Origin: Leptolyngbya sp. SIO1E4
GTDB lineage: Bacteria; Cyanobacteriota; Cyanobacteriia; Phormidesmidales; Phormidesmidaceae
Assembly: GCA_010672825.2 (NCBI GenBank)
Contig: JAAHFU020000001.1
Coordinates: 868,001 to 932,000, forward strand
Length of the DNA stretch: 64,000 nt
Direction: 5' to 3'
Made by a program: the position numbers and the translations under genes. The notes beneath the pieces were generated by a model. That model was not told the origin of the DNA and searched no databases. It saw only the letters and a list, made by a program, of their open reading frames with translations. Below are positions 1 to 64,000 of the stretch, piece by piece; positions within the stretch are counted from its first letter, which is position 1, and each line of letters starts with the position of its first letter.

Positions 1-226
1 CGTCGCTATCCAGACCAATGATCAACGCCTCAGCTGTTTCTTCAACGGCTTCCTCGGTTTCGTCTGCACCTTCAACCGAATCGGGAATATCAATGCCGAT
101 CAACTGTCGCCCTGTTAGGGTCATCGAGATGATGATGAAGAAGGTCAGCACCGTCATCAACACGTCCATCATGGGGACGAGGTTGACCTCAGGAATTTTG
201 GAGGCAGCTTGACGACGAGGGCGCAT
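1..226 (-). CDS. exbD: ExbD/TolR-type proton-channel subunit (C-terminus cut by window start)
   Basis: The frame opens at an ATG read leftward from 226 and runs off the window, so only about 75 N-terminal residues are visible. They fit the ExbD/TolR plan: a short basic cytoplasmic start, the motif IPEVNLVPMMDVLMTVLTFF, and one membrane helix at roughly residues 18-40, followed by an acidic stretch that would lead into the missing periplasmic domain. The Asp of the PMxD motif (D21) is present; in ExbD and TolR this residue carries protons through the channel. It is the third gene of a leftward operon with exbB (727-1422) and another exbD (293-706), 66 nt after the latter. Family knowledge: ExbB/ExbD energise outer-membrane transport through TonB. 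Which receptor it serves here is unknown. Confidence 0.88.
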   Translation of the reverse strand, partial: MRPRRQAASKIPEVNLVPMMDVLMTVLTFFIIISMTLTGRQLIGIDIPDSVEGADETEEAVEETAEALIIGLDSD

Positions 227-292
227 GATTGACTATAAAATCCGCTGGGTTGACCGTGGTGCCGTTGAGGTACAGCTTGTGATGTTTGGTGA

Positions 293-706
293 TTATTCTT
301 CAATCGCCAGAGAGACGCGATCGCCCCCAATTTGACGCATATCTCCGAGAAACTGCATCACCGCTTCATAGGGCAGGTCTCGATCGGGCAAAAGGTAGAC
401 CGTATTATCTGATTTACGGCTCAGATAGGCTTCCATCTGAGCTTCCAGCGCCTCTTTATCGATGGGGGTATCGTTCAATTTGATGGCCCCGTTTGCATCT
501 AATTCAACAATGAAAGGTTGACCCGTAACAGGGGGAGGAGGTTGATCTTCGGGTTGGGCCGCAGGCAGCTTCATGTCAATCATTTGCTCATTGCCCAGGG
601 TCATGGTCACCACCACAAAAAAAGCCAAGACCCCCATCATCACCGTCAACATCGGGATCAAATCGACCTGAGGCGGCGGCGTATCCTTGCTTTCTCGAAA
701 CCGCAT
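293..706 (-). CDS. exbD: ExbD/TolR-type subunit lacking the membrane Asp
   Basis: A 137-residue protein of normal ExbD length: basic N-terminus, one membrane helix (about residues 18-40), then a periplasmic domain ending near residue 137. The start is supported by AGGAGG 7 nt upstream of the ATG. It follows exbB by 20 nt in the same direction, so the two are probably co-transcribed. The usual PMxD helix motif reads IPMLTVMMGVLAFF, so position 21 is Thr where the neighbouring ExbD (1-226) has Asp. In the studied ExbD/TolR proteins this Asp is needed for proton flow. The likely reading is a structural or regulatory partner that pairs with the Asp-bearing ExbD, but that is inference. Confidence 0.9.
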   Translation of the reverse strand: MRFRESKDTPPPQVDLIPMLTVMMGVLAFFVVVTMTLGNEQMIDMKLPAAQPEDQPPPPVTGQPFIVELDANGAIKLNDTPIDKEALEAQMEAYLSRKSDNTVYLLPDRDLPYEAVMQFLGDMRQIGGDRVSLAIEE

Positions 707-726
707 AAAACTGCCTCCTAGCCCGT

Positions 727-1422
727 TCAGTATCGTTCAGCTGTTAAAGCTTCGGATTTAGATCGGTCTGTTCGACCATCCATTGCCGCGAGCGCTGGCT
801 CGTACCAATATTGCCGATAGATCAGCTCTAGCTCGTTGCCAGCCTCTGAAAAGTAGTCCATCTGCTGAGCTTGAAGCGTCACCATTACTCGAAAAACCAG
901 CAGCGCCAAAATAGCCACCACCATTCCTGCTGCGGTGGTAATGAGCGCTTCCCCAATGCCCGCTGCGGCCTGGGAGGTATCGGTGCTGCCGCCGCTGCCG
1001 ATATTGAGGTTGTTAAAGGTCGCAATCAAGCCCGTAACCGTTCCTAAAAGCCCTAACAGAGGGGCTACTGCAACAATGGTTTCTAGAATTTTGTCGCCTC
1101 GGCGCATTTTGACAAATTCTTTATCTCCGGCATTTTCTAAAGCCAGGCGAAACGTTTCGGGGGAGGGGTTTTTGAGGCGTAGGGGTGCTAATAGAAACCG
1201 ACCAACCGGGTTATCGGTAGCGGCCCCAGCAATCACGGCTGCTTCATTGAGATCACGGCGGGCAGCGTCTAGCACTTCATTGACGACTCGCCCTTCTCTC
1301 TGTAGTAGACGAGTCCAAAACCAGGTGCGCTCAAAGGCCGTTGCAATCGTAAGCACCGAGCAACTCATAATGGGCACCATTACAGGGCCGCCTCTTGCCA
1401 AGAAGTCAAATACAGTTGTCAT
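727..1422 (-). CDS. exbB: ExbB/TolQ/MotA-family proton channel protein
   Basis: A 231-residue membrane protein with the three-helix layout of ExbB/TolQ: helix 1 near residues 10-32, a cytoplasmic loop of about 80 residues, helix 2 near 117-137 (APLLGLLGTVTGLIATF), and helix 3 near 158-180 (GIGEALITTAAGMVVAILAL). Both signature stretches of the MotA_ExbB family are intact. It is the first gene of the operon exbB-exbD-exbD. The complex sits in the plasma membrane and couples the proton gradient to work at the outer membrane, typically TonB-dependent uptake of iron chelates or cobalamin. No TonB or receptor gene lies in the visible part, so the substrate cannot be named. Confidence 0.92.
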   Translation of the reverse strand: MTTVFDFLARGGPVMVPIMSCSVLTIATAFERTWFWTRLLQREGRVVNEVLDAARRDLNEAAVIAGAATDNPVGRFLLAPLRLKNPSPETFRLALENAGDKEFVKMRRGDKILETIVAVAPLLGLLGTVTGLIATFNNLNIGSGGSTDTSQAAAGIGEALITTAAGMVVAILALLVFRVMVTLQAQQMDYFSEAGNELELIYRQYWYEPALAAMDGRTDRSKSEALTAERY

Positions 1423-1635
1423 AGCAACTCGGGTGGGCTGAGGACAAAGGACACGGTCTTTAAGGAACTGACGGTGACATTGCTGTTTTGTGGCATTGCC
1501 ACATCCTGTAGCTCAGGATAGCGAAAGTCTTTGTTTCAAAGATTAACAGAACTGCTCACAGGGGTTAACTCGGGTTTAAGAGACGCCCCAGACGGCAATT
1601 TGTCTGGAATGACCTGTGCTGACTTTCACAGGTCA

Positions 1636-2343
1636 TCAATCATCATCCCCAGGCACCCGAGGGCGCTCTACTTCTCGGGTACCCGCAATTCTCTCTCTAG
1701 GGGCACCGCTTTCTTGGGTCTCAGGGGTTCCAGTTTGGCCTGCCCCCTCTGGAGAGCCTTCCCCAGATTGCCCCTCCGTTTCAGCAGCAGCATCAGCGAC
1801 GGGGGCGATCGCCTCGCGCACTTCATACCAATTCAGGTTGCCTTCAGGATCAACCCTCACCAACAAAGCCGTCACCGCATCTTGCCCGAGATTAGCACCG
1901 CCAATCACCTGACATTCAAACTGCTCCCCCGGCTGGTTCACCCGGTACAGTTCGCCGCAATCTACTATGGCCCGCTTTGAAAACTGCTGAGCAAAGTCCT
2001 CTTGTAGCTTGGCTTCGACTTTGGCCAGATTGAGAATCACTTGAGAGCTGGGCACGTCCCAATCGACAGTGCCCTGATTGTCTTGTTGGGTGACGTTGAT
2101 AGTGAATTGCCCTTCAGGACGCAGGTGCCCTACACAGCGAAAATATGCCCCAGATTGACGATACACATCCCGAGGGCAACGAACCTCTGCCAGGGAAATT
2201 CGCCGACTCTGGCTTTCTATCTCAGTCTCAATTTCGCGCTCGATCGCGTCTATGTCGAGCCGGTTGAAACAGCCTGTTAGGGTTAAGAGCCCCCCGAAGA
2301 GTAGCGCGAGGCGATAGACAGAACGCATACCAGTTCGCTGCAT
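1636..2343 (-). CDS. lipoprotein with two DUF4333-like repeats
   Basis: About 235 residues. The N-terminus has a short hydrophobic segment ending in the lipobox LTLTGC, so the mature protein should be lipid-anchored. Two similar units follow: the first around VRCPRDVYRQSGAYFRCVG and the second around VDCGELYRVNQPGEQFECQV. Each has a Cys pair about 13 residues apart, as in DUF4333 domains. The last 50 residues are a Pro/Glu/Gly-rich tail without evident fold. The start chosen (2343) has TAAGGA about 10 nt upstream; an in-frame ATG at 2328 is also possible. It is divergent from the UbiD gene. The function is not known; pairs of disulfide-stabilised DUF4333 units suggest an exported binding or scaffold protein. 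Confidence 0.7.
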   Translation of the reverse strand: MQRTGMRSVYRLALLFGGLLTLTGCFNRLDIDAIEREIETEIESQSRRISLAEVRCPRDVYRQSGAYFRCVGHLRPEGQFTINVTQQDNQGTVDWDVPSSQVILNLAKVEAKLQEDFAQQFSKRAIVDCGELYRVNQPGEQFECQVIGGANLGQDAVTALLVRVDPEGNLNWYEVREAIAPVADAAAETEGQSGEGSPEGAGQTGTPETQESGAPRERIAGTREVERPRVPGDDD

Positions 2344-2468
2344 ACAGAACAGTTCCTTACTATAGATTTTCACCGCAGACATTGGGTAAAGACAGCATTA
2401 AAGGTTTCGTCAGCGCATGGCCCTTTACCCTCATAATGAACGAAGAGACGCTTTACATTTCTTCAATC

Positions 2469-3980
2469 ATGGCAAGGGATCTGCAAGCTTTTTTGAGGCA
2501 ACTAGAGACCCGTGGGCAGCTACGGCGAATTACGGCACCGGTTGATCCTGATTTGGAAATCGCAGAGATTGCCAATCGGCTTTTGCTGTCAGGGGGCCCC
2601 GCTTTGTTGTTTGAAAATGTCAAGGGCTCAGATATTCCAGTTGCAGTCAACGCTCTGGGCACCCTGGAACGGGTCTGTTGGGCGTTTGGCATGGAGTCTC
2701 CCGAAGAGCTAGAAGCGATCGGCCAGAAGCTGGCGCTGCTCTATCAGCCCCGCCCCCCTAAGAAGTTTTCTCAAGCTATTGAGTTCGGTAAGGCACTCTT
2801 TGATGTGGTGAAGGCGAAGCCCGATCGCGACCTGTTTCCGCCCTGTCAACAAGTCGTGTTGAAAGGCGATGCGGTGGATCTGACGCAGTTACCTTTACTG
2901 CGGGTGTATCCAGGGGATGCGGATAAGGTGATCACGCTAGGGTTGATGGTGACTAAAGACCCGGAAAGTAAGATTCCCAACGTGGGGGTATATCGCCTGC
3001 AACTGCAGTCTAAAAACACGATGACCGTGCAGTGGTTGTCGGTAAGGGGGCCGAGTCGCCATCTGCGCAAAGCCGCTGAACGCGGAGAAAAACTGGAGGT
3101 GGCGATCGCGATCGGGGTTGATCCGCTGCTGATTCTCGCAGCAGCAACCCCCTTACCGATTGATCTGTCAGAATGGCTCTTTGCCGGTCTCTACAGCGGC
3201 AAAGGGGTGAATCTGGCCAAGTGCAAAACGGTGGATTTAGAAGTCCCTGCCCTGTCTGAGATCGTGCTAGAGGGCACCATCACGCCGGGGGAAACGGCGG
3301 CGGATGGCCCCGCTGGAGATCATATTGGCTACTATGGCCCGACGCGGGAGAATGCCCCGCTGCTCCGCTTCCAAGCCATGACCCACCGCAAAAACCCGGT
3401 CTACATGACGGCCTTTAGCGGTCGTCCGCCCAAAGAAGACGCCATGATGGCCCTTGCCCTCAACCGCATCTATACCCCGATTCTGCGGATGCAGGTGCCA
3501 GAAATTATTGACTTTTTCTTACCGATGGAGGCCCTCAGTTACAAAGCCGCCATCATTTCCATTGATAAAGCCTATCCGGGTCAGGCGCGACGAGCAGCCT
3601 TAGCCTTTTGGACTGCGTTGCCTCAGTTCACCTACACCAAGTTTGTCATTGTGGTGGATAAAGCCATTAATATTCGGGATCCTCGCCAGGTAATGTGGGC
3701 CGTCACCTCCAAAATGGATCCTGCACGAGACGTGTTCATTTTGCCGGAGAATCCCTTTGATCGGTTAGATTTTGCGACGGAGAAGCCAGGGCTCGGCAGT
3801 CGCATGGGCATTGATGCCACCACCAAGGTTTATCCTGAAACCGATCGCCCCTGGAGTGACGAACTCACCCCTGACCCTGAAATTGCTGCTAGGGTTGATC
3901 GCCGCTGGGTAGAGTATGGGTTAGGCGATCTCGATTTAGCGGATGTAAACCCAAATCTATTTGGCTACGACATTCATTGA
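2469..3980 (+). CDS. ubiD: UbiD-family prenylated-FMN decarboxylase
   Basis: About 503 residues from the ATG at 2469, close to the 497 of E. coli UbiD. The frame is open further upstream (to 2382), but the family start MARDLQAFLRQL begins here. Family blocks are visible: an N-terminal domain, the central nucleotide-binding part with IPNVGVYRLQLQSKNTMTVQ, and the active-site segment EIVLEGTITPGE...DGPAGDHIGYYGP containing the conserved acidic residues. Members use prenylated FMN made by UbiX to decarboxylate 4-hydroxy-3-polyprenylbenzoate. In cyanobacteria this serves plastoquinone synthesis. No ubiX is in the window. It lies 35 nt before the racemase gene, in the same direction. Confidence 0.9.
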   Translation: MARDLQAFLRQLETRGQLRRITAPVDPDLEIAEIANRLLLSGGPALLFENVKGSDIPVAVNALGTLERVCWAFGMESPEELEAIGQKLALLYQPRPPKKFSQAIEFGKALFDVVKAKPDRDLFPPCQQVVLKGDAVDLTQLPLLRVYPGDADKVITLGLMVTKDPESKIPNVGVYRLQLQSKNTMTVQWLSVRGPSRHLRKAAERGEKLEVAIAIGVDPLLILAAATPLPIDLSEWLFAGLYSGKGVNLAKCKTVDLEVPALSEIVLEGTITPGETAADGPAGDHIGYYGPTRENAPLLRFQAMTHRKNPVYMTAFSGRPPKEDAMMALALNRIYTPILRMQVPEIIDFFLPMEALSYKAAIISIDKAYPGQARRAALAFWTALPQFTYTKFVIVVDKAINIRDPRQVMWAVTSKMDPARDVFILPENPFDRLDFATEKPGLGSRMGIDATTKVYPETDRPWSDELTPDPEIAARVDRRWVEYGLGDLDLADVNPNLFGYDIH

Positions 3981-4015
3981 TGGGGAGTAACTGACGCAGT
4001 CTTTCAAGAAATCCT

Positions 4016-4726
4016 ATGAAAACTATCGGTCTGCTCGGCGGCATGAGTTGGGAAAGTACAGAACTGTACTATCGACACATCAACGAAGGCATTAAAACCC
4101 GGCTAGGGGGCCTGCATTCCGCCAAAATTGCCCTGGTCAGTGTGGATTTTCAGGAAATCGAAACCCTGCAGCACCAGGGAGACTGGGCGGCGGCAGGGCA
4201 GCAGCTGGCAAAAGCTGCTCAATCGGTGGAAGCCGCAGGGGCGGATTTCCTGCTGATTTGCACCAATACCATGCATAAAGTCGTGCCCGCCATTGAGTCA
4301 GTGATTCAAATTCCCGTTTTACACATTGCCGATGCCACAGCGGCCGCCATCAAAGCCAAGGGCTTGCAGACTGTTGGGCTATTAGGCACCCAGTTCACCA
4401 TGGAGCAGGCGTTTTACAAAGACCGATTGATTGACCAGCACGGCTTACACGTCTTAGTGCCGTCGGCAGGCGATCGCGCCATCATCCACCGCATCATTTA
4501 CGAAGAACTGTGCCTGGGCGTGATCAACCCCGCATCCCGGCATGAATACCTGCGCATCATGGCAGATTTAAAGCAACAAGGGGCAGAAGGCATCATTGCT
4601 GGCTGCACCGAGATCACCCTCCTCGTCAAGCAAGCGGATCTAGATACCCCCTTGCTAAACACCACTGCCATTCACGCAGACGCTGCGGTGACACACGCCT
4701 TAAACGAACTCCCCCCCAACCCCTAA
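4016..4726 (+). CDS. aspartate/glutamate racemase family protein (YgeA-like)
   Basis: 236 residues beginning MKTIGLLGGMSWESTELYY, the typical opening of the Asp/Glu racemase family. The two catalytic cysteines are present in the expected contexts: C82 in ICTNTMH and C197 in IAGCTEIT. These act as the two bases in the PLP-independent racemisation. Length and motifs match YgeA/RacX-type enzymes, which can have broad specificity, so L-aspartate as substrate is only the default guess. It follows ubiD by 35 nt and may be co-transcribed. The stop codon runs directly into a C-rich heptamer repeat. Confidence 0.88.
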   Translation: MKTIGLLGGMSWESTELYYRHINEGIKTRLGGLHSAKIALVSVDFQEIETLQHQGDWAAAGQQLAKAAQSVEAAGADFLLICTNTMHKVVPAIESVIQIPVLHIADATAAAIKAKGLQTVGLLGTQFTMEQAFYKDRLIDQHGLHVLVPSAGDRAIIHRIIYEELCLGVINPASRHEYLRIMADLKQQGAEGIIAGCTEITLLVKQADLDTPLLNTTAIHADAAVTHALNELPPNP

Positions 4727-4815
4727 ACCCCTAAACCCCCAGACCCCAGACCCCAAACCCCAGACCCCTAAACCCCCAGACCCCAAACCCCATCCCACCC
4801 AACCCCAAAGGCCAA
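4720..4815. repeat. C-rich heptamer tandem array (STRR-like)
   Basis: Immediately after the racemase stop, the + strand has about a dozen units of the type AACCCCT, AGACCCC and AAACCCC, mostly with 7-nt spacing. On the other strand this gives many runs of four or more G. Short tandemly repeated heptamers of the CCCCARR kind are known from cyanobacteria as STRR elements. The complement resembles the G-rich core of the dispersed 95-bp repeat found elsewhere in this window. Confidence 0.7.
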
Positions 4816-4939
4816 CCAGACCAACCTCAACTCGTCTCCATCACCAGCCGTCAACAAGGTTTCTCGCGTCAAAGGGGTAGCCCTTAGATAGCCCCGAACC
4901 TATAATTTTTGTAACGGACTCTACGTGATTAGGAGCATC

Positions 4940-5410
4940 ATGGATCTTGGACCCTTGGACCCGATTAAGCCTTGGTTGAATTTTGCCCACCCTCTGATGA
5001 TGTGGATGTTGCTGGGATTAAGCATTTATGCCCTCTATCTCGGCGTACAAATTCGGCGCACTCGCACCGCCGAAGGTGACACCAAGAAAGCGCTGATTAA
5101 AGGCAAATTCAATCTCCGCCATCACCAGATCGGTTCAGCGCTCTTAGCGTTTATGGTGCTGGGTACAATCGGCGGTATGGCCGTCACATATATCAACAAC
5201 GGGAAGCTTTTCTTTGGGCCTCACCTGTTGGTGGGCCTCAGCATGACTGGGTTGATTGCCACGTCTGCCTCTCTGGTTCCTTTCATGCAAAAGGGAAACA
5301 GCACAGCTCGGTATACTCACATCACGCTCAACATTGTTCTAGTCGGTTTATTTGGATGGCAAGCCGTCACAGGAATGCAGATTGTGCAGCGCATTCTTGA
5401 GAACTTTTAG
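4940..5410 (+). CDS. DUF4079 four-helix membrane protein
   Basis: 156 residues from the ATG at 4940, which has AGGAG 4 nt upstream; a GTG 15 nt earlier is in frame but has no ribosome site. Four hydrophobic helices are predicted, near residues 16-38, 66-86, 97-119 and 128-150. Each helix region has a His close to its start: FAHPLMMW, RHHQIGSA, GPHLLVGL and YTHITLN. This matches DUF4079, a family of cyanobacteria and plants. The four-helix layout with paired His recalls cytochrome b561-like haem proteins, but haem binding is inference. A terminator hairpin follows (5486-5520). Confidence 0.8.
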   Translation: MDLGPLDPIKPWLNFAHPLMMWMLLGLSIYALYLGVQIRRTRTAEGDTKKALIKGKFNLRHHQIGSALLAFMVLGTIGGMAVTYINNGKLFFGPHLLVGLSMTGLIATSASLVPFMQKGNSTARYTHITLNIVLVGLFGWQAVTGMQIVQRILENF

Positions 5411-5485
5411 AGCACGATTGCGTTTGGAGAATGGTTGCTTAAGGGCGGATTGTCGCGATCGCCCCCTTAAAAACCTGATATTTCT

Positions 5486-5520
5486 AGAGCCCAAGGTGTT
5501 TAGACATCTTGGGCTCTTTA
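5486..5520. terminator. bidirectional terminator hairpin
   Basis: Arms AGAGCCCAAGGTG and CATCTTGGGCTCT pair with one wobble around a short loop and are followed by TTTA. The hairpin lies between the convergent DUF4079 and PP2C genes, so it can serve both strands. Confidence 0.7.
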
Positions 5521-5532
5521 CACAGATAAACG

Positions 5533-7353
5533 CTACTCCACCACTTCAGGGTCAGCCTCAGGGTCAGGCGCAGAGGGGGTTAATTGACCCGCAATCCACC
5601 AGCCCACGAAGCCTGCCAGCAGCACAATGACAACCGCAACGCTGGCTACCCACCAACGAGGAATTGTCGCGACCTGAGGTGTCTCAACAGGTTCAGGCGC
5701 AGGGGCAGGGCTGTCTACTTCTTCATCCCCCTCACCGTATAGCAGCACCTTGGAGGCATCCGTCAGTTCGCTTTGTGGAGCGGTGTCTTCTGGGGGGGCA
5801 GCAGCCTCAGTCGGCGCCTCATACACCTTTCCTGAAAAAGACTTGGCCTGCATGAGCACCACCGAGACATTGTCATGGCCATTTTTCTGATTGGCTAGTT
5901 CAATCCAAGAATCAACCGCTGACTGTAGGGAAATAATGTCTTTGGTAATCAGCCCGATATAGCTGGCCCAGGCGGTTTCAACACGCTGATGGTCGCTGAG
6001 GCCGTCAGAACATAGCAGCAGGACGCCAGCCTCGTCTAGGGCAAACCGTTGAACATGGGGCGTGAGGTGCTGGCTGCTGCGGGTGCCGAGGGCTTGGGTC
6101 AGCGCCCCTGCATCGGGACGATCGCGCAGAGCCGTGTAAAACGATCGCCCAACATGGGCTTCTCGTCCGGCAATGTCATCATCGACAGTGAGCTGATGGC
6201 AATAGTCTGGGGTAATCCAATAGGCACGACTGTCGCCGACATGGGCAAGATAGAGTTCATCAACCTGCAGCCACCCCTGGGGCGTCCGTAAGCGCTGGGG
6301 CACTAGCAGCGCCATGACCAAGGTGGTGCCCATGCGCTGGCGATCGCTGCGACTCTGGAGATCATTTTGAGTATTTACCAGGTCATTAACGACTCGAATT
6401 GCTGCCTCAATTTGTTGAATGATCAGGCTGGGCGGCAGAGCATTCTCTTCCTGGCCCGACTCTGCCAGTAAGCCCTGTAGCTGCAGTTGCAGCGATCGCA
6501 CCGCACTATGGCTAGCGACTTCTCCAGCCTCATGGCCCCCCACCCCATCGCACACAATAGCAATGCGAGGGGTGGGAATCTCAGCCTGTTCGCCTTCGGG
6601 ATAGCAGGCATCCTCATTGCGGGAATGGCGAGGGCCAGGATGGGTTGCCCCAGCCATACGGAAACGGTGTCGGCGCTGGGCAGATTCTTTCAAAAAAAGA
6701 TAGTTCAAATCGACCGTGAGCTGCTCTGGGGACATCTCACCGGCCAGGATGGCTGTGCAAACATTGGCGAGGGGGCTGGCGATGGCAGATTCAGCGGCTG
6801 TGGTTGTTAAGGGTTGCCAGCAGCGGGCTAACGCTTCAATCTTCGGCGGCTGTGGATCTAACACAAGCTGCAGCACGCGCACGCGCCATCCTTCTACCCG
6901 TAAGTTGTCTAAATTGAGGAGGCTGGTGGCAACTCCCAGACTCCTTAGCGGTTCCCACAATTGCCAAATCTGCCACAGCCAAGACATTTGACGCAGGGAA
7001 GACGCCGCCGTCCAGGCTTCAGATAAAGCAGGGTATAGCTGCCCTGACCGAGCATTGACCGGGGCATTTTCGAGCAAAATCCAGGGAGTTTTTCCCCGCT
7101 GGGGGACGACATCATAGACCCCGGGCACATGGACACGATGGGCATGGGCCTTTAAGTAAGGAACAACGGCTTCCGGCAAAGACTCAGGGGTCTTGGGCGG
7201 GGTTTCGGGAGTGAGGTCTCGCCAGATCTGAGGTGCAATAACCTCATAGCGATCGCCGACCTGTTGCCCCACAGGAACCGATTCGGCACCCGGCCCCAAA
7301 GCCCAAAGACACACCCTAGTTTGAGAAGTTACGCGCTCAGCACTCGTCATCAT
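5533..7353 (-). CDS. PP2C-type Ser/Thr protein phosphatase with C-terminal membrane anchor
   Basis: 606 residues in three parts. Residues 1 to about 225 form a region with a kinase-like opening (GDRYEV near residue 33) but no catalytic kinase motifs. Residues about 230-500 are a PP2C domain with all metal-binding motifs: SRNEDA (D248), IVCDGVGGHEAG, MGTTLVMALL, HVGDSRAYW, LLLCSDGLSDH and GHDNVSVVL. An acidic Pro/Ala linker then leads to one membrane helix near 572-592. The product should be a plasma- or thylakoid-membrane phosphatase removing phosphate from Ser/Thr, with its catalytic domain in the cytoplasm. Proteins with this layout are common in cyanobacteria. The substrate is unknown. Confidence 0.9.
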   Translation of the reverse strand: MMTSAERVTSQTRVCLWALGPGAESVPVGQQVGDRYEVIAPQIWRDLTPETPPKTPESLPEAVVPYLKAHAHRVHVPGVYDVVPQRGKTPWILLENAPVNARSGQLYPALSEAWTAASSLRQMSWLWQIWQLWEPLRSLGVATSLLNLDNLRVEGWRVRVLQLVLDPQPPKIEALARCWQPLTTTAAESAIASPLANVCTAILAGEMSPEQLTVDLNYLFLKESAQRRHRFRMAGATHPGPRHSRNEDACYPEGEQAEIPTPRIAIVCDGVGGHEAGEVASHSAVRSLQLQLQGLLAESGQEENALPPSLIIQQIEAAIRVVNDLVNTQNDLQSRSDRQRMGTTLVMALLVPQRLRTPQGWLQVDELYLAHVGDSRAYWITPDYCHQLTVDDDIAGREAHVGRSFYTALRDRPDAGALTQALGTRSSQHLTPHVQRFALDEAGVLLLCSDGLSDHQRVETAWASYIGLITKDIISLQSAVDSWIELANQKNGHDNVSVVLMQAKSFSGKVYEAPTEAAAPPEDTAPQSELTDASKVLLYGEGDEEVDSPAPAPEPVETPQVATIPRWWVASVAVVIVLLAGFVGWWIAGQLTPSAPDPEADPEVVE

Positions 7354-7588
7354 TCACACAATCGGCACAGACCCTTAAAACAAACTAATCAGAGCCTTTG
7401 CACTCCCCGGCAAAAGGATAGATTAATCCTAGTGGATCTTTTGCAATTCGCTCACTTTGCAATTCATTCACGTTTAATCCTCATTTACCCTACTACCCAT
7501 CTACCCACGTTATCTTTACGGAACTGGTTCCTTTACGTTTGAAGATCCCTTTACGAGTGACGGGTAACTCCTCCTTGCTTTGTTTGTT

Positions 7589-8011
7589 ATGAGCCTTCCT
7601 TTGTTTTGGCTAATTGTCGGCGCAGTGCTCTGTTTGATGGAGCTAGTTCTACCGACGGCTTTTATTGAAGCGACTTTAGGTGCCAGCGCTCTCATCGTCG
7701 CGGCGATCGCCCTGGTTCTTCCCCAGTTCAGCATCCAGATCGGGATATGGATGGTGCTATCTGTGCTGATTACTTGGGGATTAAAGCGATTTGTGCCCAA
7801 GCAAACACCTTATGTCTTAGCTGAGTCTACTGAAGCGCGAACGCTGACCGCGATTCCCGCGGGCAAAACCGGTCGTGTGCTGTATGAGGGAAATTCTTGG
7901 CAGGCACGTTGTGATGATACCGACACGGTGATTGGTGCTGATGAGCCTGTAATTGTGATAGGCCGTCGGGGCAATACGCTATTTATCATGCCAGAACGGT
8001 CTATTCACTAG
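7589..8011 (+). CDS. NfeD-family membrane protein (short form)
   Basis: 140 residues from the ATG at 7589; an in-frame TTG 9 nt earlier is less likely. Two or three hydrophobic helices fill residues 1-70, followed by a soluble C-terminal part (about 80-140) that matches the OB-fold NfeD domain. Short NfeD proteins accompany stomatin-like SPFH proteins in bacteria, and the next gene, 56 nt downstream, is such an SPFH protein. The pair is expected to form a membrane microdomain complex. No protease domain is present, unlike the long NfeD form. Confidence 0.85.
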   Translation: MSLPLFWLIVGAVLCLMELVLPTAFIEATLGASALIVAAIALVLPQFSIQIGIWMVLSVLITWGLKRFVPKQTPYVLAESTEARTLTAIPAGKTGRVLYEGNSWQARCDDTDTVIGADEPVIVIGRRGNTLFIMPERSIH

Positions 8012-8067
8012 AGTTAGCCCGCATTCGTTCCTATTTTCTATAATCCATTGGTTTTGAGGATGATTGT

Positions 8068-9039
8068 ATGGATGCCATTGTTTTTCTGTTTGTGCTTGCT
8101 TTAGGAGGTAGCGTTGCAGCGAGTTCTGTCAAGATTGTGAACCAGAGCGACGAGGCTCTGGTAGAAACGCTAGGCAAGTATAACGGTAAAAAGTTAACCC
8201 CCGGCCTGAGCTTCATTACCCCCGTCCTCGATAAAGTGGTGTTTAAACAGACCGTGCGGGAGCGTGTTTTAGATGTTCCCCCTCAGTCCTGCATCACTCG
8301 GGATAACGTGTCGATTTCGGTGGATGCTGTCGTTTACTGGCGCATCGTTGATCTGGAGAAAGCCTATTACAAGGTAGAAAATCTGCAGGCAGCCATGGTG
8401 AACCTGGTGCTGACCCAGATTCGAGCTGAGATGGGTAAGCTGGAGCTAGATGAGACGTTCACCGCCCGGGCCGAAATCAACGAAATTTTGCTGCGAGAGC
8501 TGGATATTTCTACCGATCCCTGGGGGGTGAAAGTGACCCGGGTAGAATTGCGGGACATCATGCCCTCCAAGGCCGTGCAAGATTCTATGGAACTGCAAAT
8601 GGCGGCGGAGCGGCGCAAGCGAGCTACAGTTTTGACCTCTGAAGGGGAACGTGAATCCGCCGTTAATACTGCCCGAGGGAGTGCAGAGTCTGAAGTGCTG
8701 GCAGCGGAAGCGGGCAAAAAGGCCGCCATTTTAGAAGCTGAGGCTCAACAAAAAGCGATCGTGCTGAAAGCTCAGGCATTCCGGCAAGAGGCGGTGCTGC
8801 GAGCGCAAGCCACCTCAGAGGCGATGCAAATTCTGGCTGACAAGCTCCGCTCTGACCCTAATGCCAAGGAGGCCCTACAGTTTCTTTTGGCCCAGAACTA
8901 TTTGGAAATGGGGCAGCAAATTGGGGCTAGCGACAGCAGCAAGATCATGTTTATGGATCCTCGCAGTATTCCAGCAACGTTGGAAGGCATGAAGGCGATC
9001 GTCGGCGAAGATGATCTCAACCATCAGTCAGTGTCGTAA
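8068..9039 (+). CDS. SPFH/band 7 (stomatin/QmcA-like) protein
   Basis: 323 residues with GAGGA 8 nt upstream of the ATG. One N-terminal membrane helix (about 2-18) is followed by the SPFH domain ([19 protein letters not shown] to about residue 190). A long Ala/Glu-rich coiled coil follows (190-260), then a short tail containing [11 protein letters not shown]. This is the usual slipin/stomatin layout. SPFH proteins form large rings in the plasma membrane, often with an NfeD partner, here the gene just upstream. Its exact role in cyanobacteria is not settled. Confidence 0.92.
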
Positions 9040-9070
9040 CCCGTCTGAACCCAAGGTTCTATGCAAACAG

Positions 9071-9502
9071 ATGGAACAGGCAAACGGGGTGACTGCCTCA
9101 CCCCACCCTGAAAACAGTCATATACAGCCAAAGCGCCAGATACGGATTTGCCAAAACGTGACCTGTAAGCACTCAGGGGCATTGGCGGTTTTGCACGAGT
9201 TTCAGGCGTTGACGTTATCTGATGTAGAGATCGTCCCCGTTACCTGTTTAGGGAGGTGCGGCAATGGCCCGATGGTATTGGTGCTTCCAGACCATGTGTG
9301 GTATTGCCACGTCAACCCACAAGATGTGCGGACGATTTCGACCCAACACTTAATCGCTGGAGACCCCGTTACTGAACTGTTAGACCCGGCTCTGCATCCT
9401 GCAGGGGGCGATCGCTCTCGCGTTTGGGCCTATATTTTCTTGCTATCAGCCCTGTTGGTCACTCTAGGTACCCTCGTTTGGGCTTTTCTCACCCTAACCT
9501 GA
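9071..9502 (+). CDS. membrane-anchored thioredoxin-like [2Fe-2S] ferredoxin
   Basis: 143 residues from the ATG at 9071, 31 nt after the SPFH gene; the frame is open to 9011, which would overlap that gene. Residues about 22-100 have the Cys pattern of thioredoxin-like ferredoxins: ICQNVTCKHSG supplies the first pair (C-x4-C) and VTCLGRCGNGPMVLV the second (C-x3-C). This fold is shared with the NuoE subunit of complex I. A C-terminal hydrophobic helix (about 118-140) should tether it to the membrane. It probably carries single electrons near the NfeD/SPFH complex; the partner is unknown. Confidence 0.82.
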   Translation: MEQANGVTASPHPENSHIQPKRQIRICQNVTCKHSGALAVLHEFQALTLSDVEIVPVTCLGRCGNGPMVLVLPDHVWYCHVNPQDVRTISTQHLIAGDPVTELLDPALHPAGGDRSRVWAYIFLLSALLVTLGTLVWAFLTLT

Positions 9503-9542
9503 CCCAGAGCACAGAGAGCCTGCTGCCAGTCACTGTGGGCGA

Positions 9543-10760
9543 TTACAGTTGCTCGAGCCAATGCAGGATGCGATCGCCCAGGGTGGTCACGTCAGAGGTC
9601 AACGTGAAGTAATGAACACAGGCCCGCACACAATGGGGATGCAGCAGAATTCGTAACAGCATATTGTCTGCTTCTAGATCATTGACTAAGCGGGTGTGCA
9701 GGGCTGGAGATGGCACCCCCTGCTCCAACAGTTGAAAAGAAACCAGCCCAGACTGGGGCGGGGCAGCTGTCACCATACGAATGCGAGGATGGCTCTGCAA
9801 CTGTTGCCAAAGCTGTTGGCTGAGCTGACAAATTCGCTGATAGCGCTCTGTGGCAGTACCCCACCCTTGATGGAGGTGCAGCGCAGCTTGCAGCCCAGCC
9901 ATCAAGGGATAGTCAGACGTGGCAACTTCATAACGTTTGCCGCTGGGTTCCCAGCCTGTGGGGTTTCCCTGAGCATCTATGATGATGCCGCGCCAGCCAA
10001 TGAAGGTAGGGGCGATCGCTTCTCTGACCGCTGGCTTGATATACAAACCCCCTAACCCGGCTGGCCCACAGCACCACTTGTGCCCCGTAAAAGCATAAAA
10101 ATCGACCCCTGTGGCGGTTAGATCGAGGGGCATCATGCCCACAGATTGAGCCGCATCCACCAACACCCCGATAGGATGGGGCTTGTGATCGTGACAGAGG
10201 CGCACAATATCGGTCAACGGTAATAGCTGCCCCGTATTCCACAGCATATGGCTGATAACGAGCAGACGAGTGCGGGGCTGCAGAGCTGCTGCTATCACAT
10301 CAACGGGGTTACCCCCTTGGGCTGTCGCCAATAAAGGGCACACATCCACAGCCACCTGAAAACGGCGGCTGACTTCTTGCACTGCAGCAATAATGCCGGG
10401 ATGTTCACAATCAGTCATCAAAATGCGATCGCCTGCCTGCCAATCAATACCCCACAGCGGAATGTTGCAGCCTACCGTAACATCCTCCGTCAGTGTGATG
10501 GCTGCGGCAGGAACCTGGAGCATATCGGCAAAAGTCTGGCGCATGGCCGTCGCGGCTTGCTGAATCCATTGATTAGTGCGTCCCGAAAACGGCCCATCGG
10601 TTTGCAGGGTCATGTGGGTTTGGTAAATGGCCTCTAAGGCGCTTTGGGGGAGCGGCCCCTGCCCTCCATAGTTGAAATAGCCTTTATTGGCTAAGGCGGG
10701 AAACTGCTGGCGCAAGCTCTGGAGATGGGAGTCAGTCAGGGTAGAAGCACTTGAAACCAT
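9543..10760 (-). CDS. class V PLP enzyme, cysteine/cystine lyase (C-DES)-like
   Basis: 405 residues from the ATG at 10760; the open frame continues upstream to 10826 without a better start. It is a fold-type I PLP enzyme of the class V aminotransferase/NifS superfamily. The opening YFNYGGQGPLPQSALEAI, the Asp of LVDAAQSVG and the PLP-binding Lys in FTGHKWCCGPAG are all visible. The closest family by eye is the cyanobacterial L-cysteine/cystine C-S lyase (C-DES), which releases persulfide for Fe-S cluster assembly. True NifS/SufS cysteine desulfurases differ at the active-site loop. Isopenicillin-N-epimerase-like annotation is the alternative. Its downstream end converges with the ferredoxin gene. 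Confidence 0.82.
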   Translation of the reverse strand: MVSSASTLTDSHLQSLRQQFPALANKGYFNYGGQGPLPQSALEAIYQTHMTLQTDGPFSGRTNQWIQQAATAMRQTFADMLQVPAAAITLTEDVTVGCNIPLWGIDWQAGDRILMTDCEHPGIIAAVQEVSRRFQVAVDVCPLLATAQGGNPVDVIAAALQPRTRLLVISHMLWNTGQLLPLTDIVRLCHDHKPHPIGVLVDAAQSVGMMPLDLTATGVDFYAFTGHKWCCGPAGLGGLYIKPAVREAIAPTFIGWRGIIIDAQGNPTGWEPSGKRYEVATSDYPLMAGLQAALHLHQGWGTATERYQRICQLSQQLWQQLQSHPRIRMVTAAPPQSGLVSFQLLEQGVPSPALHTRLVNDLEADNMLLRILLHPHCVRACVHYFTLTSDVTTLGDRILHWLEQL

Positions 10761-11190
10761 AGTGTCTAAGGCGCATTGCCCTTTCACTCTATCAGGGCTC
10801 CTCGAGTGAATAGGGAAACTCCCCATAACAGGGTTTACGCCTGAGTTGAGACGAACCAGACTAGAGATGATACACTTTCAGCCCCCATAATGCTGTATAA
10901 CTGTCAATAAGGATTTTCCTAGTGCGGTCGTATAGTCATCTTTCAAGTAAGCAATGACTGTGTGGCCCTAGAGCTACAGTTGGCTGTTACAGCATTGATG
11001 ATGACAACGCTAGCCCCCCACTGCCAAGGATGCTGCCTGAGATCAGGGCTTACTCCGATCGTCAGAGGTTTAGTGTGTCATCAAACCACCAACCCACTGA
11101 GGATGCCTGACCGAATATCTTGCTTGCCTAAACCATTTACAGTTTCAATAGTCACCCTTGTCTGCTAGCTACCCCCTGTCACATCGCTTC
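10761..11190. other. intergenic region between divergent genes
   Basis: This 430-nt gap separates the leftward PLP-enzyme gene from the rightward nuclease gene, so it should hold both promoters. I see no RNA gene, no strong repeat and no ORF with a ribosome site. Confidence 0.5.
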
Positions 11191-12780
11191 ATGCTTGGGG
11201 GTGGCTACCTGAAACCCCTGACAGAGCCTGCTAGCCTCAAAACTGCAGAGATTGATTCGGACGCTCAAGCCCAGCTTGCCTGGGTGACTGACGATTTACT
11301 ACTGCACTACCAGCGTTGCTCTCGGCGAGCCTATCTAGATGTCCATGGCGATCGCACGTTAGCCGATCCCCCCAGCGATTACCTGCAAAAGATTCGGCAA
11401 GATAGCAGCGGACATCGGAGTGCTGTATTAGATGATTACGCCCCCCTACACAGACCCGAATACCCCGTGAAGGATTGGCGTCAAGGGGCTCAGGCAACCG
11501 TTGCCCTCATGGCCAAGGGGGTTGAGCATATCGTAGGCGGGGTAGTCATCAACCACATCGGGCACAACGTCTATTTGGTGAGTCGTCCCGATTTATTGAT
11601 CAAACAGGCGGGGTGGTCTCTTTGGGGCAACTGGCAGTATGCCCCCATCGATATCAAGTTGGGCAAAAAGCCGAAACTTGATTATCAAATCGTCGCTACT
11701 TACCATGCCTACGTGTTAGCTCAAGTACAGGGGAACTGGCCCCGAGAGAGCTGGCTGGCTTTGCGAGAGGGCCGTTATCACTCGGTTAATTTAGACCAAC
11801 AGCTGCCCAAAATGGGGGAAGTGTTAGACGCCTACCTGACAGACCTGCACAGTAATACGGCCCCAGATGTCTTTATTGCCCATAGCCGCTGCGACCTTTG
11901 TCACTGGTTTAGTCAGTGCTATCAGTCAGCCCAAGAAACGCAACATCTGTCATTGCTGCCAGGCGTTACTCCGGCCCGCTACACCCATCTGCAATCTTTA
12001 AATCTGACGACGGTTGCTGACCTCGCCATGGCCCATTCTGCTCAGTTGGCCTATCTGCCTGGGTTTGGAGATGCGGTGGCAGAAAAACTGGTTCACCAAG
12101 CCCAAGCAACCCGATACAATCGGGCGATCGCCCGCACACGTACGACAACCCCAGAAGGCTTTGTCCTGACCCCAGACGATTTACCCACAGCGGATGTTGA
12201 GCTTTACTTTGACATCGAGGCGGCCCCCGATTTTGACCTGATTTACCTGCATGGGGTGCTCGTCGTTGATCACCGCACCCAAACAGAGCGATTTCATCCG
12301 TTATTAGCAGAGACTGTGGAGCAAGAACAGGCTGCTTGGGAGCAGTTTTTAGACCTCGTTTTGCAATACCCCCAGGCACCCATCTACCACTTCTGTCCCT
12401 ATGAAGCGCAAACCGCACGTAAGTTGACTCAGCACTACGGCAGCCTCAACCCGACAGAGCTAGAGGCTCTCTTAGCCCGCTTTGTAGACATTCACTGGTG
12501 TGTGACGGAGGCCGTCACGCTACCGGTGGAGAGTTATGCGCTCAAACACATCGCCCGCTGGATTGGGTTTGAGTGGCGCGACAGCGAAGCGAACGGGGCT
12601 CAATCGATCTGTTGGTATAACGAGTGGCTAGCAACGGGCGATCGCACTTATTTAAACGCCATTTTGAGATACAACGAAGATGACTGCCGCGCCACTTATT
12701 ACGTCAAACGCTGGTTAGCCGACTTTGCCACCCCCCATTGGCAAGCTGCAATACCCTCATATTTAACGGCCTCTGCCTAG
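11191..12780 (+). CDS. TM0106-type RecB-like nuclease with RNase H-like C-terminal domain
   Basis: About 529 residues from the ATG at 11191; a TTG at 11158 is the alternative, and neither has a strong ribosome site. There are three parts. The first is a RecB/Cas4-like PD-(D/E)XK domain (about 25-260) with PIDIKLGKKPKLDYQ as catalytic strand. It has a possible Fe-S site made of the Cys in YQRCSRRAY plus CDLCHWFSQC (C-x2-C-x5-C). The second is a helix-hairpin-helix near 270-310 (LAYLPGFGDAVAEKL). The third is a DEDD exonuclease-like domain from VELYFDIEAAPDF to YNEDDCRATY, like the YprB/RNase H_2 family. It probably trims or processes nucleic acid; the pathway is unknown. Confidence 0.85.
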   Translation: MLGGGYLKPLTEPASLKTAEIDSDAQAQLAWVTDDLLLHYQRCSRRAYLDVHGDRTLADPPSDYLQKIRQDSSGHRSAVLDDYAPLHRPEYPVKDWRQGAQATVALMAKGVEHIVGGVVINHIGHNVYLVSRPDLLIKQAGWSLWGNWQYAPIDIKLGKKPKLDYQIVATYHAYVLAQVQGNWPRESWLALREGRYHSVNLDQQLPKMGEVLDAYLTDLHSNTAPDVFIAHSRCDLCHWFSQCYQSAQETQHLSLLPGVTPARYTHLQSLNLTTVADLAMAHSAQLAYLPGFGDAVAEKLVHQAQATRYNRAIARTRTTTPEGFVLTPDDLPTADVELYFDIEAAPDFDLIYLHGVLVVDHRTQTERFHPLLAETVEQEQAAWEQFLDLVLQYPQAPIYHFCPYEAQTARKLTQHYGSLNPTELEALLARFVDIHWCVTEAVTLPVESYALKHIARWIGFEWRDSEANGAQSICWYNEWLATGDRTYLNAILRYNEDDCRATYYVKRWLADFATPHWQAAIPSYLTASA

Positions 12781-12852
12781 GCAAAAAAATCTCTCAGAAA
12801 ATGTTTGACAAAAGTTAGCTTCGCCAGCCAATATAGAGATCATCCTTCTTAA

Positions 12853-12926
12853 GGGCCTGTAGTTCAATTGGTTAGAGCACCGCCCTGTCACGGCGGAAGT
12901 TGCGGGTTCGAATCCCGTCAGGCCCG
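12853..12926 (+). tRNA. tRNA-Asp (GTC)
   Basis: A 74-nt cloverleaf: acceptor arms GGGCCTG and CAGGCCC, anticodon stem CCGCC/GGCGG with loop CTGTCAC giving anticodon GTC, and T arm GCGGG-TTCGAAT-CCCGT. The discriminator base is G, as expected for tRNA-Asp. The 3' CCA is not encoded. Confidence 0.97.
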
Positions 12927-13068
12927 TTCAAAAAATTAAAGTTTTAGATTGAAACCTGCCTACTGGTTTAGCTTGTAGCTTTTCTACTAACGCTGTTGCG
13001 AATGTAGCCTGCTGCCACGACAAGACCCTTCCTCTGCACAGGTCATGTCAAGTCTGGATGCTTACCCT

Positions 13069-13163
13069 TATAGCCTTGTTCAGTTGAGTCCAGTACATCT
13101 GGGTCAAGACAGGGTCTAGGGTTTGGGGTCTAGGGTGTGCTTGATTAGCCTGCATACCGCTAT
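13069..13163 (+). repeat. dispersed repeat family A, copy 1
   Basis: This is a full copy of an element of about 95 bp. It begins TATAGCCTTGTTCAGTTGAG and ends GCCTGCATACCGCTAT, so its ends form a TATAGC/GCTATA inverted repeat. The core has four G-tracts separated by TCTA, TTT and TCTA. Other copies in this window start near 20583, 38902, 45232, 45367, 48284 and 62606. Confidence 0.85.
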
Positions 13164-13181
13164 CAATAAAGATCGTCAAAA

Positions 13182-13296
13182 TCCTCGCAATTAAAGGATC
13201 GGTATCGCGGTCAACTAACAGGGCTGCATACCAAACTCCTGTCAGAACCGCAGGCTGCGGTTCTGACAGGAGTTTGGTTAGCCTGATTTGCGAGGA
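13182..13296. repeat. nested inverted repeat with a 24-bp perfect hairpin
   Basis: The inner part, 13230-13278, is a perfect palindrome: a 24-nt arm starting ACCAAACTCCTGTCAGAACC, a single central base, and its exact complement. It is framed by an outer pair TCCTCGCAA (13182-13190) and TTGCGAGGA (13288-13296). No coding capacity is visible. The layout resembles a small non-autonomous mobile element, but no target duplication could be confirmed. Confidence 0.75.
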
Positions 13297-13320
13297 GACT
13301 TTCCCAACCTCTTGGCAGCT

Positions 13321-13386
13321 GTGACCTTGTTCGGTTACAGCAAATCCTGGTCAAGAGCCGCACAGGATTTGGGGTTTGGGGTGCGC
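13321..13386 (+). repeat. degenerate family A repeat
   Basis: The order CCTTGTTCGGTTACAG, TGGTCAAGA and GGATTTGGGGTTTGGGGTG follows that of the family A element but with many changes and no intact ends. It looks like an old, decayed copy. The remaining stretch to 13490 is low-complexity (TCATTCATCATTCATCATT, then repeated TGCCTTCTGC) and shows no gene. Confidence 0.5.
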
Positions 13387-13490
13387 ATTCGGGACAGCCC
13401 CGGTGACTTAATGCCCCCTCTAATCAAGCTTCTCATTCATCATTCATCATTCATCATTCTGCCTTCTGCTTTCTGCCCTCTGCCTTCTGC

Positions 13491-15002
13491 TTACGCGTCA
13501 GGCTGGGGGATTGAGATATCGACCTGAGTCACGGGTTGATCAGGGGACAGGTTAGATAGAGGAGGCGTGATTTCAGCCGAATTACCGACAACCAAAATTA
13601 CCAAGTCCTCAGGCTTCAGATGGGTTTGAGCAGCGGCTAACACATCCTCAGAGGTGATATCTGCAATAGCCTGACGAAACTGAAATACGAAATCTTGAGG
13701 ATAGTCGTAGTATTCATAACGCACGAGGCGTGAGAGGGACTGCTCTGGGTTTTGGAAGTTAAAGACAAAACTGTTTAAGACAGAGTCTTTGGCTCTTGCT
13801 AGTTCTTCATCTGAGACAGGGGTTTCACGGATCTCTGCAATGCCCTGTTTAACCGACTGAATGAACGGAACTGTGGCCTCCGATCGCGTCTGCCCCCCGC
13901 CAATAAACAGCCCTGGATAATCGTAGCGAGCCGCCCAGAACGCATACACCACATACGCTAACCCCTGACGCGATCGCACCTCATTGAACAAACGCCCACC
14001 AAACCCGTTCAGCACTTCATTGAGAACCGACAAAGCCGCATAGTCAGGGCTATTCCGCTGCCCACCAATATGGCCAATTTGCACATAGCTCTGAGAAAGC
14101 TGGGGCTGATCGACCAAAAACACCCCCGCCTGGAGCTGGCTGGCCGAGGGCGTTGTTGACAGACTAGGGACATCGTTCGCAACTTGCCAATCCCCAAAGG
14201 CTTCCTCAATCAGCGCCTTCATTAAATCAGGTTCAAAGTCGCCAGCAATTGCAAGAATGATCTGATCAGGGCGTACCGAGGCTCGATAGAAGTTGATGAT
14301 GTCGTCTCGGGAGATAGCGTCGAGCGTAGTGTGCTCTATCGTGCGAGCGTAGGGGCTGTTCGCACCATATACCAGCTTCCGGAACTCACGGGAGACAATT
14401 TCATCAGGATCGTCGTTACGACGATCAATCACCCCTCGATATTGATTTTTAAGAAACTCAATCTTGTCGGGGGCAAAGGCCGGACGCCGAACAACATCGG
14501 CAAAGATCCCAAACACCTCCTCCAAATCTTCGGTCAAGACGTTAAAGCTGGCCGTTCCTGTCGCGGTGTCTACTAAAGTTTCCACCGCGGCGGCCCGTTG
14601 CTCTAGGGCCAGGTTCAAGGCATCAGGGGCATAGGTTTCTGTCCCCCCCAGACGCATGGCATCTCCTGTGATCGTGCCTAACCCCGTTTGCCCATCGGGG
14701 GTCAAGCGCTCACCAGTGCGGAAGGTGGTACTGCCGCTGACTAAGGGCAGCTCATGGTCTTCCATCAGGTAAACAACTAAGCCATTGTCCAGTTCGTAGC
14801 GCTCATAGTCAGGAATCTGAATCTCCCTTAAGGGGGGGAATTCCAGTTCTGTGTAGTGGCGGGCCGTGACCGCATTGGCTGGAGACTGCCAGCTCAGTGC
14901 TAGTGCCCCCACCAGGGCAAAAACCCCCAGCAGCCAGGGCAGCCACCGCAGACGACGAACCTTTTTGAAAGAGTATGACCCAGGCATAGAGCTCTTCACC
15001 AT
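13491..15002 (-). CDS. M16-family peptidase-like protein without the zinc motif
   Basis: About 503 residues from the ATG at 15002; the frame is open to a TTG at 15050. A basic stretch followed by a hydrophobic segment ending near SPANA is a probable signal peptide, so the protein is exported. The rest follows the two-repeat M16 fold, with the late motif FNEVRSRQGLAYVVYAFW. The HxxEH zinc site expected in the first repeat is absent; that region reads GQTGLGTITGDAMRLGGTETY. It is therefore probably the non-catalytic partner of the M16 protein encoded immediately upstream. Such catalytic/non-catalytic pairs resemble the two subunits of mitochondrial processing peptidase. Confidence 0.86.
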   Translation of the reverse strand: MVKSSMPGSYSFKKVRRLRWLPWLLGVFALVGALALSWQSPANAVTARHYTELEFPPLREIQIPDYERYELDNGLVVYLMEDHELPLVSGSTTFRTGERLTPDGQTGLGTITGDAMRLGGTETYAPDALNLALEQRAAAVETLVDTATGTASFNVLTEDLEEVFGIFADVVRRPAFAPDKIEFLKNQYRGVIDRRNDDPDEIVSREFRKLVYGANSPYARTIEHTTLDAISRDDIINFYRASVRPDQIILAIAGDFEPDLMKALIEEAFGDWQVANDVPSLSTTPSASQLQAGVFLVDQPQLSQSYVQIGHIGGQRNSPDYAALSVLNEVLNGFGGRLFNEVRSRQGLAYVVYAFWAARYDYPGLFIGGGQTRSEATVPFIQSVKQGIAEIRETPVSDEELARAKDSVLNSFVFNFQNPEQSLSRLVRYEYYDYPQDFVFQFRQAIADITSEDVLAAAQTHLKPEDLVILVVGNSAEITPPLSNLSPDQPVTQVDISIPQPDA

Positions 15003-15054
15003 TGGAATGGACACAGGATACAGGGACGCGATCGCTGAGGACGTTTTCAATCGC

Positions 15055-16632
15055 TTAAGATTCTTCGGCAGGAATCAGTTTGCCAACGGTGCGATTTTCA
15101 GACCGGAAGGTGGCCTGGGCAACTCGCTGGATATCTGCCAGCGTTACTGACTCGATGGTTTCTAATTGGGTGAAAACATTGCGCCAGGAGCCTGTCTTAG
15201 CCTCATATTCGGCCAGCAATGCAGCCATGCCAGCGTTAGAGTCTAGCCGTCGTAACAAGGCTGCGCGGGCCTGCGTTTTCACCCGCTCTAGCTCCTCTTC
15301 TGACACCGGCTCATTCACCAGTCGATCCAGTTGCTGGTGCATTGGCAGGGCAATGTCGTCGGGGGTATACCCCGGTGCGGTCACCCCGTATAGCAGCAAC
15401 ATGTTGGGATACTTGTCCCCAGGGAAGCCATTGACGCTGCCAATATCTAAAGCAATCTGCTGGTCTTCTACGAGATCGGTGTAAAGGCGCGACGTGCGAC
15501 CGTTCACCAAAATACCCTCGATCAGGTTGTAGATGGGGTGGTCAGGATCGTTGATACTCGGGCGATGATAGCCTTCGATATACCAGGGTTGAGACGGCAA
15601 GGACAAGGTAAATTCCTTAGCCGCCGTTTGCTCAGGTTCTTCGATGGTGACATCAGCTGGTAGACTTCGGCTTTCGAAGCGCCCAAAGTAAACCTCTGCC
15701 ATCGACTGCACTTCATCGGGATCAACATCTCCCACAATGACGCTAATCAGGTTGTTAGGGCCATAGTAAGCATCAAAAAAGCGTTGAACAGTATCTCGGG
15801 TCGCCACATACAGATCCTCCTCATACCCAATCACCGGACGACGGTAGGGGTGTTGCTCAAAGGCCTCTTCCAAGAAAACCTCAATCAGTTTGCCGATGGG
15901 AGAGTTGTCGACCCGCAGCCCCCGCTCTTCGAGAATGACGTCTTTTTCCTCATAAAATTCTCGGAACACGGGTTCTAAAAATCGTTCAGATTCTAGAGAC
16001 ATCCATAATTCCAGCTTGTTCGACGGCAGGCTGTAAAAGTAACGGGTTGCGTCTGCACCGGTGGTTGCATTGAGCCCTACCCCACCGGCCTGGTCTACGA
16101 TTTGGCCATATTCATTTTGCTCAACATACTGAGCGGCCTCTGTCCGCAGGGCTTCTAACTGGGCCCGCAGCTCTTCAGCGTTTTCTGCCTGTCCGGCAGC
16201 TTCAGCCGCCAAGATTTGGTCAAACACCTCATCCAACTGACTTAACAACTGGCTCTCAGAGGCATAGTCACGCGTGCCAATGCGGGTCGTTCCCTTAAAG
16301 GCCAGATGTTCTAAATAATGGGCGGTGCCGGTTTCACCTTCAGCTTCATTTACAGCCCCCACATTGGCATAGAGCATGAAAGAAACGACCGGAGCCTGAT
16401 GGCGCTCCAGCACAATGAATTTCATGCCGTTGTCGAGGGTGAATTCGTTAATCTGTTCGGCAACTTGATCCAGATAGGGTTGAATTGAAGTTGCTGCAGG
16501 TGTCGTGTCTCGGGCTAACGCTATCGTTGGCCACCCGATCAGCATTGTTATGCCGAACAACAATAGGCCAAGCAGCCCCACACCTCGTTTTAAGGCTGCA
16601 CTTTCTCGAGAAAACCAGTGAGAAGGATTCAT
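15055..16632 (-). CDS. M16-family zinc metallopeptidase (catalytic subunit)
   Basis: 525 residues with a probable signal peptide (hydrophobic run near 17-38, ending WPTIALARD). The zinc and catalytic motif is intact: GTAHYLEHLAFKGT gives H105-x2-E108-H109, and the distal ligand is expected in EKDVILEER. The segment between the motif and that ligand is longer than usual and rich in Ala/Glu. It is the first gene of a two-gene leftward unit, 52 nt ahead of the ATG chosen for its non-catalytic partner. Family members cut exported peptides or misfolded proteins in the periplasm. The substrate is unknown. Confidence 0.92.
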   Translation of the reverse strand: MNPSHWFSRESAALKRGVGLLGLLLFGITMLIGWPTIALARDTTPAATSIQPYLDQVAEQINEFTLDNGMKFIVLERHQAPVVSFMLYANVGAVNEAEGETGTAHYLEHLAFKGTTRIGTRDYASESQLLSQLDEVFDQILAAEAAGQAENAEELRAQLEALRTEAAQYVEQNEYGQIVDQAGGVGLNATTGADATRYFYSLPSNKLELWMSLESERFLEPVFREFYEEKDVILEERGLRVDNSPIGKLIEVFLEEAFEQHPYRRPVIGYEEDLYVATRDTVQRFFDAYYGPNNLISVIVGDVDPDEVQSMAEVYFGRFESRSLPADVTIEEPEQTAAKEFTLSLPSQPWYIEGYHRPSINDPDHPIYNLIEGILVNGRTSRLYTDLVEDQQIALDIGSVNGFPGDKYPNMLLLYGVTAPGYTPDDIALPMHQQLDRLVNEPVSEEELERVKTQARAALLRRLDSNAGMAALLAEYEAKTGSWRNVFTQLETIESVTLADIQRVAQATFRSENRTVGKLIPAEES

Positions 16633-16868
16633 TGCGATCGCCCATCAGGATTCCTTACCAATTTCACCACAGCATCCTCTCCAGTGACCATGCCTGGGGG
16701 AAGATCTGTCGATAACAGCTGCGGCAACTTCTATAGAAAACTCAGGATGTCCGGTTTGACAGAAAGGGTTTCTATATAATGACCTTGCAGCCGGTGGGCT
16801 AGCGTCAGAACTTACATCCTGATTTAGCCTGCTGCTACTCCGTCAATGCTACATGCAGAGGGGGTTCC

Positions 16869-17666
16869 TTGACCCAGGCCCTTGAGTCCTCCAGCCTCCA
16901 ACAATGGGGTCGTCGCCTTTTAGCGGCCATCCTGTTAGGGGGGCAGGTTGTGATTCATCTAATCTCTCGACCGCTCCACCGTCGCAACACTCTGGAGCAA
17001 ATGGCAGCTGTGGGGCCAGAGTCCCTTCTCATTGCCCTATTGACGGCCAGTTTTGTGGGCATGGTCTTTACCATTCAGGTAACCCGGGAATTTATCAACT
17101 TTGGCGCTGGAACAGCGGTCGGCGGGGTGTTGGCCTTAACCTTGGCTCGTGAACTGGCCCCTGTGCTGACTGCAGTGATTTTAGCGGGTCGGGTCGGGTC
17201 CGCATTTGCCGCTGAAATCGGCACCATGAGGGTGACAGAGCAAATTGACGCGCTACAAATTCTCAAAACAGACCCGATTGATTACCTGGTCATTCCTCGG
17301 GTGGTTGCCTGCGCGCTCATGCTCCCGGTGCTGAACTTGCTGTCATTTATTACAGGCATGACCGGAGGCTTGTTGATTGCAACTAACCTCTACGGCATTT
17401 CTCAGAGTGTCTTTGTTGATTCTGCCCAAGGCTTTTTAAGCACCTGGGATCTGGTTTCGTCTCTGGTCAAATCCTTTGTGTTCGGCATTTTGATTGCCGT
17501 CATCGGGACTAGCTGGGGATTAACCACAACCGGGGGGGCTAAAGGAGTCGGGCAATCGACAACGACAGCGGTTGTCACTTCCCTATTGGCCATCTTTATC
17601 AGTAACTTTTTTCTTTCGTGGCTGATGTTTCAAGGAACAGGCAGTGCGCTGATGGGCAGCCTTTGA
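16869..17666 (+). CDS. MlaE/TGD1-type lipid ABC transporter permease
   Basis: 265 residues starting at a TTG. This start is chosen because GAGGGGG lies 5 nt upstream and the family length fits. It has five or six hydrophobic helices with the MlaE signature: FVGMVFTIQVTREFINFGAG, LARELAPVLTAVILAGRVGSA and EIGTMRVTEQIDALQILKTDP. Members are the permease of the MlaFEDB system or of the plastid TGD complex, moving phospholipid between membranes. The ATPase and MCE substrate-binding subunits are not adjacent, as is usual in cyanobacteria. It leads a rightward row with DUF3119 and DUF3086 genes, which suggests a shared envelope-related role. Confidence 0.93.
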   Translation: MTQALESSSLQQWGRRLLAAILLGGQVVIHLISRPLHRRNTLEQMAAVGPESLLIALLTASFVGMVFTIQVTREFINFGAGTAVGGVLALTLARELAPVLTAVILAGRVGSAFAAEIGTMRVTEQIDALQILKTDPIDYLVIPRVVACALMLPVLNLLSFITGMTGGLLIATNLYGISQSVFVDSAQGFLSTWDLVSSLVKSFVFGILIAVIGTSWGLTTTGGAKGVGQSTTTAVVTSLLAIFISNFFLSWLMFQGTGSALMGSL

Positions 17667-17768
17667 TGCTTAACTCACCCCTTACAATGGAGTCAACCGA
17701 GAGGGCGCTCGATCAGACTGCGCAGCGCTTCATTGCTTTGGAATAAAAATCAACGTTTTGAGAAACCC

Positions 17769-18152
17769 GTGACTGTATCATCGACTGCCGAAACGACCAT
17801 CCTCAAGCCGCGTTACGTGATCCCGATCGCCTTGATTGGGGCTGCAATTCCCTTGACGTTTCTACAAATCTGGGTGGCAGGGGTAATCTCGCTCTTTGGG
17901 CTGTTTTTGCTGTATCAAACCGCCTCTTTGCGCTTAGTCTTTACTGAAACGAATCTGGATATCTATCGGGGTGAGACGCGGATTCGTCGGTTTCCGTACC
18001 AAGAATGGCAAAACTGGGAAATCTTCTGGTCACCATTTCCCATTTTGTTCTACTTTCGAGAAACCCAAAGTATCCACTTTTTACCCATTTTGTTTAACTC
18101 CAATGAGCTGCGATCGCAGTTGGAGCAGCACTTTCCCAACAAGGCTGACTAA
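17769..18152 (+). CDS. DUF3119 family protein
   Basis: About 127 residues from the GTG at 17769, with GAGAAA just upstream; the frame is open to a TTG at 17733. Two hydrophobic helices occupy about residues 18-55, then a soluble part containing RLVFTETNLDIYRGETRIRR and YQEWQNWEIFW. This fits DUF3119, a small membrane family restricted to cyanobacteria and plastid-bearing plants. Function is not known. It lies between the MlaE permease and the DUF3086 gene, an order I believe is shared by other cyanobacteria. Confidence 0.82.
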   Translation: MTVSSTAETTILKPRYVIPIALIGAAIPLTFLQIWVAGVISLFGLFLLYQTASLRLVFTETNLDIYRGETRIRRFPYQEWQNWEIFWSPFPILFYFRETQSIHFLPILFNSNELRSQLEQHFPNKAD

Positions 18153-18189
18153 CGGATCTTGTTTTTCTGTTGATTGAGATTGTTCCCTT

Positions 18190-19161
18190 ATGCCTGCTGA
18201 CGAATCCGCTTTTTCTAGTTCTGCCTCCAACCCCGGTCAGTCAACTCGCTCGTCGGCGTCTGCCTCAGCATCGCAACGAATTGAAGAACAGGTGCAAGCC
18301 AACCTGGGGCGGATGGTCAAGGAAGCCGTCAGTGAGTTAGAGCGTCGGAAGCGATCGCTAGAGCTAGAAATTGAAAAGCTAGAGCGCAGGCGCGATCGCA
18401 TTGATGCAGAAATGCGGACCTCCTTTGCGGGGGCTTCCCAAGATTTAGCGATTCGCATCCAGAGCTTTAAGGAATATCTGGTCGGCAGTCTGCAAGATCT
18501 GGCCACTTCCGCAGAGCAGCTAGAGCTCGCCGCGCCTGCGCCCGCCCCAGCCCCTCGTCAAAGCCCGCCCCCAGTTGCAGAACCACCCCCTCAACCAGCT
18601 GCGAGTTCAGTTTCCTCCCGCTTTCTCCAAGATCCTGAGCGGATTCAGAGCTTGTTAGATCAGTATCGTTTACGTCCCGATTACTATGGCCCCGTTTGGC
18701 AACTAAGGCGAACTTTTGAGCCGATCCACGCCGACCGCGTTGCAGACTGGTTCTTTAATCAGGGCGGGCGGGGGGCCGTTAAAACCCTCAATAGTCGTTT
18801 GCAGAATGTTCTGGTTGCCTCCGCTGCAATTTCAGCGTTACAGACCATTCACGGCGATCGCCTGCGGGTGCTAATGCTGGCCAATAGCCCTGAGCGCCTG
18901 GGTGAGTGGCGACGAGGCTTTCAAGATTGCTTAGGGGTGTCTCGGGCAGATTTTGGCACTGGACGCGGCATTATGCTGTTTGAATCATCAGAGCCTTTGG
19001 CTCAGCGGGCAGAACGCCTACGGGACAATAACTACCTGCCCATCATCGTCATTGATGAGTCGGAAAACAAAATCAGCCTGTCTATTCTCCAGTTTCCCCT
19101 CTGGCTGGCCTTTGCCCCAGATCCCAACAACCCCACCTCAGATTTCTACGAGTTGTATTAA
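18190..19161 (+). CDS. DUF3086 domain protein with N-terminal coiled coil
   Basis: 323 residues. A Ser-rich start is followed by a coiled coil at about 30-115 (RRKRSLELEIEKLERRRDR), a Pro/Ala linker (115-145), and a conserved C-terminal domain of about 170 residues (RFLQDPERIQSLLDQYRLRP to the end). That domain is DUF3086, found in cyanobacteria. There is no signal peptide or membrane helix, so it is probably cytoplasmic or peripheral. Function is unknown. It lies 37 nt after the DUF3119 gene. Confidence 0.85.
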   Translation: MPADESAFSSSASNPGQSTRSSASASASQRIEEQVQANLGRMVKEAVSELERRKRSLELEIEKLERRRDRIDAEMRTSFAGASQDLAIRIQSFKEYLVGSLQDLATSAEQLELAAPAPAPAPRQSPPPVAEPPPQPAASSVSSRFLQDPERIQSLLDQYRLRPDYYGPVWQLRRTFEPIHADRVADWFFNQGGRGAVKTLNSRLQNVLVASAAISALQTIHGDRLRVLMLANSPERLGEWRRGFQDCLGVSRADFGTGRGIMLFESSEPLAQRAERLRDNNYLPIIVIDESENKISLSILQFPLWLAFAPDPNNPTSDFYELY

Positions 19162-19179
19162 CAACGCGCTTTATTCGTG

Positions 19180-19221
19180 ATAAACAGCAGAGGTGTGAGC
19201 AATCACGCCTTTGCTGTTTAT
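19180..19221 (+). terminator. hairpin after DUF3086, possible terminator
   Basis: Arms begin ATAAACAGCA and end TGCTGTTTAT, extended inward by GAGG/CCTT pairing. The T-tract after the stem is weak, so termination is likely but not certain. Confidence 0.55.
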
Positions 19222-19339
19222 TGTGCCGTTGCGATAAATCGCGCCTTTGCACTTGATTCTGTCTGCCTCATTGGCTACTCCCCGACTTCAAAATCAGCAG
19301 TATACAGACTTTAAATCGTCTACCTGTCCCCCGACCTTT

Positions 19340-20575
19340 ATGGAAAGACTCATCTCACTGTTCGGTCTCGGCGTCTTTATAGCCTTTGCCTATGCCCTCT
19401 CAGTCAATCGCCAAGAAGTGCGTTGGAAGCCGGTTCTCTGGGGTATTGCGCTGCAGCTAGGGCTGGCAATCTTTATCCTGCGAACGCCGATAGGGCTCGT
19501 GATGTTTCGCTGGCTTGGGGATCTGGTGACACAGTTTCTTGACTACACCGACGCCGGGGCATCCTTTGTGTTTGGCGAGAACTTCCAAGACTTCTTTTTC
19601 GCCTTTAAGGTGCTGCCCACGGTTATTTTCTTTTCGTCATTTGTCAACATCCTGTATCACTACAACGTTTTGCAGCGAGTAGTGCAGGCGGTAGCCTGGC
19701 TGATGATGCGAACCATGAAGACCTCTGGGGCAGAGTCGCTCTCGGCAGCCGCCAACATTTTTGTAGGCCAGACAGAAGCGCCCCTGGTGATCAAACCCTA
19801 CATTAGTGTCCTGACGCTTTCTGAGCTGCATGCGGTGATGACTGGGGGCTTTGCGACGGTAGCGGGTAGCGTACTCGTGGCCTTCATCTCCTTTGGGGTC
19901 CCGGCAGAGCACCTGATTGCGGCATCGGTCATGTCTGCCCCAGCGGGGTTAGCCATCTCTAAACTGATGTATCCAGAAACTGAAAAAGGCACGGATGCCT
20001 CCCTTAATTTCACGCAAACTCGGGCGGCTAACGCCATTGATGCTGCGACCACAGGGGCTTTAGACGGGCTACGACTTGCCCTCAATATTGCAGCGATGAT
20101 CATCGCATTTTTAGCCCTGCTGGCAGCCGTTAATGGCCTAGTGGGTTGGGTTGGGTCTCTCTTGAGGCTGCCCAATCTTTCCCTAGAGCTGATCTTGGCC
20201 TACTTACTCGCCCCGATTGCCTGGCTCATGGGCGTTCCCTGGGCTGACTGTGGTCAGATTGGGGTCTTATTGGGCAAAAAGACGATTCTCAATGAGTTCA
20301 TTGCATATCTAGATCTGCAGCGGTTAATTGAAGGGTTTAGTGTCTTTCCAGGGCAGGAAGAGACCTCAGTAGCCGTCTCTGATCGAGCCGTGGTGATTGC
20401 CACCTATGCCCTCTGCGGCTTTGCCAACATTGGCTCCATCGGCATTCAAATTGGGGGCTTGGGTGGCATTGCCCCAGAGCGCCAGTCTGATCTCGCCAAA
20501 ATTGGCGTCCGTGCCATGATTGGCGGAACCTTAGCCTGTTTTATGACCGCCGCGATCGCAGGGTTGCTGCTCTAG
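19340..20575 (+). CDS. concentrative nucleoside transporter (NupC/CNT family)
   Basis: 411 residues from the ATG at 19340 (MERLISLFGLGVFIAFAYAL); the frame extends upstream to 19247 but the added part is not membrane-like or conserved. It has eight to ten hydrophobic helices. CNT signatures are visible: AANIFVGQTEAPLVIKPYI, where the QTEAP motif contacts the ribose in studied transporters, and the later GKKTILNEFIAYLDL and CGFANIGSIGIQIGG. The protein should import nucleosides with Na+ or H+ across the plasma membrane. It appears to be transcribed alone. Confidence 0.92.
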   Translation: MERLISLFGLGVFIAFAYALSVNRQEVRWKPVLWGIALQLGLAIFILRTPIGLVMFRWLGDLVTQFLDYTDAGASFVFGENFQDFFFAFKVLPTVIFFSSFVNILYHYNVLQRVVQAVAWLMMRTMKTSGAESLSAAANIFVGQTEAPLVIKPYISVLTLSELHAVMTGGFATVAGSVLVAFISFGVPAEHLIAASVMSAPAGLAISKLMYPETEKGTDASLNFTQTRAANAIDAATTGALDGLRLALNIAAMIIAFLALLAAVNGLVGWVGSLLRLPNLSLELILAYLLAPIAWLMGVPWADCGQIGVLLGKKTILNEFIAYLDLQRLIEGFSVFPGQEETSVAVSDRAVVIATYALCGFANIGSIGIQIGGLGGIAPERQSDLAKIGVRAMIGGTLACFMTAAIAGLLL

Positions 20576-20582
20576 CCCAATC

Positions 20583-20679
20583 TATGGCTCTGTTCAGTTG
20601 AGTCCGGTACATCTTGGCTGAGACAGGGTCTAGGGTTTGGGGTCTAGGGTGTACTTGATCAGCCTGCATACCGCGATAG
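20583..20679 (+). repeat. dispersed repeat family A, copy 2
   Basis: Nearly full copy: TCTGTTCAGTTGAGTCCGGT at the left, the same G-rich core, and AGCCTGCATACCGCGATAGC at the right. It sits directly after the CNT transporter stop. Confidence 0.8.
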
Positions 20680-20786
20680 CTCCCTCTCCAAACCCTAGCG
20701 GTTAACAACCGACCGCAATGCCCTCTGGAAGAGGATTTACCATCTTTCATACGTAACCAAGATGTGCCGCACTCAACTAGAAAGAG

Positions 20787-22286
20787 CTATTTTTTGTGCC
20801 AACTAGCCGCGCGATCGCGAATTTCATCGAGTTCCCCCGGCTTCATTTTGTCTAGGTTTTTCAAAATAAAGCTCATGCGCCCTTGGGTCTGTAATTTCTC
20901 GCGATGGCGAGCTAAGAAATCCCAGTAAAAGAAATTAAACGGGCAGGCATCTTCCCCGGTACGCTGTTTGGGATTATAGCGACAGCCTTTGCAGTAGTCG
21001 CTCATGCGGTTTACGTAGTTGGCCGAAGCCGAGTAAGGTTTGGAGGCGAGCACGCCTCCATCGGCAAACAGGCCCATGCCCAATACATTGGTCTGCATGA
21101 CCCAGTCATAGGCATCAATAAACACCGCGTGGAACCAGTTTTCAACCGCCTGCGGCTGTAGCCCGGCAATCAACGCAAAGTTGCTGAGAATCATCAACCG
21201 CTGAATGTGGTGGGCATATCCGGTGCGGGAGATCTGATCAATCACTTGGTGCAGGCAGTTCATCTCTGTCTCCCCGGTCCAGAAAAAATCGGGCAAGGGG
21301 CGATCGTGATCAAACCAGTTGCGCTGAAAATAATCCTCGTCCACATGCCAATAGAGCCCGCGCATATATTCTCGCCAGCCCAGCACCTGACGGATAAATC
21401 CTTCCACACTATTCAGCGGTAAGTCCTGCTCTTGGTAGGCTTTCTCCACCGCTGCAATCACTTCTTGCGGCTGCAACAGACCCAGATTGAGATAAGGAGA
21501 CAGCAGCGCATGCCACATCGTGTCTTCCCCAGTGACCATGGCATCCTGGTAAGGCCCAAAGGTAGTGAGTCGAGTTTGAATGAAGTGATCCAGCACGGCG
21601 AGTGCTTGGTCACGGGTGACTGCCCAGTGAAAGGGGGTGGCTTCTCCAAAGGTAGGAAAGTCTGCTGCTGTCACCGTTTCAATCACCGCTTGGGTGATGT
21701 CATCGGGTGTAAAGGTTAAAGGCTCCGGAGTGTTGAGCTGACCTTTAGGGGGCTTGCGATTCTCTTTGTCAAAGTTCCACTGCCCCCCCACCGGGTCTTT
21801 TCCGGCCATTAACACTTCAAACCGTTTTCGCCCCTCCCGATAAAAGCTTTCCATCAGTAGGCTTTTGCGCTGGCTAGCCCAGGTGTCAAAGGCTTCTACA
21901 CTCCAGAGAAAGTGGTTGTTAGGCAAAATTTCGAGGTCGCAAGGCAACTCCAGATCCTTAAGGAACTGGGCAAAGGGGCGATCGCTCGGGGCCATCACCT
22001 GCAAGGTTGTAATATCGTGGTCTGCTATCCACTGACGCAGGGGCGTCTCAAAGTCCCTGGCTCGCGCATAGGTTACCGGCCATTTTGCGTCCTTTAATTC
22101 GGCAGCAAAGTGGCGCATGGCAGACCAGACAAGAATTAATTTTTGTTGATGATATCGTCGCTGCTGCCCGTGCTGATATGACTCGATCAAAATAACAGGC
22201 GTTTGGTGACGACGTTCCTGTTGCCCTGCCAAGGCGGCCTGCCCTGGCCAGAGCTGATCTCCTAAAACCCAAACACCAACGGTCAT
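20787..22286 (-). CDS. Fe-S bacterial cryptochrome/(6-4) photolyase (CryPro/PhrB type)
   Basis: 499 residues from the ATG at 22286, supported by GAGG 8 nt upstream; the frame is open to 22355. It starts MTVGVWVLGDQLWPGQ. The C-terminal half has the four Cys expected for the [4Fe-4S] cluster of Agrobacterium PhrB: one in EMNCLHQVIDQ and three in YCKGCRYNPKQRTGEDACPF, with the C-x2-C-x12-C spacing of PhrB. These proteins bind FAD and a lumazine antenna and repair (6-4) photoproducts or sense light. It is a stand-alone leftward gene. Repair activity rather than signalling is the better guess. Confidence 0.92.
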   Translation of the reverse strand: MTVGVWVLGDQLWPGQAALAGQQERRHQTPVILIESYQHGQQRRYHQQKLILVWSAMRHFAAELKDAKWPVTYARARDFETPLRQWIADHDITTLQVMAPSDRPFAQFLKDLELPCDLEILPNNHFLWSVEAFDTWASQRKSLLMESFYREGRKRFEVLMAGKDPVGGQWNFDKENRKPPKGQLNTPEPLTFTPDDITQAVIETVTAADFPTFGEATPFHWAVTRDQALAVLDHFIQTRLTTFGPYQDAMVTGEDTMWHALLSPYLNLGLLQPQEVIAAVEKAYQEQDLPLNSVEGFIRQVLGWREYMRGLYWHVDEDYFQRNWFDHDRPLPDFFWTGETEMNCLHQVIDQISRTGYAHHIQRLMILSNFALIAGLQPQAVENWFHAVFIDAYDWVMQTNVLGMGLFADGGVLASKPYSASANYVNRMSDYCKGCRYNPKQRTGEDACPFNFFYWDFLARHREKLQTQGRMSFILKNLDKMKPGELDEIRDRAASWHKK

Positions 22287-22582
22287 TACACTGCCTCTGC
22301 CAGTTTCTGAATTTATTGTGACGAGTTTTTGCGATCGCGGCAGCCCAGGGTTCATCTGTTGATCTGAATTTGTACCGAGTGCGTTGCAACAAATAACGGG
22401 AATTTTTAGTTAGGTGTAGATCACCATGGTAAAAATTGAGGCAGCTTCAGCGATGTCTTGCCCATGACAATGGGGAGATTTCCCATACACTTGAGGCATC
22501 AAGGCCACAAAAGGTAACTGCAGGACGAGGGATTGAGCCGCAGGCATTCATTAAGCCGCAGGCATTATAAGTTAAGGTTTTT
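22287..22582. other. promoter region between photolyase and MinD-like gene
   Basis: This stretch should contain the divergent promoters. The only repeat I see is a short direct one, AGCCGCAGGCATT, twice between 22536 and 22566. No RNA gene is recognised. Confidence 0.4.
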
Positions 22583-22648
22583 ATGGCTAACGATGTTGCT
22601 CGGGCTCAGATAGCTTCGGAGTTGCCGTTGCGTCGCACTGGAAGGTAG
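22583..22648 (+). CDS. possible 21-residue upstream ORF
   Basis: ATG with TAAGG 6 nt upstream opens a 21-codon frame (MANDVARAQIASELPLRRTG and one Arg). Its stop codon lies just after the GGAAGG ribosome site of the MinD-like gene, 4 nt before that gene's ATG. The spacing would allow translational coupling. It has no recognised relatives and could be chance. Confidence 0.3.
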   Translation: MANDVARAQIASELPLRRTGR

Positions 22649-22652
22649 ACAT

Positions 22653-23414
22653 ATGGTCAAAGTAGTGTCTGTCCACTCCTTTCGAGGAGGCACCGGCAAA
22701 TCAAATACGACGGCTAATTTAGCGGCAACGGTTGCGATGCGGGGGCATCGCGTGGGTATTGTCGATACTGATATTCAGTCTCCTGGCATTCATGTGTTGT
22801 TTGGCTTTGATGAAAGCCGCATGAATCTATCACTCAATGATTATCTCTGGGGTCGCTGCTCAGTTGAAGAAGCGGCTTACGACGTTAGTCATGTTTTGCA
22901 AGGCAAAGGGACCGCAGAGAGTGCTATTTACCTGATTCCCTCTAGCTTGAAAGCAGGAGAAATTGCACGGGTTTTGCGGGAAGGCTACGACGTCGGTTTA
23001 CTCAATGACGGCTTCCAGGATTTGATCCAGCAGCTCAATTTGGATTTCCTGTTCATTGATACCCATCCAGGGCTTAATGAGGAAACGCTGCTTTCTATTA
23101 CGATTTCGGACGTGCTGCTGTTGATTATGCGACCCGATCGCCAGGATTTTCAGGGCACTGCGGTGACGGTGGATATTGCTCGCCGCCTGGAAGTGCCCAA
23201 AATGCTGATGATGGTTAATAAGGCGCTCTCTTCCTTTGATTTTGACGCGCTCAAATCAGAGGTGCAGACAACGTATGGGGCTCCTGTGGCGGCGATTTTG
23301 CCCTTAACCGAGGAGATGATTCAACTCGGCAGTAGCGATATTTTTTGCCTGCGCTTTCCGGATCATTCCCTCAGTCAGATTTATGCCAGTGTTGCTGGGC
23401 TGTTAATGCATTAG
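22653..23414 (+). CDS. MinD/ParA-family P-loop ATPase
   Basis: 253 residues with GGAAGG upstream of the ATG. The deviant Walker A motif of the MinD/ParA class is FRGGTGKSNTTANLA, with the signature Lys replaced by Arg (RGG instead of KGG). The switch I Asp is in IVDTDIQSPG and Walker B in LDFLFIDTHPGLNEE. There is no C-terminal amphipathic helix like that of MinD, and no minC/minE neighbours, so a division role is unlikely. Members of this class position cargo or regulate other proteins through ATP-dependent dimers. The cargo is unknown. The Arg in place of the signature Lys may alter ATP hydrolysis. Confidence 0.85.
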   Translation: MVKVVSVHSFRGGTGKSNTTANLAATVAMRGHRVGIVDTDIQSPGIHVLFGFDESRMNLSLNDYLWGRCSVEEAAYDVSHVLQGKGTAESAIYLIPSSLKAGEIARVLREGYDVGLLNDGFQDLIQQLNLDFLFIDTHPGLNEETLLSITISDVLLLIMRPDRQDFQGTAVTVDIARRLEVPKMLMMVNKALSSFDFDALKSEVQTTYGAPVAAILPLTEEMIQLGSSDIFCLRFPDHSLSQIYASVAGLLMH

Positions 23415-23572
23415 CGATCGCCCCTTAACCGCGTTTGCAGACTCCTGAAGCGATACCTAGAATGATGACTAAAAGGGGAAACAACACGGGTTCTCTCCCC
23501 AAGGGTGAAGTGAGCTAAGCTGACTGAGTACGATAGCCATCAGTAATCTGTAAGTAAGTAAAGGATCTTCCT

Positions 23573-24421
23573 GTGCTAACTCGGACATCTCTTCTCTCTG
23601 CAGTCGCCGCCTTGGGCATATGGGGGGTAGCCACCCCAGCCCTGGGGCAAGCCTTATTGCCCTATGTCCTGCCCCTTGACTATGAGCGTTTAGAAGAGCA
23701 GGGGCTTGCTCTGGCCCAAGAAGCAGCACAGCTTGCCCAGATCCAACAAGATGATTTGGCGTTGGCCCAAGCACAACTGGCGGCTCAACTTGCCCCCGAC
23801 AACGCAGCGGTGTGGGGGTTGCTGGGTAGCCTATATCTTCAGTTCGAAGAACTCGATGCTGCCATTTCGGCCCTCAACCGGGCTCAGCAGTTAGAGGCCG
23901 ATAACGCGGCAGTTTTATTTGCGTTGGGGACGGCGCACTTTCGCCAGGGGGATTATCTGAAAGCGTCAGACTTCCTAGAATCTGGTCTGAAATTAGAGCC
24001 CGATAACCCAGGAGCCCTATTTGATCTCGGCAATACCTACTTCAAACTCAACCAGTTTGACGAAGCGATCGCGCAATATCAAAAGTCTGTCGAGATTGAA
24101 CCTGAGTTTTGGCCATCCATTAATAATATTGGCCTGGTGCAATACGAGCAGGGGAATGTGGATGCGGCGATTGAGAGCTGGGAAGCCTCCCTAGAGATTG
24201 CCCCAATGGAGTCAGAGCCGCAATTGGCGATCGCCGTGGCTAAATTTGCTCAAGGTAATGCAGCAGAAGGGATTGAGCTAGGAATTCCAGCCCTCGAACG
24301 AGACAGTCGCTACGCAGAATTAGAATTTCTGGATGAGAATCTCTGGGGACCGCAGCTGCTCCAGGATACTCAAGCCTTCTTTAATTACCCAGAGGTGCAA
24401 GCTATCCTCGTACAGCTCTAG
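23573..24421 (+). CDS. exported TPR-repeat protein
   Basis: 282 residues from a GTG with AAGGA 7 nt upstream. A signal peptide is likely (hydrophobic 5-22, cleavage after TPALG). Residues about 40-245 hold five or six tetratricopeptide repeats, for example the units starting AAVWGLLGSLYLQFEELDAA, AAVLFALGTAHFRQGDYLKA and GALFDLGNTYFKLNQFDEAI. TPR arrays bind other proteins; no enzymatic domain is present. It ends 5 nt before the MidA gene, so the two are co-transcribed. Confidence 0.88.
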   Translation: MLTRTSLLSAVAALGIWGVATPALGQALLPYVLPLDYERLEEQGLALAQEAAQLAQIQQDDLALAQAQLAAQLAPDNAAVWGLLGSLYLQFEELDAAISALNRAQQLEADNAAVLFALGTAHFRQGDYLKASDFLESGLKLEPDNPGALFDLGNTYFKLNQFDEAIAQYQKSVEIEPEFWPSINNIGLVQYEQGNVDAAIESWEASLEIAPMESEPQLAIAVAKFAQGNAAEGIELGIPALERDSRYAELEFLDENLWGPQLLQDTQAFFNYPEVQAILVQL

Positions 24422-24426
24422 GCGGG

Positions 24427-25653
24427 GTGAGTGAAACTTCAGCAATGAAACTTCAGCCAGGCTCACCCGCCCTGTGCCAGCTCATTTGTGACCGCATGGC
24501 GCGATCGCCTCAGCAGCGCATCCCGTTTGCTGAATTTATGGAGCTGGCCCTTTATCACCCCCAACACGGCTACTATGCCGCCAGTTCAGCGCAGCTAGGC
24601 CATACCGGAGACTTTGTCACTTCGTCTCACCTGGATAACGACTTTGGTGAACTGCTAGCCGCACAGCTGGCAGAAATGTGGCATCAGCTAAACTACCCTC
24701 ATCCCTTTCAACTGGTGGAAATGGGGCCAGGGCAAGGGCATCTGGCAGAAACTATCCTGTCTTATTTACAGAGGCAGCATCCCGACTGCCTGGCAGCTAC
24801 CCACTACATCCTGATTGAGACCTCTCCGGCCTTAAAAACGGAGCAGCAAACCCGTCTTCAACCCTGGCAAGCACAAGGGGTTTCCCTAAACTGGTGTGCG
24901 CTTACAGATCTGCCTCAAGACTCGGTTACAGGGTGTTTTTTTTCCAATGAATTGGTAGATGCCTTCCCGGTGCATCGAGTCATGCTGACAGACACGGGGT
25001 TGCAAGAGCAGTACGTTACCCCATCAACCCAGGGGCAACCCCTGTTTGAAGCCGTTGTTGGCCCTCTATCAACCCCGGCTTTAGCAGACTATTTTGACCC
25101 CCTTGGGATTCGCTGGGACAGCCCGCCATACCCCGTCGGGTTTACCACAGAGGTTAACCTAGCTGCCCTAACCTGGATGAAGGATGTGGCGCAAAAGCTG
25201 CATCAGGGTTACGTGTTGACCATTGATTACGGCTATACGGCTGAGCGGTATTACAGCCCTACGCGATCGCAGGGCACCCTACAGTGCTATTACCGCCAGG
25301 CTTACCATAACGATCCTTTTGTGAATGTGGGCCAGCAAGACATCACGGCCCATGTGGACTTTACTGCCCTAGCGCGACAGGGACAACACAGCGGGCTAGA
25401 GACCTTAGGAAGTACCCCGCAAGGGTTGTTTCTCATGGCCTTGGGGTTAGGCGATCGCCTGAATGAACTCTCACAATTGCAAGGCACCGATGGTGCCACG
25501 ATTACCTATGCCATCCGGCGGCGAGAGGCTCTCCATCAGCTCATTAACCCCATGGGCTTAGGCAACTTCACCGTTCTCTTGCAGGGAAAAGGGCTGACAG
25601 CCGCCACACAAAAACATCTCAGAGGGCTGGCCACGCCAGATACAGGCATTTAG
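24427..25653 (+). CDS. MidA/NDUFAF7-family SAM-dependent methyltransferase
   Basis: 408 residues from the GTG at 24427; an ATG 18 nt later is also possible. It opens with the family region PFAEFMELALYHPQHGYY and GHTGDFVTSSHLDNDFGELL. The SAM-binding loop is VEMGPGQGHLAETIL and a second family motif is FFSNELVDAFPVHR. In mitochondria, NDUFAF7 (MidA) methylates an arginine of a complex I subunit during assembly. A similar role for NDH-1 in cyanobacteria is plausible but not shown by the sequence. It is coupled to the TPR gene by a 5-nt gap. Confidence 0.88.
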   Translation: MSETSAMKLQPGSPALCQLICDRMARSPQQRIPFAEFMELALYHPQHGYYAASSAQLGHTGDFVTSSHLDNDFGELLAAQLAEMWHQLNYPHPFQLVEMGPGQGHLAETILSYLQRQHPDCLAATHYILIETSPALKTEQQTRLQPWQAQGVSLNWCALTDLPQDSVTGCFFSNELVDAFPVHRVMLTDTGLQEQYVTPSTQGQPLFEAVVGPLSTPALADYFDPLGIRWDSPPYPVGFTTEVNLAALTWMKDVAQKLHQGYVLTIDYGYTAERYYSPTRSQGTLQCYYRQAYHNDPFVNVGQQDITAHVDFTALARQGQHSGLETLGSTPQGLFLMALGLGDRLNELSQLQGTDGATITYAIRRREALHQLINPMGLGNFTVLLQGKGLTAATQKHLRGLATPDTGI

Positions 25654-25673
25654 CTGCGCTCGTCGTCTAAAAA

Positions 25674-27221
25674 CTAGGCCTCTTTTTCTTCTTTCCCGCT
25701 GTTTTTAACGTTGATCACTCGTTTCAAAATGCCAAACCAAAAGTTAGATCCCATCGAGATTGCAAACCCGGTAATGATCCAACCAATCACCCGTCGGGGA
25801 ACCAGTGGAATAAACCAGGATTCTTGTGCCGCGTCTTGTCTTTCGATAACGGCTTCGGTATAGCCCAAGGGAATCGATAACTCACTCAAAACATCATCGA
25901 CTTGGGCTTCTAGCTGCTCAATCGTTTCTCCCTCTGGATTGGAGATTGCGACCTGTTCTGCCGCCTGACTCACCGCATTGCGAATGGCTGGATCTTTAGA
26001 GAGGCGATCTAGCATGTGTAAGGAATCTGCGTTTAAAGAAATTGCGATCGCAAGGCCAATCAACATCCCTACCGCTTTAGCATTGCGACGGTAAACCCCT
26101 GCTGCACGATTCATCCCCCGGTTAAACCATGCTTCAACTTCTTTATCGAGTGCTGTGATGTCGCTTTCTAGATCAGCCAAGTAGATTTTCATATTCGTAA
26201 TGGGTTCCTCTGAAACGTCTTTCAGAGTCGTCATTACGGTGTTACTGGCCTTGATGGCGAGCGAACTGCTTGCCTTTTCAGCTAAGGACGTCAAACTGGT
26301 GCGCAAGGCAACAGGCAACGGTTGCGACTCAAGGTTTTGTAGAAGAGCTTTAGCAGGCCCGTCATTTTTAGCCACCAGGGCCTTAAGTTCTTGATAAATC
26401 CTGCTTTTATTATCCAAAACCGACACTAATTCGTTTAAGGTCGGCTGTAAAGTCTTGAGTAAGGCAGCCTTGTCTAAGTTGGTGCTGGCTAACCCCCGCT
26501 TAAGATACTGCAGCCGACGCATAAACGTCTCTGTCAGGTGATGATTATCCGGTAAAACTTCCTGGGCTCTGGCTGTAAATTCATCTAGACGTATCAACAG
26601 GCGATCGATGGTCTCTGAAAGCGTTGTCCGTCCCGCTTGGAAGTCCTTGACTAATTGACCAATAAACTGCTCTAGATCTCTAAATTCTGCACTCAGCAAG
26701 AATTCATTCGCGGTGCTGGCTCTTAAGTCATTCACCATGTGGTTCAGCGGCAGGAGCAACTTTTCCTCAATGAATTGCACCAAGCGACTATCTAAGAGAA
26801 CTTGTCTTAAATCTTCTAGCTGTAGACTTTCCATTAACGTTTGGGAAAAAGCCTCTCCAGGAATGTAAGAAGGGCCACTGGTTTTATCCCCAAACACATT
26901 ACGGGTGCGTGTAATCGTCCGGTAAACGATGCCGACCGCCTGGTTGATGAGTCTAAAGAAACGGCTAATCGGCCCCGTGGCCTCCTGATTGAGACCCCGA
27001 ATTAAAGGTCTGTCATACAGCCGATTGGCAAAGGCTTGGGCTGCGGCTTTGCTGCTTTCATCGTTGCCTGTCAGCAAAACTTCAATCGATCGCTTCAAAT
27101 GCTCGGCCCGCCACTGAAGTAAGGTGCCAATGACTTCTTGAATCTCGCTGGCGAGTAGGCTCAACGTCAGATAGATGAAAATCAACCCGATAGCAACTTC
27201 TATAACGAAAGGTATGGTCAT
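25674..27221 (-). CDS. large membrane protein of unknown function
   Basis: 515 residues from the ATG at 27221; the frame is open to 27269. One helix at the N-terminus (about 5-25, IEVAIGLIFIYLTLSLLASE), a mostly alpha-helical charged region of about 350 residues, a helix near 390-405 (AVGMLIGLAIAISLNADS), and a last helix near 485-505 (VIGWIITGFAISMGSNFW). The tail is charged. I do not recognise the family. A 9-bp hairpin with arms CTCATCAAG/CTTGATGAG lies 41 nt ahead of the start. It is transcribed alone, convergent with MidA. Confidence 0.75.
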   Translation of the reverse strand: MTIPFVIEVAIGLIFIYLTLSLLASEIQEVIGTLLQWRAEHLKRSIEVLLTGNDESSKAAAQAFANRLYDRPLIRGLNQEATGPISRFFRLINQAVGIVYRTITRTRNVFGDKTSGPSYIPGEAFSQTLMESLQLEDLRQVLLDSRLVQFIEEKLLLPLNHMVNDLRASTANEFLLSAEFRDLEQFIGQLVKDFQAGRTTLSETIDRLLIRLDEFTARAQEVLPDNHHLTETFMRRLQYLKRGLASTNLDKAALLKTLQPTLNELVSVLDNKSRIYQELKALVAKNDGPAKALLQNLESQPLPVALRTSLTSLAEKASSSLAIKASNTVMTTLKDVSEEPITNMKIYLADLESDITALDKEVEAWFNRGMNRAAGVYRRNAKAVGMLIGLAIAISLNADSLHMLDRLSKDPAIRNAVSQAAEQVAISNPEGETIEQLEAQVDDVLSELSIPLGYTEAVIERQDAAQESWFIPLVPRRVIGWIITGFAISMGSNFWFGILKRVINVKNSGKEEKEA

Positions 27222-27501
27222 AGTGAACTCTAAGCGCCAATCCGCAAAAAAAGAACTTAACCTCATCAAGGATGCTTGATGAGAGAGAAGGCGGTACCAA
27301 AGTCTATACCGTTTTTCCCAATGAGCAGGAGTATAAAAGTCCTAACCCAAGGCGAAACATAGAGTTCTGAAAAATTTAGATTGCGTCTTAGCTCACCCAA
27401 GACAAAGCGGTTGCCCGCGAGAGAACCCTCACAGGCAACCGCCGTTGCTGATATCGCTATTGCTGTATCGCGTTGCGGCATTCAGACAGCTAAACGTGTC
27501 T

Positions 27502-27607
27502 TATATCAATTCTCCAAATCAGCGCTACACATCGCCACCCCACCGCCTACGGCACCAGGCTGGGAGGGGTCCGATCGGTCGCTTTAGAAACGAGAACTGG
27601 TATTACA
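27502..27607 (+). repeat. dispersed repeat family B, copy 1
   Basis: It shares with 41043-41161 the blocks TTCTCCAAATCAGCGCTACA, CATCGCCACCCCACCGCCT, GGCTGGGAGGGGT and GGTCGCTTTAGAAACGAGAA. This copy lacks the central palindrome of the other. The next 100 nt are low-complexity TTCTGCC-type repeats; no gene is visible to 27727. Confidence 0.8.
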
Positions 27608-27727
27608 GAGAGCGTTCCATTGCTTTTTCTGCCTTCTGCCTTCTGCTTTCTGCTTTCTATCTCCTGCCTTTGCAACGTCACAATCTGTCGCAAAATTAGG
27701 TCATCCCATGGGGTGGCAGCTGCTTCA

Positions 27728-29449
27728 TTAGCCCACGGTCGGACGGCGCTTCCGGCTCAGCAAGCCTAGAGAGCCTGCAACCAGCAGCCCTAGAACCGAA
27801 GCGGGTTCGGGCACCGATACCCTATCCTCATCCTCGACCGAATAGACGGTGGTGGTGCCGCTCACTTCATTCGTTACAACCAGCAGACTTTCCCCATTGG
27901 GGCTATCTTCAGCCGAGATAAACAGCAGACCTTCGGGGCCGAGATCGAGTGCTGCAGATAGTTGCTCAGGGGTGGGGTCAGGGTCACCCTCCTCATCAAC
28001 GTCGAACTCAACGTCAAAGTTGCGATTGTTGGTGTAAGTAACGAACGTGGGACTGTCAGGGTTGGTGACGTCGTACACCATGATGCCGCCAACGCGCTCT
28101 AGGCCAACAAAAGCGTAGATGCGATCGCCCACCATGCCAACGGCGACGCCTTCCGGCTCGGGGCCTTTGTCATCGCTGCGGCTGTCAAAGGACTGGTTTT
28201 CGTCATTGTTGGCGTTAAAGTTGTCAGGCAGTACTTCGGCGAGAATTTGCTCAAACTGGTCGCCGCTATCCCATACCAGGTTGCCGTTCTCATCCCAGAT
28301 AGAAAAGGAGCGAGCCCCGTACGCGTAGAGTTTGTCGAAGTCGCCGTCGCCATCGGTATCCCCTAGGGTATTTGTGATGTTCAGGCGACCCAGGTTCTCA
28401 TCTTCTTGAAGCTCATCTGCATTGGGAAAGGCATCGGGGTCGAGATCCAAATCACTGACCCGATCTTCTTCCGAGAAGCCGTCATAATCTCGGCTGTCCC
28501 CTTCGTTGGCAGTGACGATGTAGGTTTTACCCTCAACGGTGTAGGTCGCGATCGCATCAGGCTGATACATGCCAAGTACCGGGTAATTTTCGATGTTGAT
28601 GGCATCATCCCGGTTGCTGGCATCCAAACCATTGCCTGGAAGGCTGTGATCCTTGAAGCCCAAGGGCACAATCTCTTCAACTTCGTGGGTTTCTAAATTG
28701 ACGATGGCGATCGCGTTGTTCTCTTGCAGGCTAACGTAAGCCGTTTTGCTATCTTCTGAAACGGCAATATATTCTGGCTCCAGGTCTTGGGAGACGCTGG
28801 CACCGGGGCCAAAGATGCGGACGCCGTCGTCAATCAGGTCATCCTTTTGGCTATCAAATGCGTTGAAGGTGGCAAACTTAACATCAGCATCCGTGAGGCC
28901 GAGAATGCCCCCAGACACGTCAACAATACTGACAGAGCCTTCTGGGTCAACGGTGTAGTCGTCGTTGGGTTCACCTTCGTTGGCCACCAGCAGCTTACTG
29001 CCATCGGGGGTAAAGGTCACCATGTCGGGTAAAGGCCCAACTTCCAGGGCGTTTTGGAAGATGCCCTCTACATCAAAGAACACGACGCTACCGGGGGCCT
29101 GTGCGGGGTCAGACTCCACCGCAGCGGCAATGTAGCTGCTGTTCCCATCGCTGTTGTAAGCAACGCTGTTGATGCCCGCCCCATAGGGAGATAAATCAAT
29201 TTCAAACAGCTTGCTGATGGCTTTGGGGTCGCTGAGATCCAGCACATCGATGGTGTTGGCCTCAGCATTGGTGACAAAGAGGCGATTGCTGCCTGGGGCA
29301 AAGGTGGCAATTTCAGCGGCCCCTTCATCAAACTTACCGGTTTCATAGGTGCTCAGGGGCGTCAGGCTAAAGGCCTCTGCTGGGGCTGCGATCGCGCCTA
29401 ACAGTAACGCTGAAGGCACCATCAGGGTGGTTAGTGTACGGATATTCAT
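27728..29449 (-). CDS. choice-of-anchor I family protein with PEP-CTERM sorting signal
   Basis: 573 residues from the ATG at 29449; the frame is open to 29524. A signal peptide (cleavage near APAEA) is followed by a beta-propeller-like region with repeated WD/YVTN-type units, for example NRLFVTNAEANTIDVLDLSD and SKLLVANEGEPNDDYTVDP. The C-terminus has the PEP-CTERM signal: the VPEPASVLG motif, a hydrophobic helix and the basic end SRKRRPTVG. The choice-of-anchor I domain is known from exported proteins with varied anchors. Exosortase should cut at the PEP motif. It is acidic, as expected for a secreted protein, and its role is unknown. No exosortase gene is in the window. Confidence 0.9.
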   Translation of the reverse strand: MNIRTLTTLMVPSALLLGAIAAPAEAFSLTPLSTYETGKFDEGAAEIATFAPGSNRLFVTNAEANTIDVLDLSDPKAISKLFEIDLSPYGAGINSVAYNSDGNSSYIAAAVESDPAQAPGSVVFFDVEGIFQNALEVGPLPDMVTFTPDGSKLLVANEGEPNDDYTVDPEGSVSIVDVSGGILGLTDADVKFATFNAFDSQKDDLIDDGVRIFGPGASVSQDLEPEYIAVSEDSKTAYVSLQENNAIAIVNLETHEVEEIVPLGFKDHSLPGNGLDASNRDDAINIENYPVLGMYQPDAIATYTVEGKTYIVTANEGDSRDYDGFSEEDRVSDLDLDPDAFPNADELQEDENLGRLNITNTLGDTDGDGDFDKLYAYGARSFSIWDENGNLVWDSGDQFEQILAEVLPDNFNANNDENQSFDSRSDDKGPEPEGVAVGMVGDRIYAFVGLERVGGIMVYDVTNPDSPTFVTYTNNRNFDVEFDVDEEGDPDPTPEQLSAALDLGPEGLLFISAEDSPNGESLLVVTNEVSGTTTVYSVEDEDRVSVPEPASVLGLLVAGSLGLLSRKRRPTVG

Positions 29450-29985
29450 AATCACCAGGAGAGAACGTAGATCGATAGACAGCGCTGCGTAACTAATCCT
29501 GCAAACTGCAGAAAAGAACCCCAACCACGCTGAAATTTCTATGGCAGGGACTCAAAACAGCACAAAACAGTCCCGCCGGTGCTGAAAGACCGACGGAAAG
29601 CAGCGCGGAAGTTGGCAAGAGTTATTCGAGTATCTTTAAGGGTCTTAAAAGATACGTTGTCACCCAGAAATTACCGAGGTGATGTCATCAAAGTAGTGGA
29701 TTCAGGTTAACAGAAGGTAAATTCCCGGAGGCTTTACAGAAGCTTGATTCAGCAGCATATTCATGAAGCAGTCTTTAGAATTAAGTGTTTCGGGCTGATA
29801 CTGATATCAACCAGCCTAGAAAGGGGACTCAACGGGGTGTGCGTGTTTTCACCGAGCTTTTATGAATCGTATGCCATTCGTTCAGTGGGGCCGATGTTGA
29901 AAGCGTTGGTGGATGAATGGAGGATTTCGGGCAGAGGGTTAGCTTTGCCAAACCCCTGCCCCACTAGCTGATTACCCCGCAGCCC
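29450..29985. other. gene-free stretch before the PEP-CTERM gene
   Basis: This 536-nt gap holds the promoter of the leftward PEP-CTERM gene. A short repeat, AAAACAGCACAAAACAG, is seen near 29552. No ORF with a ribosome site and no RNA gene is recognised. Confidence 0.4.
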
Positions 29986-30411
29986 TTATTCATAGAGCCT
30001 ATCTAGGCCGGTTTTTACGAGTGCTGGCAGCCGTCGCAGTACCTTACGAGTTGTGTGATCCACCGGGACTAGCGTCACCGTTGCTAAGACGCAGGTTTCC
30101 CCAGTGGCCTGGTTTTGAATGTCGTATTGCCACACCAGCCGGATTCCCCGTCGGGGTTCTAGCCAAACCCTGACCACTGCGTCCATGCCCAAGGTTAGGG
30201 ACTGTCGATAGCGCAACGACAAATCCACCACGGGCAGATCTGCCCCGCTGTTTACCCAGTCGGCAAAGTTAATGTCGCGCGATCGCAAACACTCGATCCG
30301 GGCTTCTTCCATCCAGGCGATGTAGGTTCCATGCCAAACGATCCCCGCGTAATCAGTGTGGTGAGGCTGGATTCGCACCGGATATTCGAAGGGGCTAGAA
30401 GCAGTGTCCAT
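29986..30411 (-). CDS. 4HBT-family acyl-CoA thioesterase
   Basis: 141 residues from the ATG at 30411; a TTG at 30438 is in frame. It is a single hot-dog domain with the catalytic motif PHHTDYAGIVWHGTYIAWMEEARIE, whose Asp aligns with that of 4-hydroxybenzoyl-CoA thioesterase and YbgC. In cyanobacteria a protein of this family (Slr0204 of Synechocystis) hydrolyses 1,4-dihydroxy-2-naphthoyl-CoA for phylloquinone synthesis. This gene is a candidate for that role, but motifs alone cannot separate it from other 4HBT thioesterases. It is transcribed alone. Confidence 0.85.
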   Translation of the reverse strand: MDTASSPFEYPVRIQPHHTDYAGIVWHGTYIAWMEEARIECLRSRDINFADWVNSGADLPVVDLSLRYRQSLTLGMDAVVRVWLEPRRGIRLVWQYDIQNQATGETCVLATVTLVPVDHTTRKVLRRLPALVKTGLDRLYE

Positions 30412-30682
30412 CGTGGGTTTAGTTGTCAGGGTGGGCAAAAAATTCCTTGCTCACCTTACCAGTCATGGGGCACCTGCGCGGGCAATGCTCCGTTGTCATG
30501 CTTTTTTGCGTAGTTACAACGAATTATGAAAACGTCCAAAACTGCGTGAAGCTCGGTGTCTATTATTGACATGGAGCGTAGAACCCCTGCCATATAAGGC
30601 TTTTAGGGAGCGTTCCAGTATCGGTGAAGCTCATTTTCCAAAAATACTAGCCGCCTGTTAGCGAAAATCATACGAGGTCAAC

Positions 30683-31537
30683 ATGATAGAAAAGATCCTT
30701 CTGGCAGATTCTGGCACGGGTAATACCCAAGCCATGATGAAGGTGTTGATGGAAATTCCCTTAATTCAGCGGGCGTCGGTCTCTGTTCTCCATGTGGTGC
30801 CATCCCAGATTTCTGCAGAAAATATGACTGCCAAGTGGGAAGAAGGGGGACGCACCTTAGCAACGGCCATTAACTCCCTCAACCTAGACCCCACCCACGT
30901 CACTGCGATGTTGCGGGAAGGCGAGCCCAAAGACGTTGTGGTGAACGTGGCAGAGGAAATCGATGCCAATCTGATCATCATGGGATCACGGGGCTTAAAA
31001 GGCTTAAGGGCAATCTTAGATAACTCCGTGAGCCAATATGTTTTCCAACTGTCTTCTAAGCCAATGCTGTTGGTCAAAGATGACCTCTATAGCATTCGCC
31101 CTATCAAGCGGGTGATGGTGGCGCTAGATAAGTCTGATTCAGCGAAACAAGGGTTACAACTGGCGCTCAGCCTGCTGCGCGACATTAAAGGCAGCGAGCT
31201 GATTTTGGTACACAGCATCTCTAACCTGAAGGCCCGTCCCTTTGATGAGACTGAACCGAACCCGAACAACGACCCGATTCTAAAAGAGGCGGCAGCCGCT
31301 GCCAAACAATATGGCATTGCTACCAAACTAGAGGCCCCAGAGGGCAAGGCTGGTCAGCGTATCTGTCAACTCGCAGAAGAGAAGAATGTAGATCTGATCA
31401 TTCTGGGGTCGCCCGATCGCCGTCCTTCAATTGCCAAAGGGATGCCCGACGTCGATCGCCTGCTCGGCGAATCGCTGTCTGACTATGTCCGGGTTTACAC
31501 CCCCTGTCCTGTTTTACTCACGCGGATGGCTGCTTAA
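30683..31537 (+). CDS. tandem universal stress protein
   Basis: 284 residues with GAGG 6 nt upstream of the start. There are two USP domains: residues 1-137, with the ATP-binding motif IIMGSRGLKGLRAILDNSVS, and about 141-284, with LIILGSPDRR and a late SDYVRVYTPCPVLL. The first domain keeps the G-x2-G-x9-G-S pattern for ATP binding. The second departs from it and may not bind ATP. USPs respond to stress and starvation; the partner is unknown. The gene is transcribed alone, with about 240 nt of 5' region containing TTGACA at 30566. Confidence 0.9.
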   Translation: MIEKILLADSGTGNTQAMMKVLMEIPLIQRASVSVLHVVPSQISAENMTAKWEEGGRTLATAINSLNLDPTHVTAMLREGEPKDVVVNVAEEIDANLIIMGSRGLKGLRAILDNSVSQYVFQLSSKPMLLVKDDLYSIRPIKRVMVALDKSDSAKQGLQLALSLLRDIKGSELILVHSISNLKARPFDETEPNPNNDPILKEAAAAAKQYGIATKLEAPEGKAGQRICQLAEEKNVDLIILGSPDRRPSIAKGMPDVDRLLGESLSDYVRVYTPCPVLLTRMAA

Positions 31538-31749
31538 TTTCGTGAGTGATGGCATGGAGATCCCAGAGGCTACGGGTACGATATCGCCGAATCCTTATGC
31601 AGGAAGGGTTTGACTTCTGACTTTCGACTTCTGATTTCTGCCTTTAGCTATAGGGTTTGGGATGTACTTTGACTTATAGGCGATTGAGCAGCGAAACCGA
31701 GGCTCTTCGTCAAACTCACGGTCGCCAAGGCCCCTGGGATCTCTGCCGA

Positions 31750-34311
31750 CTACCCCTGCCGTAAAAGCCAGCGACGAAATAATTCCACAATAATGCGGGC
31801 CTGATCGTCGCGAACTTGCACCACATCGTGGCGCTGCAGCACGTTTAGGGCAGCGTTGAGGGCATCTTTCTCTAGCTGAGTCTGATTTTGCAGGTCTTGA
31901 AGGCTAAGCCCACTTCTGTGGGGAGCTAACCTTTGCAGAATCAGCTGCTGCTGGGGTTCATCTCGCCCGGCCTGATCCCAGATACCGGTGAAGTAGTAGC
32001 GGCCCCGGTTAAAAAACTCGGGTGCCTCAGTAACGATTTCGACATCTTCGACGGTAAAGACGTTCTCGCGCGATCGCTTTTGCTCAAAGACCTGATCGTT
32101 GAAGCGGCGCACTAGCTGAAAGCCCACAAGCTGGGTGAGGTAGGGTTGCCCGGTCGTGAGTTGAGAGATGCGATCCAGCGCTTCGCGTCGGTAGTCTAGC
32201 GGAAACTCGGGGTCAGGGTTGGCCAAGAGCTGCTGTACGGCCCCTGGCTGTAAAAAGCCCACCCGAATGGGGATAACGCTGGCAAAGAAAGGATTGAAAT
32301 AGTCTTGGGTCATTTCTTCCAGGGTGTGCAGCCCGGCGAAGGCAAAGCCTAGCCTGGGGCTCATTTGCATCAGCCCCCGCAGGTAGGCGATGAAATCTGG
32401 CGTTAACTTGCCTGCTTCAATCAGCGCTTCGATTTTTTCAAATTCATCAATGGCGATAATCAGCGTTTCGGTGTCTGCGAGCCCCTCAATCACCCGCTTC
32501 AGGTAGCGATCGAAGGTACGGGTCGGCTGTTCCATTAGCTCGCGATCGCTGGGCGCAGGCACATCTAGGGTTTCAGAAATCTCATCAGTAATGGCCATCA
32601 GCACATCGCTGATAGATTCAGCACTGGCCGATCGCAGCATATTGACGTACACCAGCCGCAACCCCGACCCGACCGTTTTCGCCGCATTCCGTAGGATGGA
32701 AGTCTTGCCCATGCGGCGGTGACCATACAGCACCACCGACTGCATCTGCCGCCCCATCAGCCACAGTTCTTCCAGCTGTCGTAGGATGTCCTCCCGTCCC
32801 ACAAACAGTTCTCCCTCAACCGGATCCCCCACCACGTAAGGATTCCTGACCGGCTGATCAAGGGTTTCCTCACCGACCGAAGTCGCAACATCCAGCAGCG
32901 CATTGCGCCATTGCTTAGCAATGGCCTCAACCAACTGTCGCTCTGCTTCTGGGACTTCCTGAACGTTATTGAGGATGTGCTTGAGTTCGCCCAGCGCCCG
33001 GTTGGAGGCAAAGGCGCGAGCTGTACGAGAGACACTGCCGACGACGGTTTTGGTGTCAGAAATGACGTGGCAAAACCGCTGCAGGGCCCGCCAGGTGACC
33101 GGACGTAAGAAGGGGGAAGCTGGAAAGTTGGGGGGCTCAATGGCGGCAATAGCAGAGACGTCTTCTGCTGTCTTAAACAGAGCCAAGCTCACTGCTAATA
33201 CATGCATCTCTTCGCCGTAGAGGCAATCACGCACAACGGCAAACGCCTGACTTGCCGCGGCAGGAGAATGAGCGTGTAGCAGCCAAAAGCCAGCCGCTGT
33301 TGCATGGGCAGGTGTATCAGTTCTTAATTGTCCCTTTAGTGGACGAGGATAAAAGTGGGCTGAGGCTAATCGAATCAAATTCCAGTCAAAGGGGTGCTCA
33401 GCCAGTTTAGAAATTCGATAAATGATCTGATCATTCGGTAGCCTTGCAAGTAGATCATTAACGGTCTGGACAACCGGTACAAACTGTAGTGAATAAGCCA
33501 GAAGTTCATTGATATTATTCACGCCCAATTCCCAGTCATTTTTGAGCCATCTTTTCAAGGCTGGCCCCACCCATGGAATAGACAGCGGAGTTACTGCCGC
33601 TGGAGAAAGCCAGATTTTCTTAGGAAATCTAGTAAAAATCCCTATTAAATAACTGTCTGGACGAAGGAACGCCACGCCTCCCGCCACGCCTCCCGTCACA
33701 CCGAACGCCACGCCGTACGCCACACCTAACGCCACGCCGAACGCCACGCCGAACGCCACGCCGTACGCCACGCCTCCCGCCACACCTCCCGCCACGCCGT
33801 ACGCCACACCTAACGCCACGCCGTACGCTACGCCGTACGCCACGCCCAACGCCACGCCTCCCGCCACGCCTCCCGCCACACCTCCCGCCACGCCGAACGC
33901 CACGCCCAACGCCACGCCGTACGCCACGCCCAACGCCACGCCGAACGCCACGCCCAACGCCACGCCCAACGCCACGCCGTACGCCACGCCTCCCCAAACA
34001 ATGGGAACTCCGATTTGTTCGAGTCCCCAGGACAACAGCAGCGGCGTAACAACGGTCAAAAATACTCCTTGAAGCAGGAGTTGCCTTTGCACGGGGTTGT
34101 CACGGAGAATTTCTAACACCTTCCGCCAATTCATTTGGTTAGATGGCACATATCCACCACCAAAGGTATCTACATACCAGCGCAGGGCTTGGGGAAAGTA
34201 GAATACCCAGTAGAGCAGCCGCAGGTAGTCCAGCGGGTTCCACAGAGAGAGAGGGCGCTGCAGTTTGGGGGCTAAATCGAGTCGGGGGACTTCGGTTGGT
34301 GGCGGGGGCAT
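31750..34311 (-). CDS. membrane-anchored STAND-like ATPase with 27 GVAX repeats
   Basis: 853 residues from the ATG at 34311, which has GGAGG 7 nt upstream. Parts in order: a conserved N-terminal block with [20 protein letters not shown] (about 20-45); a first hydrophobic segment (75-100); a pure GVAX tetrapeptide array at 108-215; a helical middle domain (about 216-481) with [12 protein letters not shown] and [10 protein letters not shown]; an AAA/STAND-type P-loop domain with Walker [10 protein letters not shown] (K536) and Walker [10 protein letters not shown] (D622, E623); and a winged-helix-like C-terminus. It is a paralog of the next upstream gene (34657-36264), which stops at the residue aligned with 481. 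It is last in a leftward group headed by a TIR-ATPase. The likely role is a sensing or effector ATPase at the membrane; this is inferred. Confidence 0.85.
33667..33990 (-). repeat. 12-bp tandem repeat encoding (GVAX)27
   Basis: Twenty-seven in-frame 12-bp units of the form GGC GTG GCG NNN give the tetrapeptide Gly-Val-Ala-X with X = Tyr, Leu, Phe or Gly. One unit has Thr for Ala. The Gly spacing of four residues makes a continuous glycine-zipper pattern (GxxxGxxxG), suited to packed membrane helices. The near-identity of the DNA units points to recent expansion by slippage or recombination. Confidence 0.95.
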
Positions 34312-34402
34312 GGTTACGCCTCCTGATAGTGGCTGTAGAGGGGTCTGGATCGGCCCATCGGACAAGCGTTCTGCAATGCACCGTCGCGACGTATTCGCTG
34401 CC
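34312..34402 (-). pseudogene. remnant of a second TIR-ATPase 3' end
   Basis: Read leftward, the frame ahead of the 853-residue gene encodes ANTSRRCIAERLSDGPIQ and then PLSGGV. The C-terminus of the TIR-ATPase (36264-37571) has AETSRQFIAKCLANGPIQ in the same order, about 35 residues before its end. At the DNA level both junctions read CCACTATC, then A or G, then GGAGG, a few bases and ATG. About 35 codons are missing between the two blocks. The best explanation is a decayed copy of the TIR-ATPase gene that once preceded this membrane gene. Confidence 0.6.
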
Positions 34403-34477
34403 TCATAGCCTATTCTCAACAATCATCCAAAACAAAAGGCGCGATCACCTGGCACACATTAAGTAGAGACGCAATAG

Positions 34478-34624
34478 ACCTCTTGCACGAATAAAATAAG
34501 GCCCCCTCCTGTCCCCCAATTCTGGGGCAGGCCGTGCTTCAACCGCCCAAAAATACGAAGAAAGTGTTTGGAAGTCCCCTAATTTTGGGGGATTAGGGGG
34601 CCACCCAGAATTGATGCAAGAGGT
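34478..34624. mobile_element. MITE-like element with 10-bp inverted ends (repeat family C)
   Basis: Perfect inverted ends ACCTCTTGCA (34478-34487) and TGCAAGAGGT (34615-34624) frame 127 nt without coding capacity. Inside are palindromic blocks CCCCCAATTCTGGGG and CCCCTAATTTTGGGGGATTA, also seen near 37790-37944. It sits just past the stop of the shortened membrane protein, at the presumed deletion point. No target duplication could be confirmed. Confidence 0.65.
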
Positions 34625-34656
34625 TTAATATATCGTGACTTTATCCAGAGATTACA

Positions 34657-36264
34657 TCACTCACCCACTGAAATATCGGCATCCAGTAAGGCCTGCTGCC
34701 ATTGTTTGGCAATAGCCCTAACCAACTGCCGCTCTGCTTCCGGGACTTCATCAACGTTATCGAGGATGTGCTTGAGTTTGTCCAGAGCCTGGTTAGACGC
34801 CAATGCTTGCTCCGTGCGAGAGACGCTGCCCACAATGGTTTTGGTTTCCAAAATAACGTGGCAGAAGCATTGCAGGGCTCTCCAGGTGACCGGGCGTAAA
34901 TAGGGCGGTTCTGGAAAGTTGGGCGGCTCAATAGCAGCAATAGCAGAGACATTCTCTGCAGTTTCAAACAGGGCTAAGCTCACCGCCAGCGCGTGCATCT
35001 CTTGACCATAAAGACAGTCACGCACGGTATCAAAGGCATGACTCGCCGCAGCGGGTGAATTATCGTGTAGCAGCCAAAAGCCAGCCGCCGTTGCATGAGC
35101 TGGCGTATCTAATCGCAGATTGCAATTGATCAGCGAGACCCATCGTCGCCGGAGAGGCAAGATGAAGAACCGGTCTAAGAATTTTGCTTGGAGGGCGTTT
35201 GGTAAGGAAGCTGAGGTGAAGCGAACTAAGTTCCAGTCGTAGGGGTGCTCGGCCAGTTGAGCCGTGCGATAGATTAGGTGCTCAGAAGAAAGGAGAGACA
35301 GTTCTCGATTGAGGGTTTCTATCGCTGGAAGGAACTGATAGGTATATGCCAAGAGTTGGTTGATGTTCTGTATGCCTGCGGCCCAGTCTTGCCGTAACCA
35401 ATGTCTTAACTGCTTTTGGGTTTGCGGTAAAGTCAGCGGGGTCAAAGCTGCATAACTCAGGTATCTGTTCTGGCCTAGGAGCAGTCCGATAACCCCCAGC
35501 ACCCAGGCATCTAAACGAAGAATGGCTACGCCGACCATTCCCACCACCACCACCACCACCGCCACGCCTAAGGTCATCCCTGCTACTACGCCTACAACCG
35601 CCCCTAATACTAAGATGCCGGTCAAGATGCCCGCCAGGATGCCGACTACACCTACTGTCACGCCGCCCGCCACAACGAACGCCACACCTAGCGTCACACC
35701 TAACACGATGCCGACCGCCACGACACCGGCCCAACCTAACGCCATGACGAACACCACGACGAATCCCATGCCCTCCGCTACGCTGTCTGCCAAGATGAAC
35801 GCCACAATGAGCGCCACGATGCCGGCCACAACGCCCGTCACAGCGAAGGCGACAACAAACGCCACAACGCCCGCCACGCCGAATGCTGCGCTTAATGCCA
35901 CGACACCTGCCACAACGCCCGCCAAGATGAACACCAAAGCCCCCAAATCAATCGGAACTTGAACCTGTTTCAACCATCCAGTTAACAGCAAGAGGGGAAT
36001 GACGAGTAAAAACGCCCCTTGAAGCAATAGCTGCCTTTGTATAGGGTTATCACGAAGAATGTCTAGCCCTTGCTGCCAGTTCATTTTGCTAGGGGGTATG
36101 TAGCCACCGCCGAAGGTCTCCACATACCAACGCAGGGCCTGAGGAAAATAGAACACCCAATAGAGCAGTCGCAGGTAATCCAATGGGTTCCAGGGCGACA
36201 GGGGACGGGTGAGCTGGGGGGCTAAGTCTAGCTGAGGGACTTTAGTTGGGGGCTGTGAAGCCAT
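34657..36264 (-). CDS. membrane protein, paralog lacking the ATPase module
   Basis: 535 residues from the ATG at 36264, with GGAGG 7 nt upstream; a GTG at 36267 is just before. The first 100 residues are nearly the same as those of the 853-residue paralog ([20 protein letters not shown] is identical). The hydrophobic region (about 110-255) is a worn version of the GVAX array, such as LGVTLGVAFVVAGGVTVGVV. The middle domain with [12 protein letters not shown] and [10 protein letters not shown] is again highly similar. The protein ends DISVGE, exactly where the paralog goes on into its ATPase (SVGEETLDQ). Its start overlaps the TIR-ATPase stop (TGATG), so the two are translationally coupled. 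It is either a genuine stand-alone membrane subunit or a truncated ATPase. Confidence 0.82.
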   Translation of the reverse strand: MASQPPTKVPQLDLAPQLTRPLSPWNPLDYLRLLYWVFYFPQALRWYVETFGGGYIPPSKMNWQQGLDILRDNPIQRQLLLQGAFLLVIPLLLLTGWLKQVQVPIDLGALVFILAGVVAGVVALSAAFGVAGVVAFVVAFAVTGVVAGIVALIVAFILADSVAEGMGFVVVFVMALGWAGVVAVGIVLGVTLGVAFVVAGGVTVGVVGILAGILTGILVLGAVVGVVAGMTLGVAVVVVVVGMVGVAILRLDAWVLGVIGLLLGQNRYLSYAALTPLTLPQTQKQLRHWLRQDWAAGIQNINQLLAYTYQFLPAIETLNRELSLLSSEHLIYRTAQLAEHPYDWNLVRFTSASLPNALQAKFLDRFFILPLRRRWVSLINCNLRLDTPAHATAAGFWLLHDNSPAAASHAFDTVRDCLYGQEMHALAVSLALFETAENVSAIAAIEPPNFPEPPYLRPVTWRALQCFCHVILETKTIVGSVSRTEQALASNQALDKLKHILDNVDEVPEAERQLVRAIAKQWQQALLDADISVGE

Positions 36265-37571
36265 CACAACACCTCCCGATAGTGGTTATAAAGTTGATGA
36301 CAAGTCTGCATCAGTTTTTGAGGGCAGCCGTTGCAGGCTTGCACCAGTTGTTCAATTTCTATCTCAGTGAACTGAATGGGGCCGTTAGCTAAGCATTTGG
36401 CAATAAACTGCCGAGAGGTTTCTGCTGGCCAGGGTTGAATGTGTTCTTCTACACACAGACCCTCCAACGGTGAGGTTTGCCCATCTACGTAGCTCTCTGA
36501 AAATAACTTATCCAGCGAGGTGCGAGCGGTGATGACCAGCCGTAAAGGGGCGTCATTGCCTTCTGCCAAGCCTCGGAGTATTTGGCGAATTTTGTAGGTA
36601 AATCCTTCCTGGTTAATCTGTTCGACTTCATCCAACAGCAGCAAGAATTGTTTTTCCTGCCGATACATAGCCCGCACAAACCGGTTGCCGTCTACCGGTT
36701 CCATCCCCAGTTCTTGGCAGAGGTCTTCGTAAAAGTCTTGTTCACTAAAAATCCTTGCTAAATTTAGCCACACTGGGTGTCGGGGCAACGTCAGATATTC
36801 TGCCGCCATGCGATGCACCGCTCGGAGTAGAGACGACTTACCCATATTGGGCTCTCCGATGATCGCTACGCTGCTGCCGCCATTGAGCGATTCAAAAATG
36901 CGTCGGAGGGTCCCTTCACAGTTGAAGAACTGGTCAGCCTCTTCGACGACACCTGTCCGGGGCCAGAAGGGGTTTTTTGCCTCAGGGTCTGAAGCTTTGG
37001 AGTCTGCACTATCCCCAGGTGAAGCTGAGGCTGTGCCATCACTGGGGGTATCCAAAGCGTCTATTGTGCCAGGGAATATTACCTTTTGAGGCACCGAACG
37101 GGTGTCTGCAGAAACAGCTGCTGTGCCAGGAAAGCTGGGTCGGGTATCCGGTTTACCTCTCGGTTTAAGTGCTCTGAGCAGCCGCGCCTCGGCTTCCGTT
37201 TCCGAGATGCCGACGAAATTCACGTAAACAATGGCTTTCAATAGCCCGGGCGGGTCAAAATCTTCTACCCGCACCGGAATCAGCCTGCAGCTTTCCCCGT
37301 TGGGATCTTCGGCAAAAGCAGCCGCCCATTCGGGGGCGGTGTAGGCAGCCTTAAGGTATGACTCTGAGAGCACTGCGATCGTTTGCTTGCACTGAGTCCC
37401 CTTCTGCATCTCTAGGGCAAAGTTCGTACCTGCCCTAAAATCCCAGACATCAATAAAAACTGAGTGTCCAGCTTCTTCTAAAATCCAACCGATCCATTCG
37501 GCCCAGGGGCGATCTTTTCCGGTATAGCTGATAAAGAATTCTTTTTCAGGAGTTTGTGTAGACTCGGTCAT
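36264..37571 (-). CDS. TIR-domain P-loop ATPase (STAND-like)
   Basis: 435 residues. An N-terminal TIR domain (about 10-135) opens KEFFISYTGKDRPWAEWIGW; the putative NADase Glu is E81 in YTAPEWAAAF. A Ser/Pro/Asp-rich linker (135-205) follows. A P-loop domain (about 215-430) has Walker A IIGEPNMGKSSLLRAV (K245) and Walker B LLLLDEVEQ (D314, E315), with the arginine-bearing VITARTS as sensor. This layout is that of bacterial TIR-STAND/AAA proteins; several studied TIR proteins cleave NAD+ on infection. There is no C-terminal sensor repeat, so sensing may fall to the membrane proteins encoded just downstream, the first of which is translationally coupled. An immune role is inferred. Confidence 0.87.
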   Translation of the reverse strand: MTESTQTPEKEFFISYTGKDRPWAEWIGWILEEAGHSVFIDVWDFRAGTNFALEMQKGTQCKQTIAVLSESYLKAAYTAPEWAAAFAEDPNGESCRLIPVRVEDFDPPGLLKAIVYVNFVGISETEAEARLLRALKPRGKPDTRPSFPGTAAVSADTRSVPQKVIFPGTIDALDTPSDGTASASPGDSADSKASDPEAKNPFWPRTGVVEEADQFFNCEGTLRRIFESLNGGSSVAIIGEPNMGKSSLLRAVHRMAAEYLTLPRHPVWLNLARIFSEQDFYEDLCQELGMEPVDGNRFVRAMYRQEKQFLLLLDEVEQINQEGFTYKIRQILRGLAEGNDAPLRLVITARTSLDKLFSESYVDGQTSPLEGLCVEEHIQPWPAETSRQFIAKCLANGPIQFTEIEIEQLVQACNGCPQKLMQTCHQLYNHYREVL

Positions 37572-37961
37572 TAAGCGGGTAATTAGAGAAAATAATCTGA
37601 TAAATAAGTACTCTCACGCTAACTCAGCTCTCGCGCCCAACACCAGACTGATGCATTTCTTGAAAGAAAATGGGTTTGCCTGACTCACCCCATAAGTGGC
37701 CAAAACACCGATTGAGCCTTTGCCTCACCTCACACAACTCATTCAGTGCCTTTAAAGTCAGGACTTACGCATTGGTCCCCTGTATCCTCCAATTCTGGGG
37801 GATGTTGAATCCGATCACCCCTAAGTTGATACTGTTGGCGAAATATTTTGCAAACTTGCGAACTTACTGGGAGCCCCCTAAATCCCCCAATTCTGGGGGA
37901 CTTCCGGCCTTTGCGCCCCCAAATTTGGGGGCGGGGGGCCTCAAATCTACAAACTTAACCC
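37572..37961. repeat. intergenic region with family C repeat blocks
   Basis: The 5' region of the TIR gene. Between about 37780 and 37945 are several blocks of CCTCCAATTCTGGGGGA, CCCCCTAAATCCCCCAATTC and CCCCCAAATTTGGGGG, each self-complementary. They match the inside of the 34478-34624 element but without its 10-bp ends. No gene is visible. Confidence 0.6.
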
Positions 37962-38747
37962 TTACCAAACCACTAGCCAGTTGCGCTGCTCCCAAATCAT
38001 GAGGACGCCGCTGACCGCCACAAATGCAAACACCATCTGCCGAAACTGATCGTTGGTCATACGCTCTAGCACCCATTTGCCCAACCAGTTTGCAGGTATA
38101 GCCCCTAGCCCAATCAACACCCCATAGCCAAGATGGTTTGGCTCCAGTGCCCCGAGCACGGCATAGCTGACGAGCTTAATCACGTGCAAAAACGCCTTGT
38201 TAGATGCCTTGGTCGCAATCATTGCTTCCTTTTCCAGGCCATAGGCAAAATACATTGGGTTCATAATTGGCCCGGTGCTACCAATTAACGCTGACCCTAC
38301 GGCGTTAAGAAAGGCAACGGGCAAAAAGTGCCAGGCTTTTACCGTCAGCTTGCGCTCAGAAAACTTGAATAATCGGCTGAGCCAGTAGTTCAGCACCATC
38401 CCCAACAGAGCAATGCCGATGAGGATTTGCAGCCAGTCAATCTGCACCCGCGTAAACACATAGGCCCCAAGCACGGCTCCACTCAAACACCCCGGCAGAT
38501 ACCAGGTCGTCACTTTCCAATCAATCTCTTTCCAGAAGAAGAGGCTGCGCTGGGTATTGCCGATGAGCAGCCCTGTGGTGATCACAGGGGCGACGGCTGG
38601 TGCCCCCAGCAGCACTGATAGCAAGGGAATTAAAACTAATGGGCTGCCGCCCCCGGCCAACATGCTGAAAAACCAGGCAACGAAGCTGGTGCCCCCAATC
38701 AGCAAAACCACGACAATCGTTGGCAGCTCTAGCGGTAACGGTGACAC
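37962..38747 (-). CDS. TauE/SafE-family (DUF81) membrane permease
   Basis: 261 residues from a GTG start. Seven or eight hydrophobic helices are arranged in two related halves, with LAGGGSPLVLIPLLSVLLG in the first and IGSTGPIMNPMYFAYGLEKE in the second. This is the layout of the TauE/SafE family, whose members export sulfite, sulfoacetate or related organosulfur anions; many remain of unknown substrate. No sulfur gene is adjacent. It is transcribed alone, leftward. Confidence 0.87.
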   Translation of the reverse strand: MSPLPLELPTIVVVLLIGGTSFVAWFFSMLAGGGSPLVLIPLLSVLLGAPAVAPVITTGLLIGNTQRSLFFWKEIDWKVTTWYLPGCLSGAVLGAYVFTRVQIDWLQILIGIALLGMVLNYWLSRLFKFSERKLTVKAWHFLPVAFLNAVGSALIGSTGPIMNPMYFAYGLEKEAMIATKASNKAFLHVIKLVSYAVLGALEPNHLGYGVLIGLGAIPANWLGKWVLERMTNDQFRQMVFAFVAVSGVLMIWEQRNWLVVW

Positions 38748-38901
38748 GGTAGGTCAGCTATCCTTTGTGAAAACGTTGAGCAAATGTAGCAGGATTTAAC
38801 AATCCTTAAATTAGTTTAGGATATCCTCTCCTTCCAAAATGTGTTTGATATGGATCACCCAGGCTGGGATGTCAGCAATCCAGATATCACTAATCAGTTA
38901 T

Positions 38902-38994
38902 CGTTTTGTTCAGTTGAAGCCAGGACATCTCGACCAAGATGGGGTTTAGGGTATGGGGTCTAGGGTGTCTTTTATCCACAGGCAACCCGCTGTA
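38902..38994 (+). repeat. dispersed repeat family A, copy 3
   Basis: A diverged copy: TTTTGTTCAGTTGAAGCCAG, ACATCTCGACCAAGATGGGG, then the G-rich core and CAACCCGCTGTAAG at the right. It lies between the permease promoter and the TPR gene end. The rest of the 319-nt gap shows no gene. Confidence 0.72.
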
Positions 38995-39066
38995 AGTGCC
39001 ATTCAACTCAAGGGGGGGTGAACGCCAGCGCCTTTGTCTCTTGCTGTCAGGTTAAATTTACTGTCC

Positions 39067-40917
39067 CTAGAGAGATTCTCGATATTCCGTCAAGAGTTTA
39101 GGCAAATAGTCGTAGCCGTCGACTCCGATTTGTTTTAAGAAGGCTGGGCGATAGTTTTCCAGAGCTTGCTGAAATGCCTCGGGGCCGATCTGGCCATAGA
39201 GAATACTGAGGGTACCTGCGGGCTGGTGCCATTGGCTGGAGTTGATTTGCCACAGTAGATACATGCCTAAAGCCCCACAAAATACCGCCATATCTCTGTT
39301 TTCCAGGTTCAAATACGCGATCGCTAAATAGCTGTAATTCACCCCCTGCAAAAAGACATCTCCAATAGCTTGGGCAATTTGCAGTCCCTCTTCTAGCGCT
39401 GGAATTGCCTTGTCATAGTGGCGCAGCATGACTTGTGCCATGCCGAGGCTGTTGGCACAGAGGGCCTGGCTGGGGCGATCATGCAGCTGTCCTGATAAGG
39501 TGAGTCCCTGTTCCAGGTAAGTGAGGACAGACTCGATCTGCTCAGGCTCCAGAGCATTTTCCTGGGCTCGACACACTTCGCTATAGCCAAAGCTAGCCAG
39601 GGCGTTGGCCTCGCCTAAGCGATCGCCCGCCTGCCGGGCCAAAATTAACGCACGTTGACTGTGGGCGATCGCCACGTCAAAATCATCCTCCGTAACTGCT
39701 GTGCGGCTCAGGTGGTTCAGGTTGGCAATTTCACAACGGGGATCGTTGGCTTCGCGGGCACTCTCCACGGCCTGCTCGTGGAACTGTCGAGCCTGATCGT
39801 AGCGACCGAGTGCCCGCTGCGAATAGCCCAGCAGCGTTAAAATGCGAGCCTTCGTGGCGGTATTGGGCACCTGGCGCAAGGGCTGATCCAGATAATCCAG
39901 CAGAGTCCGTAAAGACTCCCCTGAGAGGGCGGTGAACAGCCCCCCATAAAGGGGAAAGTAGTCTTGCTGAGCAAACTGCCGCAAAACTTGCAGAGCCATT
40001 TGAAAGCAGCCCTCTGCCAGCAGTGGCTGCTTTAACTGACTAAAGCGATTGGAGAGTTGGCTCCACACCACCGCAAAGGTGAGAAAAGTCGCGATAGAGA
40101 GGCGCTTGCCCGCCTTGGGATCGTAGGGTTGTTTGTCAAACCAGACCACCAGCCCCAACTGCAGCCGCTGCAGCGCGATCGCCAGTTCTAACCAGGTGGC
40201 CACCTCAAGGGCCGCCGGAATACCCTCAGCCGTAACGGTTTGGTGCTCTGCCAGGTCTTGAAAAATGCGTTTGAGGCTGGTGGCCTCAATTTGCTTGGCC
40301 CAGTAAGGCCAGGGGCCTTGAGACACGGTGTTGCCAAAGCCCAGCCCACGCTGCCCCTGATCGTAAACCCAGCTGATGACATGCCCTTCCAGCTGCTGCC
40401 AGGTGGTTAACCCCTGCAATAGCCCCGTTGATATTGCCTGGAGGCTAGGCTGGGTTGGGCTGCCTGTGTCTAATTGCCGTAATTGCTGAGCCAGGGTCTG
40501 CATCTGATCCCGCGTCAGGCGATCGGGTTGGTTGGGATCCAAAGCTTGTAAAAGGGCCGTCAAGCGATCGTGATCCGTCGTGCGAAGCAGATCAGCCACC
40601 ACCCCCGACATCGCCGCCGTACTCTGATTATCTTTCTGCCAGCGCTGCCACTCTCCCTGAATGGTTTTGAGTGCCCGTTGTTTGCGAGTTGCCTTCGCCT
40701 GCTTGAGGGCATCCTCATCTTGCAGATCAGCGGCTACTGCATCAATTCGCGCTTGCAAGCATTCCTCAAATATCTCCCCATCCCCCGGCTCAATCTCCGC
40801 CTGAAGCATCTGATAAACCTGCTCCTTAGAGCGAACCTTACCCTTCAACGTCATCGTCACGATGCGATCGATCAAGTCAAAGTAGCACTCTGCTGGAGAA
40901 GACGGTGAATCAACCAT
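39067..40917 (-). CDS. TPR-repeat cytoplasmic protein
   Basis: 616 residues without signal peptide. Residues 1-340 are helical and charged with no recognised domain. Residues about 355-570 hold TPR units such as ARILTLLGYSQRALGRYDQA, CEIANLNHLSRTAVTEDDFD and ALCANSLGMAQVMLRHYDKA. The N-terminal half resembles the start of other large cyanobacterial TPR proteins (ECYFDLIDRIVTMTLKGKVRS), where it is uncharacterised. Probably a scaffold or regulator. There is no good ribosome site at the ATG, but the conserved-looking start supports it. Confidence 0.82.
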   Translation of the reverse strand: MVDSPSSPAECYFDLIDRIVTMTLKGKVRSKEQVYQMLQAEIEPGDGEIFEECLQARIDAVAADLQDEDALKQAKATRKQRALKTIQGEWQRWQKDNQSTAAMSGVVADLLRTTDHDRLTALLQALDPNQPDRLTRDQMQTLAQQLRQLDTGSPTQPSLQAISTGLLQGLTTWQQLEGHVISWVYDQGQRGLGFGNTVSQGPWPYWAKQIEATSLKRIFQDLAEHQTVTAEGIPAALEVATWLELAIALQRLQLGLVVWFDKQPYDPKAGKRLSIATFLTFAVVWSQLSNRFSQLKQPLLAEGCFQMALQVLRQFAQQDYFPLYGGLFTALSGESLRTLLDYLDQPLRQVPNTATKARILTLLGYSQRALGRYDQARQFHEQAVESAREANDPRCEIANLNHLSRTAVTEDDFDVAIAHSQRALILARQAGDRLGEANALASFGYSEVCRAQENALEPEQIESVLTYLEQGLTLSGQLHDRPSQALCANSLGMAQVMLRHYDKAIPALEEGLQIAQAIGDVFLQGVNYSYLAIAYLNLENRDMAVFCGALGMYLLWQINSSQWHQPAGTLSILYGQIGPEAFQQALENYRPAFLKQIGVDGYDYLPKLLTEYRESL

Positions 40918-41042
40918 GGCTGAATTTGAATTTTGAATTAAGACAGGGCTGTTTTTAATCCTAACCAGCTAGGAGGAGTGATGGGGAAATGGGGCGTGAG
41001 GAGATGGATGGGGGATAGGGCACAAGGTAGAGCCTCTGTTTT

Positions 41043-41161
41043 TATACAAATTCTCCAAATCAGCGCTACACATCGCCACCCCACCGCCTGCAGCACCTCC
41101 CCTTGGAAAGGGGAGGCTGGGAGGGGTCTGATTGGTCGCTTTAGAAACGAGAACGGGTATT
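41043..41161 (+). repeat. dispersed repeat family B, copy 2
   Basis: Same blocks as 27502-27607, in the same order and orientation, with an extra palindrome in the middle (CCTCCCCTT, 3 nt, AAGGGGAGG). It fills most of the gap between the TPR gene and rsgA. Confidence 0.8.
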
Positions 41162-41181
41162 GTCCCTCAATCTCCCGACCG

Positions 41182-42252
41182 CTAACGTCCCTTATAACGC
41201 TGCCGTATCGTCTTCGTAATTTGCTTCCAGCGCCGTTTGGTATTGCTCCGAGCGTGAGTATCTTGGCGCTGCACCAACCACTGCTGTTCGCGCTGGAGTT
41301 TTTGATAGCTGCGTAAACGTCCAGGGTCTAGATCGCCCGTTGCGATCGCGGCCTGAACGGCACAGCCAGGCTCCTGCTCGTGTTGACAGTCCCGGAATTT
41401 GCAGTCGCTTGCCAGTGCTTCGACGTCTGCGAAGGTTTCCTCCAGCCCACTGGCCGTAGACCAGAGCTGAAGTTCTCGCATGCCGGGGGTGTCAATCAGC
41501 AGTGCCCCTGAAGGCAAGGGCAATAAATGGCGATGGCTGGTGGTGTGTCGCCCACGACTGTCATCTGCGCGCACTGCCTGAATCGCCTGCTGGTGGGTGC
41601 CGAGCAGATAGTTCGTGAGGGTCGATTTCCCTACCCCAGAAGACCCAATCAGGGCGACTGTTTTCCCAGGGGTAAGGTAAGGGTCGAGCTGGTTCAGCCC
41701 AGTCCCCAGGGCGGCACTAATGGGATGAATCGGCACCCCGATCGCCACGGCTTCAACGTCAGCCAGGGTCTCTGACAACGTGGCACAGAGATCGGCTTTA
41801 TTCAGGACAATGACAGGGGTTGCACCACTGTCCCATGCCATCACGAGATAGCGCTCAATGCGCCGGAGGTTGAAATCGCCATCCAACCCTGACATGAGAA
41901 ACACCGTGTCCACATTGGCCGCGATGACTTGCCCTTGTGTCTTTGTCCCGGCGACCTTGCGCACAAACTGACTCGTGCGGGGAAGCACCTGATGAATCGT
42001 GGCGGGATGATCGGGACCGTGGTGATGTAAGGCAACCCAGTCGCCCACCGCAGGAAAGGTCTGATCGCCGTCTGCCTGGTAACGAAACTGCCCGGTCACC
42101 TCAGCGGTACATTCGCCGAATTCGGTATAAACCCGATAGGTGCCTCGATGTTCTAAGGCCACCCGTCCGGCCACAAACCCGTCCTGCGCCAGCGGAGCAA
42201 AAGAACTCTCTAGGCTGCTGCCTGAGCACCAGCCAAACTTAGCTAAATTCAA
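41182..42252 (-). CDS. rsgA: ribosome small-subunit GTPase RsgA
   Basis: 356 residues starting at a TTG with GAGGA 7 nt upstream. An N-terminal OB-fold (about 25-105) is followed by a circularly permuted GTPase whose motifs come in the order G4 VLNKADLC, G1 IGSSGVGKSTLTN and G3 DTPGMREL. The C-terminal zinc site has CKFRDCQHEQEPGC (C-x4-C-x1-H-x5-C). RsgA matures the 30S subunit late in assembly, releasing RbfA. Length and motif order are typical. A small ORF with a strong ribosome site precedes it by 66 nt. Confidence 0.95.
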   Translation of the reverse strand: MNLAKFGWCSGSSLESSFAPLAQDGFVAGRVALEHRGTYRVYTEFGECTAEVTGQFRYQADGDQTFPAVGDWVALHHHGPDHPATIHQVLPRTSQFVRKVAGTKTQGQVIAANVDTVFLMSGLDGDFNLRRIERYLVMAWDSGATPVIVLNKADLCATLSETLADVEAVAIGVPIHPISAALGTGLNQLDPYLTPGKTVALIGSSGVGKSTLTNYLLGTHQQAIQAVRADDSRGRHTTSHRHLLPLPSGALLIDTPGMRELQLWSTASGLEETFADVEALASDCKFRDCQHEQEPGCAVQAAIATGDLDPGRLRSYQKLQREQQWLVQRQDTHARSNTKRRWKQITKTIRQRYKGR

Positions 42253-42318
42253 TGCACTATCCTCAAAGAAAACCTGTGCTAGGGCAAGATTTCTAGAGGC
42301 TGCGAAGTTGTGCTTGCG

Positions 42319-42387
42319 CTAGGAAGCGATCGCCTCTGACCTTGCCGAATAAACGGATGTAGCGCGGACGATTACCGACTCAGCCAT
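42319..42387 (-). CDS. 22-residue small ORF ahead of rsgA
   Basis: A near-perfect ribosome site, AGGAGG, lies 6 nt before the ATG. The frame encodes MAESVIVRATSVYSARSEAI then Ala-Ser and a TAG stop. It is directed toward rsgA and ends 66 nt before its start. The strong initiation signal is unusual for a chance ORF. It may be a leader peptide or a small protein. An in-frame open stretch continues upstream to 42555 without a better start. No relatives are recognised. Confidence 0.45.
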   Translation of the reverse strand: MAESVIVRATSVYSARSEAIAS

Positions 42388-42816
42388 GAAGCACCTCCTA
42401 TGCTGATTACAAAAGTGATTACCACAAGGTCTCTTCTGAGTATAGCGACAGAATTCCGGAATGCTGCTGGGGCTGGCAAGGTTTTGTAATCCTGACCCAA
42501 TTGGCCTCGATCGCTGCTCTTGCGAAAGAGAGGCGGTGTATCGAGTCTCTTGCACAAGAGGATCCCTGAGGTCTTAAGCCTTATAAGGTTTTGTTTGCAT
42601 TCAGACTGCTTTCTGCTGTTTGCAGAGCGGTGCCTCACGCGACAAAAATAAAGCCATCTATCGCATCTTTCTCAATAAAAAGGCTTCTAAAAAACGAACT
42701 TTGAAATCAAAATGAATTCATCGTGAATGAAAAGTGAAACATATTTTCTCTGAATATAAAATCAGGCGTTTAGGGTTTTCAAAAAATAGCTTATAGGTTA
42801 GGATTTATAACAACTA
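42388..42816. other. intergenic region before the Mn riboswitch
   Basis: A gap of about 430 nt between the divergent rsgA and manganese-exporter transcripts. It should hold both promoters. No RNA gene, repeat or supported ORF is visible. Confidence 0.4.
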
Positions 42817-42926
42817 TGAAGGGGAGTAGCTACGAATTGCAGCACTGCAATTCGACGCCTAAGTCAACATACTGGTGATGAACCTGGTTTAGGCAGCAAC
42901 CTTATCACTTGCGAGCGAGACCTTCA
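42817..42926 (+). promoter_or_regulatory. yybP-ykoY manganese riboswitch aptamer
   Basis: The conserved blocks of this aptamer appear in order: GAAGGGGAGTAGC at the 5' side, GTCAACATACTGG, AGGCAGCAACCTTATC and the closing GCGAGCGAGACCTTC. P1 forms between AAGG (42819-42822) and CCTT (42921-42924). It lies 92 nt upstream of a GDT1/UPF0016 exporter gene, the usual target in bacteria. The class senses Mn2+ and raises expression of manganese export or homeostasis genes. Confidence 0.88.
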
Positions 42927-42961
42927 CTAAGTCCACGATTGGAGTGGGCTTGGTGAGGTCT
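42918..42961 (+). promoter_or_regulatory. expression-platform hairpin of the Mn riboswitch
   Basis: AGACCTTCACTAAGTCCAC pairs with GTGGGCTTGGTGAGGTCT through G-U wobbles and one bulge. The 5' arm includes the AGACCTT that also closes the aptamer P1, so the two structures exclude each other. No T-tract follows, so it may not act as a simple terminator. The ribosome site GAGGAG at 43006-43011 lies beyond it. Confidence 0.65.
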
Positions 42962-43017
42962 GCTTACGCGCTCATCATGCTCACTTCGGTTCCTAACCTT
43001 TCAGCGAGGAGACGAGC

Positions 43018-43641
43018 ATGATAACCGGATTTACAGCGGGTTTATTATTAATTACCCTGTCAGAATTAGGGGATAAGACCTTTTTTATTGGCGCTATTTT
43101 AGCGATGCGTCACCCTCGGCGCTGGGTATTTTTAGGGGTAATTTTAGCCCTCGCCAGTATGACGATTTTGTCTGTAGGGTTGGGGCAAGTGGCTGCACTT
43201 TTTCCACACCATTATGTGCAGAGAATCGCGATCGCCCTATTTTTTGGATTTGGGTTTAAGCTGCTTTACGATGCCAGCCGTATGTCGCCTCAAGGGGGCA
43301 TGGCTGACGAGCAGTCTGAAGCCTGGGATGCCGTCAATGGGCGAGCGCGGCTGCAGTCATCGGGCGTTCTGCAGCGTCTGATTGTGTTAGAAGCTCTCAC
43401 CCTCACCTTTGCGGCAGAATGGGGCGATCGCACACAGCTCGCAACAATCACCCTCTCGACGACGAACCATCCCCTCGGAGTCATTATTGGGGCGACGTTG
43501 GGGCATGCAATTTGTGCGGCGATCGCCGTGGTGGCGGGTCGCCTGATTGCAGGACGTCTCTCAGAACGTCTGCTAACGGCCTTAGGCGGGGGGCTGTTTA
43601 TTCTCTTTGGAGTCGTTACTGTGTTCGGTGGGGGTGCCTGA
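43018..43641 (+). CDS. manganese exporter, GDT1/UPF0016 family
   Basis: 207 residues with GAGGAG 6 nt upstream of the ATG. There are six hydrophobic helices in two halves of three, each with the family cation motif E-x-G-D-(K/R)-(T/S): SELGDKTFFIGA near residue 16 and AEWGDRTQLATI near 139. In Synechocystis the homolog (Mnx) moves Mn2+ out of the cytoplasm into the thylakoid lumen and protects against Mn excess. The yybP-ykoY riboswitch immediately upstream independently supports a Mn2+ role. Confidence 0.93.
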   Translation: MITGFTAGLLLITLSELGDKTFFIGAILAMRHPRRWVFLGVILALASMTILSVGLGQVAALFPHHYVQRIAIALFFGFGFKLLYDASRMSPQGGMADEQSEAWDAVNGRARLQSSGVLQRLIVLEALTLTFAAEWGDRTQLATITLSTTNHPLGVIIGATLGHAICAAIAVVAGRLIAGRLSERLLTALGGGLFILFGVVTVFGGGA

Positions 43642-43682
43642 TATCCCTTAATCCTTTTCTCCTCAAGCGGGAATCCAATTCT

Positions 43683-43712
43683 GGTAGAGACGCAACAGCC
43701 TGCGTTTCTACC
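43683..43712. terminator. hairpin between convergent genes
   Basis: GGTAGAGACGCA and TGCGTTTCTACC pair with one wobble around a 6-nt loop. It lies between the stops of the Mn exporter and PxcA. There is no long T-tract, so it may act in a Rho-dependent way or simply stabilise both messages. Confidence 0.5.
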
Positions 43713-43723
43713 GATTGCCTGGC

Positions 43724-45085
43724 CTATTCGTTCATGTTCTTGTACGTGGCCACTGCCGAGGGAGAGATGCGGTTTAAGTAGCGAAAAATCCAGTATTTGA
43801 AGACCGTATCCAAGATCACAGGGAAGGTGGCGATAAAGAGGAAGATAAACTCTCGGTTGGCAGCAAACCCCAAGTGTCTGGAGAGCCCTTCCATCAAAAC
43901 CTCCCAACCATGGGGGGAGTGGAAGCCCACAAACATATCGGTAAACAGAATAATGATGAAGGCTTTGGCACTGTCGCTGAGGCCATAGACAATTTCATCC
44001 ATGAAGCTCTTCAGGGTGCCGACTTCCCGTTTTTGCTTGACCAGCAACATGATGAAAGCCCCCACCGCCAGCGTGTCTGAAAAGACATTTTTGACGGCGT
44101 CGGCGCTGCGCTTACGATATTGGTCTTCAATTTCCGTGGCCTTTTCAACCACGCGGTCTTCAATTTCAGCTTCGCGGATGGGTTCGACCTTGCCAATCAG
44201 CACCTCAAACCGGAGTCTCTCCTCATATTGCTGCAGTTCATGGAGCGCCTCTTCTTCCATTTCGAGGTTAAGGAAGACATCTGCCTCTTGGTTGGTGCGA
44301 ACATAGTCCACCACGGGGCCAACAATGTAGTTTTTGGCAAACTGTTGGGTCAACAAGGGGACGATCACCAGCAGTAGCAAAAATTTAATGGCGGTTGTTG
44401 TGCGCCCCCGGGAAGAGCGAAAGTTTTTGACGACCTGCTCTTCGGCTTGGGGATCCAGGTCTTGGCGGATACGATCTACGGTGCGCAGAATCGATCGCGG
44501 CAGGACACTGGCTCGATCAGACAGCCCTGCCCCCCGTTGCCCATTTTGGTCTGCGGAGTTGGTCGTTTTTGCGAAAGGCGCGATCGCCCCCTGCCCCGAA
44601 CCGTTGACTTCTCCGCCCTCTACCGCCTTAACTGGCTGGGCCGTAGCCGGTTCTTTCACCATAACGACAGTCGTAGGGGCCATCTCAACCGAGCGATATC
44701 GCGCTAAGACTTCATCTACAAATTGCAGCTTACGGAAGAAAATCGCAGGCTTGTCGATAACGTTCAGGGCATATTCGCTTTCGGCTCGGTTATCGACCTG
44801 AATCTCCATAATTTTGGGGTCAGAAACCCGCAAAACAACGCTGCTGGCGCGAAACTCTGTCATGCGCAGGTTAATCAGGTTGAGATATTTCTGAAGCTCA
44901 CCTTGAAAATAGTTCAGGGAACTTCTGCCGTAGTTGCCGTAGTTGGGCGAAATCGGATTGCCATCAAAATACTCAGTCTCAATGGCCTCGATCATCTTGG
45001 CCGCCTCATACGCCTGGTCGAGGGCCCGTTCGGGTGTTTTAAAGAACCACTGTTGTGCCTTCCGAAGAAAATTAGGAATGGCCAT
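43724..45085 (-). CDS. pxcA: proton extrusion protein PxcA (CemA/Ycf10 homolog)
   Basis: 453 residues with GGTGA 6 nt before the start. A soluble N-terminal half (1-235, with YFDGNPISPNYGNYGRSS) is followed by hydrophobic helices near 236-252, 343-362, 380-400 and 418-440. A helical loop lies between the first and second, and the C-terminus reads YWIFRYLNRISPSAVATYKN, typical of PxcA/CemA. In cyanobacteria PxcA supports light-dependent proton extrusion and thus pH balance and inorganic carbon uptake. It is convergent with the Mn exporter and appears to be transcribed alone. Confidence 0.94.
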   Translation of the reverse strand: MAIPNFLRKAQQWFFKTPERALDQAYEAAKMIEAIETEYFDGNPISPNYGNYGRSSLNYFQGELQKYLNLINLRMTEFRASSVVLRVSDPKIMEIQVDNRAESEYALNVIDKPAIFFRKLQFVDEVLARYRSVEMAPTTVVMVKEPATAQPVKAVEGGEVNGSGQGAIAPFAKTTNSADQNGQRGAGLSDRASVLPRSILRTVDRIRQDLDPQAEEQVVKNFRSSRGRTTTAIKFLLLLVIVPLLTQQFAKNYIVGPVVDYVRTNQEADVFLNLEMEEEALHELQQYEERLRFEVLIGKVEPIREAEIEDRVVEKATEIEDQYRKRSADAVKNVFSDTLAVGAFIMLLVKQKREVGTLKSFMDEIVYGLSDSAKAFIIILFTDMFVGFHSPHGWEVLMEGLSRHLGFAANREFIFLFIATFPVILDTVFKYWIFRYLNRISPSAVATYKNMNE

Positions 45086-45231
45086 CAGGAGTCACCTGCG
45101 CTCATTATTGATAGTTCGTATTCAAAACATTAGGACAAATAACTAGGCAGTCCAACATGATTTTGTCTGTTGCTTGTTTGAAGGGGAGGCTTCAACCCCA
45201 GTCGTGATCAGTTCCAACCCCTGGTTAGGCC

Positions 45232-45330
45232 TATATAGCCTTGTTCGGTTGAGTTAAGGATATCTGGGTCAAGACAGGGGCCAGGGTTTGGGGGCTAGAG
45301 CGCTTTATCCGAATACAAACGGCGATAACT
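45232..45330 (+). repeat. dispersed repeat family A, copy 4 (diverged)
   Basis: It starts TATATAGCCTTGTTCGGTTG and keeps the TATCTGGGTCAAGACAGGGG block, but the G-rich core and the right end are changed. It is the left one of two neighbouring copies. Confidence 0.65.
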
Positions 45331-45366
45331 CTGCTTCGTGCATGGCAGGGCCAAAGGAGGCAGAGA

Positions 45367-45465
45367 TATATAGCCCTATTCAGTTCAATCCAGTACATTT
45401 TGGTGAAGGCGGGGTCTAGGGTTTGGGGTCTAGGGTGTACTTGATCCAAAGGCACACCGCTGTAG
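45367..45465 (+). repeat. dispersed repeat family A, copy 5
   Basis: It starts ATATATAGCCCTATTCAGTT, has the G-rich core with four G-tracts, and ends GGCACACCGCTGTAG. It lies in tandem with copy 4 in the 670-nt gap between pxcA and the kinase gene. The rest of that gap shows no gene. Confidence 0.8.
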
Positions 45466-45756
45466 ATCGACATTGACCGTACAAACCTGAAGCACATATA
45501 GCTTGCGCCAATCAGGTTTAGACACCGAGTCAGGTTACAATCCACAGCGCACAACCGATTGGCGTCGCAGTCGGTGTTCTGACGAACCCTTCGACTGCTA
45601 TAAAGCTGAAGCAACCTTGTTCATGGCTTAATGAAGGCTGTAAGGGATGCAGCTTCAAAGACTCGATTTCTCAGATTCCTGTGCTAAAACCGAATTACGT
45701 GAAACCTCAGAGCATGTTTCGCGCTAGCTGTGGATCAGGTTACATGGGGAAACGCT

Positions 45757-46566
45757 ATGGGCGGCCAGGTTTTAGGCGATCGCTATGAAGTAGAGCGCCA
45801 ATTAGGGAAAAAATCCGGTCGTTGGACGTTACAAGCGCGTGACCTGAAGACGCAGTCATCCGTTATCCTCAAGCTGCTGTTTCTTGATGACAGCCTCACA
45901 GCGACGGATTTGAAACTCTTTAAGCGAGAGGTAGAAGCCCTAAAACTTCTGCAGCACCCTGCCACGCCTCACTATCAGGGCTATTTTGAAATGGAGTTGC
46001 CCAGCCAAGATCGGGCTATGGCTTTAGTGCAAAGCTATATTCAAGGCGTTTCACTGAAAAATTACCTCGCGGAGTCGCGAAAATTTAGCCAGCAGGAAGT
46101 GATCGAGATTGCCCGTCAGGCCCTCGGCATTCTAGACAGCCTCCACACCCATTCACCCTCCATCATTCATCGCGACATTCGCCCCAGCAATATTTTGTTG
46201 CAACCTGGATTACCCGTTAACTCTGCCAAAATCTACTTGGTCGATTTTGGCACTGTGAAGTCTCTCACCTCTGGCACAACGGCATTTACCGTGGTTGGCA
46301 CAGATGGATATTTACCGCCAGAGCAGGCAGGGGGGCGAGTATTAGCCGTTTCAGACCTCTATAGCTTAGGGGCCACCCTCGCAGAAAGTCTCACCGGTAT
46401 TCCCCCCAATCAGATGCAAACACGAGGGCTACGCATCCAGTTTGAAGAGTATGTCGAGCTCACGCCTGACTTCGCCCAGTGGCTCAAAGGCTTACTCTCC
46501 CCTAGCCTCGATCATCGTTGGGAATCAGCAGCACAGGCCCTGGCAGCGCTAGAAGCCTTGGGATGA
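45757..46566 (+). CDS. Ser/Thr protein kinase (Hanks type)
   Basis: 269 residues from the ATG at 45757, which has GGGGA upstream; a GTG at 45730 is in frame without a ribosome site. Catalytic motifs are present: the Lys of VILKLLF, HRDIRPSNILL, LVDFGTVK and GTDGYLPPEQAGG, with a final arginine in LDHRWESA. The Gly-rich loop is unusual: LGKKSGRWTLQARD instead of GxGxxG. This is a short cytoplasmic kinase with no sensor or membrane helix. Its substrate is unknown. Confidence 0.88.
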   Translation: MGGQVLGDRYEVERQLGKKSGRWTLQARDLKTQSSVILKLLFLDDSLTATDLKLFKREVEALKLLQHPATPHYQGYFEMELPSQDRAMALVQSYIQGVSLKNYLAESRKFSQQEVIEIARQALGILDSLHTHSPSIIHRDIRPSNILLQPGLPVNSAKIYLVDFGTVKSLTSGTTAFTVVGTDGYLPPEQAGGRVLAVSDLYSLGATLAESLTGIPPNQMQTRGLRIQFEEYVELTPDFAQWLKGLLSPSLDHRWESAAQALAALEALG

Positions 46567-46668
46567 TGGGCCATTATGAAGAGCAAGGGAATAGGGAAAT
46601 TGAATTCATCTCGACGCTTCGCTATTTGCCTACTCCCCTACCCCCCTTACGCTTACTTTCCCCAACGC

Positions 46669-47286
46669 TCAAAACAACTTAGCCGTCGCCTCCTCAGGAT
46701 TAAACACATAGCGACTCTTATAGTCCGTTACACCGTAGAGGTTGAAGGAAATGGTAGGCTCGTCTCCAATCGGCTCAACCTGGTGAATGGCACCTGGGGT
46801 AAAGGTGATAATGTCTCCTGGCGACAAAATAACCTCCCCTGCGGATTCCAGTTTGTGAGGTGCCTCCTCGGTGGGGGTTCTACGCCAAAGATGGTTTTTT
46901 TCTTGCCCTCCGATCATGGCAACTAGGCCCCAAGTGGCGTGATTATGAATGGTTGAGTTGGTGCCTGGTTGCCAGGTAACCATCTGCACCGTTAGAGGAA
47001 ATTCATACTCCCGGTAAAGGAAATGTACCGCCCAGCCTGTTTTCGGGTTAGGTTCCTTAAACTCCATCTGCAGCCAGTATGAACTGATGAGCAGTTTACG
47101 GACCAGGGGCGCGATCGCCTGCAGCCGTTCTTGATCATCCTTAACTGCGGCCAAAAGATCTTCCAGCTCCGTCAGGAAGCGGTAGAGGCGATAGGTTTGG
47201 GGGGGCGCTTCATTATCAACCTGGCCAAAGGTTTGGAGCATGCCGTTGTCTGTTACAAGCCAGTTGCGGTTGTCCATCTCTCTCAT
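46669..47286 (-). CDS. cysteine dioxygenase-like cupin
   Basis: 205 residues, with an alternative ATG 9 nt later. A helical N-terminal half is followed by a cupin barrel: STIHNHATWGLVAMIGGQ supplies the His-x-His metal ligands and GAIHQVEP the third His. This matches the cysteine dioxygenase superfamily, whose iron centre oxidises thiols such as cysteine or 3-mercaptopropionate. The exact thiol is not evident. It is divergent from the SUMF1-fold lipoprotein gene, 71 nt apart. Confidence 0.8.
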   Translation of the reverse strand: MREMDNRNWLVTDNGMLQTFGQVDNEAPPQTYRLYRFLTELEDLLAAVKDDQERLQAIAPLVRKLLISSYWLQMEFKEPNPKTGWAVHFLYREYEFPLTVQMVTWQPGTNSTIHNHATWGLVAMIGGQEKNHLWRRTPTEEAPHKLESAGEVILSPGDIITFTPGAIHQVEPIGDEPTISFNLYGVTDYKSRYVFNPEEATAKLF

Positions 47287-47357
47287 TTTTGAACCCGATG
47301 CCTATGGTAATACTTGAGAGCCGGGTACGAGATGAGTCCGTTCTGAGGATTATCTAA

Positions 47358-48278
47358 ATGAGCAGAGGAATTGGAGGCATCGCTGGACTAGGGCTACTTT
47401 TAGTTTCAGCCTGTAGTGCTAACTCAACGGGTGCTCCAATGACGCGCGATCGCTGTGAAGCGCAGCCAGGGTTTGCGTTTATCCCCGCTGGGGAATTCAT
47501 TGCGGGTAGCGACCTCGCAGAGCGAGACTATGGCTATGAAATTTCGGCAGCGGCGATCGGTCGTACCCCAGCAGACATTGCCCAGGCAGAACAGCGCTTG
47601 CGAGATCGCCGCTGGTTTGAGTTTGAAGCGTCTCGTCAGACTCAAACGCTAGCGGCCTTTTGTGTGCAAACAAATCTTGTGACCCAGCAAGATTATGCCG
47701 AGTTTGTCAGGGCTACCGGTCACCGCTCCCCAGGCATTTCTGAAGCAGAATACCAGGCCCAAGGGTTTCTTGTGCACCCCTATGAGGACGTCATCCCCTA
47801 CCTGTGGACCGACCGTTCTTTTCCAGCGGATAAAGCAGGGCATCCGGTGGTGCTGGTGTCCTATGAAGATGCCCTGGCCTATGCCGAGTGGCAAGGGCAG
47901 CAAGCAGGGGTAACCTACCGACTGCCCACAGCAGCAGAATGGGAAAAGGCTGCTCGGAGCACCGACGGGCGCTATTTCCCTTGGGGAAATGATTGGCAGG
48001 CAGATGCGACCCACTGGGGGCAATCAGACCCCTTTGGCACCAGTGCGATCGCCCGCTATCCCCTCAGTCGCAGCCCTTATGGGGTAGAAGACATGGCAGG
48101 CAACGTTTTCGAATTTACCTCTACCCTGCGAGAACGACAGGGCACCCCCGTTGCGGTCATGAAAGGCTGCTCTTGGGATGATCTGCCTGGCTTTTGCCGA
48201 GCCGCCTATAAACATACCCGTCCGACTGAATCCCGCCATATTCTATTCGGGTTCCGTCTTGTCCTGGCCCCAGACTAA
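47358..48278 (+). CDS. lipoprotein with formylglycine-generating-enzyme (SUMF1/FGE) fold
   Basis: 306 residues. A signal segment ends in the lipobox LVSAC, so the mature protein is lipid-anchored outside the plasma membrane. The rest is a SUMF1/FGE fold with FAFIPAGEFIAGSD, TNLVTQQDYAEFVRATGH, YRLPTAAEWEKAAR, YFPWGNDW and MAGNVFEFT. The C-terminal KGCSWDDLPGFCRAAYKHTR replaces the RGGSW...R block. The closely spaced Cys pair of true formylglycine-generating enzymes is not evident, so sulfatase activation is doubtful. A sugar- or thiol-binding exported protein is an alternative. Confidence 0.85.
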   Translation: MSRGIGGIAGLGLLLVSACSANSTGAPMTRDRCEAQPGFAFIPAGEFIAGSDLAERDYGYEISAAAIGRTPADIAQAEQRLRDRRWFEFEASRQTQTLAAFCVQTNLVTQQDYAEFVRATGHRSPGISEAEYQAQGFLVHPYEDVIPYLWTDRSFPADKAGHPVVLVSYEDALAYAEWQGQQAGVTYRLPTAAEWEKAARSTDGRYFPWGNDWQADATHWGQSDPFGTSAIARYPLSRSPYGVEDMAGNVFEFTSTLRERQGTPVAVMKGCSWDDLPGFCRAAYKHTRPTESRHILFGFRLVLAPD

Positions 48279-48283
48279 GAGAG

Positions 48284-48380
48284 TATATAGCCTCGTTCAG
48301 TTGGTCCAGGACATCTGGGTCAAGACAGGGTCTAGGGTTTGGGGTTTAAGGTGTGCTTGATCAGCCTGCACACCGCTATA
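48284..48380 (+). repeat. dispersed repeat family A, copy 6
   Basis: A full copy: TATATAGCCTCGTTCAGTTG at the left and TGCACACCGCTATAAATG at the right, with the G-rich core between. It starts 6 nt past the SUMF1-fold gene stop. The 217 nt that follow hold a short repeat (ATTAACGAGAAA twice) and no gene. Confidence 0.82.
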
Positions 48381-48597
48381 AATGCATCCACTCCCTGTCG
48401 GGACAAGGCTTTGTACAAGAGATTGCCACCGACAGAGGTGAGGTTGTCACGCCTCCAACAGAGAGCGGCTCATAGAAAACCTGTGTGGGTAATGACGGCT
48501 TGCTCAGCGTAAGGTTTGCAGCCTCATTTTGCACCCTCAATTAACGAGAAAGCCTCATTAACGAGAAAAAGAGTCCGCAAATGCCAACTCGCAAGAT

Positions 48598-49221
48598 CTA
48601 TGCGTAGGTTGACTTGAGCTTGCGAGCCTGTACCCTACGGCGGCTGTAATGCTGGACAAAGTGCCTGACAATGTTCGGGTCAGACCAATTGAGGCAGGCT
48701 CGCTGTTCCAAAACAATGCGGGCTTCCCGATCCGTCATAGATTGCCCCCATGCTTTTGATTGCTGGCAAGCAACCCAGGTATTAAGCACCTGAAAAACCC
48801 GGGCCAGTTTATGCTCCGGAACTTTCCGGAGATGATACTGCTCCAGAATAACCGCCACTTCAGGCAGTCCTGCATTCCTCGCGAGCTGCGTACTCTCAGC
48901 AAACCAGATGTTTAAAGACGCCATCATCTCGCCATGGTCAAGGAATTCTTGTTCAAGTAAGTAATCGCTCAGGTAAATCGCACCTAGGTTCTTGAAATAG
49001 GCTGCCATGACGAGTGATTTTCGCCCTTGGGGGGTCAGTCCTAAAGCCTTGCTGTATGAGAGACAGAGTTCTGCTAAGTCACGGGACTCTCGCAACAACC
49101 ACTCCCCTTTTCGCTTCAGTAAACTTTCTAGAGTTTTAATGTAAGTTGTGAAACTGGGATAACTCATGACACCCTGATCAGCTCCTGCATGGTTAAGATC
49201 ATTCATAAACAGCTTCGCCAT
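48598..49221 (-). CDS. hypothetical protein, degenerate HD-GYP-like
   Basis: 207 residues, all-helical, with no signal or membrane segment. The middle part (SYSKALGLTPQGRKSLVMAA, then YFKNLGAIYLSDYLLEQ) follows the start of HD-GYP domains, but the metal-binding His-Asp pair is replaced by KN. The later HDExxDGxGYP region is not recognisable. If related, it would be a catalytically dead binding module. I do not recognise a specific family. It stands alone, 219 nt from the fusion gene. Confidence 0.6.
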   Translation of the reverse strand: MAKLFMNDLNHAGADQGVMSYPSFTTYIKTLESLLKRKGEWLLRESRDLAELCLSYSKALGLTPQGRKSLVMAAYFKNLGAIYLSDYLLEQEFLDHGEMMASLNIWFAESTQLARNAGLPEVAVILEQYHLRKVPEHKLARVFQVLNTWVACQQSKAWGQSMTDREARIVLEQRACLNWSDPNIVRHFVQHYSRRRVQARKLKSTYA

Positions 49222-49440
49222 GGCCTCTTTAGATATTCGGACGAAAGATATTCGAACGAGCTATAGATATCCTGACGAGCTATGGAATAAGTCTTCCCTT
49301 CATAAAGAATTCATAACCTATTTCTCAGCGGAAATACCCGCGTATTTGTGAGTATTTGAAAACAGGCTCAATGATGTTATCTAAAATACAGAGAAAGTAC
49401 GGGTATTGGCAGTGAAAGTTCGGAAAATTAATCCGCAGAA

Positions 49441-52392
49441 TCACAGAATTTCTACTGTGCCCAAGGCTCCATCTAATCGCACCTGCTGCCCGTCCTGAAG
49501 TCGTTGGGTTGCGTCTGCAACGTCCATGACAGCAGGGATGCCATATTCTCGTGCCACAATCGCCCCGTGGGATAACTGGCCGCCCACTTCTGCAATCAGC
49601 CCTCCTGCCCGGGCGAGTAGGGGAGCCCACCCGGCATCGGTATAAGGCACCACCAGAATAGTGCGGGTGCTAACATCCTGAACGCCCTGCAGATTCGTCA
49701 ATACTTTTACGGTTCCTTCGACCTGTCCGGGGCTGGCCGCAATCCCCTTCAAGTTTTGTACGCCCGGACGGGTAGAAGGTCTGTAGCGGGCCAGGTTTGG
49801 CGGTTCATTGCCATAGACCAAATAAGGAATTGGATCAAGGGTTTTGTCTTGTTCGTAGCGGTGGCGGCGAGCAGCAATCACGTCAGCCCAGCTGCCTGGC
49901 AGCTGATGAGGATTACCTGCCAGGTGCGATCGCACCTCCTCATATTCCAGAAAGAAAATATCGCCCTCTGCTTGCAACCACCCCGCTGCGATGCCCTGGG
50001 TTTCCAGGGCCACAAAACACCCCCGCAGTTCCGCTAACAGACGGCTGTAGACCTCGGTCACTTGGCCCTTAAGGTTAAGGCGCCGCTGGATCATGGTCTG
50101 TTTCTTGGGAGGCGGTTGGTTGGTGTCTGGCGGGGGGCTTTCAGGGAGCGGTGACAGCACCAATTGGGTAAACAGTTCTTGAACGATGTGAGGCGCTTCT
50201 TGCCAGGTGGGGACAGCGATGTCCGTGCCCACTTCACTCAGGTAGCCGTAGCGCTCCAAGAATTGGTTGAACTGGGTGAGGATTGCCTTGCCAGCTGCCG
50301 CTTCTGCCAGTTTTGCAAAGAGGTCAGGGGTTGAGGAGATAGAGTCAAGGTCGGTTGGAGACAGCGATGTACGAGTATGCTCAGCAAGCTGCTTGAGCGC
50401 ATTAAGCGAAGCGACCTCAGGGTTTTGGCTGGCATCTAAAGCCGTATTGGGCACTTTGAAAATTGCCTGGCGGATGGCCAAACTCAGGGGAGCCAGGATG
50501 CTGTAATAGGTGGCCCGCTGTAGGGCGAGCAAAACTTGCTCAATTCTGCTGAGTAGGGCATTGGGATCCAGGGTTTTGGCAGGGGTTGCCTGTAGCGCTT
50601 GCAGCAGGGGATCAAAATGAGTTGCGCGATCGCCTTCAAAATCCTCCACCAGTCGCCATTCCCGTTGCACTAATCGTAAAAGACCAGGAAGGTTACGCAC
50701 AGTCGCACTCAGGGGTGGCTTGCTAAATTTAGCTCCACGCGTCAAGAACTCCAGACTTTCGGGGGGTAGCCCCATGCGCAGAAAGATGTCTCCTAAAAGC
50801 GAGGCATTAAAGTAAGCCCGTGAATGGTGCAGGGTGGCAGTTTCTTCAAAGTCTAGCCCTTGGGCTCTCGAACCCAGCACCACGGTAAAAATGTCACCCC
50901 AGACGCCGCAGGTGAGGGGTCGGTTAATGGACCAGGTCAGCGGCCGAATCAGTCCTGGAATCACCTCTGCTGCAATCTTGCGTGTCCAAAGGGGATAGAG
51001 GGTCGTAATCGGGCGACTTTGTAGCAGCCAGAGGCGATCGCCCTCAACGCTCCACTCAATATCCTGGGGCATGCCTTGGGAACGCTTTTCCAAATGGCGA
51101 GCGAGGAAGGCGACCTGTTCCAGCAAGCGGGTGGGGACTTCACCGGTGCCCGCCGTAGAGCCCTCTACTGTGAGCGTCAGAGCATCCGGAATTTTCCAGC
51201 TATCCGGCTCACTCAGGTCATCGGGAAGGTCGTCTGCCTGCACAATGACCCGATAGCTCTCGGGGGTGTGCTGGCCTGACACCACCTGACTAGCAGCACC
51301 TGGCAGCGCTTCAATTACCACTGCATCGCCCGCACGGGTAATGGGGTCTCGGCTAAAAGCGACCCCAGAATACTCCCCCTTTACCTGCTGCTGCACCAGT
51401 ACCGCCATCCCCTGGTCTGGCAAGCCGCGATCTTGACGATACTGTACTGCCCCCGGATTGTTGTAAGAGCTGAAACAGCGGGCAATTGCCGTTGCCAGTG
51501 CGTCCTGGGTGGTGATGTTGAGAATAGAGGTGTATTGCCCAGCGGCTGAAGCCTCAAGGGTATCTTCTGCGATTGCAGACGATCTCACCACTATCGGCTG
51601 CGTCGGGGAAGGTTCGGTGATGGCAATCAGCATTGCCGGATCATCCCCCGCAGGCAGGACGTAGCCCCGAGGCACCGGATAGCCCCAAGCCGTTAGCTGA
51701 GAGAGGGTTGCCCCTTTGCCCCCGGCTTTTTCTGCCGGCAGGACTTTTGATAAAGGCAGCAGTGCGCGATCGCCCCGAAAAAATTTAAACATACGCTGAG
51801 ATTCAACCCGTGCGCCTGACGTCGGCATCTCCAGATCGTCCGGCATTTTTTGATAAATCCATGCAATGAGACCGCTGAGGCAGGCAACTGCCAGAATGCG
51901 CATTCCATCTTGGTGGCGCAGCGCTGTGAGTATTGGCAGCAACACCAGTACTAACAATCGACCCTGGCGCTTCTCTCGAAAGAGGGTAAACCCTAGAAAA
52001 CTAATCAGAAAGGTTAATCCAGAAGTAATCGGATCATGGACGATAAAGCCCCAAGTAACATTGGTCGTGCCGGCTCCCTTCGCGCCCCAGTAGCGTCCCA
52101 TGACCAGGGCCACCAAGGCCACTACTTCCCACACTGGATCCGTAGGAAAGTAATACCGAGCTAGCAAAACCGCCCCAATTCCCTTACCAGCTTCTGCTAA
52201 GACACAGAGAACACCTGCGATTTTCCCCCCATGGTAAAACGCCGCTGAGACCCCTACGTTGCCTGTCCCCAGCGTTGCTAGATTCTGATCAGCCACGAGC
52301 CGCACAATCCACCGGGTCAGGGGTAGCGCCCCTAACAGCGGACAGATAGTAAAAATCAGTAGTGCGCCCCAAACTTGGGCCAATGTCAGCAT
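49441..52392 (-). CDS. fusion of a PlsY-like membrane domain and a PEP-synthase-like phosphotransferase
   Basis: 983 residues. Residues 1-185 form a polytopic domain like the acyltransferase PlsY, with LGTGNVGVSAAF, AEAGKGIGAVL, YWGAKGAGTTN and ALRHQDGMRIL in PlsY order; the usual His of the GH-F motif is not clear. From about residue 205 comes a PEP/pyruvate-binding (PPDK_N) ATP-grasp domain (KAGGKGATLSQLTAWGYPVP, VVRSSAIAEDTLEASAAGQY, DIEWSVEGDRLWLLQSRPIT). A middle domain of about 300 residues follows, then the swivelling His domain with GGQLSHGAIVAREYGIPAV. This layout resembles PEP synthase and rifampicin phosphotransferase, joined to a membrane anchor. The substrate is unknown. There is no separate PlsY nearby. 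Confidence 0.88.
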   Translation of the reverse strand: MLTLAQVWGALLIFTICPLLGALPLTRWIVRLVADQNLATLGTGNVGVSAAFYHGGKIAGVLCVLAEAGKGIGAVLLARYYFPTDPVWEVVALVALVMGRYWGAKGAGTTNVTWGFIVHDPITSGLTFLISFLGFTLFREKRQGRLLVLVLLPILTALRHQDGMRILAVACLSGLIAWIYQKMPDDLEMPTSGARVESQRMFKFFRGDRALLPLSKVLPAEKAGGKGATLSQLTAWGYPVPRGYVLPAGDDPAMLIAITEPSPTQPIVVRSSAIAEDTLEASAAGQYTSILNITTQDALATAIARCFSSYNNPGAVQYRQDRGLPDQGMAVLVQQQVKGEYSGVAFSRDPITRAGDAVVIEALPGAASQVVSGQHTPESYRVIVQADDLPDDLSEPDSWKIPDALTLTVEGSTAGTGEVPTRLLEQVAFLARHLEKRSQGMPQDIEWSVEGDRLWLLQSRPITTLYPLWTRKIAAEVIPGLIRPLTWSINRPLTCGVWGDIFTVVLGSRAQGLDFEETATLHHSRAYFNASLLGDIFLRMGLPPESLEFLTRGAKFSKPPLSATVRNLPGLLRLVQREWRLVEDFEGDRATHFDPLLQALQATPAKTLDPNALLSRIEQVLLALQRATYYSILAPLSLAIRQAIFKVPNTALDASQNPEVASLNALKQLAEHTRTSLSPTDLDSISSTPDLFAKLAEAAAGKAILTQFNQFLERYGYLSEVGTDIAVPTWQEAPHIVQELFTQLVLSPLPESPPPDTNQPPPKKQTMIQRRLNLKGQVTEVYSRLLAELRGCFVALETQGIAAGWLQAEGDIFFLEYEEVRSHLAGNPHQLPGSWADVIAARRHRYEQDKTLDPIPYLVYGNEPPNLARYRPSTRPGVQNLKGIAASPGQVEGTVKVLTNLQGVQDVSTRTILVVPYTDAGWAPLLARAGGLIAEVGGQLSHGAIVAREYGIPAVMDVADATQRLQDGQQVRLDGALGTVEIL

Positions 52393-53446
52393 GGGTCAAT
52401 CACTCTAGAACTTACATGGCCAGGGTAGCCAGCTAGCTATCCCTATTATTTTCGCTGACTTGTTAGTTCCTGGCGGGGCCAAGTTCTGCAACTTTTAATA
52501 GAAACTCCAATGGTTCAGATAAATCAAAGGCTAATAGCCAAAGATTCAGACTCGTCAGGGTTCTCGCTACCCTAAAGCGCCCGATTACGGCAAGGGTCTT
52601 TCAAACCCTGAATTCAAGGAGAATGGCCACAAAGTTGTCACGTTTGCCTTCTACGATTCGCTCCATGGGTGTTGGCAGCAAACTCAAGCACGGATTCCGA
52701 CCTGTTGTGAAGCCTCAATCGTTGACTGACTCAGTAAGCTCCTGAGGGGGTGTGATCCCTGAAGTTATTACTGACGGCAGGTTTAGCAACTTCAACCTGT
52801 GTATGGGCGCTCTTAAACTGTGTGCCTGATTAAACCCGTAGGGTTTGCGTATCTACATAAAGACGGTCTTATACCTGTTGAAATTTATACAACTTCTAGG
52901 TTTCAGCATACTTGTCGAAACCTTAAAAAGGAGGGATAAGACGCCTACAGACTTCATGCTTGTCAACATAAAACTGTAGAAATCGCAGAAAAAAAGACAC
53001 ACTAACCATACTGAGATTGCACTTGAAACTACTACTGGAACTACTGAGATACCCAAAGACTTTATGCTGAGATATCAACCAGACTCAGTATTTCTGTGTA
53101 AACTCAGAAGCCCTGTGTAGCCTGGTTTTGAGACGTCACCAAGAAGTACGGAGGGCACGAAGTTACTTTCAGCACTCCTTTATAATCTCAGAAATGCTGA
53201 AAGTAAAATTTAGGCGTATACGTCGCGGTTTCAATTCCCCAGCAGCCTTTTTTAAAGTTCAGAAAAAGCGACTTTATTAATCTCATGAAACCCACCCTGG
53301 AATTACGTCGTTGCTCAAGAATATTGGTTTGATACAGGTATGACCCTGAAATAAGAGTCTACGCATTCATGGGGCTTGCCCAATGAGTTAGCCAAAACTT
53401 CTTTTTCGGGTACTACTACTAAAGGTTCGAAAGTGGTCTCACAAGA
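52393..53446. other. long gene-free stretch
   Basis: 1,054 nt without a supported coding frame. Open frames (for example 52853-53056 on the - strand) lack ribosome sites and conserved features. The region is A/T-richer than its neighbours. The one clear structure is an inverted repeat, annotated at 53164-53205. It probably holds the 5' regions of the fusion gene and the Npun_R1517-type gene, and could contain a small RNA that I cannot identify. Confidence 0.45.
53164..53205. repeat. 11-bp inverted repeat in the long gap
   Basis: TACTTTCAGCA (53164-53174) and TGCTGAAAGTA (53195-53205) are exact complements separated by 20 nt. No T-tract follows, so it is more likely a regulator site or RNA stem than a terminator. 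Confidence 0.55.
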
Positions 53447-53731
53447 ATGACTTACTGTTCTTCAAATACGAATAAGGCGATCCAGCCTCCTTCTCAACAG
53501 GTCGGGGTTTATGAGTGTGAAGTCACACTCAAATTTCGATTACTGGAAGAGAATCTGACCCGGTGCGATCGCGAGCAGCTTCTGCAACTTGTAGTGGACG
53601 CTTTCGCTTACGGCAGCGATGAGTATTTAGAAACGCTTCATACCGAGGTGGCCATTCAAGAAGTATCTGCTTTGAATGCCTCACCCGAAATGAGACGTCA
53701 GCTTATCCGGCTGCGCAATGCAAGCGCGTAG
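53447..53731 (+). CDS. Npun_R1517-type small heterocyst-regulator family protein
   Basis: 94 residues. From VGVYECEVTLKFRLLEEN to the end it fits, from memory, the short cyanobacterial family called Npun_R1517 heterocyst differentiation regulator, with DREQLLQLVVDAFAYGSDEY and SPEMRRQLIRLRN as conserved ends. The protein has no recognised DNA-binding fold by eye. The family also occurs in strains without heterocysts, so the name does not prove cell differentiation here. The gene follows the long gap and precedes tRNA-Glu by about 120 nt. Confidence 0.75.
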   Translation: MTYCSSNTNKAIQPPSQQVGVYECEVTLKFRLLEENLTRCDREQLLQLVVDAFAYGSDEYLETLHTEVAIQEVSALNASPEMRRQLIRLRNASA

Positions 53732-53803
53732 CAAACATCTGGGGTATTAGCTTGATGGTGCCACCTGGCGGCAGCCCGTCGGTCAATCATTTTTATGAGC
53801 TGT

Positions 53804-53832
53804 TTGACACGGATACCTCATTTGTTTATATT
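53804..53832 (+). promoter_or_regulatory. sigma70-type promoter of tRNA-Glu
   Basis: TTGACA (53804-53809), a 17-nt spacer and TATATT (53827-53832) give a near-consensus promoter ending 21 nt before the tRNA. Confidence 0.75.
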
Positions 53833-53853
53833 GAACAGTGTTGAATAAAGCAG

Positions 53854-53926
53854 GCCCCCATCGTCTAGAGGCCTAGGACACCTCCCTTTCACGGAGGCGA
53901 CGGGGATTCGAATTCCCCTGGGGGTA
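53854..53926 (+). tRNA. tRNA-Glu (TTC)
   Basis: A 73-nt cloverleaf: acceptor GCCCCCA paired with TGGGGGT (first pair G-U), anticodon stem CCTCC/GGAGG with loop CTTTCAC giving TTC, T arm GGGGA-TTCGAAT-TCCCC. The A-U pair closing the T loop matches the tRNA-Glu used by glutamyl-tRNA reductase for tetrapyrrole synthesis in phototrophs. CCA is not encoded. Confidence 0.97.
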
Positions 53927-53930
53927 TTTG

Positions 53931-53961
53931 AGGGTTTCTTCTTAACGAAGAAACCCTTTAT
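53931..53961 (+). terminator. rho-independent terminator of tRNA-Glu
   Basis: Perfect 11-bp stem AGGGTTTCTTC/GAAGAAACCCT with a 5-nt loop, followed by TTATT, directly after the tRNA. Confidence 0.85.
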
Positions 53962-54036
53962 TGTGTAAACCTTTTAGATGTAGGAAAGCTGACTTTAAGC
54001 TATCGAGCACGTCTGGAGCAGTGCCTTGTCCACTGG

Positions 54037-54795
54037 TCAGGCATCATCATCTCCCCATTCTTCTAGGTTTCGCTCATCTGCAGTCAACAGTGTCTGGCGT
54101 AAGGCTTGCCAATCAACTTCATCGGCAGGCTGTGCCTTGACAAGGCGACCGGATTCTAAATAGAGAACGCGATCACAAAACATTTGCGCCAGGTCGAGTT
54201 GATGGTTGCTCATAATGACCGATAAACCCCGATCTTTGACCTGGGTCTGAATCACCGATAAAATTCGGGTCGCTGTACCCAGATCCTGGGCTGAGGTTGG
54301 TTCATCTAAGAGCAAGACTGCGGGTTCGGCAACCAGTGCCCGGGCGATCGCAACAAGCTGTTGCTGCCCACCAGAGAGTTCTAGTTCAGTCCGGTCTAAC
54401 CATTCCTTAGGAAAGTGCAGCTGTTCTAACCACGCCACCACTCGATCAGTACGCTGCGTTTTCGCGATCGCTTGCAGCTTGAGAGGATAGTGGAGGGCTT
54501 CTGTAACTGTCATACCGAGCAAACGGCAGGCTTGGCTCACTAACATCACCTGCTGCCGTAGCTCAATCACCGGCAGTGTTTCAATGGCCTTTCCTCGAAG
54601 ATGGATCGCCCCAGACGAGGCACTTTTGAGGCGATTCATGAGTTTAAGCAAAGAAGATTTGCCTGCACCAGAAGAGCCTAATAACGCCACAAATTCTCCT
54701 GGTTCAATCTTTAAGGAAATTGAATCCAGAATCAGATTTTGGCCAATAGGGGCCTTGAGGCTAACTTGCTCCAGCGTTAAAAGAGGAGGGTGCAA
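54037..54795 (-). CDS. ABC transporter ATP-binding protein (YbbL/FetA-like)
   Basis: 252 residues from a TTG that lies 3 nt after the stop of the upstream gene. It carries Walker A LLGSSGAGKSSLL, the Q-loop MLVSQACRLLGM, the signature ELSGGQQQLVAIARAL, Walker B VLLLDEP and the H-loop IMSNHQLD. It resembles the ATPases of iron-export or small-molecule ABC systems (YbbL/FetA), but no typical permease is adjacent. The coupled upstream gene encodes a small membrane protein that is not a standard permease. The substrate is unknown. Confidence 0.88.
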   Translation of the reverse strand: MHPPLLTLEQVSLKAPIGQNLILDSISLKIEPGEFVALLGSSGAGKSSLLKLMNRLKSASSGAIHLRGKAIETLPVIELRQQVMLVSQACRLLGMTVTEALHYPLKLQAIAKTQRTDRVVAWLEQLHFPKEWLDRTELELSGGQQQLVAIARALVAEPAVLLLDEPTSAQDLGTATRILSVIQTQVKDRGLSVIMSNHQLDLAQMFCDRVLYLESGRLVKAQPADEVDWQALRQTLLTADERNLEEWGDDDA

Positions 54796-54798
54796 GGG

Positions 54799-55395
54799 CT
54801 AGCTAACTCCTGGTAGATGAGCAGCAGTCCATAGGGTCCAGCTATCGGCCAACAATAGCAAGACGCTAAACCCCAACAAAACAATGTACATCCAGGGCTG
54901 AGCCAGCGGTTTAATATCTTGGGTATCTATTTGGGTATAGCTTTCAACATAACGCAGGAGTTCAGCGAACCCAGCAATTCGCATGGGCAATAAGTAAGCT
55001 TGCTGAGTCGTCTGTCCAGTGAAGTAATAAACGAGTCCCCCCTGTCCTGTTGTGCGGGGTTTGAGTGCCGTTATCTGCGGCCAAGGCAAGTACCATCCGC
55101 GTCGTAATATCCATGAGATCCATCTTGGATATTGAACGCGAATTCCGGATTTATCGACATAAACCTGTTCACTCAGGCCGCCATAGAGTGCGACTCCTCC
55201 GATCACAATCGCCACCCACAGTAACCAACCCGGTACAGGGGCATGGGTGACTGTAGCTAGAACGGGTAATGGCAGAGTCAGCGCAGTGTAAAGCAGAAGC
55301 AGCGTTACGCGTATTAAAGGAGAAATCCCAAAACCTCTAGCAGGTAATGGGGGAGAAGATACAACAATCGGGGGGGAATTCTCTTCGGGCGGCAT
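54799..55395 (-). CDS. membrane protein with PH-like domain, unknown function
   Basis: 198 residues. Two hydrophobic helices near 27-47 and 56-72 are followed by a soluble part with VYVDKSGIRVQYPRWISW and YLPWPQITALKPRTTGQGG, which looks like the bacterial PH-like domain of short envelope proteins. A last helix lies near 167-183. It ends 3 nt before the ABC ATPase gene and is very likely co-translated with it. It may be a partner or regulator of that ATPase. Its family is not recognised. Confidence 0.75.
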   Translation of the reverse strand: MPPEENSPPIVVSSPPLPARGFGISPLIRVTLLLLYTALTLPLPVLATVTHAPVPGWLLWVAIVIGGVALYGGLSEQVYVDKSGIRVQYPRWISWILRRGWYLPWPQITALKPRTTGQGGLVYYFTGQTTQQAYLLPMRIAGFAELLRYVESYTQIDTQDIKPLAQPWMYIVLLGFSVLLLLADSWTLWTAAHLPGVS

Positions 55396-55720
55396 AAACT
55401 ACAAAATGAGGCATAAAGCATTGCATCTGCAGTCAGTCTACTAGGATGCTGCCACAGCAGCTTTAGCTGAGTTCTGATCTATTTAAAGTTTTCGTATACT
55501 TGGCAAAGCAAAGGCAGGCACCGTTCTGAAGTGCAGGCTAATCTAACAATGAAGGTGAGCCCTGGTGATGTTTTAGCAGCTTGTAAAGCTGCTGTCAGTC
55601 TTGATATCTACGGTTATCACACTGTCCACCTGGAATGTCTACCTGGGAACTCTTATAGCGGGTTAATGGTCTCCCTGATCTACAAACATTTGCAGTTAAA
55701 AACCTGGAGGATGTGTCATC
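55396..55720. other. intergenic region between divergent genes
   Basis: A 325-nt gap with the promoters of the PH-like gene and the cupin gene. A 65-codon frame at 55531-55728 overlaps the cupin start and has no ribosome site; it is not taken as a gene. Nothing else is seen. Confidence 0.4.
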
Positions 55721-56170
55721 GTGCCTAAGATGCAAGAACTGGCTGAAAAGCAAGAAGTGACTGAATCTAAGAACAGCTTGCCTTTACCCTCTAACGCATC
55801 GCCTGCGCCTAAAGGCGTGGCCGCCACTGAATTGCGCCCTTGGGGGTCATTTACTGTCTTGGAAGAGGGAAAGGGCTACAAAATTAAGCGTATCGAAGTC
55901 AAGCCCGGACATCGATTGAGCTTACAGATGCATCACCACCGGAGTGAGCACTGGATTGTTGTGTCCGGTACTGCAAAGGTGACCTGTGGAGATAAGGAAA
56001 CTCTGCTAACAACCAACCAGTCAACTTATGTGCCTCCCTGCACCTCTCACCGTTTAGAAAACTCGGGTGTAATCCCTATGGTTCTGATTGAAGTTCAGAA
56101 CGGTGAATATTTAGGTGAAGATGACATCGTTCGTTTTCAAGACGATTACTCTCGGACGAATAAAGGCTAA
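55721..56170 (+). CDS. ManC-type phosphomannose isomerase cupin (stand-alone)
   Basis: 149 residues from a GTG with TGGAGG 10 nt upstream. After a 38-residue flexible N-terminus comes a single cupin domain: RPWGSFTVLEEGKGYKIKRI, then LSLQMHHHRSEHWIVVSGTA supplying the metal-binding His residues and Glu, and TYVPPCTSHRLENSG with the last His. This equals the C-terminal domain of type II phosphomannose isomerase/GMP (ManC), here without the nucleotidyltransferase half. It could interconvert mannose-6-P and fructose-6-P for polysaccharide synthesis. A clear terminator follows. Confidence 0.87.
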   Translation: MPKMQELAEKQEVTESKNSLPLPSNASPAPKGVAATELRPWGSFTVLEEGKGYKIKRIEVKPGHRLSLQMHHHRSEHWIVVSGTAKVTCGDKETLLTTNQSTYVPPCTSHRLENSGVIPMVLIEVQNGEYLGEDDIVRFQDDYSRTNKG

Positions 56171-56219
56171 GTTTTTACGCTGTTTCAGTCGCCCCAATCA
56201 AGATTCATCCTGCCTCCAT

Positions 56220-56253
56220 GCGCCTACGGTAACTTTGACCGTAGGCGCTTTTT
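56220..56253 (+). terminator. rho-independent terminator after the cupin gene
   Basis: GCGCCTACGGT and ACCGTAGGCGC form a perfect 11-bp stem with a 7-nt loop and are followed by five Ts. Confidence 0.92.
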
Positions 56254-56433
56254 AGGGCCATTCACCGTGACCAACACTGCTGATCATTCGCCCATTTTGA
56301 AGCACTGCCCAACTGCCTAAAAAGAGGACGGGAATAAAAAGAAGACGGAAGGGCGCTCAGCGTAATTTTTGTCCGAAGGGCTGCAATCCCGATAGGATAA
56401 GGAAGTAGACATAATACTGAGCGAATTGGCGGA

Positions 56434-57468
56434 ATGAATCTTGTAACGCTTCAAGGTTGGCTGGACAACGCTGCTTTTGCCATCCTCTTTATTACAATGC
56501 TGGTTTATTGGGCCGGAGTTGCCTTCCCTCGCGTATCGGCTTTGCCTACAGTCGGAACCCTAGGCATGGCGATGGCAAATTTGGCGATCGCAGCACTTCT
56601 TGTTGCCCGGTGGATTGAGGGGGGATATTTTCCGCTGAGCAATCTGTATGAGTCTTTGTTTTTTGTTGCTTGGGGGCTTACTGCTGTTCACCTGGTAGCG
56701 GAGCGCATGAGCCAAAGTTCCCTAGTTGGCGCGGTAACGTCCCCAATTTTGATGGGTATCAGTGCATTTGCAGCCTTATCCCTTCCTGACAATATGCAGG
56801 TTTCAGAACCGCTGGTTCCAGCTTTGAAATCTAACTGGCTGATGATGCACGTCAGCGTCATGTTGTTAAGCTATGCGGCCCTTATGGTAGGCGCCTTGAT
56901 GGCGATCGCTTTTCTGATTGTGACCCGTGGCCAAGCGGTGGAACTGCGCGGCAGCTCTGTCGGCACCGGGGGATTTCGAGATACGAAGTTGCGCCGCCAA
57001 GGCATCTCTGCTGATGCTGCGGTTTCAGAAGCTGCTTCGGAAGCGGTCTCTGTTACGACAGAAGCGCGAAGCGCCAGCACAGCTGTTCTAGAAAAAGTCT
57101 TGGTTCCAGCCCTAGCCTCTACCCCTGCCAAACTTGCCCCTCAGCGTTTAACCCTAGCGGACACCCTAGATAACATTAGTTACCGCATTATTGGGCTAGG
57201 GTTTCCATTACTGACTATTGGCATTATTTCTGGTGCAGTTTGGGCGAATGAAGCTTGGGGCTCTTACTGGAGTTGGGATCCAAAAGAGACATGGGCATTG
57301 ATTACCTGGTTAGTATTTGCTGCCTATCTTCATGCCCGCATTACTAAGGGGTGGCAAGGACGACGCCCTGCGATTCTGGCGGCATCAGGGTTCTTAGTCG
57401 TTTGGATCTGTTACCTAGGGGTCAATATTCTAGGCAAAGGCTTGCACAGCTATGGCTGGTTTTTCTAG
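56434..57468 (+). CDS. ccsA: system II cytochrome c biogenesis protein CcsA/CcsB (ResC)
   Basis: 344 residues with eight predicted helices. The haem-handling WWD domain is [20 protein letters not shown], with His residues in flanking helices ([12 protein letters not shown] and [10 protein letters not shown]). A Ser/Ala/Thr-rich loop of about 60 residues (170-235) is longer than in plastid CcsA. The protein carries haem across the membrane for attachment to apocytochromes c such as cytochrome f and c6. Databases call this family CcsB, while plants call it CcsA. Its partner Ccs1/ResB is not in the window. Confidence 0.93.
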
Positions 57469-57501
57469 CCCTCATCTAACTCATGACGTCTGCTGCCTCT
57501 G

Positions 57502-57537
57502 GAGGGGATCAATCATCTAGATACGAGTTATCCCCTC
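57502..57537. terminator. hairpin between convergent genes
   Basis: GAGGGGAT and ATCCCCTC pair across a 20-nt loop between the stops of the ccsA-type and SDR genes. It lacks a T-tract, so its role in termination is uncertain. Confidence 0.4.
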
Positions 57538-57548
57538 TAGGCCAGTCT

Positions 57549-58211
57549 TTATGAAATCCCTGCAAACAATTCTGGATAAGATTTCGAAGTTGCGGTCTCT
57601 TGAGCGACCACTTCAACGATCTTGTTGTGTGATGTAGGGGTCGTCAGCGCCTCCACACAAGTTTCAGCCACCTTCAAGCGAGGAACATTGCCTTCAAATA
57701 AAGTATCGGCGGGTGCCATGATCAGGGGACGGGCATCGGTGTCGTCACTTTTAAGCCCCCCAGGCCGAACGATAGTGTAGGTCAACCCGCTGTTTATGAG
57801 ATAGTTTTCGGCTTGTTTTTTCCACCACAATACTAGCCAGAAGAGATTCAGAGGGTGGAAGAACCGAGAGACGCACAGTGAAGACACCAGAACAAACTGT
57901 TCAATCTTGTGCGCTTTAGCAACCTCTACCAAATTTTTAGTGCCTTCATAGTCCACCTGGTAAGGGCCGGTGATCTCGAAACTGGGCTGTGCCCCCGTAG
58001 CGCAGACAAGGACTGTGCAGTCTGCAATGGCCGCTTTGAGACTAGAGCGGTCTAGCACGTTGCCTGTAACCACCTCAACAGGGCTCGGCAAAATTTCTTG
58101 GGCTTTTTGGCGATCGCGTGCCAACGCTTTCACCGGAATCCCCTTAGCAACGAGTATACGAACAATGCGGCGTCCGGTTTCCCCTGTTGCTCCCGCAACC
58201 AACGCTTTCAT
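57549..58211 (-). CDS. atypical SDR, NAD(P)H-binding protein
   Basis: 220 residues from the ATG at 58211, with GGGAGG close upstream; the frame extends to 58226. It opens MKALVAGATGETGRRIVRIL, with the atypical SDR Rossmann motif GATGxTG, and has LVCATGAQPS and FVLVSSLCVS. The YxxxK catalytic pair is not evident (WWKKQAENYLINSG), so it may bind NADP(H) without oxidoreductase activity. Similar proteins include Ycf39-like and Tic62-like SDRs, which assist photosystem assembly. It is transcribed alone. Confidence 0.85.
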   Translation of the reverse strand: MKALVAGATGETGRRIVRILVAKGIPVKALARDRQKAQEILPSPVEVVTGNVLDRSSLKAAIADCTVLVCATGAQPSFEITGPYQVDYEGTKNLVEVAKAHKIEQFVLVSSLCVSRFFHPLNLFWLVLWWKKQAENYLINSGLTYTIVRPGGLKSDDTDARPLIMAPADTLFEGNVPRLKVAETCVEALTTPTSHNKIVEVVAQETATSKSYPELFAGIS

Positions 58212-58597
58212 GATGCCTCCCAACAATAATCAATTCAATGTGAGGTATAAGGATTGTGTATTCTTGCCGCGAGCAAAAAAAGACCCTTATCCGTCAAACT
58301 GTATCGATAGATTCAACCATCAATACACTCTCAATCCTAAGCTAACCGTACCCTACTCGGGCTCGCAGAAAAAATGCATGATTGCTTGCGGAAAGGGGCT
58401 TTTATCCGTGTATTTTCTACTGATGGAATAAGATAGCTCAGGCTAGGCTTGTTCTAGTGGCGGGTCTTCTCTATTGAGTGGCCTCCGCCAGTTGGCAGTA
58501 AGTTGACGTGACTTCCGATTAAAATAGAGTTCGTTTATAGCTGTCGATAAGTGCCGTTTGGCATTTGCACAAAGGCCCCAATGATTCTGGCGCATCT
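58212..58597. other. intergenic region between divergent genes
   Basis: A 386-nt gap between the SDR gene and the DUF1997 gene. It should hold both promoters. I see no repeat, RNA gene or supported ORF. Confidence 0.4.
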
Positions 58598-59329
58598 ATG
58601 CAAACACCCTTTACGAATCGTCAAGCTAATGACCTGCCTGAACAGGTTCTAGGAACTGTGTCTGGGTTGATTGATACCTCTGATGAAAAGAGCTTGCCAG
58701 AGCAAGTTGCAACTCCCCGCGTGAACTCACCGTTTCTCTTTCAAGGTGAGTATGCGGGTCGTATGGAGATGTCTGCTGACTGCCAAACCGTAGCCCGTTA
58801 TCTAGATGATCACAGAGCTTGGTTTTTACGGTGTGCCCATCCAATGACGGCGGACCCTCTGGGCGATAATGGTTATGCTCTGACCGTGGGGCATTTCGGG
58901 GCTTTAGGATACGATGTTGAACCTCAGATCGGCTTGCATCTGCTGCCTCAAGATAAGGGTGTTTACCGCATAGAGACGCTGCCGGTGCCTGGCTATGTGC
59001 CTCAAGGGTACGACGTAGACTTTAAAGCAGCCCTAGCGCTTAATGAGTGTTCTAACGACCAGCACGAGGTTCCCCTAACGCAGGTAGATTGGGAACTTCA
59101 TTTGCGAGTTTGGGTTTATTTCCCCCGGTTCATCAAGGCGTTGCCTAAGCAAATCATTCAAAAAACTGGCGATCATCTTTTGAGTCAAATTGTCCGTCAG
59201 GTGTCCCGGTGTCTGACCCACAAGGTTCAAGAAGATTTTCATCAGAGCCTCGGGTTGCCTTTCCCAGAAAGTTATGGCAAACGCAGCCATCACTTTTTAG
59301 AGCGGTTCTCAAAGCGGTCAGATGTCTAA
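58598..59329 (+). CDS. DUF1997 family protein
   Basis: 243 residues from the ATG at 58598; the frame is open to a TTG at 58565. After about 50 variable residues comes a conserved alpha/beta domain: SADCQTVARYLDDHRAWFLR, then FGALGYDVEPQIGLHLLPQ and a C-terminal helix, HLLSQIVRQVSRCLTHKVQE. This is DUF1997, shared by cyanobacteria and plants. The shape suggests a START/SRPBCC-like lipid- or pigment-binding fold, but this is inference. There is no signal peptide. It is a single gene. Confidence 0.83.
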   Translation: MQTPFTNRQANDLPEQVLGTVSGLIDTSDEKSLPEQVATPRVNSPFLFQGEYAGRMEMSADCQTVARYLDDHRAWFLRCAHPMTADPLGDNGYALTVGHFGALGYDVEPQIGLHLLPQDKGVYRIETLPVPGYVPQGYDVDFKAALALNECSNDQHEVPLTQVDWELHLRVWVYFPRFIKALPKQIIQKTGDHLLSQIVRQVSRCLTHKVQEDFHQSLGLPFPESYGKRSHHFLERFSKRSDV

Positions 59330-59578
59330 ACCGTGTCTTAGGTAGGCGGCTTCAATCACTTAAGGTGCGATGGTTCGCTATCTTGATTGTCTGAGTCACA
59401 GACTCGCAAACCTACCTGAATTCATTGGCTTTCTCATTTCAGTCCGGAAACATTGCCCTCGCCATGCTAAAAGTGGTGGGTAACCTGAGTCGGCTTGGAG
59501 ATTGGAAACCTCAACGAGATCCCCGCTTCTGGCCGCCCTCTGCTCCTAATCAGAAGTCCTTGAAAATTATTACTGTCC

Positions 59579-60487
59579 ATGAGTTCATCGACGGTTGCCT
59601 CTTCTCGCTCGCGGAAAACTTGTAAGGCTCGCATGCTGGTTGTTGATGATGAACCAGACAACCTTGATTTGCTGTACCGTACATTTCGGCGCGAATTTGA
59701 GGTTCTGAGGGCAGAGAGCGGCCAGCAGGCGTTAAATCTTTTGGCAGAGCATGGTGAGGTTGCAGTCATCATTTCTGACCAGCGGATGCCAGAAATGAAA
59801 GGAACTGAATTTCTGAGCAAAACGGTGCCTGAGTTTCCAGATACTGTGCGGATTATTCTCACGGGCTTTACGGATGTCGAAGATCTGGTAGATGCGATTA
59901 ATGCTGGGCAAGTCTATCGGTATATCACCAAGCCTTGGGAGCCTGATGAACTGAAGCAGGTGGTTGAGCAGGCTGCAAAAACCTATGAATTACTGAAGCA
60001 ACGGGGAGAAGCGATCACGAGATCCCAACACCAACATCTGTTTGTCATCACGATGGCAGAAATTGCTCAAACGGCTAGTAATATCGATGCTGCTTTACCC
60101 GCTATGGCACAGGCAATTCAAGGGGTGACTCGGAGCCAAGGGTGCGCGGTGTATTTAGTGAGTGACGGGCAGTTAGGCGATAACGTGGGAACCGCAGGCG
60201 CAACCCATAGCCCTCTCTTGAAGACTGATCCGCTAGTGGTCAAAGCGATCGCGGAGCAAACGCTGCAATTCGGCACCCATACGGATCCCGATTCTGGTGT
60301 GGCTGATGCATCGGCTGCTGTAGCTGCCAAGGTGAAAGCTTACTGCGTAGCGCCTGTGATTTTTCGACATAGAGTCACTGGAATCGTCTCGCTACAGTGG
60401 GAACAGCCACAGCAATTTAGTGAATCAATGCAAGACTTGATTAGATTGGCTGCTAAGCAAGCGGGGCTAACGTTGAACTGTTTGTAG
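59579..60487 (+). CDS. response regulator with C-terminal GAF-like domain
   Basis: 302 residues. The receiver domain (about 17-135) has the acidic pair VVDDEPDN, the phospho-acceptor Asp in VIISDQRMPEMKG, the Thr of RIILTGFTD and the Lys of YITKPWEPDE. A helical linker (135-165) leads to a region of about 130 residues (165-300) with a GAF-like pattern, ending SMQDLIRLAAKQAGLTL. No DNA-binding or cyclase domain is present. It may act as a phospho-dependent adaptor. Its sensor kinase is not in the window. Confidence 0.85.
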   Translation: MSSSTVASSRSRKTCKARMLVVDDEPDNLDLLYRTFRREFEVLRAESGQQALNLLAEHGEVAVIISDQRMPEMKGTEFLSKTVPEFPDTVRIILTGFTDVEDLVDAINAGQVYRYITKPWEPDELKQVVEQAAKTYELLKQRGEAITRSQHQHLFVITMAEIAQTASNIDAALPAMAQAIQGVTRSQGCAVYLVSDGQLGDNVGTAGATHSPLLKTDPLVVKAIAEQTLQFGTHTDPDSGVADASAAVAAKVKAYCVAPVIFRHRVTGIVSLQWEQPQQFSESMQDLIRLAAKQAGLTLNCL

Positions 60488-60570
60488 TGGGCCTGTTTGT
60501 AATCTGTCTGCCCAGAGCTGCTAGAGTCTGCTACATCTGAATGATGTCGTATCAGGCTAAATTTGAGTGA

Positions 60571-61293
60571 ATGAAGACAGCGATGAAGGGGACGCCTCCA
60601 CCTGCAGCCGAAACAATTCGAGATCTGTTCGATCGCATTGCCCCCGTTTATGATGATTTCAATCAGCAGTTGAGTCTGGGGCTGCATCGCATTTGGAAGC
60701 AAATGGCGGTGCAGTGGAGTGGTGCAACCAGCGGACAAACGTGCCTAGATGTGTGTTGTGGCAGTGGTGACTTGGCCTTGCTGCTAGCAAAGCATGTAGG
60801 GCAAACAGGGCAGGTTTATGGCCTAGACTTCTCCGCAGCACAGTTGGAGATTGCTCGCCAAAGGGCTGCTTTGCAATGGCGTACAGCTCCTGTTCATTGG
60901 GTTGAAGGAGATGCCTTAACCCTGCCGTTTCCAGAGGGCACCTTTGATGCGGCTACGATGGGCTATGGTTTGCGAAACCTGACGAATATCCCTAAAGGCT
61001 TGCAAGAACTCTACCGCGTACTCAGACCTGGAGCCCGAGCTGCGATTCTAGATTTCCACCAGCCTCAAAGTGTATGGATGCGCCAGTTTCAGCAGTGGTA
61101 CTTAGATAACATTGTGGTGCCCACAGCAGAGCAGTGGGGGCTCACAGAAGAATATGCCTATATTGGCCCCAGCTTAGATCGCTTTCCAACTGGCTCAAAG
61201 CAAGTGCAGCTCGGATTAGCCGCAGGCTTTGCAACTGCGGTTCACTACCCGATCGCGGGTGGATTAATGGGGGTGCTAGTTCTCACGCGGTAG
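60571..61293 (+). CDS. menG: UbiE/MenG quinone C-methyltransferase
   Basis: 240 residues. It opens with the family motif [20 protein letters not shown], has the SAM-binding loop [19 protein letters not shown] and the family segment [20 protein letters not shown]. In cyanobacteria this enzyme performs the last ring methylation of phylloquinone (MenG) and possibly of other quinones. The length equals that of typical cyanobacterial MenG. It is followed after 80 nt by the DUF445 gene. It may relate to the thioesterase at 29986, a candidate for an earlier step. Confidence 0.92.
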
Positions 61294-61373
61294 GGCAGCC
61301 AGTTTGTTATCATAGCTCGGCACGTGTTGGCCGATGCTCAAGGGCATTGGTGCGATCGCCTCTTGATATTGGC

Positions 61374-62603
61374 ATGGTCTGGTCTGATATTTGGCTACTG
61401 TTAGCCCCGCCTGTGGTTGGTGGTGTCATTGGGTATTTCACTAATGACCTGGCGATCAAAATGTTGTTTCGCCCTTACCGCTCCTATTACCTATTTAATC
61501 GGCGATTACCTCTGACGCCGGGTCTTATTCCCAGTAACCAGGGACGACTCGCCCAACGCGTGGCAGACACGATTATGGGGTCGCTACTGACGCCAGAAGA
61601 ATTAGAAAATCTGGCCCGTCGCCTTTTACAAACCGAGCGCACCCAGCAGGCGATCAAGTGGCTCCTAAAACTATCGCTAGATCAGGTGCAATCTCGCAAT
61701 CAAGCTCGCACCGCAGATATTGTGGGGAAGGTGCTGCGAGATTTGTTAGGCACGTCTTTACCGCGGTTATTGCGGGTATGGGCACGCCGAGAAGATTTTT
61801 TACAGGCCCAGCTAGATCAAGTCTTTGACCAAGTCTTACTAGATTTCCAATTATCGCCAGAGCAGGCCCAGCAGTTATCTAATTGGCTATTGATTTCAGT
61901 CTTACCACCCGATACCTTACGTCGTGCCTTAGTTGACTTTTTGACGGACCGTAACATCCAGGTGATCGACGAAATTTTTCGTTCGAAGACAAGTGGTACT
62001 TACTGGGTGGTGGCTAATTTATTTGGGGTGCGTAATGCTTTGGTGCGGTTACGGGCTTTCTGCTTAGATGAGCGGCAACTCTGCAACGCGCGTATTGCAG
62101 AGTTGATAGAGGCTCTGAATGTTAATGCTCGATTGCAAGAAATTCTGCAGCGACTGACTTTGCAAAATTTACCTGTTTCAACGGTGCGGGAACTGCGCCG
62201 CACGATTCGGGAAACTGTGCGTGGTTATATTCGAACCCTAGGCCCTGATCTGCTGCAAGGACTAAGCAGCACCATCAATTGGCAAATGCTGGCCACCCAG
62301 TTACTCAACCGATTGCAAAACTCCCATGTAATTAATGCTTCGTTAGACCCGGTGAGCGAAGAGCTGGCCCTCATTCTAGAGCGCTATCTGGAAAAGGACT
62401 TAGAATCCCTCGTGGCCCAGGTGATTCCTATTCTCGATATTGATCAGGTCATTATTGATCGGGTTAATGCTACTAACCCTAAAGACTTAGAAATGGCGAT
62501 TCAAGGCATTGTTCGCAACGAACTCCAGGCAATTGTCAATTTGGGGGGAGCACTGGGCTTTTTCATTGGAGGGTTGCAGGCAGTTTTTCTCTATTTACGA
62601 TAA
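61374..62603 (+). CDS. DUF445 membrane protein
   Basis: 409 residues from the ATG at 61374; the frame is open to 61134 inside menG, but the family start [20 protein letters not shown] begins here. An N-terminal membrane helix is followed by [17 protein letters not shown] and [17 protein letters not shown], then a long helical middle, and a final hydrophobic helix near 390-408. This is the DUF445 (YheB-like) layout. The long helical part probably sits on one side of the membrane. The role is unknown. Confidence 0.87.
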
Positions 62604-62605
62604 AT

Positions 62606-62795
62606 GTAGCCTTGTTCAGTTGGATCCAGCGTATCTGAGGCAAGACAGGGTCTATAGTCTTGTTCAGGTGAGTCCAGTACATCTGGGTCAAGGCAGGGTC
62701 TAGGGTTTGGGGTTTAGGGTGTGCTTGATTAGCCTGCATACCGCAATAGAGTTTGGGATCTAGGGTATGTGGTATCGGCATGCAAACCGCTCTAT
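62606..62795 (+). repeat. composite of three family A repeats
   Basis: Three copies lie in a row. The first (62606-62653) is cut off at the start of its G-rich part. The second (62653-62749) is nearly full, with GTCTTGTTCAGGTGAGTCCA at the left and CTGCATACCGCAATAGAG at the right. The third (about 62749-62795) has only the right half. The stretch to 62905 has no gene. Confidence 0.78.
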
Positions 62796-62905
62796 TTTCC
62801 CAATAAAAAGATGCTTCCTTTGATGAGGCCCCGATCACACCTGTACCTGCGACGACAATCCCATTAGCCCTCCAGGCTAAAATGAATAGCTGACACAAGA
62901 TGCCA

Positions 62906-63574
62906 TTACAGAAGTTTGGGGTGCAGCATATGGTACTCAGCTAAGCGACGCTGAAAAAGGGTCCAGTGATGTTCTATTTCGGCTCTGTTTAGCCAGAAAG
63001 CTTGGGCGGGCGTCTGTTCTAGGGCGATCGCAATGAGTGTTCCTTCAACATGAATACCCTGCTCAGCGTAAACCTGTTCGATGGCCTGGGTATACGCTGC
63101 CACTTGCAGATAATAATCCCCAATCCACTCAGCTTTTTTGGGTTTGAGGGCTGTCTTCCAATCGCAGACGTAGACCTTACTGTTGTAAACGACAAGCGCA
63201 TCAGGAAACCCCACATAGCCAGCATTGTGCCAGACAGCGGCTTCTACCAATAGAGCCTCATCAACGTTCGCCAAGAGTGGCTCAATGGAATCCCAGTAGC
63301 CTGTAATGTCCGCAGGAATGTCTACCATGTCGCCCTTCAGGAAAGCAGCGATCTGTTTGTGTAGGCGAGTACCGACAGAAGAGGCTTTGCCTGCGATCTC
63401 TTGGGCCGCCTGTGCCCCTACCCTGCGGCGCCACTGATTAAGGGCCGCCCTAGCCTCTGGGGGTTTGGTGGCAGACAAAATGGTTGTGACCCCCGGATAG
63501 CGATGCCCCGCGATTTCATAGAATCGCCGACGATTTACCCGAGTAGTGCGCGCGTGATAGTGCTCTAATTGCAA
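62906..63574 (-). CDS. PD-(D/E)XK nuclease superfamily protein
   Basis: 222 residues. After ITGHRYPGVTTI-like opening (read AGHRYPGVTTILSATKPPE), the helix SSVGTRLHKQIAAFL carries the early His. The catalytic strand set is VEAAVWHNAGYVGFPDALVV and VYVCDWKTALKPKK, giving E-x(n)-D-x(n)-D-x-K as in RecB-like and MGME1-type exonucleases. A final Gln-Tyr helix (YYLQVAAYTQAIEQVY) matches the RecB motif. A small stand-alone nuclease of this type may act in DNA repair or replication-end processing. The gene is transcribed alone, leftward. Confidence 0.87.
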   Translation of the reverse strand: MQLEHYHARTTRVNRRRFYEIAGHRYPGVTTILSATKPPEARAALNQWRRRVGAQAAQEIAGKASSVGTRLHKQIAAFLKGDMVDIPADITGYWDSIEPLLANVDEALLVEAAVWHNAGYVGFPDALVVYNSKVYVCDWKTALKPKKAEWIGDYYLQVAAYTQAIEQVYAEQGIHVEGTLIAIALEQTPAQAFWLNRAEIEHHWTLFQRRLAEYHMLHPKLL

Positions 63575-63697
63575 AGCTGTTTTCTAACGTTGGTGGTGCT
63601 AGTGAGCAGTAGAAATCCTTTACAGCTCAGTCGCTTAGGAATCTGCGGCCATCCTAAAACCTTTAGCTGGGTGTAGTTCGATCAGCGTTTGGGCGTT

Positions 63698-64000
63698 TTA
63701 GGAATCTGATGCTTGGCTATCGCGACGCCCTAACTCATAAATACCGCTGCCAATCGCAAAGATTAACCCCAAACTAATTGACCAGCTTGACCCTAACCCT
63801 AGCTTGACCCCGTAGTGCAATAGGGTACCGACGCAAATAAAAGGCACGATACTAAAAATAGAGGCCCAAAAAGCATTCTGAGACTCACGACCTTTGCGAG
63901 TACGCTCAAACTCTTTATCAGAAAAATAAAGGGATCTTTCTGCAAAGTTAAACCACCGATTGATCTGCTCAGTTATCCAGGCGCTTAAGGGAGAAAAGGC
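63698..64000 (-). CDS. membrane protein, 5' part outside the window
   Basis: Read leftward from the window edge, 100 codons are open to the TAA at 63698. They contain a charged stretch (WFNFAERSLYFSDKEFERTR) and two hydrophobic helices (about visible residues 50-65 and 74-90), ending YELGRRDSQASDS. There is no start codon in view, so the true length is unknown. No family is recognised. Confidence 0.7.
   Translation of the reverse strand, partial: AFSPLSAWITEQINRWFNFAERSLYFSDKEFERTRKGRESQNAFWASIFSIVPFICVGTLLHYGVKLGLGSSWSISLGLIFAIGSGIYELGRRDSQASDS

What the first reader, a model, noticed from the sequence alone, without database searches (positions are those of the whole stretch)
34312..36264. 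Relic of a duplicated TIR/membrane-ATPase unit
Just before the 853-residue gene, the frame encodes a fragment matching the TIR-ATPase C-terminus (TSR..IA..L..GPIQ) and the same CCACTATC-GGAGG-ATG junction. The first membrane gene stops exactly where its paralog enters the ATPase. Together this implies [TIR-membrane ATPase] twice in tandem, followed by one deletion that removed the first ATPase module and most of the second TIR gene. This would be a live example of modular shuffling in such systems.
Basis: seen in the sequence. Interest (0 to 1): 0.66.

Follow-up and report, generated by a model that had tools for sequence, protein, structure and literature searches.

The report
Scar of two fused defence-like gene pairs
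In this cyanobacterium two neighbouring copies of a two-gene, immune-like switch (a TIR-domain ATPase plus a membrane ATPase) appear to have been fused by deletion, leaving one complete pair, one membrane gene cut off at a domain boundary and a small fossil of the lost gene; the event is ordinary in kind, but it exposes an uncatalogued gene pair whose parts are swapped often.

Summary
About 90 nt directly upstream of the 853-aa gene are a decayed 3' end of a second TIR-NTPase gene (peptide match beaten by 0 of 1,944 background segments for three of four relatives), including the same Shine-Dalgarno junction. The 536-aa gene stops in the linker where its paralogue enters the AAA ATPase. In 38 relative loci there is one effector-NTPase gene upstream of one membrane-AAA gene, so the ancestral unit is two genes. 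No relative holds two intact units; one distant parallel (G062) arose separately. "Two units, then deletion" is the best fit, with corrections: (i) the remnant has its own 74-nt internal deletion and a 149-bp TA-flanked MITE sits in the scar, so more than one event happened; (ii) the two membrane genes are not recent duplicates: the 853-aa middle domain groups with a Halomicronema MAG (98/98) and sisterhood with the 536-aa gene is rejected there (p-AU 0.029), though not over the whole shared part (0.116). The result is a complete hybrid operon plus an AAA-less membrane paralogue. The cassette, with swappable N-terminal domains (TIR, trypsin, HTH), matches no catalogued system end to end. Its defence function is inferred.

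The parts
36264..37571 (-). Gene 1: TIR domain (12-131) + STAND/AAA-type NTPase (about 200-435), 435 aa, intact Walker A (GEPNMGKSS) and Walker B (LLLLDEVE)
   Evidence: Pfam TIR_2 1.1e-31, AAA_22 2.9e-8, nSTAND1 7.5e-7; motifs read in the sequence
34657..36264 (-). Gene 2: AAA-less membrane paralogue, 536 aa as listed from GTG 36267 (ATG 36264), N-terminal motif + TM region + helical domain; ends at the residue equivalent to 481 of the 853-aa protein
   Evidence: keeps 61 of 65 conserved columns; no Pfam or PADLOC match
34628..34656 (-). Scar segment of unknown origin between the stop of gene 2 and the MITE
   Evidence: no significant similarity to the AAA part of relatives (best p about 0.05)
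34477..34625 (+). 149-bp MITE with terminal inverted repeats (GACCTCTTGCA...TGCAAGAGGTT) and TA duplications at 34475-34476 and 34626-34627; a dispersed family in this genome
   Evidence: 29 matches in the own genome; ends defined by aligning copies
34402..34474 (-). Scar segment of unknown origin between the MITE and the recognisable remnant
   Evidence: unique in the genome; no reliable similarity to either gene family
34345..34401 (-). Remnant, part a: AANTSRRCIAERLSDGPIQ, from the C-terminal part of a second TIR/effector-NTPase gene
34314..34340 (-). Remnant, part b: LYSHYQEA*, last codons of the same lost gene in another frame, after an internal 74-nt deletion; carries the Shine-Dalgarno-like AGGAGG (34324-34319) of the next gene
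31750..34311 (-). Gene 3: full-length membrane-AAA ATPase, 853 aa; TM region of (GVAx)n, helical domain, AAA (503-667 matched) with intact Walker motifs, C-terminal winged-helix-like part
   Evidence: Pfam ATPase_2 1.6e-11, AAA_16 1.1e-9; model
33667..33990 (+). 27 copies of a 12-bp repeat that, read on the minus strand, encode the (GVAx)n transmembrane region of gene 3
   Evidence: Tandem Repeats Finder

Best explanation
The locus once held two two-gene units in tandem, each [effector-NTPase][membrane-AAA ATPase]. Deletion between them removed the AAA half of the first membrane gene and nearly all of the second NTPase gene. What survives is an operon made of the first unit's TIR-NTPase, an AAA-less membrane protein, a fossil of the second NTPase gene that still supplies the ribosome-binding site of the next gene, and the second unit's complete membrane-AAA protein. 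The outer two genes form one complete system; the middle gene is a spare or a modulating subunit. Inferred working: the STAND-type NTPase is a threshold switch that, with its membrane-bound AAA partner, assembles on a trigger (probably phage or other invasion) and activates the TIR domain, which most likely depletes or converts NAD+; the membrane protein anchors, senses or permeabilises. Shown: gene order, remnant, MITE, domain boundary, single-unit relatives, intact Walker motifs. Inferred: that both units were once complete, the order of events, and the defence function.
For: Remnant and duplicated junction. Single [NTPase][membrane-AAA] units in 38 relative loci, none with two NTPase genes. 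Truncation at a predicted interdomain linker. AAA module of unit 1 not found elsewhere in the genome. A dispersed MITE lies in the scar. The surviving outer genes share the same nearest relative: TIR-NTPase with G027 (99/97), 853-aa middle domain with G027 (98/98), so they are plausible partners. The 536-aa ORF is open and keeps 61 of 65 conserved columns, within the range of full-length relatives. Function: domain content and swapping of the NTPase's N-terminal domain match the pattern of bacterial STAND conflict systems (PMC7159879, PMC8195603).
Against: No relative with two intact units was found. About 100 nt of the scar match neither family. The remnant is short: DNA-level support alone is modest and a profile search is not significant. 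The two membrane genes are not close duplicates in the middle domain (p-AU 0.029), so a simple recent duplication is unlikely. No experiment shows defence.
Confidence: 0.7

Rival explanations
1. Two full units never stood side by side: a fragment (membrane gene lacking its AAA half plus the tail of an NTPase gene, or an NTPase tail plus a full membrane gene) entered a single resident unit by one crossover at the conserved NTPase/membrane-gene junction.
For: The TIR-NTPase and the 853-aa gene share the same nearest relative G027, whereas the 536-aa gene does not, as if something were inserted between a resident pair; the near-identical junctions on both sides would permit a crossover; the cassette sits in different neighbourhoods in different genomes.
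Against: It needs an incoming piece already broken at the same domain boundary; a tandem plus deletion gives the same structure with fewer assumptions; the first 100 residues weakly group the two paralogues (71/74).
Confidence: 0.17
2. The AAA-less 536-aa protein is a selected, working subunit (decoy, anchor or dominant regulator of the full-length ATPase), not debris. This concerns its present role and does not exclude the best explanation.
For: Open frame, 61 of 65 conserved columns kept, translational overlap TGATG with the TIR gene, ends just after a complete helical domain.
Against: Three of its four lost conserved residues lie at 432-441 near the new C-terminus; third positions are saturated, so selection after the truncation cannot be measured; no other genome examined has this form.
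Confidence: 0.3
3. The remnant is a chance resemblance.
For: Profile search not significant; DNA score reached by 4 of 1,944 segments.
Against: Peptide score beaten by 0 of 1,944 for three relatives, in the right strand, place and order, with the tail codons and the junction also matching.
Confidence: 0.03

Closest known systems
STAND-NTPase conflict systems of multicellular bacteria (nSTAND1, MNS clade 'Npun2340/2341' family; Kaur et al. 2020 PMC7159879, 2021 PMC8195603)
   Same: STAND-type NTPase with a swappable N-terminal effector or adaptor domain (TIR, trypsin, others); present in cyanobacteria; a two-gene, two-NTPase system (nSTAND2) is described there
   Different: In the passages read, no constant membrane partner with a TM region, helical domain and AAA module is described; the nSTAND2 pair has an inactive NTPase fused to GT4 or HEPN, not seen here. 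Whether the Npun2340/2341 family is this pair could not be checked
Transposon- and MITE-associated duplication and domain shuffling of conflict loci in Thiohalocapsa (PMC10907252)
   Same: Duplicated STAND/TIR conflict loci with domain exchange and MITE-like repeats
   Different: There it involves diversity-generating retroelement targets; none was looked for here
PADLOC candidate PDC-S27
   Same: Weak match to the AAA part of most membrane proteins of the family (20 of 23, best E 9.2e-10)
   Different: In the window protein only about 125 residues match, of a 484-residue model; TM and helical parts unmatched
Plant TIR-NLR (RPP1, Roq1)
   Same: TIR followed by a STAND NTPase; among the structure matches
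   Different: No LRR sensor; very low identity and poor superposition; a works-like comparison only

Membership tests
TIR domain proteins (Pfam TIR_2) | TIR domain above the curated cut-off | tested here: met
   110.3 bits against cut-off 28, E 1.1e-31
TIR domain proteins (Pfam TIR_2) | NADase activity | not testable with these tools
   A Glu-Trp (EW) in the TIR is conserved in the close TIR members of alignment A2; catalysis untested
STAND/AAA NTPase (nSTAND1) | Model match and intact Walker A/B in gene 1 | tested here: met
   nSTAND1 29.5 bits against 27.1; AAA_22 34.5 against 27; GEPNMGKSS and LLLLDEVE present
STAND/AAA NTPase (nSTAND1) | Assignment to one STAND clade rather than general AAA+ | tested here: inconclusive
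   Marginal bits; best folds are general AAA+ (RFC, ORC, 2qen, 2fna)
Two-gene [effector-NTPase][membrane-AAA] cassette (defined here) | NTPase gene upstream of a membrane-AAA gene on the same strand | tested here: met
   38 relative loci; own locus
Two-gene [effector-NTPase][membrane-AAA] cassette (defined here) | Variable N-terminal domain on the NTPase | tested here: met
   TIR, Trypsin_2 (1.1e-15), LuxR/sigma r4-type HTH (at or just below cut-off), other unmatched domains
Known anti-phage system (PADLOC) | Full-length match of the components to a system's models | tested here: not met
   Only partial TIR or AAA matches
IS630/Tc1-type MITE | Terminal inverted repeats, TA duplication, many copies | tested here: met
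IS630/Tc1-type MITE | Matching IS630/Tc1-type transposase with the same termini in the genome | not tested
   The mobilising transposase was not sought

The most novel reading that the evidence does not exclude
The [swappable-effector NTPase][TM-helical-AAA ATPase] pair is an undescribed, widespread cyanobacterial immune or cell-death system, and this locus shows it being rebuilt by recombination between two diverged units, yielding an AAA-less membrane subunit that is now a working part.
Probability: 0.25. Interest if true: 0.7.

Novelty: new variant of a known kind. Interest (0 to 1): 0.45.

Why it matters
The scar catches modular turnover of a conflict system between two states. Together with a relative that lost the membrane half instead (G001) and the swapping of N-terminal domains, it points to domain boundaries as the places where such systems break and rejoin. 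It also leads to a conserved gene pair that the libraries tested do not name as a system.

Tried and rejected
Profile HMM search for the remnant: too short, not significant. Extending the remnant upstream towards the MITE, or finding the lost AAA sequence in the scar: no reliable similarity; one p=0.002 among 24 tests is not trusted. Searching the genome for other copies of the scar: unique. Plasmid and viral collections for two intact units: no relative. Homologous location in relatives: the flanking genes (universal stress protein, TauE-like) are not neighbours there and the cassette sits elsewhere. Dating by third positions: saturated. PDB sequence search of the membrane protein: no match. 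The promoter and terminator scan found nothing above chance.

Full report
Setting. The window lies in a cyanobacterial genome of 8.2 Mb (G000:C1:868001-932000). The finding sits in a minus-strand gene row: a TIR-NTPase of 435 aa, a membrane protein of 536 aa, and a membrane-AAA ATPase of 853 aa.

The remnant. The 57 nt at 34401-34345 encode AANTSRRCIAERLSDGPIQ, matching PAETSRQFIAKCLANGPIQ of the intact gene. Four bases later, in another frame, 34340-34314 encode LYSHYQEA*, matching LYNHYREVL*. The intact gene has 78 nt where the remnant has 4, so 74 nt are missing and the frame is broken. The Shine-Dalgarno-like AGGAGG of the 853-aa gene lies within these last codons, as it does for the 536-aa gene in the intact unit. 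That would explain why this piece was kept (inference). In an empirical test the peptide score against the own TIR-NTPase, G027 and G004 was reached by none of 1,944 window segments; against G014 seven reached it. DNA scores alone are less convincing, and a family profile is not significant on such a short piece.

The scar. Between the 536-aa stop and the remnant stands a 149-bp element (34477-34625) with terminal inverted repeats and TA on both sides, one of 29 matches in the genome. The other about 100 nt of scar have no recognisable origin; the longer part is unique in the genome. At least three events are therefore needed: the main deletion, the internal 74-nt deletion and the MITE insertion (or recombination between two MITE copies, which would give the main deletion and the element together; untested).

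The truncation. The 536-aa protein ends at the equivalent of residue 481. In a predicted model of the 853-aa protein (mean pLDDT 71, pTM 0.45, TM region unreliable) a mostly confident helical domain ends at 480, a low-confidence linker spans 480-504, and the AAA domain follows. The truncated protein keeps 61 of 65 columns that are at least 90% conserved in 21 full-length relatives; those relatives keep 74-97% of theirs in a leave-one-out count.

Relatives. In 15 loci from close and distant genomes and 23 further loci, a partner NTPase gene lies upstream of the membrane-AAA gene on the same strand, usually directly. Some are special: in L116 and in Trichodesmium and Okeania there is a gap of 1-2 kb, in G001 the two are fused, in G062 the AAA part runs off the contig, in G027 the pair is spread over two contigs that break in the TM repeat, and the most distant loci are recognised by weak matches. 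None has two NTPase genes. All 65 genomes of the family held were searched: 13 have the membrane-AAA family at E<=1e-60. One genome, G062, has a short membrane fragment followed by a second membrane gene, separated by a different repeat and cut at a different place, with no NTPase remnant seen. It is a parallel, not an ancestor, since same-genus relatives (G046, G049, G052, G060) carry single units.

History. The middle domain puts the 853-aa protein with G027 (98/98) and rejects sisterhood with the 536-aa protein (p-AU 0.029). The whole shared part does not reject it (0.116), and the first 100 residues weakly favour it (71/74). The TIR-NTPase also groups with G027 (99/97), while the AAA part of the 853-aa protein leans to G004 (87/90, not starred). 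The two units are therefore old or of separate origin, perhaps with gene conversion between them (nucleotide identity 853/536 of 84% against 63% for 853/G027 at residues 385-410). The surviving outer genes are plausible partners.

Modularity elsewhere. The NTPase partner's N-terminal part is TIR in the own genome and several relatives, a diverged TIR in G014 (just below Pfam's cut-off), trypsin-like in G309, LuxR/sigma r4-like HTH in G380 and unmatched elsewhere. G001 has a 1,125-aa frame with two TIR-type domains, the NTPase and the AAA part but without the membrane half: the complementary loss.

Function. Both NTPases are AAA+/STAND-like by sequence and fold, and Walker motifs are intact. 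No PADLOC system fits beyond partial domain matches. From the literature on conflict systems (PMC7159879, PMC8195603) a threshold switch that triggers an effector is the likeliest role; the TIR would act on NAD+ (established for other bacterial TIR effectors; from general knowledge). This is inference.

Verdict.

Noticed in passing
L039:6208-9582 (+), G001:C1: 1,125-aa frame fusing two TIR-type domains, the NTPase and the AAA part; the membrane half is missing, the reverse of the loss seen in the window.
   Followed up: partly
L100:6077-7405 (-), G309: Same NTPase with an N-terminal trypsin-like protease domain instead of TIR, in front of a membrane-AAA gene.
   Followed up: partly
L048:1-3318 (-), G062: TIR-NTPase, then a short membrane-gene fragment invaded by a repeat, then a second membrane gene: an independent parallel.
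   Followed up: partly
window 33667-33990: 27 copies of a 12-bp unit encode a (GVAx)n transmembrane region. The same region is where the G027 contigs break and where G037 holds unknown residues; its length varies between relatives.
   Followed up: partly
window 34477-34625: 149-bp MITE family with 29 matches in the genome; the transposase that moves it was not sought.
   Followed up: partly
window 37760-37960: G+C-rich palindromic repeat resembling the MITE's inner part (CCCCCAATTCTGGGGG) upstream of the TIR gene.
   Followed up: no
L044:6856-9981 (+), G135: Membrane-AAA gene split by a stop in its TM region into 216- and 819-aa frames; real split or sequencing error unknown.
   Followed up: no

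Follow-up and report, generated by a model that had tools for sequence, protein, structure and literature searches.

Why would a cyanobacterium join a membrane domain resembling PlsY to a phosphotransferase in a single protein? PlsY, the acyl-phosphate:glycerol-3-phosphate acyltransferase that begins phospholipid synthesis, is a membrane enzyme known for its use of acyl-phosphate, and the question is what the two parts could have in common. The window analysed here, a stretch of 64,000 nucleotides from Leptolyngbya sp. SIO1E4, carries such a gene at 49441..52392 (-), which starts with ATG and, with zero internal stops, encodes a single unbroken protein of 983 aa plus stop. In the literature covered (open-licence PMC; titles and abstract starts) we found no description of a PlsY-dikinase fusion.

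Architecture and distribution of the fusion

A PlsY-like domain, an ATP-grasp domain and a swivelling His domain had been called in this order in the preliminary description, and both Pfam and structure matches agree with it. The PlsY-like membrane domain comprises residues 1-207 (51772..52392 (-)), with residues 16-180 matching G3P_acyltransf (PF02660, E 1.8e-18; score 67.6 bits, cut-off 24.1). It is followed by the ATP-grasp domain (residues 208-466, 50995..51771 (-); PPDK_N at 264-465, E 2.8e-47), an acceptor-binding domain of the type of the RPH (rifampin phosphotransferase) rifampin-binding domain (residues 467-879, 49756..50994 (-)), assigned by profile alignment and a match to 5fbu, and a swivel phosphohistidine domain (residues 880-983, 49444..49755 (-); PEP-utilizers at 910-978, E 2.9e-22), also seen in the alignment to RPH-Lm. 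For structure comparison a predicted model was used (m51b6b75cf07c, mean pLDDT 85.6). Judging from sequence and model, the protein is a PlsY-fold membrane domain and a complete RPH-type dikinase in one chain. It is a relative of both PlsY and RPH and a conserved, uncharacterised protein joining known parts, which, judging by its domains, is likely annotated as PlsY or PEP synthase.

The preliminary description had also left room for two separate genes brought together by a frameshift or an assembly join, and had asked for the phyletic spread. The fusion was matched in 103 of the 386 sampled genomes of the phylum Cyanobacteria (threshold E 1e-80), and 101 of these 103 have a single frame that can hold both parts. 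At the same threshold the PlsY part is among the listed matches in 94 of the 103 genomes, while the dikinase part alone was matched in G039, G099, G195, G203, G320, G336 and G354; the genes retrieved from these seven encode the PlsY and dikinase parts in the same frame (1002-1101 aa). The two exceptions are G074, with matched pieces on two contigs, and G215, the sole two-frame case, whose halves are encoded in two frames that overlap (215 and 836 aa), a split that looks like a small indel where the PlsY part meets the linker. The G215 assembly is a draft of 120 contigs. Among the best 80 of 117 loci in a genome-contig scan, none of the six from outside Cyanobacteria (L077-L082) matches beyond the dikinase part. 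Within L003-L075, four loci (L050, L051, L058 and L061) gave partial, broken or discontinuous matches, and the other 69 of 73 match full length in a single frame with about 49-73% identity. Because of these matches and the spread through the phylum, the fusion is neither a chance product nor an assembly join, and this explanation was rejected.

A dikinase of the RPH type

The second half had been described as a PEP-synthase-like phosphotransferase, of which the ATP-grasp and the swivel His stand; the C-terminal position of the His domain and the top solved relatives, which are RPH-Lm structures, point to RPH instead. Residues 206-983 of the model match RPH 5hv2 with Z 34.6 over 647 residues, the high rmsd of 21.6 A being put down to domain movement. 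The ATP-grasp domain matches 5hv6_A (Z 22.1, 2.2 A, 226 residues), residues 463-983 match 5fbu (Z 18.5, rmsd 22.4 A), and the dikinase half gave a profile match to 5fbs with E 6.9e-82; the profile alignment to residues 547-866 of RPH-Lm spans the fusion from about residue 680 onward. ATP-grasp, acceptor domain and C-terminal swivel His thus follow each other as in RPH-Lm (5fbs/5hv1-3). PEP synthase and pyruvate phosphate dikinase share the ATP-grasp and swivel His domains, but the fusion has its His domain at the C-terminus and not in the middle, and a C-terminal PEP/pyruvate-binding domain was not found among the Pfam matches to E 1. With all PEP-synthase NCBIfam models scoring below their cut-offs as well (best 277.5 against 945 bits, among 25 of 33 matches), PEP synthase was rejected. 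The two-component dikinases HpeHI, CreHI and PpsAB have similar RPH-type ATP-grasp and acceptor/swivel parts (residues 208-467 match the HpeI structure 9goj with Z 19.2), but according to the excerpts of PMC12167813 they work on phenols as pairs of separate proteins, whereas the fusion is one chain with a membrane domain.

The ATP side is strictly kept. K226, R270, E446, Q458 and R460 of the ATP-grasp domain are invariant in 70 of 70 aligned fusions, K226 being equated with Lys22 by motif and not by residue alignment. R270, E446 and His942 (codon 49567..49569 (-)) align with R117, E297 and His825 of RPH-Lm, and the histidine too is present in 70/70.

The acceptor side has a pocket sequence of its own. 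Residues 467-570 (50683..50994 (-)) are the most conserved of nine segments compared, with 48 of 104 columns invariant and a mean pairwise identity of 0.805 among 39 non-redundant sequences. This bears on the antibiotic-like substrate that the preliminary description had considered. A membrane kinase that detoxifies compounds or modifies antibiotics would fit RPH-Lm as the closest solved relative, but the acceptor-pocket stretch is uniform among the fusions, and at least two PF02660 matches occur in 215 of 217 genomes of the family of G051, one of the fusion-bearing genomes. The PF02660 counts in that family and the conservation of the acceptor stretch would suit core metabolism better than resistance; no sign of an antibiotic was seen, and such a kinase is very improbable. 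There was no PADLOC match either, and a role as defence protein was rejected.

In RPH the Arg666-Glu667 pair of block 9 is required for the second transfer and persists down to the most distant of the clades that the excerpts of PMC4844700 name. Six unfused relatives include five with RE or KE at this place, whereas all nine fusion rows aligned have Lys-Gly (Lys775-Gly776 in the fusion studied here); over 70 fusions the first residue is K in 69 and Q in one, the second G in 60 and N in 10. Loss of this widely kept pair speaks against a lipid kinase, in which the PlsY-fold domain would bind or present the alcohol of a membrane lipid or prenol, such as monoacylglycerol, diacylglycerol or phytol, perhaps after acylating it, and the RPH-type dikinase would phosphorylate its hydroxyl. 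This reading, possible though not the favoured one, agrees with the RPH-type acceptors given in the available parts of PMC4844700 and PMC12167813, which are hydroxyls (rifampin C21-OH and phenols, respectively).

An altered PlsY-like site beside canonical plsY

Residues 7-207 of the model match PlsY 5xj7 with Z 18.3 (2.9 A, 180 residues), and a profile-profile match to PlsY gave E 1.4e-12. With PF02660 above its cut-off the seven-helix PlsY fold is supported. When only the N-terminal domain was compared by sequence with solved chains, nothing but a chance match (E 0.4) came up, so the alignment of this part with PlsY, which the preliminary description had presupposed, rests on profiles and the model rather than on plain sequence similarity.

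For the active site the residue roles were taken from the excerpts of PMC5700162 and mapped by profile alignment from Aquifex PlsY to the 70 aligned fusions. The oxyanion residue N37 corresponds to N45 (70/70) and the acyl-carbonyl residue T41 to place 49, which is S in 60, T in 7, Q in 2 and A in 1 (Ser/Thr in 67/70); Ala also stands there in the fusions of G051 and G064 and of their congeners G233 and G103. Of the glycerol-3-phosphate (G3P) phosphate clamp (Ser35, Arg45, Lys104, Asn180) the Lys place alone is mostly kept (K105; K 41, R 22, together 63/70), while S35, R45 and N180 became T43, Y53 and D185, each in 70/70. Both contacts to the 2-OH of G3P are replaced, S142 by R145 (R 43, K 27) and H177 by K182 (K 46, Q 14, R 8), the alignment being less certain toward this end, and the phosphate-hole His92 lies opposite an alignment gap with the invariant R100 nearby. 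Common to PlsY (YgiH; Aquifex PlsY, 5xj5-5xj9) and the fusion are the fold, motif 1 GxGN, the oxyanion Asn and a K/R-G loop ahead of the fourth membrane helix; the places of R45, S142, H177 and N180 differ, as does the large C-terminal dikinase. By alignment and model, the acyl-phosphate/oxyanion side is largely kept and the G3P clamp replaced. The label PlsY-like thus holds for the fold and for most residues on the acyl-phosphate side (N37, T41 and K104 mostly kept) but does not extend to a maker of lysophosphatidic acid. Loss of the clamp would suit the unphosphorylated acceptor of a lipid kinase, whereas a mere binding domain would need neither the oxyanion Asn nor the acyl-carbonyl Ser/Thr.

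The loss of several PlsY activity residues could also mean that the domain serves just to anchor the protein in the membrane, with the dikinase phosphorylating a small molecule that has nothing to do with lipids. This quite unlikely reading is weakened by the conservation of the domain, since more drift would be expected of an anchor: 28 of 181 columns are invariant and the mean pairwise identity is 0.585 (39 non-redundant sequences), similar to the ATP-grasp halves (0.569 and 0.585). Invariant over the 70 rows are T43, N45, Y53, H54, E67, K70, R100, T110, N111, D185 and D186, although beyond these rows six of seven divergent fusions of family f11 have I at Y53 and R at K70.

The genome of the fusion also contains an ordinary plsY, for which the preliminary description had proposed to look, and, judged by best PF02660 E-value, 101 of the 103 genomes with the fusion have a canonical plsY as well. 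The near-complete genomes G051 and G064 are without it and keep plsX and the fusion. Their numbers of PF01553 acyltransferases equal those of a plsY-bearing congener (3 and 3 for G051, 4 and 4 for G064), and their fusions have motif 1 and the loop altered as in other fusions. DUF3086 is missing in both too, and the absence of plsY may be a mis-assembly at rearrangements. If real, these genomes hint at a role of the fusion in lipid acylation. One such role would be that of a second, redundant G3P acyltransferase, with the PlsY-like domain making lysophosphatidic acid and the dikinase feeding or regulating it. The plsY-less genomes with their unraised PF01553 counts fit this, as does Aquifex PlsY S35T, which retains 17% activity, but R45K loses >90% and N180D >95% of activity (all from the excerpts of PMC5700162). 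As R45, S142, H177 and N180 are replaced, H92 faces a gap, canonical plsY accompanies nearly all fusions and even the G051 and G064 fusions share the altered motif 1 and loop with Ala at the T41 place, we regard this role as unlikely. One version of the lipid kinase would account for the two genomes as well: glycerol would be acylated and then phosphorylated, giving lysophosphatidic acid without G3P.

A possible route to acyl-phosphate

Little can be taken from the neighbourhood, as none of the neighbour genes is conserved throughout the 74 loci compared (the window and 73 others) and nothing firm on function emerged. The largest neighbour cluster (21/74) is mixed and probably several genes linked together, its longest member resembling by eye a multi-PAS sensor kinase. 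A downstream gene, cupin-like by eye, occurs in 12/74 loci and a divergently upstream GDSL acylhydrolase gene (Pfam on one member) in 18/74. The loci with the GDSL neighbour are titled as related filamentous genera.

Since PlsY uses acyl-phosphate, this would be the natural intermediate shared by both halves. We tentatively favour a two-site enzyme in the membrane that would serve cyanobacterial lipid metabolism by reusing fatty acids via acyl-phosphate, independently of PlsX. In an ATP-to-AMP dikinase reaction of the RPH type, ATP would phosphorylate His942 and the swivel domain would carry the phosphoryl group to the acceptor domain. The acceptor there would probably be a carboxylate, that of a free fatty acid, which the loss of the glutamate of the Arg-Glu pair would suit, and the product an acyl-phosphate. 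The PlsY-like domain would take it and pass the acyl group on to an acceptor that may not be free G3P or may be held differently, so that recycled fatty acids would be activated without PlsX and returned to lipids. Besides the domain architecture, the invariant ATP side with His942, the kept acyl-phosphate/oxyanion residues beside a replaced clamp and Lys-Gly/Asn for Arg-Glu, this is supported by the modelled loop 105-108, which directly precedes the helix starting at 109 and is placed like the phosphate hole of PlsY at the start of TMH4 (excerpts of PMC5700162), by the plsY-less genomes, which keep plsX with PF01553 counts equal to the congener's, and by the GDSL neighbour.

Several points speak against fatty-acid activation. 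Cyanobacteria possess an acyl-ACP synthetase that already serves recycled fatty acids, the GDSL neighbour may be plain synteny, G051 and G064 may be mis-assembled, Y53 and K70 vary in f11, and His92 lacks an aligned counterpart. The RPH-family acceptors in the excerpts of PMC4844700 and PMC12167813 are hydroxyls and not carboxylates, and T41A, matching the Ala of the plsY-less genomes, is severely damaging in Aquifex PlsY (excerpts of PMC5700162). Compared with phosphorylation of a membrane-bound lipid, as suggested in the preliminary description, activation of fatty acids as acyl-phosphate seems slightly more likely. Rather doubtful is the further-reaching idea of a one-protein, PlsX-independent acyl-phosphate pathway with a new acyl acceptor that is able to replace the essential plsY in some genomes.

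In any case a large enzyme has been kept across much of the Cyanobacteria for which no function was found in print. If acyl-phosphate is made and used by it, photosynthetic membranes would have an extra route of fatty-acid activation and the RPH dikinase family would reach lipids, and the plsY-less genomes, if real, would make the question directly testable.

Fusion gene, fold and relatives

The reading frame at 49441-52392 (reverse strand) is unbroken over 983 aa, and Pfam places G3P_acyltransf at residues 16–180, PPDK_N at 264–465 and PEP-utilizers at 910–978, each exceeding its cut-off. This bears out the preliminary description of one gene with a PlsY-like domain followed by a dikinase. 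A separate plsY, for which a search had been proposed, is also present in the 8.2 Mb genome, and its match is far stronger (E 7.9e-52) than that of the fusion (E 2.2e-19). Downstream of the fusion and on the same strand (48598-49221) an HD_5-domain protein is encoded (Pfam E 3e-07).

An AlphaFold2 model was built from 70 sequences (mean pLDDT 85.6, pTM 0.67). Using Foldseek against the PDB, the rifampin phosphotransferase RPH-Lm (5fbs) ranked first (E 3.6e-30), and PlsY (5xj5) was found with E 1.6e-4 and a TM of 0.76 by target length, while VIA-align gave Z 34.6 to RPH 5hv2 over residues 206–983 and Z 18.3 to PlsY 5xj7 over residues 7–207. The rmsd of 21.6 Å against whole RPH is no gauge of the fit of single domains; the ATP-grasp domain alone fits 5hv6 with 2.2 Å across 226 residues. 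No description of the fusion was found in the open PMC texts searched. The RPH relatives in the available part of PMC12167813, which mentions no lipid-linked one, consist of two pieces and act on phenols, whereas the fusion is a single chain.

A single scan of genome contigs with the fusion gave 117 loci, from which the best 80 were retained. Among these, 74 (L003-L076) comprise 73 with cyanobacterial titles and one titled Gracilibacteria (L059); its match of 56% suggests that this contig is cyanobacterial and was mis-binned. The fusion is full-length in 69 of the 73 loci L003-L075, a count that excludes the partial match L076, and in the six remaining retained loci (L077-L082) the dikinase part alone matched. 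As to the phyletic spread, 103 of 386 phylum genomes, from 61 of 143 genera, match with an E-value of 1e-80 or below, and the other 283 show no match at this threshold. Seven of the 103, all from family f11, passed by the dikinase part only; their fetched genes encode the PlsY and dikinase parts in a single frame.

Residues of the two active sites

PlsY and the fusion were compared by profile-profile alignment (E 1.4e-12; residue counts over 70 fusion rows), with residue roles taken from the available text of PMC5700162. S35, N37, A40, T41 and R45 of Aquifex PlsY become T43, N45, V48, S49 and Y53; H92 meets a gap and K104 and G105 become K105 and G106; and in the final third, where the alignment is least certain, S142, H177 and N180 become R145, K182 and D185. 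S35, T41, R45, H92, K104, S142, H177 and N180 occur in all nine canonical PlsY (that of Aquifex, the one encoded in this genome and seven more), and place 37 is S in four of them, N37 thus being variable even there. S/T is missing at place 49 in 3/70 fusion rows and K/R at place 105 in 7/70. Judged from these residues, the acyl-phosphate side of PlsY is largely retained, and the G3P side is rebuilt. In six of the seven fetched f11 fusions I replaces Y53 and R replaces K70; a motif search did not locate the motif in the seventh (G320). The divergent f11 fusions L101-L104, L106 and L107 (~38–45% identity) show FIHGG for FYHGG and ARG/GRG for xKG in the PlsY-like domain.

On the dikinase side R117, E297 and H825 of RPH-Lm align with R270, E446 and H942, which are invariant in 70/70 rows together with K226, Q458 and R460. 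In the part of PMC4844700 available, Glu297 is reported dispensable in RPH, and the second phosphotransfer requires Arg666-Glu667, a pair kept in a distant clade. This place is Lys-Gly in all nine fusion rows aligned, and the 70 rows have K 69 and Q 1, then G 60 and N 10; the six unfused relatives have RE (L077, L079, L080, L082), KE (L078) or neither (L081). Residues 467–570 are the most conserved of nine segments compared (48/104 columns invariant), a degree of conservation that points to a putative single acceptor common to the fusions.

A second paralog of 601 aa in genome G170 (L100:2329-4134, reverse strand) has a PlsY-like part with degenerate motif 1, ATP-grasp and His domain but no acceptor domain, and matches only fusion residues 1–460 and 880–983. 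In G215 (L098:1131-4210) two overlapping frames make up the fusion, the break falling where the PlsY part meets the linker; a small indel in this draft assembly is the probable cause. Six Microcystis loci (L040, L042, L047, L048, L049, L066) share the fusion locus with a 745-aa frame, 36–38% identical to the His domain (881–982).

Genomes without canonical plsY

Two genomes among the 103 with the fusion (G051 and G064) have a single PF02660 match, a weak one that is the fusion itself. In G051's family f7, Nostocaceae by inference only, every one of the 217 genomes matches PF02660, and 215 do so at least twice; we take the second match as the fusion, as directly shown for the congeners G233 and G103. 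The G051 and G064 assemblies (1 and 2 contigs) have a completeness rating of 99%; both genomes retain plsX, and in each the number of PF01553 acyltransferases equals that of a congener. Synteny with a congener is interrupted at or near the plsY place in both genomes, these breaks contain no N runs, and neither plsY nor the adjacent DUF3086 gene was located elsewhere in them. These observations fit a fusion able to support lipid acylation; the absence of plsY could also reflect mis-assembly at rearranged places. Comparing L094 (G051) and L096 (G064) with L095 (G233) and L097 (G103), both genes are absent from two near-complete genomes of different genera, and because they are missing together DUF3086 may work with PlsY.

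Neither the G051 fusion nor the G064 fusion shows any reversion to canonical PlsY residues. In both, place 49 is Ala, as in the plsY-bearing congeners G233 and G103, and since T41A is severe in Aquifex PlsY (available text of PMC5700162), this residue speaks against strong PlsY-type activity.

Proposed mechanism

An acyl-phosphate might be the intermediate shared by the dikinase and the PlsY-like site, because the latter mostly retains the residues handling acyl carbonyl and phosphate, a glutamate expected to repel a carboxylate is missing from the dikinase, and a GDSL lipase/acylhydrolase gene lies divergently upstream in 18 of the 74 loci compared (L025 and 17 others; assigned by Pfam in the L025 copy only). 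The Ala at the T41 place in the four genomes counts against this proposal, as do the hydroxyl acceptors usual for the RPH family according to the available parts of PMC4844700 and PMC12167813; that the fusion is a lipid kinase is about equally likely. In 12 loci (L014, L016, L028 and nine more) the fusion is followed on its own strand by a small gene that by eye resembles a cupin gene, at a distance of 0–3 bases in nine of them. Sequence and model show a PlsY-fold domain joined to a complete ATP and phosphohistidine apparatus with an altered acceptor site.
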